From positions 1 through 43,537 of IMG/VR virus record IMGVR_UViG_3300042673_000425: a stretch of DNA of 43,537 nt; one strand, written 5' to 3'. Source of the stretch: a virus. A model generated the notes under the pieces. It was not told where the DNA came from and searched no databases. It worked only from the letters and a program-made list of their open reading frames with translations. Positions 1-43,537 of the stretch are shown here, in pieces. Each line of letters opens with the position of its first letter. The first letter of the stretch is position 1. The translations under genes and the position numbers were made by a program.

Positions 1-342
1 CTGGAACGCAAGGCACAACTGGAACGCAAGGCACAACTGGAACGCAAGGCACAACTGGAACGCAAGGCACAACTGGAACGCAAGGCACAACTGGAACGCA
101 AGGCACAACTGGAACGCAAGGCACAACTGGAACGCAAGGCACAACCGGAACGCAAGGCACAACCGGAACGCAAGGCACAACCGGAACGCAAGGCACAACC
201 GGAACGCAAGGCACAACCGGAAGTCAAGGTACAACCGGAAGTCAAGGTACAACCGGAAGTCAAGGCACAACGGGTTCACAAGGTTCAACAGGAGCACAAG
301 GTTCGACGGGAGCACAAGGCTCAACTGGAGCACAAGGAACGG
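1..342 (+). repeat. 18-bp tandem repeat array encoding collagen-like GTQGTT hexapeptides
   Basis: The unit ctggaacgcaaggcacaa is repeated eight times without a single change (1-144). Four copies with ccg in place of ctg follow (145-216), then three copies carrying gtc and other changes (217-270), then degenerate copies to about 342. The array lies in frame in the fibre gene and continues off the left edge. Perfect identity at one end and decay at the other suggests recent expansion by slippage or recombination. Confidence 0.95.
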
Positions 343-839
343 CCGGTACAAATGGTACTGGAACTCAAGGTGCAACGGGAGCACAAGGTTCAACGGGAGC
401 GGCAGGTGGATTTTCTACCAATTCAAATGCACAAGTAAACTCTTTAGGAGTAGGTATAGCCGCAACTGGAACTGCCGGAACTATTGTAGCAACCGGAAAT
501 ATTACTGCATATTATTCCGATAGAAGATTGAAAAAAGATATTGAAAAGATATCAGATGCATTATCTAAATTAGAAAAAATAAATGGTGTATTTTATACTC
601 AAAACGAATTAGCAGAAACATTTGGATATAATGACTATTCACAACAAGTTGGTGTAATTGCACAAGAAATACAAGAAGTATTACCTGAAGCAGTTGCATT
701 TGCACCATTTGATAGAGATGAAAATGACAATTCAAAATCAGGTGAAAATTATTTAACGGTTAGATACGAAAAAATAGTCCCACTTTTAATTGAGGCTATA
801 AAAGAATTATTAAATAGAGTAGAAAATTTGGAAAAGTAA
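1..839 (+). CDS. Collagen-like tail fibre with C-terminal S74 chaperone domain (5' truncated)
   Basis: The gene runs in from the left edge; the reading frame begins at base 3. The visible N-terminal half is a collagen-like Gly-X-Y array, mostly GTQ-GTT hexapeptides, consistent with a trimeric fibre shaft. The C-terminal ~110 residues are a peptidase S74 intramolecular chaperone. A Ser-Asp pair (Ser codon at 516-518) sits just before RRLKKD, matching the family's self-cleavage site and Ser/Lys dyad, and [15 protein letters not shown] is the conserved core. In this family the domain trimerises the fibre and then cuts itself off. A heptad-like tail ([12 protein letters not shown]) could form a coiled coil. 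The gene presumably encodes a receptor-binding fibre of the virion. True N-terminus and length are unknown. Confidence 0.9.
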
Positions 840-858
840 GATATTTTTAGTATATTAA
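827..858 (+). promoter_or_regulatory. Bacteroidota-type sigma-A promoter
   Basis: TTTG at 827-830, a 20-bp spacer, then TATATTAA at 851-858. The -33 box lies inside the end of the fibre gene. The ATG of the next gene starts only 7 nt after the -7 box, so the mRNA would have almost no leader. Confidence 0.6.
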
Positions 859-865
859 ATATCTT

Positions 866-2521
866 ATGATAAATAATTTTGTTAAACAGGTTATAGAAAA
901 TGGTGGTAATATTCATCCACTATTACTTCCATCTACGGAAACAGGCGGAACGGGTATTATGAATCCATCTATTTTTATTGATGGTGATAAAATACTATGT
1001 AATATCCGACATGTAAATTACACACTATTTCATTGTGAGGGTGAGCAACTATTTGGAAACAGACACGGCCCTCTTGCATACATAAATCCTGAAAATGATA
1101 TAAAATTAAGGACAAATAATTTCTTGTGTGAATTAAATAAAGATTTTACAATTAAAAAATGGAATAAAATAGATACAACCAAATTGGATATAGAACCTGT
1201 GTGGGAATTTATTGGATTAGAAGATGCTAGAGTTGTAAGATGGGAAGATAAACTATTTTTTACAGGAGTAAGACGTGATACCAAAACAAATGGTGAAGGC
1301 AGAATGGAATTATCAGAAATTGTTGATAATAAAGAAATTCGTAGAGACAGAATTGAACCACCAAACGACCCAAATTCATATTGTGAAAAAAATTGGATGC
1401 CTGTATTAGATATGCCGTATCACTATGTTAAGTGGACAAATCCAACCGAATTAGTTAAAGTCGACAGAGATAATAGAACATCAGAAACAATACATCTAAA
1501 AAATGGATTTGATAATTTACAAAATTTAAGAGGTGGTTCACATATTATACCCTATAAAAATAAACGAATTTGTATTATACATGAATGTGATTTGTGGAAA
1601 AATAAATTAAATCAAAAAGATGCAAAGTATACACATAGATTTGTAATGTGGGATTTAGATTGGAATATTGAATGGATAAGTGATAGTTTTTCATTTATGG
1701 ATGGTGAGATTGAATTTTGTTGTGGATTGGCGGAATATAATAATGAATTGTTAATATCATTTGGATTTCAAGATAATGCAGCTTTCATTTTAAGAATGCC
1801 TACTAAATATTTTGAAAAATACACCAATATAAAATTTCAAAATAAAAAAGAATATAGGAGTACAACCGAATATCCTACATTAGAAATTACTACTTCAAAT
1901 ACAAAAAGAAAAAAAATAGGATTTGATATTGGGGCATGTAAAGGAGAATCGATTCCTAAATTTAAAGGATTTGATAAAATATATGCCTTTGAACCCGCAC
2001 CTTATGTATTTGATATTCTTACTAAAAAATATAAAAACGATTCAAGAATTGAATGTCATCAAATAGCAATATCTGATGAAGATACATATAGGTCTTTTAA
2101 TTACCACAATCATTATGGGTACTCTTCATTTTTAGAAATTGATAAAGAAGGAGAATTTGCAAAGAAATGTCAAGAAGAAGACCCGGGTTTTGATGATGTT
2201 GCATTAGTGTTTGATGTTCAAACAAAAAGACTTGATACTTTTATGCAAGAAAATCATATTGAACACATAGATTTTCTTAAAATCGATACACAAGGAACCG
2301 ATTTGAATGTAATTAAATCACTTGGTAAAATGATTAATAAAGTTGATATTATAGAAGCAGAAGTTCAGATTAAACCTTTATATAAAAATTCATTTTACAA
2401 AGAAGAAATTATAGATTTTATGGAAAAAAATAATTTTAATCTTATATTAGAAGAAGAAAATGAAACCGGATTGGATATGTATGAAAGAAGATTTACTTTT
2501 AAAAGAAAAAATTTTAAATAA
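866..2521 (+). CDS. Beta-propeller (GH43/GH130-like) domain fused to FkbM-family methyltransferase
   Basis: The protein has 551 residues in two parts. Residues ~30-315 resemble the five-bladed propeller of GH130/GH43-type proteins (NPSIF near 33, GLEDARVVRWEDKLFFTGVRRD near 117-138, repeated W/F-rich blades); no catalytic assignment is possible by eye. Residues ~349-545 are an FkbM-type SAM-dependent methyltransferase, with the SAM loop FDIGACKG at 353-360, the acidic FEP at 375-377, and FLKIDTQG further on. FkbM enzymes O-methylate sugars or small molecules. Lying between fibre genes, it may modify a fibre glycan or a host surface sugar; this is inference. It starts at ATG 866, directly after a host-type promoter. 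Confidence 0.75.
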   Translation: MINNFVKQVIENGGNIHPLLLPSTETGGTGIMNPSIFIDGDKILCNIRHVNYTLFHCEGEQLFGNRHGPLAYINPENDIKLRTNNFLCELNKDFTIKKWNKIDTTKLDIEPVWEFIGLEDARVVRWEDKLFFTGVRRDTKTNGEGRMELSEIVDNKEIRRDRIEPPNDPNSYCEKNWMPVLDMPYHYVKWTNPTELVKVDRDNRTSETIHLKNGFDNLQNLRGGSHIIPYKNKRICIIHECDLWKNKLNQKDAKYTHRFVMWDLDWNIEWISDSFSFMDGEIEFCCGLAEYNNELLISFGFQDNAAFILRMPTKYFEKYTNIKFQNKKEYRSTTEYPTLEITTSNTKRKKIGFDIGACKGESIPKFKGFDKIYAFEPAPYVFDILTKKYKNDSRIECHQIAISDEDTYRSFNYHNHYGYSSFLEIDKEGEFAKKCQEEDPGFDDVALVFDVQTKRLDTFMQENHIEHIDFLKIDTQGTDLNVIKSLGKMINKVDIIEAEVQIKPLYKNSFYKEEIIDFMEKNNFNLILEEENETGLDMYERRFTFKRKNFK

Positions 2522-2527
2522 TGGTAC

Positions 2528-2536
2528 ATATTTATT
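2528..2536 (+). promoter_or_regulatory. Weak candidate late-promoter motif (ATATTTATT)
   Basis: One mismatch to the ATATTTATA motif found before many structural genes here. It lies 23 nt before the start at 2560, with no TTTG box upstream. Confidence 0.3.
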
Positions 2537-2559
2537 AAAAATTTACTAAACAAATTACA

Positions 2560-3231
2560 ATGGATATAAAATATATAAATCACAACCCTGAATCAGATTG
2601 GGGAATTATAGAAACAAATCAATTTAAATTAACCGAAGGAAAAGATAAACGATTTTTTGTTGTAGATAACTTCTATGCTGACCCAATTGGTGTTAGAAAT
2701 TTCGCCTTACAACAGACATATTATCCAGGAGAAGGAGCCGTTGGTCATCGCACTAGAAAACAATTTATGTTTGATGGTGTAAGAGAAGCATTTGAAAGTA
2801 TTATTGGTAAAAAAATAGCAGATTCTGACAATGGGTATGGTTGGTTTGATGAAGGTGTTAACGGCCGCTTCCAATATTGTCCCGCAGGAACACCATCGGT
2901 ATTTCATTGTGACACTCAAAAATGGGCTGCTGTAATTTACTTAACACCAGATGCCCCACCGCAATCAGGTACTAGTTTTCTTAGACATAAAGAAACTAAA
3001 ATATTCCACAACAGTCAAATTAATTGGGATGCTGGAGAAGGAATAAAGGTATTTAATCAAAAAACGTTTGTAGATGGTACACCATATGAAACGATAGATG
3101 TTGTAGGAAATGTATTTAATAGATTAGTTATATTTGATGGTGGTTTAATTCATTCTGGATTAAATTATTTTGGATGGGATATAGAAAGTAGTAGATTATT
3201 TCACATATTTTTCTTTAACGAACAAAAATGA
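2560..3231 (+). CDS. 2-oxoglutarate/Fe(II) oxygenase-like protein (DUF6445-like)
   Basis: This 223-residue protein shows the layout of a double-stranded beta-helix Fe(II)/2-oxoglutarate dioxygenase. There is an HxD metal pair at H116-C-D118 followed by the hydrophobic strand WAAVIYLTPD, a distal His at 198 (LIHSG), and Arg 212 suitable for 2-oxoglutarate binding. Length and motif order resemble the DUF6445 group. Such enzymes often hydroxylate proteins or small molecules. It sits between a glycan-related methyltransferase and a TPR protein, and close to a collagen-like fibre, so fibre hydroxylation is possible but unproven. Its stop overlaps the next start (ATGA), implying translational coupling. 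Confidence 0.7.
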   Translation: MDIKYINHNPESDWGIIETNQFKLTEGKDKRFFVVDNFYADPIGVRNFALQQTYYPGEGAVGHRTRKQFMFDGVREAFESIIGKKIADSDNGYGWFDEGVNGRFQYCPAGTPSVFHCDTQKWAAVIYLTPDAPPQSGTSFLRHKETKIFHNSQINWDAGEGIKVFNQKTFVDGTPYETIDVVGNVFNRLVIFDGGLIHSGLNYFGWDIESSRLFHIFFFNEQK

Positions 3232-3809
3232 TAAAAGTTATAGGAACGGCAGTTATAAAAGATTTATTATATCAATATATTCAAAATCCAAAAAATAGTA
3301 ATATTTGTTTTGAATTAGCACTAGAATATGAAAATTTAGGACAAACTGCATCAGCAACTGGATTTTATTTAAGGTCAATAGAATTTGGATTTGATATAAA
3401 AATGCAATATGAAGCATTATGTAGAATTGCACTATGTTTTGAAAAGCAAGGCAATAGATGGTTTATGATTAGAGGTATATTATTAAGAGCAATTAGTTTA
3501 TTACCAAATAGACCAGAAGCACATTTTTTATTATGTAGAGCATACGAAAGAAATAGAGATTGGCAAGAAGGGTATACGCATTCTATATTAGCAGAATCAA
3601 TTGCAACATCAGAACCCGAATCCATTACCGATTTGGAATATCCTGGAAAATGGGTATTTACTTTTGAAAAAGCAGTAGTTGCTTGGTGGATTGGATTACA
3701 CAATGAATCTATCTATTTATTTAAAGTATTAAAAAATAATAATCAACTAACTAAGATTTATAAAAACGCAGTTGAAAATAATTTAAAAAATTTGACAAAT
3801 AATTTATAA
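3228..3809 (+). CDS. TPR-like helical repeat protein
   Basis: The 193-residue protein is mainly alpha-helical, with TPR-type spacing of small and aromatic residues, for example ELALEYENLGQTASATGFYLRSIEFG near residues 28-53 and EAHFLLCRAYERNRDWQEGY near 97-116. TPR proteins mediate protein-protein contacts, and in phages they are often found beside glycosyltransferases. Its ATG overlaps the stop of the oxygenase gene by 4 bp (ATGA), so the two products are probably made together and may act together. No catalytic motif is visible. The partner is unknown. Confidence 0.55.
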   Translation: MIKVIGTAVIKDLLYQYIQNPKNSNICFELALEYENLGQTASATGFYLRSIEFGFDIKMQYEALCRIALCFEKQGNRWFMIRGILLRAISLLPNRPEAHFLLCRAYERNRDWQEGYTHSILAESIATSEPESITDLEYPGKWVFTFEKAVVAWWIGLHNESIYLFKVLKNNNQLTKIYKNAVENNLKNLTNNL

Positions 3810-3812
3810 GTT

Positions 3813-3821
3813 ATATTTATA
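3813..3821 (+). promoter_or_regulatory. Candidate late promoter ATATTTATA
   Basis: The motif lies 13 nt before the start at 3835. Nearest TTTG (3791-3794) has a 17-bp spacing to the TATATTTA box, shorter than the 19-20 bp of the host-type promoters. Confidence 0.45.
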
Positions 3822-3834
3822 CAAAAGTAGATAT

Positions 3835-4284
3835 ATGCCATTACAATCATCAGGACAAATATCATTTGCAAACATAAATACAGAATTAGGTAGAGCATCG
3901 GATGCTCAAATTGGACTTAATGAAGCAGAATCTGGCACTTATGCACCACTAAATCCAAATAGTCCAAATCGTCCAAATGGTTCAAATCCAAATTCAATAA
4001 ATGAATGGTGGGGATATGACCATTCAATACCACCATTAACTGTGTATACAGGATGTGGTAGGTCAAATACAATCACTGGTGTATGTGATGATTCAACTAA
4101 TGCAAATAGAATATTTTATTCAAATTGTGGCCCATTTGATTTTGGTACGGATTGTTTTGTGTATATTGATACAAGTGCAACCCCATTACAAGGTTATGAT
4201 TATGTTTATATCAATAATCTTGCATGGCAAATAAACAATAGTACAGGCCGTATTATAGCATATATATTTGAACAACCTTGTTAA
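3835..4284 (+). CDS. Small tail/fibre-associated structural protein
   Basis: A 149-residue protein beginning MPLQSSGQISFANINTEL, an N-terminal pattern (SGxIsFxxINxEL) I associate with small tail-tip or baseplate-decorating proteins in T4-like phages. A Pro/Asn/Ser-rich stretch near residues 40-60 is followed by a WWGYD motif and a compact C-terminal domain with six Cys residues. A candidate late promoter lies 13 nt upstream and a fibre gene lies downstream, which supports a virion role. Specific function is unknown; an adaptor for the following fibre is one possibility. Confidence 0.5.
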   Translation: MPLQSSGQISFANINTELGRASDAQIGLNEAESGTYAPLNPNSPNRPNGSNPNSINEWWGYDHSIPPLTVYTGCGRSNTITGVCDDSTNANRIFYSNCGPFDFGTDCFVYIDTSATPLQGYDYVYINNLAWQINNSTGRIIAYIFEQPC

Positions 4285-4326
4285 AAATAAATTTATTTAC
4301 AAATCAACTTATTTACTTTACTTTCT

Positions 4327-4335
4327 ATATTTATA
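4327..4335 (+). promoter_or_regulatory. Candidate late promoter ATATTTATA (fibre gene 1)
   Basis: The motif lies 50 nt before the start at 4386, with no TTTG about 20 bp upstream. The same motif at the same 50-nt distance precedes the paralogous fibre gene at 6317. Confidence 0.55.
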
Positions 4336-4361
4336 AGGGTATAAGGATTTCTTGTACTTTA

Positions 4362-4405
4362 AACTAAAAAAAAGAGTAAACTAAAATGGGACTTAAATTT
4401 AGACG
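4362..4405 (+). repeat. Duplicated leader/N-terminus, copy 1
   Basis: These 44 bases are identical to 6293-6336. They cover the A-rich leader (actaaaaaaaagagtaaac) and the first codons (MGLKFRR) of the fibre gene. Similarity continues upstream to the ATATTTATA motif and downstream for about 130 codons. Confidence 0.9.
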
Positions 4406-6257
4406 TGGTACAACTGCAGAAAAATCCGGTTCATTAGCATTCGGAGAACCCTATGTAAATACTACATTAGGAACATTACAAATTGGTGGAACAACCGGTG
4501 ATATCACATTAAGCACATCAGGTACAGGAAGTACCGGAAATTTTGGAGCAATTTCAGGTTCTGGTTTAGACATTACTGGAAATGCAAATGTTGCAGGTAA
4601 TTTAACATTAGGTGGACAATTAACAATAGGTGATAACACATCTGATACTGTAAATGTAGTAGCATCTTTAAGTTCTTCACTTATTCCTCAAACAACAAAT
4701 GTATTTGACTTAGGTTCTGCAAGTAAAATTTGGAGAGACCTTTATATATCAACGGGTTCAATTAAATTTGTAAATCCAGCCGGAACAGTTGTATCGACAC
4801 TATCTGTTAATGCAGATGGTTCTCAAACTTTTCCAAGTGATTTAATCGTTAATGGATTAACGGTAGGTAAAGGATTAAATTCGGGATCTACTAATACTGC
4901 AGTAGGGGTAAGTGCATTAGGTGCAAATACGACAGGTACTACTAATACTGCCATTGGACACACTGCCTTACAAAATAATACAACAGGTGTTTCTAATACT
5001 GCAATTGGTGCATGGACTTTAACTGCTATTACAACGGCAAACGCTAATACTGCCGTTGGTTGGGGTGCTTTAAGATATAATACTACTGCTAATTCAAATA
5101 CTGCAGTAGGTTCAGGTGCCATGCAAAATAATACAACAGGTAATGGTAATACTGCAGTAGGAAATGCATCTCTAGCAACAAATACAACAGGTGTTAATAA
5201 TACGGCTTTAGGTACAAATGCTTTGGCTGATAATGTTGGTAATTATAATGTTGGTGTAGGTGCACTTGCATTAAGACTAAATGTAAGTGGTAGTAGTAAT
5301 ATAGCTATTGGACATTCTGCTTTAGAATGGCATACCACAGGTCAAGGCAATACTGTAATTGGTGATACTGCAGGAAATTTAATTACTACGGGTTCTTACA
5401 ATACAATAATTGGTAAATATACAGGTGAAGAATCTTTATCTAATAATATAGTTTTAGCAGATGGACAAGGTAATATTAAATATCGTTGGGATGGAACTAA
5501 TAATAATATTTATGGTAATGTAAATGTAAGTGGTTCTATTACTGGACAAATATTATCAACTAATGGTATAGTTTCGGGTTCATCACAAGTAATTGGTATA
5601 TTAAGTTCTCTAAACACATATACTGGTTCAAATGACACAACTAATACTACTCAAAATAGTAGATTAGACCAATTATCAACTGCAAGTGGAAGTGCTATTA
5701 CAAGATTGACAGCATTGGAAGTTGAAACGGCTAATTTGGAAACATTTACATCTTCTATTAATACAACAATTAAGACAAGATTAAATGCAGAAACGGTTGT
5801 AAGTGGTTCATCACAAATAACACTATCATCAACGACTGGATATGGTTCAGTATTAAACCAAGCAGTATTAACAACATCATCACCAACCTTCGCAGGTTTG
5901 ACAATTAATGGAGCAATTACGGCAACGGGTGATATTACGGCATTCTTTACTTCGGATAAAAGACATAAGAATAACATTCAAACTATTCCAAACGCTTTAG
6001 AAAAAGTAACTAAATTGAATGGTGTAACTTGGGAATGGAATGATGATGTCAATGAAGTAACAAAATCAACTCCAAAAACAGGTTTGATTGCACAAGAAGT
6101 ACAAGAAGTTTTACCAGAAGTGGTGAAAGAAAGAGAAGATGGTTTTTTAGCATTAGACTATTCAAAAATGATGGGTTTAATGGTAGAAGCAATCAAAGAA
6201 CAACAAAAACAAATTGATTCTTTATTAATAAAGATAAATCAACTGGAAAACAAATAG
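4386..6257 (+). CDS. Tail fibre with YadA-like head repeats and S74 chaperone domain
   Basis: The 623-residue protein has three parts. An N-terminal attachment region (MGLKFRRGTTAEKSG) is shared with the next fibre. A long array around residues 165-350 is made of about 14-residue repeats with NTAxG cores (SNTAIG, NTAVG, NNTTG), the left-handed beta-roll pattern of YadA/trimeric-autotransporter heads. After a Ser/Thr-rich stalk, an S74 chaperone begins near residue 520, with the Ser523-Asp pair, Lys528 and GLIAQEVQEVLPEVV, and ends in a coiled coil. The expected role is a trimeric receptor-binding fibre that matures by self-cleavage before Ser523. Paralogous to the following gene. Confidence 0.9.
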   Translation: MGLKFRRGTTAEKSGSLAFGEPYVNTTLGTLQIGGTTGDITLSTSGTGSTGNFGAISGSGLDITGNANVAGNLTLGGQLTIGDNTSDTVNVVASLSSSLIPQTTNVFDLGSASKIWRDLYISTGSIKFVNPAGTVVSTLSVNADGSQTFPSDLIVNGLTVGKGLNSGSTNTAVGVSALGANTTGTTNTAIGHTALQNNTTGVSNTAIGAWTLTAITTANANTAVGWGALRYNTTANSNTAVGSGAMQNNTTGNGNTAVGNASLATNTTGVNNTALGTNALADNVGNYNVGVGALALRLNVSGSSNIAIGHSALEWHTTGQGNTVIGDTAGNLITTGSYNTIIGKYTGEESLSNNIVLADGQGNIKYRWDGTNNNIYGNVNVSGSITGQILSTNGIVSGSSQVIGILSSLNTYTGSNDTTNTTQNSRLDQLSTASGSAITRLTALEVETANLETFTSSINTTIKTRLNAETVVSGSSQITLSSTTGYGSVLNQAVLTTSSPTFAGLTINGAITATGDITAFFTSDKRHKNNIQTIPNALEKVTKLNGVTWEWNDDVNEVTKSTPKTGLIAQEVQEVLPEVVKEREDGFLALDYSKMMGLMVEAIKEQQKQIDSLLIKINQLENK

Positions 6258-6266
6258 ATATTTATA
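6258..6266 (+). promoter_or_regulatory. Candidate late promoter ATATTTATA (fibre gene 2)
   Basis: The motif overlaps the upstream stop region and lies 50 nt before the start at 6317, exactly the spacing seen for the first fibre paralogue. No TTTG box is seen about 20 bp upstream. Confidence 0.55.
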
Positions 6267-6292
6267 ATGGTATAATGAATTTATTATACTTT

Positions 6293-6336
6293 AACTAAAA
6301 AAAAGAGTAAACTAAAATGGGACTTAAATTTAGACG
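6293..6336 (+). repeat. Duplicated leader/N-terminus, copy 2
   Basis: Identical over 44 bases to 4362-4405, covering leader and first codons of the second fibre paralogue. Confidence 0.9.
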
Positions 6337-8440
6337 CGGTAGTACCGCCCAACAATCCGGTTCATTAGCATTCGGAGAACCATATGTGAATACCACATTG
6401 GGAACATTAGTAGTCGGTGGAGCTACAGGTGACATCGTATTATCAACATCAGGTACAGGAAGTACTGGAAACTTTGGAGCTATTTCGGGTTCTGGATTAG
6501 ACATTACCGGAAATGCAAATATTGCAGGTAATTTAACATTAGGTGGAGCAATCACAATTGGTGATGCATCAGCTGATACTGTAAATGTCGTAGCATCTTT
6601 GAGTTCTTCACTTATTCCTCAAACAGATAATGTATTTGATTTAGGTTCTGCAACAAAAAGTTGGAGAGATTTATATATCTCAACAGGTTCAATTAAAGTA
6701 GTAGCAAATGGTGCAGTTGTATCAACACTATCTACAAATGCAGATGGTTCTCAAACTTTCCCTAATGGTTTATACTCTCAAGCAAATATACAAATTGGAG
6801 ATGGTTCATATCTAAACGCTGGTAAATTCCAAGTTGGTAGAAGAGGAACTAGTCCTGACCAAAACGTTGTTTTAGGTATTGATATAATGCCATCTTTGAC
6901 AAGTGGTGTAGGTAACGTGGGTCTTGGTAGAAGTTCATTATATAGATTAACAACCGGTAATTCTAACATAGGTATTGGTTCTGGAGCGGGATATGGTATA
7001 AGTGGTAGTAATAATAATAATATTGCAATAGGATATGGCACTGCTTTTTTTATGACCGGTTCAAATGTGGACCAGAACGTATTTTTAGGAACTAATGCGG
7101 GTAGTTATTTAAATAATGGTATTTATAATACTGCAATTGGTGGTAATGCATTATTAGGTAGTCTTAATTCTAATAATAACCCTACTAAAAGTACAGCATT
7201 AGGATATTCCGCAGGTGCATATTTAACAGGTAATAGTACAAACAACCTTTTATTAGGTGCAAATGCAGGCCCTAGTTCAGATACTACGGAAAGTTATAAA
7301 TTCTATGTAAGTAATGGTGATACTGGCCAACAAGCATTTATGCTTGGTAATATGGCAAATGATAGCAGAACATTATCTATAAATGCAGCAACAACTATAA
7401 GTGGTTCTGCGATTATTACGAATGATTTAGATTTGTACGGAAATAATATTAATTTATATCACAACGGTACAACTATAATAAGTGGTTCTACTATTCAATT
7501 TAGATATGCAGATTTTAACTTGAATGGACTTAGACCACCTACACTTGGACAGGGTTTAGCATTGGATTGGAGATATGGTGGAGTACCAACAGGAAGTGCA
7601 GGTGGTGCTTCGGTAGATTGGGTAATTGGTGGAACCGGTGTATCAAATCATACAATGTTGAGTGGTCATCCAAACGGACTTAATGTTAATATAGCTCCTC
7701 AAACAGGTGGTACACTTTATCACGATTTATTATTCCCAAATAATACAGGTTCGGATTATCCAGGATACCAATACACATTCCCATCGGCAAATGGTACCAT
7801 TGCTTTAACAACGGATTTAAGTTCAGGAGCAACTTCGATAACCGCTTTAAATTCATTCAGTTCTTCGGCTTTGGGTAGATTGAGTAATTTAGAATCTACA
7901 TCGGCAAGTTTATTAATTGAAACTGCAAACTTAGAAACATTTAGTTCTTCTGCATTAACAAGATTAACTGCATTAGAAGTTGAAACATCTAATTTAGAAA
8001 CATTTACTGCAAGTTTAAGTACAACATCAAATGTAAGATTTGGTTCGTTAGGTATTGGAATGGCAGCAAGTGGAACATCTGGTAGAATTGATGCAGCAAA
8101 TGATGTTGTAGCATTCTCTACTTCGGATATTCGTTTGAAAGAAAACATTGTTCCAATTCCAAATGCATTAGATAAGATTTCTAAGATTAGTGGTAACACT
8201 TACGATTGGAGAGCAGAATTAAAAGATGTTCATGGATACGAAGGAAATGATATAGGTGTAATTGCACAAGAAGTTGAAGCAGTATTACCACAATTAGTAC
8301 AAGATAGAGATAATGGATATAAGGCAGTTAAATATGACAAATTAGTTGCATTATTGATTGAAGGTATTAAAGAACAACAAACACAAATACACTCTTTAAC
8401 TTTGGAAATAGAAAAGTTAAAAGAACAAAAAGGTTTATAA
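6317..8440 (+). CDS. Tail fibre with S74 chaperone domain (paralogue)
   Basis: The 707-residue protein is nearly identical to the preceding fibre over its first ~130 residues (MGLKFRRGSTAQQSG, then the same GNANIAGNLTLGG module). The middle then diverges: weaker NTAIGGNA-type roll repeats at ~190-320, and a Gly/Asn-rich domain at ~360-490. Repeated LTALEVETxNLETF segments form a stalk. The S74 chaperone begins near residue 600, with Ser603-Asp604, Lys608 and GVIAQEVEAVLPQLV, and ends in a coiled coil. A conserved anchor with a swapped middle is the usual sign of receptor-specificity diversification. Expected to be virion-located, trimeric and self-cleaving. Confidence 0.9.
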   Translation: MGLKFRRGSTAQQSGSLAFGEPYVNTTLGTLVVGGATGDIVLSTSGTGSTGNFGAISGSGLDITGNANIAGNLTLGGAITIGDASADTVNVVASLSSSLIPQTDNVFDLGSATKSWRDLYISTGSIKVVANGAVVSTLSTNADGSQTFPNGLYSQANIQIGDGSYLNAGKFQVGRRGTSPDQNVVLGIDIMPSLTSGVGNVGLGRSSLYRLTTGNSNIGIGSGAGYGISGSNNNNIAIGYGTAFFMTGSNVDQNVFLGTNAGSYLNNGIYNTAIGGNALLGSLNSNNNPTKSTALGYSAGAYLTGNSTNNLLLGANAGPSSDTTESYKFYVSNGDTGQQAFMLGNMANDSRTLSINAATTISGSAIITNDLDLYGNNINLYHNGTTIISGSTIQFRYADFNLNGLRPPTLGQGLALDWRYGGVPTGSAGGASVDWVIGGTGVSNHTMLSGHPNGLNVNIAPQTGGTLYHDLLFPNNTGSDYPGYQYTFPSANGTIALTTDLSSGATSITALNSFSSSALGRLSNLESTSASLLIETANLETFSSSALTRLTALEVETSNLETFTASLSTTSNVRFGSLGIGMAASGTSGRIDAANDVVAFSTSDIRLKENIVPIPNALDKISKISGNTYDWRAELKDVHGYEGNDIGVIAQEVEAVLPQLVQDRDNGYKAVKYDKLVALLIEGIKEQQTQIHSLTLEIEKLKEQKGL

Positions 8441-8443
8441 TAA

Positions 8444-9442
8444 ATGTATGATGTTTACTACACAACCGCTGGAGGGCCTTGGTTCAATAGTGGTGCAGAT
8501 ATGTGGGTAACCGAATGGATAAAAGAAGTGGCACCTCATTTAGAAGTTAAGCCACTTCTTTTGTTTCATAGAAAGAGGCCCGATAATTACGAAGAATTTC
8601 CAATTGACATTGACCATATTTGGGAAACCAATGAGTTAGTTATTGACGAAATTCTAAAAGGTGCAAGAAACATTCATATATTACATGGACATTATACTCC
8701 TACGACCGCAATTCATAATAATTTAGATAAAATCAATTCAATTGTATTTCATAATTTGACAAAAGTGTCAATGATGTCACAAATAAATAAAGATGAATAT
8801 TTGCATTGGTATGGTAATTGGGAATGGGAAAGTGAATTGATAGATAAAATTAAAAATAAAGTTTGGGTAGGATTGTATCATTTTCCATACAAAACGGAAA
8901 ACTTACATCATATTCCAAACACATATCAGTTTACACATAATAAAGAATTAACAAATAATACTAAGATAGGATTTGCAGCAAGAGCAGAAGGTAGAAAGAA
9001 TTTGGAATATATAGACGGAATTGATTCATACATATCTACAAATTCAGAAACATTCAACAAGTATTATAGAAAAAAATATGGATATAAATTTGAAAAATCA
9101 AAAGTTTACAAATTTGACCATAAACATAAAGAAAGATTTTACGGATTAGATTGGGGAATATCACATTCTTGTTTTGAAAACGAACCATTTGGATATGGAA
9201 TTTTTGAAGCAATAGATTGGGGCAAACTACCAATATTACATACAAAATGGGTAGACTTAATTGACTACAAATACAAAGCAGATAGTGAGAAAACATTTAA
9301 AAAAACTTACGAAATGATTTGTAAAGATGACTATGAAACCCGTAAAATTGAATTTGACAAACTTAAAAAGTGGATGATGTCTAATTTCTCTAATAAAGAT
9401 GTATGGAAACAAAAACTTTTAGATATTTATAACGGAGATTAA
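8444..9442 (+). CDS. GT-B type glycosyltransferase (GT4-like)
   Basis: The 332-residue protein has the C-terminal signature of GT-B retaining glycosyltransferases. IGFAAR-EGRKNLEYIDG at ~175-192 resembles the start of the second Rossmann domain. SCFENEPFGYGIFEAIDWGKLPIL at ~242-265 matches the E-x7-E sugar-nucleotide motif followed by GxLPI. Donor and acceptor cannot be told from sequence. It starts 3 nt after the stop of the second fibre gene and ends 11 nt before the next tail gene, so it is transcribed with fibre genes. Glycosylation of a Ser/Thr-rich fibre is the simplest inference; modification of host surface glycans is the alternative. Confidence 0.75.
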   Translation: MYDVYYTTAGGPWFNSGADMWVTEWIKEVAPHLEVKPLLLFHRKRPDNYEEFPIDIDHIWETNELVIDEILKGARNIHILHGHYTPTTAIHNNLDKINSIVFHNLTKVSMMSQINKDEYLHWYGNWEWESELIDKIKNKVWVGLYHFPYKTENLHHIPNTYQFTHNKELTNNTKIGFAARAEGRKNLEYIDGIDSYISTNSETFNKYYRKKYGYKFEKSKVYKFDHKHKERFYGLDWGISHSCFENEPFGYGIFEAIDWGKLPILHTKWVDLIDYKYKADSEKTFKKTYEMICKDDYETRKIEFDKLKKWMMSNFSNKDVWKQKLLDIYNGD

Positions 9443-9453
9443 TACATAAAAAT

Positions 9454-11169
9454 ATGCCAAGGACAAACTTATCATTAGGAAATTTATTTAGAGCCGTTAG
9501 TGGTTCTGCAAGAAGTGGACAAGTATCATTAGGTGGATTATCAGGAAACACAAATGATAGTTCTTTAATTGGTTTTGCAACCGATTCGATTACAGTTACA
9601 CCACCTACATTTACATATATAGTAGAGAGTACAACTGAAAATGCACAATTTACATTTAACTCAACGGGTTCTTTATTTTATTCAAAAGTACAACAACAAT
9701 TGAATAACTATACTTGTTCTTTTAATAATGCAAATTTTACAACCGGTACAAGAACATCAGCTACAGGTCCATCAATTTTCCCAGTAACTCCAGCATCAAT
9801 CGCTGCATCCAATTATTCGGAAGCATCTGCAACATTAACTATGGCATATGCAGATGGATATAATTTAGCTGCAACAAACTACGGAACTGCATCAACAAAA
9901 ATATTATATGCAGTAGACGTTTATAATACAATTAACGAACCTGACTTTTGTTTATTATTTGGTACACAAATCGAATTAGCAAATGGTACAATGGTAAATG
10001 TTGAAGATTTGAATGTTGGAGACCAAATTAAATCATGGGTACCTGCAGGTCTACCGGATGAAAATTTAGACCCAGAAAGTGACCAAGTTGAATGGAGATT
10101 TTATTATTCGGATACTTTAGAAGGTTCTGCACAAAATGTAACAGTTACCGATTTGACTTTCAACTTTGCAGAAGGATATTTCTCACTTAATAATGGTTTA
10201 ATTAAAGCAACCGAAACTCACCCATTATATGTTTGGGATAATGAAATTGGTAAATATAAGTTTAAGAATGTAGGTGAAATTTTACCTGGAGATAAATTAG
10301 TAATGCAAGATGAAACGGAAGTTGAAGTTACTAATATCGAAATCGTAACAGATGATGTTGAGATTGTAACTGTGAATGTGGAAAATGCCGATGTATATAT
10401 TTCAAATGGTTTAATTTCACATAACAAAGGAACAACCACACAACCTTCTATACCTGCAAGTGGATTAAGATTATATGTTGACCCATCAAAAGCATCATCA
10501 ACGGCAGGTACTGCAACGGCAGACTGGTTAGACCTTTCGGGTTATAACACAGGTGTAAGACCTGCAGGTGTTGCAAACGCAGCAAGTATTACAGGTGGTA
10601 ACCCATCATATAATGCAGGCGCAAGTAGAAAAGAAAAATATTGGGCAGCTAATGGTACAACTCAATTCTGGTATAAAGATACTACTACAAATATCAATGG
10701 TGGTATTTCTCAATTTAATACTAATACCGGTACAATTCATATGTGGGTAAGACCTACAACAACATTGGGTACAAGTACAAGACACATTTTTGACTACGCA
10801 GGTTTTTATGGTTTAGCAATTGAATCATCTGATAGTTCTACTTTAAATAGAGTAAAATTCTATGGTAGTACATTAGGTAATAGTGCACAATTAACGACTT
10901 CATTATCAACAAACGTTTGGTATATGATATCAGCAACATTCCAACCATCAGGAACTGTAACAGTTTATGTAGACGGGACATCGGTAGGAACATTTACGGC
11001 AGCAGCATTCACTGCACCATCATCTACTAACTTCTTAACAATTGGTAGTAATAGTGCAAGAACAACATTTTGGAATGGACAAATAGGACCAGTATTGTTC
11101 TATAATGTATTACAAAATTCGACAAAAGTAACAGAAACATATAATTATTTCTCACCAACATACAAATAA
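9454..11169 (+). CDS. Tail protein with internal Hint (intein-like) domain and LamG-like lectin module
   Basis: The 571-residue protein has three parts. Residues 1-165 form a Gly/Ser-rich N-terminus (MPRTNLSLGNLFRAVSGSAR), probably for tail attachment. Residues 166-324 are a Hint domain: Cys166 opens block A (CLLFGTQIELANG, VEDLNVGDQI), TxxH is at T253-H256 (TETHPLYVW), and VYISNGLISHN ends in His323-Asn324. Residues ~335-571 resemble a LamG/concanavalin-like sugar-binding fold (LRLYVDPSKAS, TIHMWVRP, TVTVYVDGTSVG). The residue after the terminal Asn is Lys325, not Cys/Ser/Thr, so ordinary intein splicing is unlikely; this fits A-type bacterial intein-like domains, which can cleave. No homing endonuclease is present. 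Confidence 0.8.
   Translation: MPRTNLSLGNLFRAVSGSARSGQVSLGGLSGNTNDSSLIGFATDSITVTPPTFTYIVESTTENAQFTFNSTGSLFYSKVQQQLNNYTCSFNNANFTTGTRTSATGPSIFPVTPASIAASNYSEASATLTMAYADGYNLAATNYGTASTKILYAVDVYNTINEPDFCLLFGTQIELANGTMVNVEDLNVGDQIKSWVPAGLPDENLDPESDQVEWRFYYSDTLEGSAQNVTVTDLTFNFAEGYFSLNNGLIKATETHPLYVWDNEIGKYKFKNVGEILPGDKLVMQDETEVEVTNIEIVTDDVEIVTVNVENADVYISNGLISHNKGTTTQPSIPASGLRLYVDPSKASSTAGTATADWLDLSGYNTGVRPAGVANAASITGGNPSYNAGASRKEKYWAANGTTQFWYKDTTTNINGGISQFNTNTGTIHMWVRPTTTLGTSTRHIFDYAGFYGLAIESSDSSTLNRVKFYGSTLGNSAQLTTSLSTNVWYMISATFQPSGTVTVYVDGTSVGTFTAAAFTAPSSTNFLTIGSNSARTTFWNGQIGPVLFYNVLQNSTKVTETYNYFSPTYK
9949..10425 (+). other. Hint / bacterial-intein-like domain coding segment
   Basis: This segment encodes Cys166 to Asn324 (159 residues). 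It has the N-terminal Cys, block-B TxxH and C-terminal His-Asn of a mini-intein, but Lys at the +1 position. It lies between an attachment region and a lectin-like module. Confidence 0.8.
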
Positions 11170-11172
11170 GAT

Positions 11173-11205
11173 TTTGTTGTTTTGAGTTAAAAATGTATAT
11201 TTATA
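11173..11205 (+). promoter_or_regulatory. Promoter upstream of tail sheath (host-like -33 plus ATATTTATA)
   Basis: ATATTTATA at 11197-11205 lies 35 nt before the sheath start. A TTTG at 11173-11176 is 19 bp before the TATATTTA box, so this site could be read either as a host-type promoter or as the late motif. The leader contains AAGGAGAA at 11205-11212, one of the few Shine-Dalgarno-like runs in the window, although 28 nt from the ATG. Confidence 0.5.
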
Positions 11206-11240
11206 AGGAGAATTAATAAATTTAAATTAAAGCATATAAG

Positions 11241-13508
11241 ATGGCAGAAAAATTAGTATCGGCAGGTGTTTTCACAAGAGAAAATGACCTTTCATTCTTA
11301 CAACAAGGTGTAGCAGATATAGGTGCAGCATTCATTGGCCCTTTCAAAGAAGGTCCAGTAGTTCCAACAATCGTAAATTCACAAGCTGAATTCACTTCAT
11401 TATTTGGAGCAGCCGATGGAACATATTATACTCCATTGGCAGTACAAAATTATTTAAGAGAAGCAGGAACTGCAACTATTTGTAGAGTAGCTGGTGTAGG
11501 TGGATATACTGAAACAGCTCCTTTATTATTGACAGCAACCTCTGGTTCAGTATCAGCTAGTTTAGGTATTTTATTTAATACATCAGCAAGTGCAAACGCA
11601 GGTTTTGCAGGAGAAACACTAACAGATTTAGATGGTGGTGGTGATTTTAATTTATCAACTTTAGGTTCGGCATCTTTGGATGTAACTGATATAAATGATA
11701 TTGAAGCAGTATTTGGTAACTCTCCATTTGGAACTAAAGAAGCCTATGTTTACGGATTTTTCAAAAATAGTAATATAACATTTACTGCACAAACATCGGC
11801 ATCTGTAACAGTATTGGGTAATCAAAAATTTAGTGGTTCTTATGGAACCGGTGACGCTTGTGAGGCATTAACTCCAATGATTAAATCACAAACAATTAGT
11901 GGTGACAGATTTGATTTATTTCAATTTGAAACATTAGGAGTTGGTAATTCTGCAAATACAAAAGTAAAAATAGGTATTTCAAATATCAAACCAGCTGGTA
12001 CAGTAAACGGAACAGACTATGGTACATTTACAATTGTAGTAAGAGACTTTAAAGATACTGAAAGAAAAAAAGTTGTATTAGAAACTTATTCAAATATAAA
12101 CTTAGACCCAAATTCTCCAAACTTTATTAGTAGAGTAATCGGTGATAGAAAATTATCAATTGATTCTTTGGGTAAAATAACTGAAACTGGTGATTGGGTA
12201 AATAATTCTAAATATGTTAGAGTTGCAAATTTAAATTATAGTGCACCGGTACAAGCAGTTCCATTCGGACACTCAGCTTATACCCTACCAATATCTGCAT
12301 CTGCAGGAGTTGGAGCATTGGTTCCTAGAGTAACATTCGGAACAGGTTCAATAGACCAATCAGGAAGTATCTATTATGCAGGCATTGATTTAGATTTTAA
12401 TACGGATAATTCAATCTACTTAAAACCAATTCCAACAGGTGCTGGTATAGGTTCTAATTCAGTATTTGGATTGGATTCACTTACATCTACCACATCGGCA
12501 CTTACAAATTTAGTAGTAGGTGATGCAAGAGCACAATTTATAGTAGCATTCCAGGAAGGATTTGATGGTATGAATCCGGCAACTGTATCTAACTTAGGTG
12601 ATGCAATTACAACTGGAAACTCACAAGGTTTCGATTTAACAAATTCCACATCAAAAGGTTCAATTGCATATATGAAAGCAATTAACGCTTTATCTAACGC
12701 AGATGAATTTGACATTAATATGGTAATTGCACCAGGTGTTGTACAAAGATTACACTCATTCATTTCAACTGCATTAGTTGATTTATGTGAACAAAGAAGT
12801 GATTGTTTCTATATTATGGATGGTACAACTGCAGGAGATTCAATCGGCCAAGCTATAACAGCTGCATCCGCAATCGATTCTAACTATGTAGGTACTTACT
12901 ATCCTTGGGTTAAAACAATTGATATCAATACAAACAAATTAATCACAGTTCCACCATCAGTATTATTACCTGGCGTATTTGCAGCAAATGATAGAGTAGC
13001 AGCAGAATGGTTCGCACCAGCAGGTTTGAATAGAGGTGGTTTAGTAGGAGCAGTTAGTGTATTAAATAGATTAACTCAGTCTGAAAAAGATGAATTATAC
13101 GAAGGTAAAGTAAACCCAATCGTACAATTCCCAGGACAAGGTATTGTAGTATTCGGACAAAAGACATTACAAGATAGACCATCTGCATTAGATAGAATCA
13201 ATGTTAGAAGATTGTTGTTGACTGTTAGAAAATACATAGCATCTACTTCAAGATTCTTAGTATTCGAACAAAATACTTCAACAACAAGAAACACATTCTT
13301 AAATATTGTTAACCCTTATTTAGAATCAATCCAACAAAGACAAGGTTTGTACGCATTCCGTGTTGTAATGGACGAAACTAATAACACACCAGATGTAATT
13401 GATAGAAACATCCTTACAGGAGCTATCTTCTTACAACCAACTAAAACTGCTGAATTCATTCAAATTGATTTCAACATTTTACCAACTGGTGCAAGTTTTG
13501 GTGGATAA
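11241..13508 (+). CDS. gp18: Tail sheath protein (T4 gp18-like)
   Basis: The 755-residue protein is a contractile tail sheath subunit. The start AEKLVSAGVFTRENDLSFLQ is the typical opening of T4-like gp18, followed by GAAFIGPFKEGPVVPT and YLREAGTATICRVAG. The C-terminal part (NVRRLLLTVRKYIASTSRFLVFEQN, then NPYLESIQQRQGLYAFRVVMD and the terminal ADDFIQIDF-like strand) is the conserved sheath core that forms the handshake mesh. The variable middle (~100-450) is the outward-facing region. It lies immediately upstream of the tube gene, as in T4. The product polymerises around the tube on the baseplate and contracts during injection. Confidence 0.95.
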   Translation: MAEKLVSAGVFTRENDLSFLQQGVADIGAAFIGPFKEGPVVPTIVNSQAEFTSLFGAADGTYYTPLAVQNYLREAGTATICRVAGVGGYTETAPLLLTATSGSVSASLGILFNTSASANAGFAGETLTDLDGGGDFNLSTLGSASLDVTDINDIEAVFGNSPFGTKEAYVYGFFKNSNITFTAQTSASVTVLGNQKFSGSYGTGDACEALTPMIKSQTISGDRFDLFQFETLGVGNSANTKVKIGISNIKPAGTVNGTDYGTFTIVVRDFKDTERKKVVLETYSNINLDPNSPNFISRVIGDRKLSIDSLGKITETGDWVNNSKYVRVANLNYSAPVQAVPFGHSAYTLPISASAGVGALVPRVTFGTGSIDQSGSIYYAGIDLDFNTDNSIYLKPIPTGAGIGSNSVFGLDSLTSTTSALTNLVVGDARAQFIVAFQEGFDGMNPATVSNLGDAITTGNSQGFDLTNSTSKGSIAYMKAINALSNADEFDINMVIAPGVVQRLHSFISTALVDLCEQRSDCFYIMDGTTAGDSIGQAITAASAIDSNYVGTYYPWVKTIDINTNKLITVPPSVLLPGVFAANDRVAAEWFAPAGLNRGGLVGAVSVLNRLTQSEKDELYEGKVNPIVQFPGQGIVVFGQKTLQDRPSALDRINVRRLLLTVRKYIASTSRFLVFEQNTSTTRNTFLNIVNPYLESIQQRQGLYAFRVVMDETNNTPDVIDRNILTGAIFLQPTKTAEFIQIDFNILPTGASFGG

Positions 13509-13520
13509 TTTAGAAAATAG

Positions 13521-13529
13521 ATATTTATA
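13521..13529 (+). promoter_or_regulatory. Candidate late promoter ATATTTATA (tail tube)
   Basis: The motif lies 25 nt before the tube start at 13555. A TTTG at 13497-13500 inside the sheath gene is 19 bp before the aligned GATATTTA box. Confidence 0.5.
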
Positions 13530-13554
13530 TAAAAGAATTAAAAAATAAAGTAAA

Positions 13555-14046
13555 ATGCCAGAAATATTAGAGTTTGATAAAATTTTCTACCGTAATTTTG
13601 AGCCAAAGTTGGCAAACAGATTTATAATGGAAATTAACGGTATCGAATCGTACATTATCAAAACAGCACAAAGACCTACTGTTACATCAGAAGTGGTTGA
13701 ATTAGACCATATCAATGTTAAGAGAAAGATAAAGGGTAAAACAAATTGGGATGACTTAGAAATCACTCTATATGACCCAATCACTCCATCTGGAGCTCAA
13801 CAAGTAATGGATTGGGTTCGTTTATCACATGAGTCATTAACAGGTAGAGATGGATACGCTGCATTCTACAAAAAAGATATCAAATTTTGGTCATTAGGTC
13901 CAGTAGGAGATAAAGTAGAAGAGTGGACTTTAAAAGGTGCATTCATCATTCAAGCAAACTTTGGTGAAATGGATTGGTCAAATGCAACAGACCCAGTTTC
14001 AATCACATTAAGTTTAGCTTACGACTACGCTATCTTAGAATACTAA
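13555..14046 (+). CDS. gp19: Tail tube protein (T4 gp19-like)
   Basis: The 163-residue protein matches T4 gp19-type tube subunits in length and pattern: FEPKLANRFIMEINGIESYIIKTAQRP near the start, then VKRKIKGKTNWDDLEITLYDPI, and a C-terminal LKGAFIIQANFGEMDW segment. It forms the stacked hexameric rings of the inner tube. It directly follows the sheath gene and is followed by a strong terminator, so sheath and tube end a transcription unit, which suits the two most abundant tail proteins. Confidence 0.95.
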   Translation: MPEILEFDKIFYRNFEPKLANRFIMEINGIESYIIKTAQRPTVTSEVVELDHINVKRKIKGKTNWDDLEITLYDPITPSGAQQVMDWVRLSHESLTGRDGYAAFYKKDIKFWSLGPVGDKVEEWTLKGAFIIQANFGEMDWSNATDPVSITLSLAYDYAILEY

Positions 14047-14066
14047 TCGTATTAAAATTATAAAAC

Positions 14067-14096
14067 AAAGGGATACCCATAAAGTATCCCTTTTTT
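14067..14096 (+). terminator. Rho-independent terminator after tail tube gene
   Basis: A perfect 10-bp stem, AAAGGGATAC (14067-14076) with GTATCCCTTT (14084-14093), encloses a 7-nt loop, and the T run continues to 14096. This is the clearest terminator in the window. Confidence 0.85.
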
Positions 14097-14142
14097 ATTT
14101 TTTGAAAAACATAATATATATAATAAAGACAAAAGTTATATT

Positions 14143-14955
14143 ATGGAACAAAACATTGAACAACAAGTTACAAGGGGATTGGGTGGATTTCAACAACAAG
14201 GACAAAAGACATTCCCATTCCCAACAGAGGTTATTAGTTTACCATCGAAAGGATTATGTTATCCTGAATCATCTCCACTATCTAAAGGAGAAATTACAAT
14301 TAAGTTAATGACTGCAAAAGAAGAAGACATTTTGACTTCTACTAATTTAATTAAAAAAGGTATTCAATTAGATAAATTATTAGAATCTATCGTAGTTGAA
14401 CCTGGAGTACATATCAATGATTTATTGGTTGGTGATAAGAATGCAATATTAGTTACAAGTAGAATGTTAGCATTTGGTCCTGATTATCAAATATCAGTTA
14501 GAGATAATGGTTCTGGACAAGATGTTGAAGTTAATGTTGATTTATCACAAATACAGGTAAAAGAAGTAGACGAATCTTTATTAAATAGACAAAATGAATA
14601 CGAATATACATTACCTGTTTCAAAAACAACAATTAAATTTAAATTGTTAACACATGGTGATGAATTGGCAATAAATAAAGATATAGAGGCAACCGAAAAG
14701 GTTTTAAAACAAGGTAATGAAATTACCGCAAGATATAGAAGAATTATAGTAGAAGTTGGTGGAAATAAAGATTTAGGATTTATTAGTAATTTTGTAACAA
14801 ATCAATTACTTGCAGGTGATAGTAGAGGTTTGAGAAAGTATATGAAATCTATAACTCCTGATTTAGATTTAACATTCAACTACGAACATTCAGACGGTGA
14901 AATGGAGGCACTAAGAATCCCATTCGGGTTAAACTTTTTTTACCCTGCCGAGTAA
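14143..14955 (+). CDS. T4 gp26-like baseplate/tail assembly protein
   Basis: The 270-residue protein resembles the T4 baseplate protein family that includes gp26. It has LPSKGLCYPESSPLSKGEITIKLMTA near residues 33-58, EEDILTSTNLIKKGIQLDKLL after it, and an IPFGLNFF ending. In T4 gp26 acts during hub assembly. Here the gene sits between tube and tape measure, the usual place of tail-assembly chaperones. The last codons contain seven consecutive T (14935-14941), after which the +1 frame stays open into the next small gene, suggesting a frameshifted longer product. The start is the ATG at 14143. A smaller chaperone role rather than a structural one is possible. Confidence 0.65.
   Translation: MEQNIEQQVTRGLGGFQQQGQKTFPFPTEVISLPSKGLCYPESSPLSKGEITIKLMTAKEEDILTSTNLIKKGIQLDKLLESIVVEPGVHINDLLVGDKNAILVTSRMLAFGPDYQISVRDNGSGQDVEVNVDLSQIQVKEVDESLLNRQNEYEYTLPVSKTTIKFKLLTHGDELAINKDIEATEKVLKQGNEITARYRRIIVEVGGNKDLGFISNFVTNQLLAGDSRGLRKYMKSITPDLDLTFNYEHSDGEMEALRIPFGLNFFYPAE
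14934..14941 (+). other. Candidate +1 ribosomal frameshift site (C followed by seven T)
   Basis: In frame 0 this reads TTT TTT TAC (Phe265 Phe266 Tyr267), four codons before the stop. A +1 slip on TTT keeps perfect P-site pairing and enters a frame with no stop until 15155. The fusion would be 266 + 71 residues. Confidence 0.45.
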
Positions 14956-14989
14956 TTATTCAGTAGTTTTACATGAAAAAATATTTCAA

Positions 14990-15157
14990 ATGATATATTT
15001 TGCCAATGGTGGATTTAATTGGCAAGACCTATATTATATGCCTATTAAATTAAGAGAATTTTATTGGAGAGAATTGTTGAAAACAAAAGAATCAGAAAAA
15101 CAATCATACGAAAAGGCATCTAAAAAATCAAATACATCAAAAACATCTAGAAAGTAA
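14990..15157 (+). CDS. Small tail-assembly protein, possibly expressed by frameshift from the upstream gene
   Basis: From the ATG at 14990 the product is 55 residues: MIYFANGGFNWQDLYYMPIK, then LREFYWRELLKTKE and a Lys/Ser-rich tail. The same frame is open upstream without a stop back to the T run at 14935-14941, and the extra residues (for example VVLHEKIFQ just before Met) look like part of the same domain rather than random sequence. It may therefore be made as an extension of the preceding gp26-like protein, as with the G/GT chaperones of long-tailed phages, or as a separate protein. It lies two genes before the tape measure. Family assignment is tentative. Confidence 0.6.
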   Translation: MIYFANGGFNWQDLYYMPIKLREFYWRELLKTKESEKQSYEKASKKSNTSKTSRK

Positions 15158-15165
15158 TATTTATA
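15157..15165 (+). promoter_or_regulatory. Candidate late promoter ATATTTATA
   Basis: The motif overlaps the stop of the upstream small gene and lies 12 nt before the start at 15178. No TTTG box is visible. Confidence 0.45.
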
Positions 15166-15177
15166 CTAAAGTATTTT

Positions 15178-15426
15178 ATGCCTAAACAAAGATTGATTGA
15201 AATGAGTGTTTTTAATAGATTATTAAATCTATTCTTAAAAGCAAAATCTAATAATAGAGAACAATCTTTTATAAGAGATATATCTAAAAAAGACCCACAG
15301 TTGGGAAAGTTATATTCTATTTGGAATGATAGAATGGATGATGCATTAATTTCTATGAAAAATACTTTACAAAAGCAAGGATTGTCAACTAAAGAAATTG
15401 ACAAAATTTTGAATAAAAATTACTAA
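15178..15426 (+). CDS. Small helical protein of unknown function upstream of tape measure
   Basis: An 82-residue, Lys-rich, apparently all-helical protein (MPKQRLIEMSVFNRLLNLFL, then KDPQLGKLYSIWNDRMDDALISMKNTL). I do not recognise a family. It follows a candidate late promoter by 12 nt and its stop overlaps the next start by one base (TAATG), so it is probably co-translated with the tape measure. A tape-measure chaperone or a small tail component are both possible. Confidence 0.6.
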   Translation: MPKQRLIEMSVFNRLLNLFLKAKSNNREQSFIRDISKKDPQLGKLYSIWNDRMDDALISMKNTLQKQGLSTKEIDKILNKNY

Positions 15427-18023
15427 TGGCAAAAGAGCAATTTTCTCAAGAGGATATAAAGGATATAAAAGAATATAGAGACTTATTAAAAAGTACTCAA
15501 GCAGAATGGACTGCCATTAATAAAGAATTAGCAAAATATAAATATGTAACCAATCAAACAAAAGAAGATTTAAAAAATAAATTAAAGGCTTTAGTAAATG
15601 AATATGGTACATATAAAGATATTATTTCTGAATTAAAAAAATATGAAAATCTTGTCAAAAAAATAGAACAAGAACAAGAAAAGAAACTAAAAAATTTAGA
15701 AAAAGAAAAAGACTTACAGGAAGACATTGAAGAAATAACTAAAAATCAATTAATAAATTTTGATGAATTAGATGAATTACAAAGAAGTATTACATCCGAA
15801 TATAAGAGACAATATATAGATGCAGGTGCAATAGAAAAAAAGATAGATTCTACAAAAGCTTTAGTAGGTGGAATTAACACATTCTTAGAAAAAAATACAG
15901 ACATACAGGGTAGACAAAAAGAATTAATTGAAGAAGCAGCTGACCAGTATAAAAATATGCCTATATCGGTTGCTGATTTAAAAAGGCAATTAAAAAGTGG
16001 TAGTATTACTCAAAAAGAATATAATAAGGCTTTATATGAAATGTCAGACACATTTGAAGAAACTATTTCAAAAATAGATAAAAATGATGAAAGACTTAAA
16101 GGTATTTTGGAGACTTTAGAAAAGATGAAGGAAGAAACCAATGCTTTTGGAACAGCAATGGGTAAAACATCAGAAGCGGGTGAATTATTTTTTGATAAAA
16201 CATTTGGAGCTATGCCTGGAGGAATTGGTGAACTTTCCAATTCAATTAAAGAAGCAAAAAAAGAATTTAAAGAAACGGGAACTCTATCGGATTTAACACT
16301 CGCGGGAGGAGCTTATTTAGCAGCAAGAGCTAAATTTTATGCGGGTAATGCTTTTGGTATGGTTAATCCCACCGGTGCTCAACCAATACCAGAATCAAAT
16401 GATAGTAATCCATTAATACAACTTTCTTCTCAATTAAAGTATTTAGACGCACTATCTGATAAATATAACACATTAGCATCCGCATCTGAAAAGTTTTATA
16501 TGAACAATTCTGGTTTAACCAAACTATTTGCAGAATTTGATTTTCAAACACAAGTTCAGCTTGCAAGAAAAGAATTTGAAAAAACTTCTAAAACTGCATT
16601 TTTTGGTAGTGGATTGGGTAGTGTAAAATATGCGGCTGACCAATTACAAATGGCAGGAATAGGTGCAGATGTAATAGTATCTACTATGTCAGAAATGACA
16701 ACAGGTGCAAATAGTGGAATTCAAGGATTAAGTGAAGATGTTGCAGTATTTTCTAAAAAAACAGGAATAGCCGCATCAGAACTTTCCGGAATAACTGGAT
16801 TATTTAGAATGTTGGACAAAACGGGTGGTGCAGATGCATTTAAAGATTTAACATCGTCTTTAAGTGCAGCCGATTTGGATAAATTCAATATTGCAGATAT
16901 TTCAGGGGAATTGGCCAACTCTAGTGAAATGGCATTACTTGCCAATATAAAAAGTGGTAAAGAACTAGTTAAACAGGTTAGAAATGTAAGAGAGATGGGT
17001 GGTTCTTTTGTAAAAATTGCAGAAGCTGGTAAATCTATGGTATTAAATTACAAAGATAGTATTAAAAAAGAAATGGAATTATCTGCAATGTTGGGTGAAA
17101 ATGTTGACCTTTCAGAAGCTAGAGCACTATTTGCTGCAGGAAAAGATGATGAGGGGTTTAAATCATTAAAAGATTCTGGAATATTAGAAAAAGCTCAAGC
17201 ACAGGGGATTTTTGCAGTAGATTTAGTCAATAGTCTTTTTCCGGCACAACAATTAGCTAAACAACCTTTGGAAAAGGGGGCATCTGCGGGAATAAAATCA
17301 AATGAAGATTTTTTAAAAACTTTACAAAATTCTTTAAAAGATTTTGAAATAGGTAGTGCTATAATAAATGTGCAAAGAGCCGGATTGAGAGAATTATTAC
17401 AATTTGCTCCTGGAAATAAAGGTGATGAATCTGTAAATCAACAATTGGCAAAATTAAGAGAAAATGCATTTTCTGATGCAATTAGTACATTAGTAGATAT
17501 TCAAAAATTTGCATTAAGAGAAGGGAAAATAATTGGTGAAGTTCCAGTACTTGGGCCCCCACTAAAATCTGCACTTGATTTAATAGAACAACCTTCCGGA
17601 ATAAATAACCCATATATAACTGGTAAATTTCCAAAAAATAATGATAAATTATTCGGAACAACACCATTTTTAAATCAAACCAACCCACAAGGAACCCCAG
17701 CCGAACAAAAAGAGAGATTAAAAAAAGCTATTGAGGAAATTAAAAATTCAATGCCAAAAGGAGGAGTTATTAAGGGTAGTACATTTGATTTTAATATGTC
17801 TGAGGTAATTTCTCAACCATTGAAGATATCAAATACTTCACTTAAAAGTATAGATGTTCAATCAACTACACAAACTGGATTATTACAAAATTTACAAACA
17901 ATTATGGCCACAATGGCAAATTTCACAGACCCAACATTTGGATTAAAATTGTTAATAGATGGTAAGGATGTTAAGAGTAGAATTGAAAAAATTAAGACAC
18001 AAGAAAAAGGAAAAACTAAATAA
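15426..18023 (+). CDS. Tail tape measure protein
   Basis: This 865-residue protein follows the tube and chaperone-like genes and precedes the baseplate genes, the standard tape-measure position. Residues 1-130 are strongly charged coiled coil (KKIEQEQEKKLKNLEKEKDL). A Gly/Ala-rich hydrophobic stretch lies near 289-312 (LTLAGGAYLAARAKFYAG), followed by a long helical region. At the usual ~1.5 Angstrom per residue for tape measures, the length predicts a tail near 130 nm. T4's counterpart is gp29, but no clear sequence match to it was seen, so the call rests mainly on position, size and composition. Confidence 0.75.
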   Translation: MAKEQFSQEDIKDIKEYRDLLKSTQAEWTAINKELAKYKYVTNQTKEDLKNKLKALVNEYGTYKDIISELKKYENLVKKIEQEQEKKLKNLEKEKDLQEDIEEITKNQLINFDELDELQRSITSEYKRQYIDAGAIEKKIDSTKALVGGINTFLEKNTDIQGRQKELIEEAADQYKNMPISVADLKRQLKSGSITQKEYNKALYEMSDTFEETISKIDKNDERLKGILETLEKMKEETNAFGTAMGKTSEAGELFFDKTFGAMPGGIGELSNSIKEAKKEFKETGTLSDLTLAGGAYLAARAKFYAGNAFGMVNPTGAQPIPESNDSNPLIQLSSQLKYLDALSDKYNTLASASEKFYMNNSGLTKLFAEFDFQTQVQLARKEFEKTSKTAFFGSGLGSVKYAADQLQMAGIGADVIVSTMSEMTTGANSGIQGLSEDVAVFSKKTGIAASELSGITGLFRMLDKTGGADAFKDLTSSLSAADLDKFNIADISGELANSSEMALLANIKSGKELVKQVRNVREMGGSFVKIAEAGKSMVLNYKDSIKKEMELSAMLGENVDLSEARALFAAGKDDEGFKSLKDSGILEKAQAQGIFAVDLVNSLFPAQQLAKQPLEKGASAGIKSNEDFLKTLQNSLKDFEIGSAIINVQRAGLRELLQFAPGNKGDESVNQQLAKLRENAFSDAISTLVDIQKFALREGKIIGEVPVLGPPLKSALDLIEQPSGINNPYITGKFPKNNDKLFGTTPFLNQTNPQGTPAEQKERLKKAIEEIKNSMPKGGVIKGSTFDFNMSEVISQPLKISNTSLKSIDVQSTTQTGLLQNLQTIMATMANFTDPTFGLKLLIDGKDVKSRIEKIKTQEKGKTK

Positions 18024-18045
18024 TCTCAACAAATTATAATATAAG

Positions 18046-18054
18046 ATATTTATA
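18046..18054 (+). promoter_or_regulatory. Candidate late promoter ATATTTATA
   Basis: The motif lies 16 nt before the start at 18071, in the 47-bp gap after the tape measure. No TTTG box is visible. Confidence 0.5.
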
Positions 18055-18070
18055 ATAAATAAAATTATAA

Positions 18071-19735
18071 ATGGCTCAATTTCTTAGAGATTTATTAAGG
18101 AATGGATATAATGGTGTTAAACCAATAGAAACCGTTGAAAAAAAGAAAGGACTAGGTCAGAGAATTAAAGATGTCGCAACGGCAGAATTAGATAAAAATG
18201 GCCCAAGAGTTTTATTTTATAAACGATTACCAACACTATATGGTTCAGATTTAGTTAGAATATCAACTAAAGGTTCGGTTGAACCTGCAAGAACATTGGC
18301 CGTTAGAGGTGCAAGATATGTAGATACAAATAATGCAGGTGGTGGTGGATTGGGTAGATTTTTAGGTAATTTATTAGGTGGTTCTGCAAATAGACCATCC
18401 GACACTATATTTCCCGCAAATGACCAGGGGCAAGGTATTGCAAGTGAACCACCTGTTTCAAAGAATGGACAACCTATCAATGGTGATTGGAATGGTTTAA
18501 AGTATGCAGTTGAAGCTGGTAAAAATTATGTAGTATCACAAGAACCTGCAGGTAAAAATGCACTTACTGGATTATTAAAAGGTAATCCATCGGACATTGC
18601 AAGAAATACAGTAGGAGCAATTACAGGTGCTGCAAAAAATGCAGTAAAAAATATTGCAGTAAATGCATTGACTTCAAGAAGGAAAAATGCAATTGGTGAT
18701 TTATCTGATAAACTAAAAAAATCAGCAAATTTAAATACAACTGTTAGAGTACCAAATACAAAAGAAAAACCTGGTAGTAAATTTATAAAGGTAAAAGATG
18801 GTGTATTGGGGATTCCAAAATTGATTGATGTTAAACAATTAGGATTAAAAGAAAGAAATTATTTAATTGATACGATTTTACAAAAAGAATCCTTAGTAAA
18901 CTACGCAAGATTAAAAGACATAGTAGAACAAAATACAGGAAATAACTTACAATTTATAAAAATAAAAAAAGAAGGAACAGGTCCAAACGAAGGTGCATAT
19001 CTATTATTTCCGGCAACCATAACCGATGTACAGGATAATATGACACCTGAATGGTCTTCATTTAAATATGTTGGTTCACCTTTTAATACTTACAGATATA
19101 CGGGTGTTGAACGAAAGATATCATTTGATTTTAGAGTTTATTATATTGAAAATGGTGACCAGATTGTAATGCGTAATAAATTGAACTTATTAAGAGAATT
19201 GGTATACCCGTCGACAAACGTTACATCGATAAATTTAACAGGAACAGAATATACACCAATTGTATTCAAACCAAATACTATACAACTCAGTATAGGTGCA
19301 TTATATAATAACTTAAAAGGATTTATTTCAAATTTATCAATAACGGTTCCACAAGAAGCCCCTTGGGCAACATCAAATCCAAATTTTTTGAAAGAAAATG
19401 TAAATATGGTATATCCTACTTTTGTTGATGTTTCATTTGAAATGACTATAATTGAAAATCATATATTAAATCCAAATGAGGGTATTACATATAGATTTGA
19501 TGATGTTGAAGAAAAAGACCCGAGACCTACATTACAAACTCCAAATGTATCATCATTAAATGGGGTAAGAGCTGACAATGGATATAATGATGTTGGAATT
19601 AAAACACAGTTTCAAAAAAACAGAGAAATAGATAGACTAGCTGATTTTGCAAATCCTGGATTAACAAATTCAATTTATGGTAAAGGAGGAATAGTTAAAT
19701 GGGATGCATTTAAAGATAGACCAAAAGGAGAATAA
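18071..19735 (+). CDS. Baseplate tail-tube cap / initiator protein (gp48/gp54-like)
   Basis: The 554-residue protein has a low-complexity N-terminal half rich in Gly, Ala and Lys. Its C-terminal domain (about 325-475) resembles tube-like baseplate proteins: VQDNMTPEWSSFKYVGSP, then YRYTGVERKISFDFRVYY, LLRELVYPST, IQLSIGALYNNLKGFISNLS and PTFVDVSFEMTIIE. That pattern is typical of T4-type gp48/gp54, which cap the baseplate and seed tube polymerisation. It sits between the tape measure and the LysM wedge gene, and the next gene starts on the following base, implying tight coupling. Whether it equals gp48 or gp54 cannot be decided from sequence alone. Confidence 0.7.
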   Translation: MAQFLRDLLRNGYNGVKPIETVEKKKGLGQRIKDVATAELDKNGPRVLFYKRLPTLYGSDLVRISTKGSVEPARTLAVRGARYVDTNNAGGGGLGRFLGNLLGGSANRPSDTIFPANDQGQGIASEPPVSKNGQPINGDWNGLKYAVEAGKNYVVSQEPAGKNALTGLLKGNPSDIARNTVGAITGAAKNAVKNIAVNALTSRRKNAIGDLSDKLKKSANLNTTVRVPNTKEKPGSKFIKVKDGVLGIPKLIDVKQLGLKERNYLIDTILQKESLVNYARLKDIVEQNTGNNLQFIKIKKEGTGPNEGAYLLFPATITDVQDNMTPEWSSFKYVGSPFNTYRYTGVERKISFDFRVYYIENGDQIVMRNKLNLLRELVYPSTNVTSINLTGTEYTPIVFKPNTIQLSIGALYNNLKGFISNLSITVPQEAPWATSNPNFLKENVNMVYPTFVDVSFEMTIIENHILNPNEGITYRFDDVEEKDPRPTLQTPNVSSLNGVRADNGYNDVGIKTQFQKNREIDRLADFANPGLTNSIYGKGGIVKWDAFKDRPKGE

Positions 19736-20032
19736 ATGAGATACACATATAATAAAATATTAAAAGAAAAGGCAACACAAAAACAATATTTTGAATCAAC
19801 TATATATCCAAAAGTTAAGGCAACAGATAATGATATATACATTATATCAACACAATCTGATAGATTAGACTTATTGGCTTCAAAATATTTTGGCAATGCA
19901 TCTTATTGGTGGATAATATCGGTTGCAAACAATTTAAATGATGCATCTTTATCAATAGAACCTGGTACACAATTAAGAATACCATCCAACATAAATTCTG
20001 TATTAAACGAATTTGAAAGAATTAATAGATAA
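19736..20032 (+). CDS. gp53: LysM-containing baseplate wedge protein (gp53-like)
   Basis: A 98-residue protein with one LysM-like module: NDIYIISTQSDRLDLLASKY, then FGNASYWWIISVANN and SIEPGTQLRIP. The TxxxDRLDxLAxxYxGxxxYWW pattern is characteristic of the short T4 gp53-type wedge proteins, here reduced almost to the LysM core (T4 gp53 is about twice as long). LysM modules in baseplates bind other baseplate subunits or peptidoglycan. The start codon follows the upstream stop directly and the hub gene follows 5 nt later. Confidence 0.75.
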   Translation: MRYTYNKILKEKATQKQYFESTIYPKVKATDNDIYIISTQSDRLDLLASKYFGNASYWWIISVANNLNDASLSIEPGTQLRIPSNINSVLNEFERINR

Positions 20033-20037
20033 GTTAT

Positions 20038-22296
20038 ATGATTTACTTAGCACCTCTCAAAAAATGGGTAGTAGATATTTTAGAAGAAAGAGAAAATAAT
20101 CCAAAACTGGCAAATACAAAAATGCCATTTGTGATTATGACTTCTGGTGCAAAGGTGATTAAATCAGGAGGCCCTGCAAATACAAAAAAAGAGGCACTTG
20201 AACGAACAAAAGAAATTATACAAAATGATACCGGAGTTGAATATAAAGGATGTATAATTGCAAATCAATTTAATCCATCTTTAAATTATTCATTAGGCCA
20301 AACTCCTGTTGGATTTGATTTTACAGGAAAACTAATAACTGCGGTTGGTGAATTTGGTAGAAAAATATCCATGCCAATTATAGAATCGGTTGATATCAAT
20401 ACCGATGGTACGAATAATACATTATTGACTGCAAACGTAAATGTTAGATGTTTTTCATTAAAACAGTTTGAAATGTTTGAATTGTTTTTTTGTAAAGCAG
20501 GTATGCATATATTGATAGAGTATGGTGATAATTCGAACTCACATACATTAATTTTAGATGAAGTAATGATTGATAAGTCGGATTATGAAACATTTGTTAA
20601 AACTTTTAAATCATTTACTGACCCAAAAATACAACAATTTGCTAAATATTTAAAAGCTTGTGAAACATCAAATGGTTCATATGCTAGAGTTGCGGGTAAA
20701 CTTATAAATTATAGTTATTCAATTGAACAAGACGGAACATATTCAGTACAAATGGAAGTTGCACAATCAAATGAGTATAATTTGGCATTACCAAAAGCAT
20801 TTATTACAAAATATAAAGCCTTCGATGCACCTTCAAAGGGTGTAACGGTATGGGAACAATGGACAAATAAATTGGTAAATGATTTACCTGGATTGAATAA
20901 AGATATGGTGAAAAAATTAAATGAAGCGGAATGGAAAAATCATTTTTTTAATTGGGGTAAAATCAACGAAGACGAAATAGATAAAACTGCATCAACCGAA
21001 CCATACCTATCTTTAAAATTCATATTAGAAATTTTAGCAAATAATACGGCAAATCAAGGAAACAATTCTGATTTTATATCATTTAAAAGTGATTATTTTA
21101 AAATTAAAGATTCAAATGAAAAGATAATTCCAATAACTGTACATAATAATATGATATCATCCGACAATGATATAATATTTCCAAATGAAAATTTACCTGA
21201 ATTTACATTTAATTCGGGTTCTGGCCTGATTGAAAGAAAAACCAATGGTTCGATTGATGGTAGTATTGGTGTTGGTAATGATAAACTTTCTTTAATTCCA
21301 AATAAAGAAATAACATTTATAGACCCATTAGAAAAAAATACAATATTAAAACTTGTAGAGATTAAAGATAAAAATAATCAAACATTGGTTGATTTAAAAA
21401 TTGGAAATGCACTAAACATTTTTGTATCGTATAAAGTTGTTGGGGGAGCTTGGGAAAGAAATACAAAAATCATAGATTTTATAGTTGATATATTAGATAG
21501 AATAAATAAAACTTCTTTTGGTTTATTTAAATTAAGAATTGGGTCTTTATATGAGGGTGCACAACAAACAGTAATAGACACAAAATTATATCCGTTAAAT
21601 ACGGAACAACCCAGTAATAGAAAAGAATATAGATTTAAACCAACAACCATGAATTCAAATGTTAGAGATTTCAAATTTAACTTTGAACTAACGGACCAGG
21701 TAGCTGCAGCAACTATATTCAATTCATCTAAATTTTTGGCAAATAGAAAAGCAGTAAAAGAAGGAAATCCTGAAAATAAGGATAGTATAAATTTATCACC
21801 AGAATTATATCAAAGTATAGATTACTCTGCATTTTCAACGGCTGACGGATATTTTTCTATAAATGAAATAGAATATCAACAACTTATAAATACTCCAGTA
21901 AAACCAAATACTGATGATAAAAATAAGACAAAAGAAAAAGTAGACGCCGAAAAAGAATCAAAACGTAAATCTTATGATAATTTTCAAACTAAATTTAAAT
22001 TCAAAAAAGGAGATATACGAACATTGATTTACGAAGATTATAGTTTTATAAATACTGAACTTGGATTAAATACGGAAGATGTTAGAAGTAGATTTGAATT
22101 AGTAACTCCGATAAAAGTAAATTTGACAATAGATGGTATTAGTGGTATAACTTGTGGTGAAACATTTAAAGTAGATGGTATACCTGAACAATATAATAAA
22201 TTAGGACAATTTCAAATAACAAATACTAAACATGTAGTAAACACAGACCAGGGATGGACTACTGAAATTGAAGGTGAATTTAGATATGGTGTTTAA
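20038..22296 (+). CDS. Baseplate hub protein (gp27/gpD-like)
   Basis: The 752-residue protein has features of a large central hub. The N-terminus (VNVRCFSLKQFEMFELFFCKAGMHILIEYGD) and SYSIEQDGTYSVQMEVAQSNEY resemble tube-like hub domains. The C-terminus reads VKVNLTIDGISGI-type, then GETFKVDGIPEQYNKLGQFQITNTKHV and GWTTEIEGEFRYG, a strand pattern common at the end of T4-like hub proteins. A charged linker lies at about 625-650. No lysozyme domain is present, so cell-wall digestion must come from another protein. Position after the gp53-like gene supports a baseplate role. The exact T4 equivalent is inferred, not certain. Confidence 0.65.
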   Translation: MIYLAPLKKWVVDILEERENNPKLANTKMPFVIMTSGAKVIKSGGPANTKKEALERTKEIIQNDTGVEYKGCIIANQFNPSLNYSLGQTPVGFDFTGKLITAVGEFGRKISMPIIESVDINTDGTNNTLLTANVNVRCFSLKQFEMFELFFCKAGMHILIEYGDNSNSHTLILDEVMIDKSDYETFVKTFKSFTDPKIQQFAKYLKACETSNGSYARVAGKLINYSYSIEQDGTYSVQMEVAQSNEYNLALPKAFITKYKAFDAPSKGVTVWEQWTNKLVNDLPGLNKDMVKKLNEAEWKNHFFNWGKINEDEIDKTASTEPYLSLKFILEILANNTANQGNNSDFISFKSDYFKIKDSNEKIIPITVHNNMISSDNDIIFPNENLPEFTFNSGSGLIERKTNGSIDGSIGVGNDKLSLIPNKEITFIDPLEKNTILKLVEIKDKNNQTLVDLKIGNALNIFVSYKVVGGAWERNTKIIDFIVDILDRINKTSFGLFKLRIGSLYEGAQQTVIDTKLYPLNTEQPSNRKEYRFKPTTMNSNVRDFKFNFELTDQVAAATIFNSSKFLANRKAVKEGNPENKDSINLSPELYQSIDYSAFSTADGYFSINEIEYQQLINTPVKPNTDDKNKTKEKVDAEKESKRKSYDNFQTKFKFKKGDIRTLIYEDYSFINTELGLNTEDVRSRFELVTPIKVNLTIDGISGITCGETFKVDGIPEQYNKLGQFQITNTKHVVNTDQGWTTEIEGEFRYGV

Positions 22297-22306
22297 ATAA
22301 AATAAT

Positions 22307-22681
22307 ATGTACAAAGACATTGCAAAAAATATTCAAAACTTTACATTACAAATTCCAAAAACTGTAATTCCAATTCCAACCGAATTTGACTATGATAATG
22401 GGTTTATTAGAAGATATTTTATTCAAAAAACAAATGATTCAAATGGTTTTGTTTTTGAAGTATCCGAAGAAATACATGATGAATTGAGAGATAACCCATT
22501 TTGGAAACTTGCAGATTTAAAATGGAGAATAACAGGACCAAAAGAAACTGTATATAACCAAAAAGGTGAATTGTCCGACATTGGAGTAGAAATTACAAAT
22601 AAACAAATAATCAATTTGACTTCTAAGACAATAAGAAATATATCATTATACTTACCAAACTTATTACAATTTCACAAATAA
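22307..22681 (+). CDS. Small baseplate-region protein of unknown function
   Basis: A 124-residue soluble protein (MYKDIAKNIQNFTLQIPKTV start; FWKLADLKWRITGPKE in the middle; ITNKQIINLTSKTIRNISLYL near the end). I do not recognise it. It starts 10 nt after the hub gene and closes the tail gene run, immediately before a host-type promoter, so a baseplate or tail role is likely by position only. Confidence 0.6.
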   Translation: MYKDIAKNIQNFTLQIPKTVIPIPTEFDYDNGFIRRYFIQKTNDSNGFVFEVSEEIHDELRDNPFWKLADLKWRITGPKETVYNQKGELSDIGVEITNKQIINLTSKTIRNISLYLPNLLQFHK

Positions 22682-22713
22682 TTTGGTATTATAAATTATT
22701 TTTACTATATTTA
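22682..22713 (+). promoter_or_regulatory. Bacteroidota-type sigma-A promoter
   Basis: TTTG at 22682-22685, 20-bp spacer, TATATTTA at 22706-22713. The next ATG (22736) is 22 nt further, so this transcript would have a short leader ending in AAAGTT. Confidence 0.6.
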
Positions 22714-22735
22714 AAATATATAAACAATTAAAGTT

Positions 22736-23512
22736 ATGAAAAAATACAAACACTTATCTACCGAAGAAATTCAACAAATTACATTTGATTGGAGATATAG
22801 AGGTTGGACGGTATTAGAATTACTTACCGAAACAGAAGTTGATGAAATCAACGAAGAATTAAACAGATTACGTTTAGAAAGAAATGCAGCTGAACCTGAA
22901 AAATGGCAGGAGTATGAACCATTTATGTATCCACATAAATTATCGGACAAATTAGAAAAATTATTTGCTCATCCTAAAATGATTGAAGCAATGGAATTTT
23001 TAATGGAAGGTGATATAGTTGGAATGCAAACTTGGGCATATTTCAAACCAAAAGGTGAATTGGGTAGAGACCAACATCAAAACGCTTTCTATACCGGATG
23101 TGGACATAACGAAATTATTAATACTGCATTGGCATTGGATAACCACGATCCTGAAAATGGTTCTGTATGGAACTATGAGGGTTCGCATAGATTACCTGTT
23201 TTACCAATGGAAGATAACGAAGAAAGAAAAGCAACAAATACATCAAACTGGAAAAGTGAGAGAGGTATTAGCTGTGTAATGCCAGAAGGACATGATTTCC
23301 GTAAGGTAGAAGGTTATTTGAAAAAAGGACAAGTTGCATTATTACACTCACATGTTGTACATGGTTCTGACCCTAATAAAGATACTACAAGAATGAGAAG
23401 AAACTTCTTAGGTGGTTATTTAAAGAAAGGTGCATATTTTAGACCAGGCAATCAAATGAAAAGAGAACCAATTGATATTTACGAATTACGTGAAAAACAT
23501 TGGGGAGAATAA
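22736..23512 (+). CDS. Phytanoyl-CoA dioxygenase (PhyH)-like Fe(II)/2-oxoglutarate oxygenase
   Basis: The 258-residue protein follows the PhyH layout: an N-terminal GWTVLELLTETEVDEIN helix-strand unit, the metal region QHQNAFYTGCGHNEIINTALAL at ~113-134, NGSVWNYEGSHRLPVLP at ~141-157, and the distal HVVHGSDPNKDT around His209 with Arg219-222 behind it. The family normally has HxD at the first metal site; here it reads His114-Gln-Asn116, so the Asp is replaced by Asn. That could weaken Fe binding or reflect a changed activity. The substrate is unknown. It has its own host-type promoter and interrupts the structural genes. Confidence 0.75.
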   Translation: MKKYKHLSTEEIQQITFDWRYRGWTVLELLTETEVDEINEELNRLRLERNAAEPEKWQEYEPFMYPHKLSDKLEKLFAHPKMIEAMEFLMEGDIVGMQTWAYFKPKGELGRDQHQNAFYTGCGHNEIINTALALDNHDPENGSVWNYEGSHRLPVLPMEDNEERKATNTSNWKSERGISCVMPEGHDFRKVEGYLKKGQVALLHSHVVHGSDPNKDTTRMRRNFLGGYLKKGAYFRPGNQMKREPIDIYELREKHWGE

Positions 23513-23514
23513 AT

Positions 23515-23545
23515 TTTGTAAATCAAAATATTTTTAGTATATTAG
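23515..23545 (+). promoter_or_regulatory. Bacteroidota-type sigma-A promoter
   Basis: TTTG at 23515-23518, 19-bp spacer, TATATTAG at 23538-23545. The ATG at 23552 is 6 nt after the box, so initiation near the normal distance would give a nearly leaderless mRNA. Confidence 0.65.
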
Positions 23546-23551
23546 TAGGGT

Positions 23552-24826
23552 ATGATTAATCTAATTGAAGATAAGTCTACCCTACTTTCTTTTTTGGGTG
23601 GAAACATAAATATTGACCTTATAATTCCTGTATGGAGTTCTCATAGAGCACACCCATTGGGAAGTCGTTTGTCTTTTATATATTTTAGACAATCAAATGG
23701 TGAAGATGGTATAATCAATTTTAATCACATAGATGCAAAGAAGTTAGATAAATTCGACATATCTAAAATAGTCAATGTAAATACATTAGTTTTAGACAAT
23801 AGGTATTTAAACACACAAGGATTGGATTATGAGTGGGTTTATTTTGAAGAGAATGGGAAACCATTTATCTTTAATGAGGTCGTAGAATCGGTTTATAGGG
23901 GGTATAGAAACGACTTTAAGGAGTTGAATGATTGTGTACCTTTAATGAAGTGGTATGAAATCTTAAAGACAATTCCAAATATCAGTACAAGAAACGAATG
24001 GAATAGAAAATATACATCAGCAATCCAAACATTGGGAAGGTTGGAAGGGGCTGGGGTAAAAGTCGTTAGAGAAAAATTTATTGATAGTTTTAACTTTAAC
24101 GAGCAATACATCCGCAAAAACGATATTGTTTACACCCAATACAATCCATATACAACAACCGGTAGGCCATCCAATAGACATCTTAATGTCAACTACTCTG
24201 CTCTAAACAAATCCGATGGTACGAGAGAAATATTTATTAGTCGTCATCCACACGGAACCTTAATTCAATTTGACTATGAGTCTTATCACATTCGTTTGAT
24301 TGCGAAAATGGTTGGGTATGAGTTTCCGGAAGGTACAACGGCTCACCAACACCTTGCAAACCTTTATGGGTGTGATATAGAGACGGCAAAGAAAATCACT
24401 TTTACATACCTTTATGGGGGGTTAGACGACAATGCTCGACAAATTCCATTCTTTCAAAAGGTAGATGAATACATTAAGGGATTATACCAAAGGTTCGTCA
24501 TTTCGGGAAAACTTACGACACTCTTATATAAAAGAGAAATACCATTTGATAGAATCGAAGGTGCAAACGAACAAAAGGTATTCAACTATTTATTACAATC
24601 TTTGGAGACTGAAATTAATTATATGAAGATTGGTGAGGTATTGGAGTATTTGGATGGGAAAATGTCAAAAATGATACTTTATACCTATGATGCGTTTCTT
24701 ATAGACACACATCCAATTGAGAGAGAAAATCTTTTAAACGACATTAGAGAGATAATGGAGAAGGGTGGTTTTCCAGTTAAAGTTGAAGAAGGAGAGAATT
24801 ATAACAATTTAGAGGTTATAAGTTAA
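23552..24826 (+). CDS. Short family-A DNA polymerase-like protein
   Basis: The 424-residue protein carries the palm/fingers signatures of Pol I-type (family A) polymerases: YNPYTTTGRPSN at ~197-208; motif A QFDYESYHIRLIA with Asp241; motif B AKKITFTYLYGG, where Lys280, Phe284 and Tyr288 have the same spacing as Lys/Phe/Tyr of the Pol I O-helix; motif C YTYDAFLID with Asp380. Both metal-binding Asp are kept, but the O-helix Arg is absent and the motif-C Glu is Ala381. No 3'-5' exonuclease motifs are seen in the shortened N-terminus. The phage also has a full family-B polymerase, so this one is accessory or diverged. It has its own promoter. Confidence 0.75.
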   Translation: MINLIEDKSTLLSFLGGNINIDLIIPVWSSHRAHPLGSRLSFIYFRQSNGEDGIINFNHIDAKKLDKFDISKIVNVNTLVLDNRYLNTQGLDYEWVYFEENGKPFIFNEVVESVYRGYRNDFKELNDCVPLMKWYEILKTIPNISTRNEWNRKYTSAIQTLGRLEGAGVKVVREKFIDSFNFNEQYIRKNDIVYTQYNPYTTTGRPSNRHLNVNYSALNKSDGTREIFISRHPHGTLIQFDYESYHIRLIAKMVGYEFPEGTTAHQHLANLYGCDIETAKKITFTYLYGGLDDNARQIPFFQKVDEYIKGLYQRFVISGKLTTLLYKREIPFDRIEGANEQKVFNYLLQSLETEINYMKIGEVLEYLDGKMSKMILYTYDAFLIDTHPIERENLLNDIREIMEKGGFPVKVEEGENYNNLEVIS

Positions 24827-24832
24827 AAATTT

Positions 24833-24841
24833 ATATTTATA
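24833..24841 (+). promoter_or_regulatory. Candidate late promoter ATATTTATA
   Basis: The motif lies 33 nt before the start at 24875. A TTTA, not TTTG, is found at the -33 distance. Confidence 0.45.
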
Positions 24842-24874
24842 TCATATAATTATATCTAAACGAAAGACTATACA

Positions 24875-25939
24875 ATGAAATTAGTAGACTTAATACCATT
24901 ACAAGAAATCGATTTTCCAAATCAGAGAGCATTCGACCAATACAACAAAGTACATAAATTAAGACCTGATACAAAAGTAACAGTTGCAGGTAGAGTAACT
25001 ACTGCAGGTAGAGCTTCATTGAATTCTAAAGATATAAAAGGAACATCGGTTTTTGGTAAACAAAACACACCAAAAGATTTAGAATCATCCGTTGAAAATC
25101 ATTTGAATAAAGTATCCGGTGGTAAAGGATATGCACAAAAAGATGATGGTAGTGGTGCAATTGTATATAATATGGGTAATGGTGATACTCCAACTTATAC
25201 TTTGTATATGGGAAAAGAAGGTAATAAACATCGTGTTACATTGGAACCTACTTATGGTAATGACCCTAAAAAACTACAAGGTAAAATTGATAAGAGTTTT
25301 GATAAAGCAGAAGATGCTATAAAGTTTATGGGTGATGTTGCAAAGAAACATAGGAAAGAATTAGAAATGGACGATAAGGGTGGTAATGCAAAAAAGAAGC
25401 CTGAACCACAAGATAATGATGTTTTCGATGGTGGGGTGGATGTTTTAGATACAGTTTCGGATTTATTACCTCCGGGTACTGGATTTACTAATAAAAAGAC
25501 TGGTGATAAGATTACCGTTCAAAGATACGATGATGATAGTATGTATGTTTCATATGACAAAGTTCCTGGAAAAGAATTAAAATGGCCAATGAAACAATTT
25601 TTAAAAATGACGGCTAATAAAGAATTACAATTTACTCCAAAAGATAAATCAACTTCTAATCAACAACAATCATATAATCCGGCACAAGCTTTTAATACTA
25701 AGGTAAGTAAGATGACAGATGATAATCAACATTCTGCAGCCGCAGTTGAATTGGCAATGTATATGGACGATAGAGAAGCTGTATCTAAATTACAACAAAT
25801 TAAAAAGTATCACGATAATAGAGGATATTTAAAACCTTCCGAAGCAAAAGAAAGAGGTGAGATAGTTAATAATCTTTTACAAAAAGCTCAAAAAGAATTA
25901 TCTAAAAAAGATTACGATTTAGTTAGTTCTGCATTTTAA
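24875..25939 (+). CDS. Probable virion-associated protein of unknown function
   Basis: A 354-residue hydrophilic protein starting MKLVDLIPLQEIDFPNQRAF. Two compact parts (about 65-160 and 190-255, the second with LPPGTGFTNKKTGDKITVQRYDDDSMYVSYD, which looks beta-rich) are separated by a Lys/Pro/Asp-rich linker. The C-terminal ~75 residues are helical. I do not recognise the family. A candidate late promoter and the co-directional large gene after it suggest a late or packaged protein; this is inference. Confidence 0.6.
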   Translation: MKLVDLIPLQEIDFPNQRAFDQYNKVHKLRPDTKVTVAGRVTTAGRASLNSKDIKGTSVFGKQNTPKDLESSVENHLNKVSGGKGYAQKDDGSGAIVYNMGNGDTPTYTLYMGKEGNKHRVTLEPTYGNDPKKLQGKIDKSFDKAEDAIKFMGDVAKKHRKELEMDDKGGNAKKKPEPQDNDVFDGGVDVLDTVSDLLPPGTGFTNKKTGDKITVQRYDDDSMYVSYDKVPGKELKWPMKQFLKMTANKELQFTPKDKSTSNQQQSYNPAQAFNTKVSKMTDDNQHSAAAVELAMYMDDREAVSKLQQIKKYHDNRGYLKPSEAKERGEIVNNLLQKAQKELSKKDYDLVSSAF

Positions 25940-25953
25940 AAATAAACACAAAA

Positions 25954-28140
25954 ATGTCAATAAATTTTCAAGAAATCCTTAAAGAATTAGAATACCGTGT
26001 AAATACCGGTATTATTGATTTGACAAAAGAGGAACAAGTTACAAAATTAGTAGAAATTCTAAGAGAGAATAAGATAAGTGATGCAAATGAGATTGCTCAA
26101 AAAGTAAGAGTATATTTTTCTTACTTAAATGAATCATCTTTGAATGAAGCTCCTAAAGAAGATGCAGGATTACAAGCTGCTATTGAATTTTACAAAGGAA
26201 AAAAATACAAAAATGATAAGGGTGGTGAGGTAGTATTTTCTACTGCGATACAATATGGAAATATCGGAAAAGAAAATGATAAGGCACATTCAGCTGCAAT
26301 GGCCGATTTGGAAGCATTCTTAAATGCAAACAAAGGTAAGTATGGTGATATGGAAACTGCAAAACAACCAGACGAAGAACAACCAACTAATGCATTTGGT
26401 GTTAAAGGTCCTGGTGCAAAAGTATTCCCTGACAAACCTGCAAAAGAAAAACCACAAAAAGAAAAACCATTACCTGCTTCATCCGATAAGGAAGATGGTG
26501 AGTCTGATAATATTTCAACTACAAATCCATATACAAAACCTGGACAAAAGATAACAGACCCTAAAAAGGTTAAAGAGTTAATGCAAAAAGATAACGATAA
26601 AGTAATCAAAGCATTAAGTAAAACTAAAGCACAAGAACTTGCAGATAAAGAAAAGGCAAAAAAATCTGGAGTTAAATTGGGAGTTGGTGCAGGAACTGCT
26701 GCAAGTAGAGCTGGAGAATGTGCAGTTGTGTATGGTGGTAAGAAATTAACCGAAATGATTAACAAAGGAGTTTCGTTTGATAAAGCAATTGCAGAAGTAG
26801 AAAAAGATTTAAGAAAGGTTGCAGGTAAATCGGATACTTTATTAGATGATGCATGGGTAGATTCTGCAGTTAGCACTCTTTCATATATCCAAGAAAATAT
26901 CAACTTCAAAAATATTAAAGAATTTACTTGGGATACCGATGAAGGTAGAGCTGTTGTGGGTAGTGAAGGGCATGGTACATCATCGGATTGTTTCATGCAA
27001 TTAAAAGATGGTAGTAGATTGGGATTGTCTTTGAAAAAAGATTTGAGTGTATTCGTATTTAGTGGTGGTATGGGTGATATGATGGATGGTTTGACTTCTA
27101 AAGGAATGCAAAACCTACCTACATTAAATGATTATAAGAATAGAAGAACCGAAGAATTGAGTAAATTGTCTAAATTGGCAACCAATTCAAAAACAATGGA
27201 AGCTTTCCAAGAAGATTTCAACGATTTAAAGAAAAATCCAGAAGGTAGATTTGGTGTAAAAGGATTATCAAATAGATTACAAAGTATAGAAAAACTTACA
27301 GGAAAACCATTATCAAAACTCACATTTAGAGATTTTGCAGAAAGTATATTATCAGATGTTACAAAGGGTGACAATATTAAAATTTTGGCAGATATGGCCA
27401 AAACATCATCTAATCCAAAAATAAAAGAAATTTATAAAAATGTAAGAGGATTGGATAAGGAAATGACCGTTGCCATCAAAGAACAATTTACCAATCCAAA
27501 GAATAAACATGTGGTTGATGAAATTGTTAGAAAAGAAACACACATTGACGATATTCTTTTCCCAGAAAATAAACATTTGGATAGATTGATGGTTGTATAT
27601 GGTGAAGAACCTGCAATTGAAATGAAAAAAGAAAACTTAGTTAGTTTGTTGGGTATAGGTAAGGAAATGGGAATGTATGAAAATGAAAAAGACCCTGCTA
27701 AAAAGGCTAAATTAAAAGACCAATTAAACGATAAGATTAACTCACAAATTAAAGTTACCGACAAAGGTGGTGTAATGTCTGTTGGTATTGATATCGGTGG
27801 TGGTAGTATTATTCCAATTTTTGAAGCTAGAGTTAGAACAAGAGGTATTGGTTCTGCACCTACATTTGAAATGCCACAATCTCGTTTTGGTGGATTGGCA
27901 TTTAAGAATGGTACAACTGATTTCAAAAAATGGAAAGACCCAAATGATAGAATTGATGTTGTAACTTCTATGAGTAAAGAATTATTGAATGATTTTGAAG
28001 ATTTGGATATGTCGGATAAACAAACTAGACTAGAAGTTATAGATAGAATTAAGAGATTGAATGAAATTTTACCTGAAGGTGCAAAGAATAAGGCATTAAC
28101 ACAGGTAGCATTAAAAGCTAAAGAATATAAATTATCATAA
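25954..28140 (+). CDS. Large probable virion protein with PD-(D/E)XK nuclease-like core
   Basis: The 728-residue protein has a helical N-terminus (1-60), a disordered Lys/Pro/Glu-rich linker (~135-205), and a central region with spaced acidic and basic residues typical of PD-(D/E)XK nucleases: Glu255 in GECAVVYGG, Asp345 in GTSSDCFMQLKDG, then Ser359-Leu-Lys361 in LGLSLKKD. The C-terminal half is mostly helical with a Gly-rich strand region near 605-625 (VGIDIGGGSIIPIFEARVR). A nuclease activity is inferred from this pattern only. It follows a likely late gene by 14 nt, so it might be packaged or act during DNA maturation. Its stop overlaps the next start (TAATG). Confidence 0.5.
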   Translation: MSINFQEILKELEYRVNTGIIDLTKEEQVTKLVEILRENKISDANEIAQKVRVYFSYLNESSLNEAPKEDAGLQAAIEFYKGKKYKNDKGGEVVFSTAIQYGNIGKENDKAHSAAMADLEAFLNANKGKYGDMETAKQPDEEQPTNAFGVKGPGAKVFPDKPAKEKPQKEKPLPASSDKEDGESDNISTTNPYTKPGQKITDPKKVKELMQKDNDKVIKALSKTKAQELADKEKAKKSGVKLGVGAGTAASRAGECAVVYGGKKLTEMINKGVSFDKAIAEVEKDLRKVAGKSDTLLDDAWVDSAVSTLSYIQENINFKNIKEFTWDTDEGRAVVGSEGHGTSSDCFMQLKDGSRLGLSLKKDLSVFVFSGGMGDMMDGLTSKGMQNLPTLNDYKNRRTEELSKLSKLATNSKTMEAFQEDFNDLKKNPEGRFGVKGLSNRLQSIEKLTGKPLSKLTFRDFAESILSDVTKGDNIKILADMAKTSSNPKIKEIYKNVRGLDKEMTVAIKEQFTNPKNKHVVDEIVRKETHIDDILFPENKHLDRLMVVYGEEPAIEMKKENLVSLLGIGKEMGMYENEKDPAKKAKLKDQLNDKINSQIKVTDKGGVMSVGIDIGGGSIIPIFEARVRTRGIGSAPTFEMPQSRFGGLAFKNGTTDFKKWKDPNDRIDVVTSMSKELLNDFEDLDMSDKQTRLEVIDRIKRLNEILPEGAKNKALTQVALKAKEYKLS

Positions 28141-28547
28141 TGAATACACAACTACTTTGCCTTTTTACAACAAAGGAGGAATTGGATAAGTCGGTTGATT
28201 TCATATTGACAAACTACACTCTAACCAATCCAAATGTTTTTATTTTAGAAAGTAAAATAAGACCTGAAGAAGCATTTATTACTTTTAATGTCGAAAAAGG
28301 TTCCAACGCAATCCCTTCCGATTGGAAAACTATTTTAGTACATAGAAAGAAACAATCTAATTCAATATACACTATTAATGCACTTAATGAAGTAGTTAAG
28401 TCAAAAACAGGTGGCCAATTGGACAATTCTTATATGATTGATTGGGAAGAATTTAGAAATTGTATCTTAACAACATCTAATACAGGATACAAAATGATAC
28501 CTACAAAAGTATTTAAATCTTTTAATACACAAAATTTGGAGAATTAA
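28140..28547 (+). CDS. Conserved-looking small phage protein of unknown function
   Basis: A 135-residue protein beginning MNTQLLCLFTTKEELDKSVD, with IPSDWKTILVHRKKQSNSIY and TINALNEVV in the middle. The alternating strands and helices look like a compact alpha/beta domain, and I have the impression of similar proteins in marine T4-like phages, but I cannot name a family. It overlaps the upstream large gene by one base (TAATG), suggesting coupled translation. Confidence 0.6.
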   Translation: MNTQLLCLFTTKEELDKSVDFILTNYTLTNPNVFILESKIRPEEAFITFNVEKGSNAIPSDWKTILVHRKKQSNSIYTINALNEVVKSKTGGQLDNSYMIDWEEFRNCILTTSNTGYKMIPTKVFKSFNTQNLEN

Positions 28548-28566
28548 ATTATTTTTCTTATATTTG
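28535..28566 (+). promoter_or_regulatory. Bacteroidota-type sigma-A promoter (best match)
   Basis: TTTG at 28535-28538, 20-bp spacer, TATATTTG at 28559-28566, a perfect TAnnTTTG. The ATG at 28571 is only 4 nt downstream, so the transcript would be leaderless or nearly so. Confidence 0.7.
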
Positions 28567-28570
28567 ATTT

Positions 28571-28885
28571 ATGTCAATAAGAAAAAGATTTAAACCAATT
28601 GAAATTCACGCAGACGAACCTTCTGATATTTTTGAAAACAATAGACGAGAACTTGCAAAAGCAATCGTAGAAGGTGTTTCATATGGTTTACGAACTAAAA
28701 AGAATAGAGTTGATTTTGCAAAAGTCTTAATCAAAGAAGTTATTGTTATTACACTCTCAATAGACAGCAGAGAATTTTCGGATTTATTGGAAGAAAATCT
28801 TCAAACACTTATTGATTTTGAGGAGTATGAATCATGTGCATTAGTTGTTAAATTACAAAATAAATTAAATAAACAAAAAGTATAG
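28571..28885 (+). CDS. Small protein of unknown function
   Basis: A 104-residue charged, helical protein (MSIRKRFKPIEIHADEPSDI start; NNRRELAKAIVEGVSYGL; KVLIKEVIVITLSIDSREF). No family recognised. It is the first gene after the best host-type promoter in the window and heads a run of small genes leading to the replication block, so early or middle expression is likely. Confidence 0.6.
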   Translation: MSIRKRFKPIEIHADEPSDIFENNRRELAKAIVEGVSYGLRTKKNRVDFAKVLIKEVIVITLSIDSREFSDLLEENLQTLIDFEEYESCALVVKLQNKLNKQKV

Positions 28886-28887
28886 TT

Positions 28888-29130
28888 ATGGAAAAATTAG
28901 AACTTTATGAAACATGTATTATGTGTGGTAAAGAAACTACAACATTAAAAACTACTCATGTCGATTTTAGATATGGTTATGTGGATGGTGCAGGACAACT
29001 ATGTAGAGAATGTTATTTGAGTGAAAATAGAAACTTAATAACAATAGAAGGTAGAACAATATTAGATACACCTAACAATTCCGAATTGGGAGAAAAAGTT
29101 AGACAAATGTATTGGGATAGTAAAAAATAA
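28888..29130 (+). CDS. Small four-cysteine zinc-ribbon-like protein
   Basis: An 80-residue protein with two CxxC pairs, Cys10/Cys13 (TCIMCGKE) and Cys39/Cys42 (LCRECY), spaced as in a treble-clef or zinc-ribbon site. Phages often use such small proteins for binding nucleic acid or host proteins; the target here is unknown. It starts 2 nt after the upstream stop, preceded by AGTT. Confidence 0.6.
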   Translation: MEKLELYETCIMCGKETTTLKTTHVDFRYGYVDGAGQLCRECYLSENRNLITIEGRTILDTPNNSELGEKVRQMYWDSKK

Positions 29131-29133
29131 GTT

Positions 29134-29439
29134 ATGGTAGCAAAGAAAAAAGAAGAAGCTGAATTTCACATTGGAGATGGAAAACACCTAATAATGAAAC
29201 AAACTACAATTGTATCAATGAAAGACCAATTGAAATTGATGACAGGTGAAGGAAGGAGTATATCATTGGATGTTGAAATAAAGGCAGACTTTGATAAAAT
29301 ACCACCACAATATCATCAGTTATTTATGCAGATGATGCAAGTAAGATATGGTGGAATTGTAAACATTTGGGACAATACAAGTCCTTTTACACCACCTGAA
29401 AAACAATCAAAAAGATGGTATCAAATTTGGAAAAGATAA
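29134..29439 (+). CDS. Small protein of unknown function
   Basis: A 101-residue protein (MVAKKKEEAEFHIGDGKHLI start, KIPPQYHQLFMQMMQVRYGG in the middle, Trp-rich KRWYQIWKR end). No recognised family. It starts 3 nt after the preceding gene in the same small-gene run. Confidence 0.55.
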   Translation: MVAKKKEEAEFHIGDGKHLIMKQTTIVSMKDQLKLMTGEGRSISLDVEIKADFDKIPPQYHQLFMQMMQVRYGGIVNIWDNTSPFTPPEKQSKRWYQIWKR

Positions 29440-29451
29440 AAAAAATAACTT

Positions 29452-29811
29452 ATGTTTGGATTCGGAAAATATTCATCACAAATACTAACACCACCACCCA
29501 TTTCAAAAAAACAAATAACCATGCCAGCAAAACCAAAAATAAAAAGAGAAGATTTACTACCTGATTTTAAACATACACCTCCGGCACCACAAAAGGAGAT
29601 GGTAAACGGCCCTCAACACTATGGGGGAGTAGACAACCCATACGAAGTAATTAAAGTATGTGAAGCGTGGGGATTAGACAAAGATGCTTACTTATTCAAT
29701 GTAGTTAAGTATGTTGCCAGAGCGGGTAAAAAAGACCCTCAAAAAGAACTGGAAGACCTCAAAAAAGCGGTATTTTACCTCGAAAGAAAGGTAAAAAACC
29801 TCCAAAAATAA
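29452..29811 (+). CDS. DUF3310 family protein
   Basis: The 119-residue protein ends in a clear DUF3310 domain from about residue 50: GPQHYGGVDNPYEVIKVCEA, then LFNVVKYVARAGKKD and ELEDLKKAVFYLERK. This small helical domain is common in phages and is sometimes annotated as a nucleotide kinase-like protein, without firm evidence known to me. The N-terminal ~50 residues are a Pro/Lys-rich extension with a second Met at 24 (position 29521), which could be the true start. Confidence 0.8.
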   Translation: MFGFGKYSSQILTPPPISKKQITMPAKPKIKREDLLPDFKHTPPAPQKEMVNGPQHYGGVDNPYEVIKVCEAWGLDKDAYLFNVVKYVARAGKKDPQKELEDLKKAVFYLERKVKNLQK

Positions 29812-29812
29812 A

Positions 29813-29844
29813 TTTGGTAATATCGAAAAATAGTCGTATATTTA
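29813..29844 (+). promoter_or_regulatory. Bacteroidota-type sigma-A promoter for the replication block
   Basis: TTTG at 29813-29816, 20-bp spacer, TATATTTA at 29837-29844, which also contains the ATATTTATA late motif (29838-29846). Start of the ssDNA-binding protein gene is about 100 nt downstream, so this is the longest leader in the window. Confidence 0.6.
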
Positions 29845-29856
29845 TAGTAATAAAAG

Positions 29857-29910
29857 ATGAAAAAGTTATATTTAGATATAGGAATATCGCGATATAAACC
29901 TCAACTTTAA
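29857..29910 (+). other. Possible 17-codon leader ORF with internal palindrome
   Basis: Within the leader an ATG at 29857 opens a 17-codon frame (MKKLYLDIGISRYKPQL). It contains ATATCGCGATAT at 29883-29894, a perfect 12-nt palindrome. Either could control the downstream ssDNA-binding protein gene, which is autoregulated through its leader in T4. Nothing proves translation. Confidence 0.3.
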
Positions 29911-29943
29911 AAACAAATTTTAAACCTTAAAAACAAAAAAACA

Positions 29944-30789
29944 ATGGACATTTCATTGGCTCTAAAGAGATTTAGCTCTTTACAAAACAACACTAAAAAG
30001 TCGGATTCAATCTTTAAACCGGCAAACGGAAAATCTCAAGTGAGAATCGTTCCTTATAAGTTCAACAAAGACATTCCTTTCATTGAACTTTACTTTCACT
30101 ACAACATTAACAACAAGACTTATTTAAGTCCAATGTCATTTGGTCGACCTGACCCTATCGTTGAGTTTGCAGAAAAACTTAAGAGAACAGGTGATACCGA
30201 TGATTGGAAAGCAGGTAAGAAAATGGAACCAAAGTTAAGAACTTTTGTACCAGTTATCGTAAGAGGTAAAGAATCAGAAGGAGTAAAATTCTGGGGATTC
30301 GGTAAGACAGTTTATCAAGATATCTTAGGATATATTGCTGACCCTGATTACGGAGATATTACAGACCCAAATACAGGTAGAGATATCGTATTGGAAGTAA
30401 TGTCGGCAGAGGAATCTAACGCATCTTATCCAACAACAACAATCAGAGTTAAACCTGCAACATCTAAATTAGCAGATTCTCCGGAAACTATCCAACAATT
30501 GTTAGATGGTCAAAAAGAAATTACTGAATTATATCAGGAATTATCTTACGCAGAATTAAAGTCAGTTTTAGAAAATTGGTTGAACCCATCAGCAGCGGCT
30601 GGTAGTGATGATATCATTGAAGAATTAGAAGCACCAAAACCAAAAGCAGTAACACCAAAACAATCCGATATTTCGGTTGATTTAGGTGGAACGACTGGTG
30701 AAATTGGTGACTTACCTTGGGAAAAGGAAGAAGCTCCAAAACAAAAGGATGATGTAGCATCAGCATTTGATGATTTATTTAACAATTAA
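29944..30789 (+). CDS. gp32: Single-stranded DNA-binding protein (T4 gp32-like)
   Basis: The 281-residue protein matches gp32 in layout. A basic N-terminal segment (SLALKRFSS) suited to cooperative contacts is followed by an OB-fold core with VRIVPYK, PFIELYFHYNI, PMSFGRPDPI, VPVIVRGKESEGVKFWGFGK and DPNTGRDIVLEVM. The tail is acidic (DLPWEKEE, then DDVASAFDDLFNN), for partner proteins. T4 gp32 binds zinc through His/Cys ligands; this protein has no Cys, so the zinc site is missing. It coats ssDNA in replication and recombination. The gene heads a unit with UvsX and the 5' nuclease, and a long leader suggests post-transcriptional control. Confidence 0.9.
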   Translation: MDISLALKRFSSLQNNTKKSDSIFKPANGKSQVRIVPYKFNKDIPFIELYFHYNINNKTYLSPMSFGRPDPIVEFAEKLKRTGDTDDWKAGKKMEPKLRTFVPVIVRGKESEGVKFWGFGKTVYQDILGYIADPDYGDITDPNTGRDIVLEVMSAEESNASYPTTTIRVKPATSKLADSPETIQQLLDGQKEITELYQELSYAELKSVLENWLNPSAAAGSDDIIEELEAPKPKAVTPKQSDISVDLGGTTGEIGDLPWEKEEAPKQKDDVASAFDDLFNN

Positions 30790-30802
30790 TAATTAGGTTA
30801 CA

Positions 30803-31909
30803 ATGGCCAAAAGAGAAGAGGATTTAGCAAGTATTCTTGCAGATTCATTAAACAAACAAAATAAGGATGGTAAGATTGCCTACTTTCTAAATGATGAAGG
30901 TGGTGATGCTCCTACCAATGTTAAAGATTGGATTTCAACTGGTAATGCTATGTTGGATGTTGCAATCTCTAATAGACCTTATGGCGGCTTCCCGGTTGGA
31001 CGTATATGTGAGATTACGGGTTTAGAGCAGAGTGGAAAATCTCTGCTCTCTGCCCATATTCTTGCGGAAACACAACGCAAGGGTGGAGTAGCCGTATTAA
31101 TTGATACCGAAACTGCCGTAAGTAGAGAATATTTAGAAGCAATCGGAGTAGATATTTCAAAATTATTATATGTTTCAGTTGATACCGTTGAAGGTATTTT
31201 TGAAGCATGTGAAACAATTATTGAAAAGGTTAGAACAGGAGACAAAGATAGATTGGTTACAATAGTAGTCGATTCAGTAGCAGCAGCATCTTCAAAGAAA
31301 GAGATGGAAGCTGATTACGATAAAGATGGTTACGCAACTGACAAAGCTATTATCATTTCCAAAGCAATGAGAAAGATTACCAATATGATTGGCCGTCAGT
31401 CAATTGCTTTAGTATTCACAAACCAATTAAGACAAAAGATGAACGCAATGTTTGGTGACCCGTGGACAACATCGGGTGGTAAGGCATTAGCATTCCACGC
31501 TTCAGTTAGATTGAGATTGAAGAATATGGGACAATTGAAACAAGGTGATAGAATCGTAGGTATTAAAGTTCGTTGTCAGGTTATTAAAAACAGAATGGGC
31601 CCACCATTGAGACATGCAGACTTTGACATTTTCTTTGATAGAGGTATTGACAATTATGGTGGATGGTTAGCAGTTATGAAAGACGCTAAAATCCTTAAGC
31701 AAGCAGGAGCTTGGTACGAATACATTGATATCGATTCGGGAGAAGTTATGAAGTTTCAATCTAAAGACTTTGCAAAAATGTTACAAGATGAGAAACTTAA
31801 AGAACAAATTTATTTAAGAATTTGTGAAACTGCAATATTGCAATATAAGAACAATTCCAATTCGGATGAAGTTGAAGTAACAACGGACGAAGCAAATGAG
31901 TCAGATTAG
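30803..31909 (+). CDS. uvsX: UvsX/RecA-like recombinase
   Basis: The 368-residue protein is a RecA-fold strand-exchange ATPase. Walker A is GLEQSGKS at 73-80, the catalytic Glu follows in IDTETAVSREYLE, Walker B is RLVTIVVDSVAAASSKKEME, and ALVFTNQLRQKMNAMFG with a GGKALAFHASVR segment forms the DNA-binding loop region. Length is close to T4 UvsX. It would pair homologous DNA in recombination-dependent replication and repair, loading on gp32-coated DNA. It starts 13 nt after gp32 and its end overlaps the nuclease gene by 14 bp. Confidence 0.93.
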   Translation: MAKREEDLASILADSLNKQNKDGKIAYFLNDEGGDAPTNVKDWISTGNAMLDVAISNRPYGGFPVGRICEITGLEQSGKSLLSAHILAETQRKGGVAVLIDTETAVSREYLEAIGVDISKLLYVSVDTVEGIFEACETIIEKVRTGDKDRLVTIVVDSVAAASSKKEMEADYDKDGYATDKAIIISKAMRKITNMIGRQSIALVFTNQLRQKMNAMFGDPWTTSGGKALAFHASVRLRLKNMGQLKQGDRIVGIKVRCQVIKNRMGPPLRHADFDIFFDRGIDNYGGWLAVMKDAKILKQAGAWYEYIDIDSGEVMKFQSKDFAKMLQDEKLKEQIYLRICETAILQYKNNSNSDEVEVTTDEANESD

Positions 31910-32954
31910 TAAAAAGTATTTAGATATACTAAAAGAAATAGATGAAGAACATAAAGGATTTGGAGATTTGCAACGCAACTCTAAAACTTTAGTAATTGAT
32001 GGTCTTAATACCTTCATTCGTTCTTGGTCAACCGCTCCGAATCTTAATGATAACGGAGACCACATTGGAGGCATAGTCGGTACTTTAAAAAGTATCGGCT
32101 TTGCAATCCGTACAATTAACCCCACAAGAGTTATCGTTGTATTTGACGGTAAAGGTGGTTCACAAAGTAGAAAAGAAATATACGGCGGATATAAGTCGGA
32201 GAGAGGTAAGAACAAAATCAAAATGAGATTGAATCGTGCCGCATCCGTTGAAATGAATCCTGAAGAGGAAGGTGTATCAATGAAAAGACAAATGTCTGCA
32301 TTAGGTGAATTACTTTCATCATTACCTGTTTCCATTATGATTTATGATGGGATTGAGGCAGATGATGTTATGGCGTATATTGCAACAACTCTACGACAAG
32401 AAAACGAAAAGGTTGTGATAATGAGTACGGATAAGGATTTCCTTCAATTGGTAAATAAAGATGTGAGTGTATATTCACCATCTAAAAAGAAAGTTTACAA
32501 TATTCCAGAAGTAGTAGAGGAATTTGGTATTCATCCACATAATTTTATAAATTTCAGAATGATTGACGGAGACAAATCCGACAATGTGGAAGGTATTAGT
32601 GGATTGGGTGTTAAATCAATTATGAAAGCATTTCCAATGTTATCCGAACACCAATTAGTTGATACTACCGATATGGTTAATTATGTAAACACATTAACAA
32701 AAAAATCAAAAGCACACGAATTATTCTTAGATAATTTGGAAATTTGCGAAAGAAATCGTAAATTGATGCAGTTAGCAGAACCAACATTTAGTGGTAATCT
32801 CCGTATGAAAATTATGGATAGATACAACGAACCTACTACCAAATTCGACAAACAAACTTTCTTAAAGTATGGTTTGAAGAATAGAGTGTTAGAAGGTTTT
32901 CCAAATGTATTGGACTGGTTACAATCAACATTTTCACATATAGCAAAATTTTAA
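31896..32954 (+). CDS. FEN-like 5'-3' exonuclease / RNase H (T4 rnh-like)
   Basis: The 352-residue protein belongs to the PIN/FEN 5' nuclease family. It shows the metal-site acidic residues in LVIDGLNTFIRSW (Asp35), VIVVFDGKGGSQSRK, IEADDVMAYIA (~153) and STDKDFLQLV (~177). A helix-three-turn-helix follows at IDGDKSDNVEGISGLGVKS (~223-241). In T4 the homologue removes RNA primers and 5' flaps on the lagging strand. It overlaps the end of uvsX by 14 bp in another frame, implying coupled expression. Confidence 0.88.
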   Translation: MSQISKKYLDILKEIDEEHKGFGDLQRNSKTLVIDGLNTFIRSWSTAPNLNDNGDHIGGIVGTLKSIGFAIRTINPTRVIVVFDGKGGSQSRKEIYGGYKSERGKNKIKMRLNRAASVEMNPEEEGVSMKRQMSALGELLSSLPVSIMIYDGIEADDVMAYIATTLRQENEKVVIMSTDKDFLQLVNKDVSVYSPSKKKVYNIPEVVEEFGIHPHNFINFRMIDGDKSDNVEGISGLGVKSIMKAFPMLSEHQLVDTTDMVNYVNTLTKKSKAHELFLDNLEICERNRKLMQLAEPTFSGNLRMKIMDRYNEPTTKFDKQTFLKYGLKNRVLEGFPNVLDWLQSTFSHIAKF

Positions 32955-32966
32955 AAACAAAAAGTT

Positions 32967-33281
32967 ATGACAAAATCAGCAGACAAATTAGCAAAACCAT
33001 TAGGAGACAGAGTCCTATTGAGTGAATTAGAAGAAGCAGCATCTAAAACTGCCGGTGGTATCATTATCCCAGATAGTGCAAAATCGGAAGATGTAAAAAG
33101 AGCAAGAGTAGAAGCCGTAGGTGACGGAATCTATACACAAAGTGGTGTAGCAATTCCAATGAGTGTAAAAGTAGGTGATGAAGTAATTCTTCCACCATAT
33201 CATCAAGGAGTAGAAATTAAAGTAGGTGGTAACAAATACATCTTACTTAGAGAATCAGAATTATTAATGGTTATTAGATAA
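32967..33281 (+). CDS. groES: GroES-type co-chaperonin (Cpn10)
   Basis: The 104-residue protein is a full GroES/Cpn10: KPLGDRVLLSELEEAASKTAGGIIIPDSA carries the mobile loop with the GroEL-binding GGIIIP, followed by VEAVGDGIYTQSG, VKVGDEVILPPYHQGVEIKVGG and a final YILLRESELLMVI. T4 uses the unrelated-looking gp31 for this purpose; here the protein is a recognisable bacterial-type Cpn10. It would form a heptameric lid on host GroEL, probably for folding the capsid protein or other large phage proteins. It is preceded by AGTT directly before the ATG. Confidence 0.92.
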   Translation: MTKSADKLAKPLGDRVLLSELEEAASKTAGGIIIPDSAKSEDVKRARVEAVGDGIYTQSGVAIPMSVKVGDEVILPPYHQGVEIKVGGNKYILLRESELLMVIR

Positions 33282-33303
33282 CATAAAAACATGGAGGTCA
33301 ACA

Positions 33304-33459
33304 ATGAAGTGTCTTAAGAGTAATAAAACAGGAAAAATTATTAGAGTATCTGATAAAGATGCCAATAATGCAACGAGTGAGTGGAAATTCATTCCAAAGA
33401 GTGAGTGGAAAGCGGCAACAAGAAAAATAAAAGTAGAAACCGATAAAACCGAAGCATAA
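33304..33459 (+). CDS. Small 51-residue basic protein
   Basis: ATG at 33304, preceded by GGAGG (33293-33297) with 6-nt spacing, one of the very few real Shine-Dalgarno sites in the window. Product: MKCLKSNKTGKIIRVSDKDA, then SEWKFIPKSEWKAATRKIK; Lys-rich with two SEWK motifs. The stop overlaps the helicase start by one base (TAATG). Function unknown; its place between the co-chaperonin and the helicase suggests a replication-associated role. Confidence 0.65.
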   Translation: MKCLKSNKTGKIIRVSDKDANNATSEWKFIPKSEWKAATRKIKVETDKTEA

Positions 33460-34817
33460 TGCAAGAAGTAGATACACTAGTCAAATATGGCCAATCGTAT
33501 CAATCTAAAGTTGTTGCTTCTCTTATAACGGATGTAAAGTTTTTAGAACAGGTAAGTGAAATTACTAAACCTTTATTCTTTGAGTCTCAAGCAAATCAAT
33601 GGATTGTAAAAGAGGTTCAATCATACTTTGATGAATATAGAACAGTTCCGACAATGGAAGTGTTTAAGATTAAAGTTGGTGACATTGAAGATAAAGGATT
33701 GAAACAAACGGTAGTTGAACAATTAAAGAATGTTTATTTACAAATTGGTGCAGAAGATATACCATATGTAAAGAAAGAATACCTTACATTTGCAAAGAAT
33801 CAGAAAGTTAAAGAGGCTCTATTCAAATCGGTAGACCTATTAAAGAACGGACAATACGACCAGATTATAGATACGATGATGAAGGCATCCAAAGTGGGTG
33901 TTGAGTCGGATTTAGGTTTGGACTATATTGAAAACTTTGAGTCCATTTTAGAAGATGTTAAAAGAGATTCCACACCAACGGGATGGGATGTTATTGACGA
34001 ACTAATGGATGGTGGTTTAGGACCCGGTGAGTTAGGAGTTGTAATGGCACCTTCTGGTATCGGTAAAAGTTGGTTCTTATCTAAAATAGCATGTTCGGCA
34101 TTACAAAGAGGTATTGATGTATTACATTATACTTTGGAATTGTCAGAAAGTTATGTAGGACAAAGATATACTACTATTCTTACCAATATTGCAACCGCAG
34201 ACCAAAAACTTAGAAAAGATGAAATTATTCGTAAAATCAAACAAGTTCCAGGTAGAGTTCGTATTAAGTATTATCCACCACAATTTGCATCTGCAAAAAC
34301 AATTGCAGCTCATATTGAAAAGATAAAACAAACTGGATTCAATCCAAAACTTATTGTAATTGACTACGCTGACTTATTAAAAAGTGGTAATGGTAGTAGA
34401 GATGGATTATATGCAGAGTTAGGTGGTATTTATGAAGAATTAAGAGGTTTGAGTGGTGAAACTAAAATTCCAATATGGACTGCAACACAGACCAATAGAG
34501 CCGCAATAGACCACGAAGTTATTCAAGCGGATAGTGTGGGTGATTCTTATAAGAAAGTCCAAACGGCAGACTTTATAATGTCAGTAAGTAGGAAAACAAA
34601 GGATAAGTTATCAAACACAGGTCGTATTCACATTGTAAAGAATAGATTTGGTCCTGACGGAATGACATTTCCTGCAAAAATTGATACATTTACTGGTATT
34701 ATGGATGTATTTGCCGCCAATTCGGTTGACGGAATGACATCTACAAAAGATAGTAAAAATGGAGAAGGATTGGAAAAGAAACTCTTACATAAGAAGTATG
34801 TAGAGAATATGGGATAA
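33459..34817 (+). CDS. gp41: DnaB-type replicative helicase (T4 gp41-like)
   Basis: The 452-residue protein has an N-terminal helical domain (to ~165) and a RecA-like helicase domain. Walker A is APSGIGKS at 197-204, DVLHYTLELSESYVGQRY follows as motif H1a, Walker B is LIVIDYADLL near 295-305, and IWTATQTNRAAIDHE is motif H3 with the KNRFGPDGMTFPAKID arginine-finger region. It would form a hexamer unwinding DNA ahead of the polymerase. It overlaps the small 51-residue gene by one base and ends before the largest gap in the window. Confidence 0.92.
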   Translation: MQEVDTLVKYGQSYQSKVVASLITDVKFLEQVSEITKPLFFESQANQWIVKEVQSYFDEYRTVPTMEVFKIKVGDIEDKGLKQTVVEQLKNVYLQIGAEDIPYVKKEYLTFAKNQKVKEALFKSVDLLKNGQYDQIIDTMMKASKVGVESDLGLDYIENFESILEDVKRDSTPTGWDVIDELMDGGLGPGELGVVMAPSGIGKSWFLSKIACSALQRGIDVLHYTLELSESYVGQRYTTILTNIATADQKLRKDEIIRKIKQVPGRVRIKYYPPQFASAKTIAAHIEKIKQTGFNPKLIVIDYADLLKSGNGSRDGLYAELGGIYEELRGLSGETKIPIWTATQTNRAAIDHEVIQADSVGDSYKKVQTADFIMSVSRKTKDKLSNTGRIHIVKNRFGPDGMTFPAKIDTFTGIMDVFAANSVDGMTSTKDSKNGEGLEKKLLHKKYVENMG

Positions 34818-34980
34818 GTATTAAAAAATTAAAAAAAGTGTTAATAAATATTTTTCAACAAAACCTAAAATTAACTAAAGAAAACGGGGTATAATGCTGA
34901 TAGACCAGATATATATCTTTACATTTCCCACTTTTTTAGGGAAAATATTTACTAACGAAAATTAAAAATTTACAAACAAA
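34818..34980 (+). other. Longest intergenic gap, before the ribonucleotide reductase gene
   Basis: This 163-bp AT-rich gap contains TATAAT (34890-34895), a perfect palindrome AGATATATATCT (34907-34918), a weak 6-bp hairpin TTTCCC/GGGAAA (34924-34944), and a 23-codon frame at 34894-34965 with no coding support. No TTTG-N20-TATATT promoter was found. It probably holds a regulatory site for the reductase gene. Confidence 0.4.
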
Positions 34981-36837
34981 ATGGACATTTCAAACAAAAT
35001 CTTATCAGAAATTACGGTATATATGAAGTACGCAAAGTACAGACCGGAATTACAAAGGAGAGAAACATGGGAAGAGTTGGTTACGAGAAATATGGAAATG
35101 CATATTAAAAAGTATCCACAATTAGAACAAGAGATTAGAGATAATTACAAATTCGTATACGATAAAAAGGTATTACCATCAATGCGTTCAATGCAATTCG
35201 CGGGTAAACCAATTGAAATGTCACCAAATAGAATATACAATTGTGCATTTGCACCGATTGATGACTGGAGAGTATTTTCTGAAATTATGTTCTTACTTTT
35301 AGGTGGAACAGGTGTAGGATATTCAGTACAAAAACATCATGTAGATGCATTACCTGAAATTAGAAAACCAAATGCAGACAAAACTCGTAGATTCCTTATT
35401 GGAGATTCTATCGAAGGATGGGCCGATTCAATTTCAGTATTAGTAAAATCATATTTCTTTGGTGGAAGTAAACCTCAATTTGATTTTAGAGATATTAGAC
35501 AAAAGGGTGCAAGATTGATTACATCTGGTGGTAAAGCTCCAGGACCTCAACCACTTAAAGAATGTCTAATCAAATTAGAAGGTATTTTAGATGCTAAAAA
35601 GAATGGTGATAAATTATCTCCAATCGAAGTACATGATATGGTTTGTCATATTGCAGATGCAGTATTGGCAGGTGGTATTAGAAGAGCTGCATTAATTTCT
35701 TTGTTCTCTGCAAATGACGAACAAATGATTAGTTGTAAGAGTGGTGCATGGTGGGAAACAAATCCACAAAGAGGTAGAGCAAATAACTCAGCAGTATTAA
35801 TGAGACATAAAATTGACAAACCTTATTTTATGGACTTATGGCAAAGAATCGAAGCAAGTGGAGCGGGTGAACCTGGTATCTACTTATCAAATGATAAAGA
35901 TTGGGGAACTAATCCTTGTTGTGAGATTGCTTTAAGACCTTTCCAATTCTGTAACTTATGTGAAGTTAATGTAAGTGATGTAGTTGACCAGGATGATTTA
36001 AATGCAAGAGTAAAAGCAGCATCATTCATTGGAACATTACAAGCAGGTTATACCGATTTCCATTATCTTCGTCCAATTTGGCAAAGAACAACTGAAAAGG
36101 ACGCACTTATTGGTGTATCTATGACGGGTATCGGAAGTGGTGCAGTTTTGAAAATGAACATGAAAGAAGCAGCAAAAGTTGTTAAAGAAGAAAACAAAAG
36201 AATTGCAGATGTATTGGGTATCAATCATTCAGCAAGAACTACAACTGTTAAACCTGCAGGAACAACATCATTGACATTAGGAACAAGTAGTGGTATTCAC
36301 GCTTGGCACAATGACTATTATATTCGTAGAGTAAGAGTAGGTAAGAATGAGGCAATTTATTCTCACTTATTATTAAATCATCCGGAATTAGTAGAAGATG
36401 AATATTTTAGACCACATGATACTGCGGTAATCGGTATTCCACAAAAAGCACCTCAAACTGCAATCTTTAGAACCGAATCTCCAATTCAATTATTAGAGAG
36501 AGTTAAGAAAGTGCATGGTGAGTGGATTAAACCAGGACATAGAACAGGAAACAACACACACAATGTATCTGCAACAGTTTCAATTAGAGAACATGAGTGG
36601 GATGCAGTTGGTGAGTGGATGTGGGAAAATAAAGAATATTACAACGGACTTTCAGTATTACCTTACGATGGTGGAACTTACATTCAGGCACCATTTGAAG
36701 ATTGTACAAAAGAAAAGTACGAAGAATTAATGAAAACACTTACGGAAGTAGACCTAAGTAAAGTTATTGAAATCGAAGATAATACGGATTTATCAGGTGA
36801 GGTAGCTTGTGCGGGAGGTGCTTGTGAAGTTAAATAA
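34981..36837 (+). CDS. nrdJ: Adenosylcobalamin-dependent (class II) ribonucleotide reductase, monomeric type
   Basis: The 618-residue protein matches the monomeric B12-dependent ribonucleoside-triphosphate reductase (Lactobacillus leichmannii type). NPCCEIALRPFQFCNLCEVN carries Asn311, thiyl-radical Cys313, Glu315 and redox Cys324; the 11-residue spacing Cys313-Cys324 equals that of the Lactobacillus enzyme. Partner Cys88 is in YNCAF, and the C-terminal swinging pair is Cys610/Cys615. KPAGTTSLTLGTSSGIHAWH is the conserved substrate-site loop. The enzyme converts NTPs to dNTPs for phage replication without oxygen or a second subunit but needs cobalamin. It is somewhat shorter than typical (~740 residues). 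The nearby thioredoxin could re-reduce it. Confidence 0.9.
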   Translation: MDISNKILSEITVYMKYAKYRPELQRRETWEELVTRNMEMHIKKYPQLEQEIRDNYKFVYDKKVLPSMRSMQFAGKPIEMSPNRIYNCAFAPIDDWRVFSEIMFLLLGGTGVGYSVQKHHVDALPEIRKPNADKTRRFLIGDSIEGWADSISVLVKSYFFGGSKPQFDFRDIRQKGARLITSGGKAPGPQPLKECLIKLEGILDAKKNGDKLSPIEVHDMVCHIADAVLAGGIRRAALISLFSANDEQMISCKSGAWWETNPQRGRANNSAVLMRHKIDKPYFMDLWQRIEASGAGEPGIYLSNDKDWGTNPCCEIALRPFQFCNLCEVNVSDVVDQDDLNARVKAASFIGTLQAGYTDFHYLRPIWQRTTEKDALIGVSMTGIGSGAVLKMNMKEAAKVVKEENKRIADVLGINHSARTTTVKPAGTTSLTLGTSSGIHAWHNDYYIRRVRVGKNEAIYSHLLLNHPELVEDEYFRPHDTAVIGIPQKAPQTAIFRTESPIQLLERVKKVHGEWIKPGHRTGNNTHNVSATVSIREHEWDAVGEWMWENKEYYNGLSVLPYDGGTYIQAPFEDCTKEKYEELMKTLTEVDLSKVIEIEDNTDLSGEVACAGGACEVK

Positions 36838-37024
36838 AGATGATAAGGAATTATATTATTTGGAAAATGGTAAAGTGGTGTTCACTCCTGAGTATCACCT
36901 TCAACGAGGTGATTGCTGTGGGAGTGGGTGCCGCCATTGTCCATTTGAACCCAAATATGTAAAAGGTAATAAACAAAAAGACCAGTTATGGGAGAAAATC
37001 AATCAACAAAACACAAAGAATTGA
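36824..37024 (+). CDS. DUF5522-like cysteine-rich small protein
   Basis: The frame encodes LYYLENGKVVFTPEYHLQRG followed by DCCGSGCRHCPF, the Cys-rich signature of DUF5522 proteins, which are common in Bacteroidota. Four closely spaced Cys and a His suggest metal or redox chemistry; no activity is established to my knowledge. There is no in-frame ATG. GTG codons at 36809, 36818 and 36824 are possible starts; 36824 is chosen because GGGAGG (36813-36818) lies 5 nt before it. It overlaps the end of the reductase gene by 14 bp and the PhoH gene by 37 bp. Confidence 0.7.
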   Translation: MKLNKDDKELYYLENGKVVFTPEYHLQRGDCCGSGCRHCPFEPKYVKGNKQKDQLWEKINQQNTKN

Positions 37025-37719
37025 CAGAAAAGATTAGAGAAGAGAAACAAAAACCAAAAGGCCCTATTAAATTTCAAATTCAATTAAACGAAGAACAAAA
37101 AGAAGCCAAAGATAAAATTTTAAATAATGCTATAACAATTCTTAGTGGTAAAGCGGGTAGTGGTAAAACACTTTTAGCTTGTCAAATTGCATTGGATATG
37201 TTATTTAAGAAAACGGTTAGTAAAATTATCATTACAAGACCAACAGTAAGTAAAGAAGAAATTGGTTTTTTACCAGGAGACCTTAGAGAAAAAATGGAAC
37301 CCTGGATGCAACCAATCTATTCAAATTTTTATCTACTTTATAATAGAGAAAAAATTGATGAGATATTATCAAACGGGCAAGTTGAAATTGTACCTGTTGC
37401 ATTTATGAGAGGTAGAACATTTTTAGACTCATTTGTAATTGTTGATGAAGCTCAAAACTGCACTCACGAACAAATGGAAATGATTGTAAGTAGATTGGGT
37501 ATTAGAAGTAAGATGGTAGTATGTGGAGACACTGCTCAAGTAGATTTAAAACAAAAAGGTGAAAGTGGATTTGGTTTCTTATTAAGAGTAGCTAAAAAAG
37601 TAAAAGAAATGGCATCGATGACATTATTAGTAAATCATAGACATTCAGTAGTTGATGCCCTATTGGAAGAATATGAAGAATTTAAAAACAAAACAAATGG
37701 TAACGGTCAAAAAATTTAG
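36988..37719 (+). CDS. phoH: PhoH-like ATPase
   Basis: The 243-residue protein is a PhoH-family P-loop ATPase. Walker A SGKAGSGKT is preceded by the Q-motif-like LNEEQKEAKDKI, then IIITRPTVSKEEIGFLPGDL, Walker B DSFVIVDEAQNCTHEQM, and VVCGDTAQVDL with LLVNHRHSVVDALL as further helicase motifs. Family members are RNA-helicase/RNase-associated ATPases, and they are frequent in T4-like phages. Function in infection is uncertain. Both ends overlap neighbours (DUF5522 and thioredoxin), showing a compact co-translated cluster. Confidence 0.9.
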   Translation: MGENQSTKHKELTEKIREEKQKPKGPIKFQIQLNEEQKEAKDKILNNAITILSGKAGSGKTLLACQIALDMLFKKTVSKIIITRPTVSKEEIGFLPGDLREKMEPWMQPIYSNFYLLYNREKIDEILSNGQVEIVPVAFMRGRTFLDSFVIVDEAQNCTHEQMEMIVSRLGIRSKMVVCGDTAQVDLKQKGESGFGFLLRVAKKVKEMASMTLLVNHRHSVVDALLEEYEEFKNKTNGNGQKI

Positions 37720-37960
37720 TGCAGTATGGTGTGGCCCTTGTAGAGCTTTAACACCTGTAATGAATGAAATTAAAGGTAATTTTTCAAATGTAAAATTTGA
37801 AGAATATGATATTGACGAATATAGTGAAGTAACCGAACAATATGGAGTTCGTTCAGTTCCAACGGTAATCATCGAAAGAGATGGTGTTGAACTACAAAGG
37901 TTTACAGGACTTTCATCTAAAATGGCATATACAAACGCAATTAATGAGGCAGTAAAGTAA
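37697..37960 (+). CDS. Thioredoxin
   Basis: From the ATG at 37697 the product is 87 residues with a thioredoxin fold: VTVKKFSAVWCGPCRALTPV contains the WCGPC active site, and YGVRSVPTVIIERDG has the conserved cis-Pro. A longer upstream frame (from 37652) adds residues not expected in thioredoxins, so 37697 is preferred. It overlaps the end of phoH by 23 bp. Likely roles are reduction of the phage class II ribonucleotide reductase or, as in T7, support of a polymerase; the first is more natural here. Confidence 0.9.
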   Translation: MVTVKKFSAVWCGPCRALTPVMNEIKGNFSNVKFEEYDIDEYSEVTEQYGVRSVPTVIIERDGVELQRFTGLSSKMAYTNAINEAVK

Positions 37961-37961
37961 A

Positions 37962-37993
37962 TTTGGTATTGTGAGAAAAATTAGTTATATTAG
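37962..37993 (+). promoter_or_regulatory. Bacteroidota-type sigma-A promoter
   Basis: TTTG at 37962-37965, 20-bp spacer, TATATTAG at 37986-37993. The ATG at 37998 is 4 nt downstream, so the mRNA would be leaderless or nearly so. Confidence 0.65.
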
Positions 37994-37997
37994 ACAT

Positions 37998-38201
37998 ATG
38001 AAATTAGTAGGTGAATTACATCCAATGCATAAACTGACAGAAGAGCAGATATTGCAGATTAGGGAACTATACAAAATAGGTCATAGAAATATTAATGTAA
38101 TAGCTAGGAACTATGGGGTTTCACCTGCTAACATCAAAAAAATAGTTACAAACGAAACGTGGAAACACATGGTGAAGTGGCCATATGAAAGTACAAGATA
38201 A
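37998..38201 (+). CDS. Small helix-turn-helix protein
   Basis: From the ATG at 37998 the product is 67 residues. HKLTEEQILQIRELYKIGHR followed by NVIARNYGVSPANIKKIVTN and ETWKHM is a homeodomain-like HTH resembling the DNA-binding tails of phage homing endonucleases and small regulators. A GTG at 37971 would give a longer protein, but the promoter lies between the two codons, so the ATG is preferred. Its end overlaps the Mom-like gene by 17 bp. It might regulate the DNA-modification genes that follow. Confidence 0.65.
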   Translation: MKLVGELHPMHKLTEEQILQIRELYKIGHRNINVIARNYGVSPANIKKIVTNETWKHMVKWPYESTR

Positions 38202-38952
38202 ACAATATTGTGACACTTCCAAGTTTAGTGTAAGGTTAATAGAAAAGTCGGTTGCAAAGAATATAATAGTGAAACATCATTATTCTAAACAATGGACAAA
38301 AGTTAGTTACGCATTGGGTTTATTCTACGAAAACGACACCGAACATAAATTCTTTGGTGGAGTAAATCAGGAACTAATTGGAGTGATTTGTTATGGTGAC
38401 CCAATTGGTAGACATTGTGGGGCATCTATAAGTGAAACATTAGATAGAACAGAAGTGATGGAGTTAGTAAGACTTTTTGTATTTGACGGATATGGTTGTA
38501 ACATTGAAAGTTGGTTTGTCGGAAAGTCTTTTGAATGGTTAAAAGAAAACGCAAAACAAATAAGAGCATTGATATCATACTCCGACCCTGTACAAGGACA
38601 TAAAGGACAAATATATCAGGCAACAAATTGGTTATATCAAGGAACAAGTATTAGACCTAACGACACATGGTCTTTTCGTTTTGAAGAAGGTGGTAAATGG
38701 ATACATGGTAGAACTATGGCACCTTATTGGGGAACAACCTCACCTTTCAAATTACAAGAACTTATTGATAAACCATTTTGGGTAAAAAGAGAGCCGAAGA
38801 AACATAGGTATATCTACATTTTGGGCAAGGATAAAAAAGATAAAAAGGAATTATTGAAAAATATAAAACATCCCCTATATTCATATCCAAAAACATTAGA
38901 AAAATATACTGAAGAAATATTAAAATTAGAACCAATTGAAAGAGTTAAATAA
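38185..38952 (+). CDS. Mom-like DNA-modification protein (GNAT-type), copy 1
   Basis: The 255-residue protein resembles Mom-family proteins, named for the phage Mu enzyme that modifies adenine N6. It has MELVRLFVFDGYGCNIESWF at 92-111, then ALISYSDPVQGHKGQIYQATNW at 128-149, the family's SYxDP-GHxGxIYxAxNW signature. HRYIYILGKDKKDKKELLKN and the YPK end are shared with the next gene. Mu Mom has a GNAT-like fold and shields DNA from host restriction. It overlaps the HTH gene by 17 bp, and the second Mom-like gene begins within its last 17 bp. Substrate and the exact base product are unknown. Confidence 0.75.
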   Translation: MKVQDKQYCDTSKFSVRLIEKSVAKNIIVKHHYSKQWTKVSYALGLFYENDTEHKFFGGVNQELIGVICYGDPIGRHCGASISETLDRTEVMELVRLFVFDGYGCNIESWFVGKSFEWLKENAKQIRALISYSDPVQGHKGQIYQATNWLYQGTSIRPNDTWSFRFEEGGKWIHGRTMAPYWGTTSPFKLQELIDKPFWVKREPKKHRYIYILGKDKKDKKELLKNIKHPLYSYPKTLEKYTEEILKLEPIERVK

Positions 38953-39739
38953 GTTATATTGTGATACGAGTAGAGTATCGGTTAGAGAAATAAGTAGTTC
39001 AGTTGCAAAAGAAATTATAGTTAAGAAACACTATACACATGCATGGACTGCATGTAGATATTCATTAGGAATATTTTACAAAACTGATGAGTCAAATGCA
39101 TTGGGTGATAGTGATAAACTAATTGGATGTTTAGTGTATGGATTCCCAGTAGGTGCAAGAGCTGCAAATTCAGTTTCAGATTCAATTACAAAGGATAACA
39201 TTTTAGAATTAACAAGATTGTATTGTGATGATGGATATGGTTCTAATATTGAATCGTATGCATTAGGACAATCGTTTAAGTGGTTTAGAGAGAATGATAA
39301 GGCAATCAAAATTCTAATATCATACGCAGATAACGGACAAGAACATTTAGGAGGTATTTATCAGGCAACCAATTGGATTTATCAAGGAATGAATACTGAT
39401 ATCGCATTGATGCCAAATTATGGAATATCTTTATCAAATGACCCCTATAAATGGATTCATAGTAGAACTGTGTTTTCAATGTGGGGTAGCGGTAATTTGG
39501 AACATCTTAGGAGAGAAATAGGTAAGCAAGGATATAAACAATTTTGGAGAAGGGAAGAACCACCAAAACATAGATACATACAGGTATTGGGTGCAGATAA
39601 AAAAGAAAAAAGAGAATTACTTAAAACTCTTAAACACGACCCAAAGTCGTATCCAAAAGATACAAGAGATTTCAACAAAGAAATCGAACACTACACTACA
39701 ATTGCACCTGAAACAGAACTTGCAAGTAAGTTTTGGTAA
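38936..39739 (+). CDS. Mom-like DNA-modification protein (GNAT-type), copy 2
   Basis: The 267-residue protein is a tandem paralogue of the preceding one. The start is the TTG at 38936: there is no in-frame ATG until deep in the protein, and with TTG the shared YCDTS motif falls at the same residue (8) in both copies. It has ELTRLYCDDGYGSNIESYAL at 91-110 and LISYADNGQEHLGGIYQATNW at 127-147, keeping SYAD more exactly than copy 1. The C-terminus HRYIQVLGADKKEKRELLK again matches. The two copies differ enough to have separate targets or to form a heteromer. Expression is probably coupled to copy 1 through the 17-bp overlap. Confidence 0.75.
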   Translation: MKELNKLYCDTSRVSVREISSSVAKEIIVKKHYTHAWTACRYSLGIFYKTDESNALGDSDKLIGCLVYGFPVGARAANSVSDSITKDNILELTRLYCDDGYGSNIESYALGQSFKWFRENDKAIKILISYADNGQEHLGGIYQATNWIYQGMNTDIALMPNYGISLSNDPYKWIHSRTVFSMWGSGNLEHLRREIGKQGYKQFWRREEPPKHRYIQVLGADKKEKRELLKTLKHDPKSYPKDTRDFNKEIEHYTTIAPETELASKFW

Positions 39740-39763
39740 TTTGGATAATTTTTAGTATATTAC
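39732..39763 (+). promoter_or_regulatory. Bacteroidota-type sigma-A promoter
   Basis: TTTG at 39732-39735 (overlapping the end of Mom-like copy 2), 20-bp spacer, TATATTAC at 39756-39763. The ATG at 39768 is 4 nt downstream, again implying a leaderless mRNA. Confidence 0.65.
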
Positions 39764-39767
39764 ATAT

Positions 39768-40943
39768 ATGAACAAATTTTGGGAAACAGGCAACGAGCCA
39801 AAGAAAACAGACACATTTGACTTTGAAAAAAACAAAAGAGAGTTACTTGAAAACTTAGATTATCTAATGTCTATGTCGGTACAAGAACAAACCTTATATA
39901 AGAAGTGGGTTGAGTGGAATCAGGATTTATATGGTAGTATGAAATTACTTCCTATATTACACCAACAATATGATAAGATTTGGGAACCTGCAGACATATT
40001 TGATTACCACAAAACTGTAAAGGAAATACAAGAATTAGAACCATTTGTGGAATTAGTAGAAGAGGGTGATGCAACTCGTTGGACACATATGAGAAAGTTG
40101 ATTTCCTCAATGGAATTTAGTGCAAATCCAGGCCGTAATGTTAAAGCATTTGTAAAAGATAGAAAAACAAATAAAATATTGGGTGTTATTTCATTGGGTT
40201 CGGATATTACAAGTTTAGGTGTTAGGGATAATTTTATAGGTTGGAAAAAAGAAGATAAATTTCAAAATGGTAAATTAAATAACACAACGATTGGAACATC
40301 GATTATCGCAACACAACCATTGGGATATAATTTCTTAGGTGGTAAATTGGTTGCAGCATTAACTACATCTCCTGTTTTTAGAAAACAATGGAAAGAAAAG
40401 TATAATAATATATTAATTGCAGTTGGAACGACTGCGTTATATGGTGCAAGTTCTCAATATAATGCAATTCCACATTTTAAAACATTGGGTGAAAGTAAAG
40501 GTTTGATTAACATTAAACCTGATGATAAATACTATGATATTTGGCATCAATATGTTAAAAATTTAGACCCTGTGTGGTATGATAAGGCGATAAACTCCAC
40601 CGGCCCAAAACAAAATGTGTTAATGAGAGTTTTCAAAGAAATCGATGTTAAGGCTTCTCTTTATAATCATGGTTTTAAAAGAGGTGTATATTTTGCACAA
40701 ATGTATGAGAATGGTAATGATTTTCTTTGTTCTAAAATTACAGAAGAAGAATTAATTATGAAACCAAAATTTGAACAAGGTGATGAATATACAATCAAAT
40801 GGTGGAAAGACAAAGCAATAAAAAGATATACAACACTACATACCGATGGCAGATTAAAATCAGAAAAGTTATTTTATGCCGATATTATTGGTATGACATG
40901 GGAACAATGTAAAGAAAAATATTTAAAAGAAGTGGGGAGATAA
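39768..40943 (+). CDS. DruA/DUF4338-like protein
   Basis: The 391-residue protein has a helical N-terminus (~1-105) and a central region resembling DUF4338, the domain of DruA from the Druantia defence system. MRKLISSMEFSANPGRNVKA is followed by ILGVISLGSDITSLGVRDNF and IGWKK; the RDxFIGW core, then TSIIATQPLGYNFLGGKLVAAL and ALYGASSQYNAIPHFKTLGE, matches the family's order. The biochemical role of this domain is not settled. Placed after two Mom-like genes and before the DNA polymerase, a role in DNA modification or in countering host defence is plausible. It has its own host-type promoter and ends 1 nt before the polymerase start. Confidence 0.6.
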   Translation: MNKFWETGNEPKKTDTFDFEKNKRELLENLDYLMSMSVQEQTLYKKWVEWNQDLYGSMKLLPILHQQYDKIWEPADIFDYHKTVKEIQELEPFVELVEEGDATRWTHMRKLISSMEFSANPGRNVKAFVKDRKTNKILGVISLGSDITSLGVRDNFIGWKKEDKFQNGKLNNTTIGTSIIATQPLGYNFLGGKLVAALTTSPVFRKQWKEKYNNILIAVGTTALYGASSQYNAIPHFKTLGESKGLINIKPDDKYYDIWHQYVKNLDPVWYDKAINSTGPKQNVLMRVFKEIDVKASLYNHGFKRGVYFAQMYENGNDFLCSKITEEELIMKPKFEQGDEYTIKWWKDKAIKRYTTLHTDGRLKSEKLFYADIIGMTWEQCKEKYLKEVGR

Positions 40944-40944
40944 T

Positions 40945-43500
40945 ATGTATCAAAACATTTATTACGAGAGACAAAAAAATTTAATGCATCTTTGGGATGA
41001 CAAAAACGGGTATCAAACAATGCCATACCGAAAGTATGCATATAAGAAAGACCCATACGGACAACATCTCTCAATGAATGGTGAGAAACTAAGTCGTATT
41101 TCAAAGTGGGAGAAAGATGAAAGTGATGACTTATTTGAAAGTGATGTTCCAGAAACTACAAGAGTGTTGGTAGATATTTACGATAGTGACATCCCATCAA
41201 CAGGCCATAGAGTATTGACTTTTGACATTGAGGTTGAAATGATTACCGGACTACCAAACACACGAGAAGCACAAAACGAATTGACAGCAATTGCTGCACA
41301 TGATGGAGCAACAAAACTATATGATGTATTCGTATTAGATAAAGACAAAACAGTAAAAAATAATGCCAAAAACTTTAGCAAAGATGGGAGAGAGGTTACT
41401 CTTCACATTTTCGATAACGAGAAAAATCTCTTACTTGCTTTCCTTAATTATTACGAGGAAATTGACCCAACTATTCTTACAGGGTGGAATATAGATTTCT
41501 TTGATATTCCTTACCTTTATAATCGTATTAAAAATGTATGTGGTGAAAGTCATGCAAAAAGACTTTCTAGAATAGGACAATGTTTCTATTCACCTTATAG
41601 AGAGAAGTGGACATTCGGTGGTGTATCTATTTTGGATTACATCAGTTTATATAAACAATATAATTTTGGTTTAGAAAGTTCATATACACTCAATCATATT
41701 GCAACAAAAGAATTGGGTAGAGGTAAGGTGGAGTATGAAGGAAGTTTGGATGATTTGTTCGTAAATGATTTGGAAAAATTCATTGAGTATAATATTGTCG
41801 ATGTGGACTTAGTGGTATCAATGGATGAGAAATTAAAGTTTATTGATTTATGTAGGGCTATATGTCACGCTGGATATGTTCCTTACGAAGATTATATGTT
41901 TTCGTCAAAATGGTTAGAGGGTGCTTGTTTAGCATATCTTAAAACTAAAAATATGGTTGCAACAAACAAACCGGCGGATAGGAGAGAAAGGATGCAGGCT
42001 TTGAGAGATAACGACCAAGAAAAGTTCATTGGAGCATATGTAAAAGAACCCATCGTTGGAAAGTATGATTGGATATATGATTTGGATTTAACATCACTAT
42101 ACCCATCAATCATTATGACACTAAATATCTCACCTGAAACAAAGATTGGTAAGATTTCAAATTGGGATGCAGAACAATATATCAAAGGTGAGGAAATCAC
42201 TTATAAGTTAAAGGGTAAGGATGGTGATGAATATGAATACAACCGTCAGGAATTAGCAGATGTTATCAAAGATAGTAATTTGGGTGTAGCAGCTAATGGA
42301 GTTCTTTATATGCAAGATAAACCAGGTTTGATTGCGGATATCCTTAACACATGGTTTAACAAAAGAGTTGAATATCGTAAATTAGAAAAGAAATATGGTG
42401 AGGAAAAAAATACCGAATTATATGAGTTCTATGGTAAGAGACAACACGTTCAGAAAATTCTTTTGAACTCAATGTATGGTGTATTAGGCCTACCGGCATT
42501 CCGTTTCTATGATGTAGATAACGCAGAGGCGGTAACCCTAACAGGACAAGTCGTAATTAAAAAGACGGCTGAAATGGCCAATAGAAAATATTGGAAAGAA
42601 TTAGGAACAACCGATGACTATAATGTTTATATTGATACCGACTCAATTTATATGATGGCAGAACCTTTGGTAAAACATAGATACCCAGAATATAAGACAT
42701 TTGATGAAAAGAGGATGGCAGTTGAGGTAGACAATATTGCAACCGAAACACAAACATTCTTAAACTCATTCTACGACTTATTGGCAGAGAGATTTTTCTT
42801 TATTCCAAAAGACAAACATAGATTTGAGATTAAAAAAGAATATATCAGTAAAGCAGGATTTTGGGTAGCTAAGAAACGATATGCACAATGGATGATTTTG
42901 AAAAACGGAATACCCTGTGATAAGTTAGATGTGAAAGGATTGGATGTAGTTAGAAGTTCATTCCCCAAAGCATTCCAGAAGTTTATGTCTACAATGTTAA
43001 AAGATATTTTAATGGGTAAAGACCATGAATATATAGATGATACCTTATTGGCATTTAAGAAAAGTTTACCAACACTTCCTGTAAATACAATCGCAAAAGG
43101 TGGAGCATTAAAAGAATTGAGTAAGTATGATAATGGTAGTTGGAAAACAGGTGATGCAGTAGCAAACTTTGAGAAAGGAACACCTGCACACGTTAAAGCC
43201 GGAATAACATACAATAGATTATTAAAATTCTTCAATTGTCCATATAAGCATGAACCAATTAGAGATGGTGATAAAGTAAAGTGGGTATATCTTAAAGACA
43301 ACCCATTAGGATTAGAAACAGTTGCATTCAAAGATTATAATGACCCAAAAGAAATTATGGATTTTGTGGAAACCTATGTGGATAGAAACAAAATATTTGA
43401 AGCAGAATTGGAAAACAAATTAGATGACTTTTATAACGCATTGAAGTGGGATAAAGTCACCGCAGATACAAAAACAGCAAAAAAGTTTTTCGCATTTTAA
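40945..43500 (+). CDS. gp43: Family-B DNA polymerase (T4 gp43-like)
   Basis: The 851-residue protein is a complete replicative polymerase. Exonuclease motifs: TFDIEVEM (Asp94/Glu96), GWNIDFFDIPYLYNR (180-194) and EYNIVDVDLV (281-290). Polymerase motifs: A DLTSLYPSII (381-390), B KILLNSMYG (504-512) and C YIDTDSIY (562-569), with both catalytic Asp present. Length is slightly under T4 gp43 (898 residues). It should copy the phage genome with proofreading, working with gp32 and gp41 from this window. It starts 1 nt after the DruA-like gene, so modification and replication genes are probably co-transcribed. Confidence 0.96.
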   Translation: MYQNIYYERQKNLMHLWDDKNGYQTMPYRKYAYKKDPYGQHLSMNGEKLSRISKWEKDESDDLFESDVPETTRVLVDIYDSDIPSTGHRVLTFDIEVEMITGLPNTREAQNELTAIAAHDGATKLYDVFVLDKDKTVKNNAKNFSKDGREVTLHIFDNEKNLLLAFLNYYEEIDPTILTGWNIDFFDIPYLYNRIKNVCGESHAKRLSRIGQCFYSPYREKWTFGGVSILDYISLYKQYNFGLESSYTLNHIATKELGRGKVEYEGSLDDLFVNDLEKFIEYNIVDVDLVVSMDEKLKFIDLCRAICHAGYVPYEDYMFSSKWLEGACLAYLKTKNMVATNKPADRRERMQALRDNDQEKFIGAYVKEPIVGKYDWIYDLDLTSLYPSIIMTLNISPETKIGKISNWDAEQYIKGEEITYKLKGKDGDEYEYNRQELADVIKDSNLGVAANGVLYMQDKPGLIADILNTWFNKRVEYRKLEKKYGEEKNTELYEFYGKRQHVQKILLNSMYGVLGLPAFRFYDVDNAEAVTLTGQVVIKKTAEMANRKYWKELGTTDDYNVYIDTDSIYMMAEPLVKHRYPEYKTFDEKRMAVEVDNIATETQTFLNSFYDLLAERFFFIPKDKHRFEIKKEYISKAGFWVAKKRYAQWMILKNGIPCDKLDVKGLDVVRSSFPKAFQKFMSTMLKDILMGKDHEYIDDTLLAFKKSLPTLPVNTIAKGGALKELSKYDNGSWKTGDAVANFEKGTPAHVKAGITYNRLLKFFNCPYKHEPIRDGDKVKWVYLKDNPLGLETVAFKDYNDPKEIMDFVETYVDRNKIFEAELENKLDDFYNALKWDKVTADTKTAKKFFAF

Positions 43501-43502
43501 TT

Positions 43503-43537
43503 ATGAAAAGTTTAAATTTTTGGAACGTAACCGGGTT
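43503..43537 (+). CDS. Start of an unidentified gene (3' truncated by window edge)
   Basis: An ATG 2 nt after the polymerase stop opens a frame reading MKSLNFWNVTG up to the window end. Spacing fits the compact operon style here, but 11 residues are too few to identify the product. Confidence 0.5.
   Translation, partial: MKSLNFWNVTG

What the first reader, a model, noticed from the sequence alone, without database searches (positions are those of the whole stretch)
38185..40943. Tandem Mom-like pair plus DruA-like gene: a candidate DNA-modification or counter-defence cassette
Seen: two adjacent paralogues share the SYxD...GxIYQATNW signature of Mom-family proteins, overlap by 17 bp, and are followed by a protein with the RDxFIGW pattern of DUF4338/DruA. 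A small HTH gene lies directly upstream and the family-B polymerase directly downstream. Known: Mu Mom modifies adenine N6 and protects DNA from restriction; DruA belongs to the Druantia defence system. Inference: the phage may hypermodify its own DNA with a two-subunit or two-step Mom system, with the DruA-like protein as an added modifier or a captured defence component. I know of no described system with this gene set.
Basis: partly seen in the sequence, partly recalled or inferred. Interest (0 to 1): 0.85.

Follow-up and report, generated by a model that had tools for sequence, protein, structure and literature searches.

The report
Paired Mom enzymes beside phage replisome
An uncultured T4-like phage carries two old, diverged and apparently active copies of the enzyme phage Mu uses to disguise its DNA, plus a third enzyme of the same broad fold, next to its DNA polymerase; this arrangement is widespread in wild phages but is not in the cultured phages searched, and no chemistry has been shown.

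Summary
38185-38952 and 38936-39739 encode two Mom-family proteins (Pfam E 4e-43 and 1e-42; 17 bp overlap). 39768-40943 encodes a DruA/DUF4338 protein (E 4e-21). A small HTH gene lies upstream and a family-B polymerase downstream. Mom1's predicted structure best matches the crystal structure of Mu Mom, and both copies keep the serine whose mutation inactivates Mu Mom. Both form old, separate clades under purifying selection. In 61 relatives with an intact HTH-to-DruA interval, 46 have both, 14 only Mom2, one neither, none only Mom1. So Mom2 looks like the core enzyme and Mom1 an active accessory.

The three-gene unit is only partly supported. The DruA-like protein is a GNAT that sits by replisome genes in Pelagibacter phages and cyanophages lacking Mom, lies 19-20 kb from the Mom pair in two relatives, and has its own promoter-like motif. 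It is not a Druantia system. In relatives the gap between Mom2 and polymerase is a hotspot for nucleases and ParB-like proteins.

Best reading: two Mom enzymes with divided targets modify replicated phage DNA. The modification is unproven and not all-protective: GATC is almost absent (2 found, 119 expected). New variant of a known kind.

The parts
37962..37992 (+). promoter-like motif TTTGGTATTGTGAGAAAAATTAGTTATATTA upstream of the HTH gene (probable start ATG at 37998)
   Evidence: Similar motif before genes at 866 and 39768; 6 regex hits in the window against 0.66 expected in mononucleotide shuffles. Inference only.
37971..38201 (+). small HTH protein (67-76 aa), likely DNA- or RNA-binding regulator, overlapping mom1 by 17 bp
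   Evidence: Pfam HTH_7 3e-5, HNH-endonuclease-type HTH in PHROGs; present in about 70 relatives, dN/dS about 0.15
38185..38952 (+). Mom1, Mom-family enzyme with conserved catalytic-type residues H32 Y33 R96 D101 N106 E108 S109 S131 D134 Y144 N148 H174
   Evidence: Pfam Mom 4e-43; AF2 pLDDT 86.8; Foldseek top hit PDB 8bv8, E 1.7e-12; S109 aligns with Mu S124
38936..39739 (+). Mom2, second Mom-family enzyme, same catalytic-type residues (S107), TTG start inside the 3' end of mom1
   Evidence: Pfam Mom 1e-42; old clade separate from Mom1; dN/dS about 0.08, as strict as polymerase
39732..39762 (+). promoter-like motif TTTGGTAATTTGGATAATTTTTAGTATATTA at the end of mom2, before DruA
   Evidence: Related motif found upstream of DruA in 36 of 95 relatives; the same pattern was found before none of the seven other genes tested, though the HTH motif lies partly outside the stretch scanned. 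Inference only.
39768..40943 (+). DruA-like (DUF4338) GNAT-fold protein; helical N-terminus, GNAT core about 92-245, C-terminal extension
   Evidence: Pfam DruA 3.9e-21, PADLOC DruA1 7.6e-24; AF2 pLDDT 85.6; PDB hits mostly GNAT acetyltransferases, best 3.3e-4
40945..43500 (+). family-B DNA polymerase (gp43-like), context
   Evidence: Pfam DNA_pol_B 6.6e-35; PHROG 262 5e-181

Best explanation
HTH-mom1-mom2 is an operon for two catalytically competent Mom-type enzymes that modify adenines in newly replicated phage DNA so that host restriction enzymes fail at many sites. Mom2 is the core enzyme. Mom1 is an old, diverged accessory with the same active site but a different target context, so the pair covers more sites than one enzyme. 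The DruA-like gene is a separate, replisome-linked GNAT acyltransferase that heads a transcription unit with the polymerase; its acceptor (DNA or protein) is unknown. Shown: homology, fold of Mom1 and DruA-like, conserved catalytic residues, purifying selection, gene order and co-occurrence. Inferred: activity, adenine as target, division of labour by target context, co-transcription and protection.
For: Family matches. Mom1 model resembles Mu Mom 8bv8, whose PDB title calls S124A an inactive mutant; the equivalent serine is S109 in Mom1, S107 in Mom2, and is invariant in 44 sequences. 56 positions are conserved in both clades, including all the catalytic-type residues, and only 11 are clade-specific: same chemistry, different fine specificity. 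Old separate clades, 100/99 and 100/96 support. Purifying selection, dN/dS 0.16 and 0.08. 46 both, 14 Mom2 only, 0 Mom1 only. Mom genes recur next to polymerase in other contigs. No N6/N4 methyltransferase above cut-off in 14 genomes, so Mom is the leading DNA-modification candidate there. DruA without Mom near replication or recombination genes in cultured phages.
Against: No modification has been measured. Mom identity rests on a family with essentially one characterised enzyme; relatives could use another acyl group or target. The co-occurrence counts are not phylogenetically independent. GATC is nearly absent (2 against 119 expected), so any modification does not protect all sites, although GATC would not be expected to be a Mom target.
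Confidence: 0.5

Rival explanations
1. Two-step or heteromeric Mom system: Mom2 installs the first group and Mom1 either elaborates it or forms a mixed complex with Mom2, so that Mom1 has no function without Mom2.
For: Mom1 is never seen without Mom2, Mom2 is seen without Mom1; 17 bp overlap suggesting translational coupling; 47% identity and similar length.
Against: Mom1 keeps the complete catalytic set, so it is not a dead subunit. The slot before Mom2 can be empty or hold a short DruA instead. The same counts arise if Mom1 was simply gained later or lost often.
Confidence: 0.22
2. The Moms are the self-protecting half of a phage-borne restriction or exclusion system; nucleases carried at the same locus cut unmodified host or rival-phage DNA.
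For: In relatives the Mom2-DruA-pol gaps hold a GmrSD_N+HNH protein (L150, 7e-8 and 4e-11), ParB_N-type proteins, HNH and GIY-YIG-like nucleases, a helicase-like protein and an N6/N4 methyltransferase. Mom-nuclease fusions are described in jumbo phages (PMC7824862).
Against: The window has no such nuclease at the locus, nor do most relatives; several inserts look like homing endonucleases; PF03235 in only 1 of 14 genomes.
Confidence: 0.18
3. One or more of the three GNAT-fold proteins modify host proteins or RNA for takeover rather than phage DNA; most likely for the DruA-like protein.
For: Phage GNATs that acetylate host RNA polymerase are known (PMC7824862); the DruA-like model's nearest solved folds are ordinary acetyltransferases.
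Against: Mom1 matches Mu Mom far above other GNATs and Mom2 shares its family and residues. Persistent linkage of DruA-like genes to clamp, clamp-loader or polymerase genes suggests a replication role.
Confidence: 0.12
4. The DruA-like gene is a captured Druantia defence component used against other phages.
For: Pfam and PADLOC DruA matches; cyanophage DruA-like proteins resemble Druantia DruA structurally (PMC12774648).
Against: No DruE-type MZB/DUF1998 domain in the window or 13 relatives. The gene is conserved across marine and freshwater T4-like phages near replication genes, and the long form lacks the YLADNW motif kept by the short DruA form.
Confidence: 0.04

Closest known systems
Phage Mu Mom (PDB 8bv8; Pfam PF25680)
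   Same: Family, fold, catalytic serine and invariant H/Y/R/D/N/E/S/D/Y/N/H set; small regulator gene overlapping the mom start
   Different: Two diverged copies in tandem; upstream gene is an HTH without cysteines, not the zinc-finger Com; embedded in a T4-like replication region; product not measured
Single pol-adjacent or helicase-adjacent Mom genes in other uncultured T4-like contigs (L223-L258)
   Same: Mom next to family-B polymerase or between helicase and RNR; some also in multiple copies
   Different: The ordered HTH-Mom1-Mom2-DruA-pol arrangement belongs to this phage group
DruA-like proteins of Pelagibacter phages HTVC008M and Mosig and of cyanomyophages
   Same: Same DruA family (about 34% identity to the Pelagibacter phage proteins), near replication or recombination genes
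   Different: The four such genomes searched have no Mom gene
Druantia type I DruA
   Same: DUF4338 GNAT domain
   Different: No DruE-type helicase domain; phage replication context
Jumbo-phage Mom-nuclease fusions (PMC7824862)
   Same: Mom with nucleases nearby
   Different: Here nucleases are separate, optional neighbours in relatives and absent from the window's locus
Cyanophage S-B43 CmoA-CmoX-CmoY 5cxmC-glycine system (PMC12783734)
   Same: Multi-enzyme DNA hypermodification in a cyanophage
   Different: Different chemistry and enzyme families; not homologous

Membership tests
Mom family (PF25680) | Profile match above curated cut-off over the whole domain | tested here: met
   147.8 and 146.3 bits against 27.1, profile 2-202 of 202
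Mom family (PF25680) | Mom fold | tested here: met
   Mom1 model: best PDB hit 8bv8, E 1.7e-12, TM 0.71 by target; Mom2 not modelled
Mom family (PF25680) | Catalytic serine and invariant residues | tested here: met
   S109/S107 align with Mu S124; 17 invariant columns in 44 sequences
Mom family (PF25680) | Modifies adenine N6 in DNA and blocks restriction | not testable with these tools
   Needs mass spectrometry or digestion assay
Mu com-mom regulatory arrangement | Zinc-finger Com encoded by a gene overlapping mom | tested here: not met
   Overlapping gene is an HTH without cysteines
DruA / DUF4338 domain family | Profile match above cut-off | tested here: met
   75.9 bits against 27; profile 36-295 of 297
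DruA / DUF4338 domain family | GNAT fold | tested here: met
   PDB hits mostly acetyltransferases, best 3.3e-4; DUF4338 called a GNAT in PMC10853773
DruA / DUF4338 domain family | NGAVYLADNW-type motif seen in the short DruA form (not a curated requirement of the family) | tested here: not met
   The long form has LYGASSQYN instead; the short form in relatives keeps YLADNW
Druantia defence system | DruE helicase with MZB/DUF1998 domain | tested here: not met
   PF09369 in 0 of 14 genomes; controls ring in 8 of 14
Restriction-modification or exclusion system | Cognate nuclease at the locus | tested here: not met
   None between HTH and polymerase in the window; optional in relatives

The most novel reading that the evidence does not exclude
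A widespread group of uncultured T4-like phages builds its DNA protection from a modular set of GNAT-fold enzymes (Mom1, Mom2, a third Mom, short and long DruA) at replisome loci. Mom1 and Mom2 act in sequence or with complementary sequence specificity to make a modification pattern not seen in Mu, and DruA-like proteins are a second kind of DNA acyltransferase, which would also explain DruA in bacterial defence.
Probability: 0.15. Interest if true: 0.85.

Novelty: new variant of a known kind. Interest (0 to 1): 0.55.

Why it matters
Mom has essentially one characterised example. Two ancient, differentiated and apparently active copies in abundant environmental phages give a natural experiment on how Mom picks its sites and whether Mom enzymes can work in series. 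The linkage of DruA-like GNATs to replication genes in several T4-like lineages also offers a testable route to the unknown biochemistry of DUF4338.

Tried and rejected
Druantia capture: rejected on the missing DruE-type domain and on conservation near replisome genes. DruA and Mom as close sister families: hhalign of the long DruA set against Mom gave high scores but a nonsensical alignment, so it was not used; short DruA against Mom gave a weak but colinear match (probability 23, P 9e-4), so only a shared GNAT fold is claimed. Recent tandem duplication: rejected by the tree. Degenerate second copy: rejected by intact catalytic residues and low dN/dS. Bacterial origin or host carrier of the pair: the genome scan returned only distant Mom-like genes plus one close match in a MAG contig (TMED198), probably phage DNA. 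Mom presence as the cause of GATC loss: not clean, because Mel-JY01 without Mom also lacks GATC. tRNA and Rfam scans of the window were empty. Papers on the Mu Mom mechanism (Karambelkar 2020) and on structure 8bv8 were not found in the library.

Full report
Observation. The window is part of an uncultured T4-like phage contig (IMG/VR, 43,537 bp, G000). The local order is helicase, RNR, PhoH, thioredoxin, HTH, Mom1, Mom2, DruA-like, family-B polymerase, all on the + strand. Mom1 (38185-38952) and Mom2 (38936-39739) match Pfam Mom over its full length, and the third protein (39768-40943) matches Pfam and PADLOC DruA. HTH/mom1 and mom1/mom2 each overlap by 17 bp, which suggests coupled translation. 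The finding is confirmed at its stated coordinates.

Are both Moms enzymes? Mom1 folds with good confidence (pLDDT 86.8). Its best solved match is 8bv8, Mu Mom inactive mutant S124A (E 1.7e-12; next hits are generic GNATs near 3e-4). The HMM alignment places the mutated residue in the N-x-E-S motif, which is S109 in Mom1 and S107 in Mom2. Seventeen columns, including H32, Y33, R96, D101, N106, E108, S109, S131, D134, Y144, N148 and H174, are invariant over 44 sequences. Comparing 27 Mom1 with 31 Mom2 sequences, 56 positions are conserved in both and only 11 are clade-specific, none of them among the invariant residues. Same chemistry with altered recognition is an inference from this.

History. 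On a 112-row tree Mom1 (28 rows, 100/99) and Mom2 (30 rows, 100/96) are separate clades; Mom2 groups with single Mom genes, many of them beside polymerase genes, in other T4-like contigs. The pair is therefore old, not a recent duplication. Median dN/dS is 0.16 (Mom1), 0.08 (Mom2), 0.17 (DruA-like) and 0.08 (polymerase). In close relatives Mom1 is less diverged at synonymous sites (mostly 0.13-0.22) than most flanking genes (mostly 0.2-0.6), which points to recent recombination of Mom1.

Co-occurrence. Among 61 contigs complete from HTH to DruA, 46 have Mom1 and Mom2, 14 have Mom2 only, one has neither and none has Mom1 only. These contigs are related, so the counts are descriptive. The slot between HTH and Mom2 can hold Mom1, a short DruA, both, or nothing. 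Some relatives add a third Mom between helicase and RNR (Pfam 8e-36, L007), upstream of the helicase (L021) or after the polymerase (L091). No record in 50,697 cultured-phage entries has two Mom places, though 301 have one.

The DruA-like gene. It is a GNAT-fold protein with relatives in Pelagibacter phages HTVC008M and Mosig and in cyanomyophages, where it lies near clamp, clamp-loader or recombination genes; four such genomes have no Mom. In G011 it follows the HTH gene with no Mom present, and in G005 and G012 it is 19-20 kb from the Mom pair. A motif TTTGG...TTTTTAGTATATTA precedes it in 36 of 95 relatives, and the same pattern was found before none of the other genes tested, with the caveat that the HTH motif lies partly outside the stretch scanned. 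It is thus better seen as the head of a DruA-polymerase unit than as a third Mom-cassette gene. It is not a Druantia system. DruA-like proteins in Synechococcus phages are already reported (PMC12774648), and DUF4338 has been called a GNAT (PMC10853773).

Neighbouring hotspot. Between Mom2 and polymerase, relatives carry a GmrSD_N+HNH protein, ParB-like proteins, an N6/N4 methyltransferase, HNH and GIY-YIG-like nucleases, an AAA/helicase-like protein, large proteins without matches, and a 443 aa protein of unknown family found in 33 contigs. This fits a conflict-related locus. The window itself has none of these.

Is all DNA protected? GATC occurs twice against 119 expected in the window, and at 0.00-0.02 of expectation in seven genomes with both Moms (the window included); 0.07 with Mom2 only; 0.19 in a Mom-less relative; but 0/41 in Mom-less Mel-JY01 and 1.06 in a Flavobacterium phage. 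GATC avoidance is therefore a group trait, not clearly tied to Mom. It suggests that any modification is not a blanket shield. From general knowledge (not tested here) Mu Mom needs C or G after the adenine, so GATC would be out of reach; PMC8281217 notes that Mu Mom modification does not interfere with DpnI at GATC.

Mechanism, with basis. Shown: two intact Mom-family proteins, the fold of Mom1, shared catalytic-type residues, constraint and conserved order. Inferred: expression from the HTH promoter motif with coupled translation; action on replicated phage DNA; adenine as target; Mom2 as core and Mom1 as accessory with a second target context; a separate, unknown substrate for the DruA-like GNAT. 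Confidence in the full statement is 0.5.

Host. Not determined. PhoH is nearest to a Flavobacterium phage, Mom to a Polaribacter phage, and one relative (L066) carries a porin and a phosphate-binding gene that look Bacteroidota-like by eye, so a Bacteroidota host is a guess. The nearest cultured polymerase is that of Microcystis phage Mel-JY01, at 49% identity.

Novelty. Mom, DruA-like proteins in phages and Mom-nuclease association are all known. The conserved, anciently diverged Mom pair with asymmetric dependence, in a replisome-linked set of GNAT-fold enzymes, was not found in the papers or cultured-phage records available here.

Noticed in passing
window 1-43537 (GATC at 4885 and 23147 only): GATC almost eliminated (2 against 119 expected); same in relatives with both Moms; CATG and CTAG also low. 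Weaker in a Mom-less relative, but Mom-less Mel-JY01 lacks it too.
   Followed up: partly
L007 4673-5272; L010, L022, L124, L132, L135, L136; L021 2517-3329; L091 6645-7256: Third Mom-family genes elsewhere in related phages, between helicase and RNR, upstream of the helicase or after polymerase.
   Followed up: partly
L031 7270-8001; L012, L020, L075, L123, L125; L063 11496-12194: Short DruA form (about 243 aa) keeping YLADNW, mostly between HTH and Mom1 or Mom2.
   Followed up: partly
L150 10234-11793; L072 2844-4367; L177 1190-2389; L142 3484-4395; L123 8551-9942; L133 3051-4655; L067, L095, L156: Mom2-DruA-polymerase gaps in relatives are a hotspot for GmrSD/HNH, ParB-like, methyltransferase, GIY-YIG-like, helicase-like and unknown large proteins.
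   Followed up: partly
L142 5704-7035 and 32 other contigs: A 443 aa protein without Pfam match, usually between DruA and polymerase; glycosyltransferase-like by eye only.
   Followed up: no
window 38185-38952: Mom1 less diverged at synonymous sites than most flanking genes among close relatives: recent recombination or sweep.
   Followed up: partly
window 37962-37992, 39732-39762, 827-857: Repeated promoter-like motif TTTGG-N-TATATTA just before start codons; may be a phage-class promoter.
   Followed up: partly
BFVD A0A3G4ZXG3 (Faunusvirus), A0A5K0UAJ3 (Yasminevirus), A0A3G4ZRA1 (Dasosvirus): Proteins of giant-virus entries structurally match the phage DruA-like protein, E 3e-19 to 5e-10, 19-21% identity.
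   Followed up: no
window 34981-36837; L057 4990-6780; L150 3001-4056: The RNR slot between helicase and PhoH holds different RNR genes in different relatives: one 618 aa RNR here, a two-gene NrdA/NrdB-like set in others (class by eye).
   Followed up: no
window 9454-11169: Structural protein with an apparent Hint/intein-like segment (CLLFGTQIELANGTMVNVEDLNVGDQI), by eye.
   Followed up: no
HTVC008M 86143-87255 and 99793-100128 (W02): This Pelagibacter phage has two DruA-like genes.
   Followed up: no
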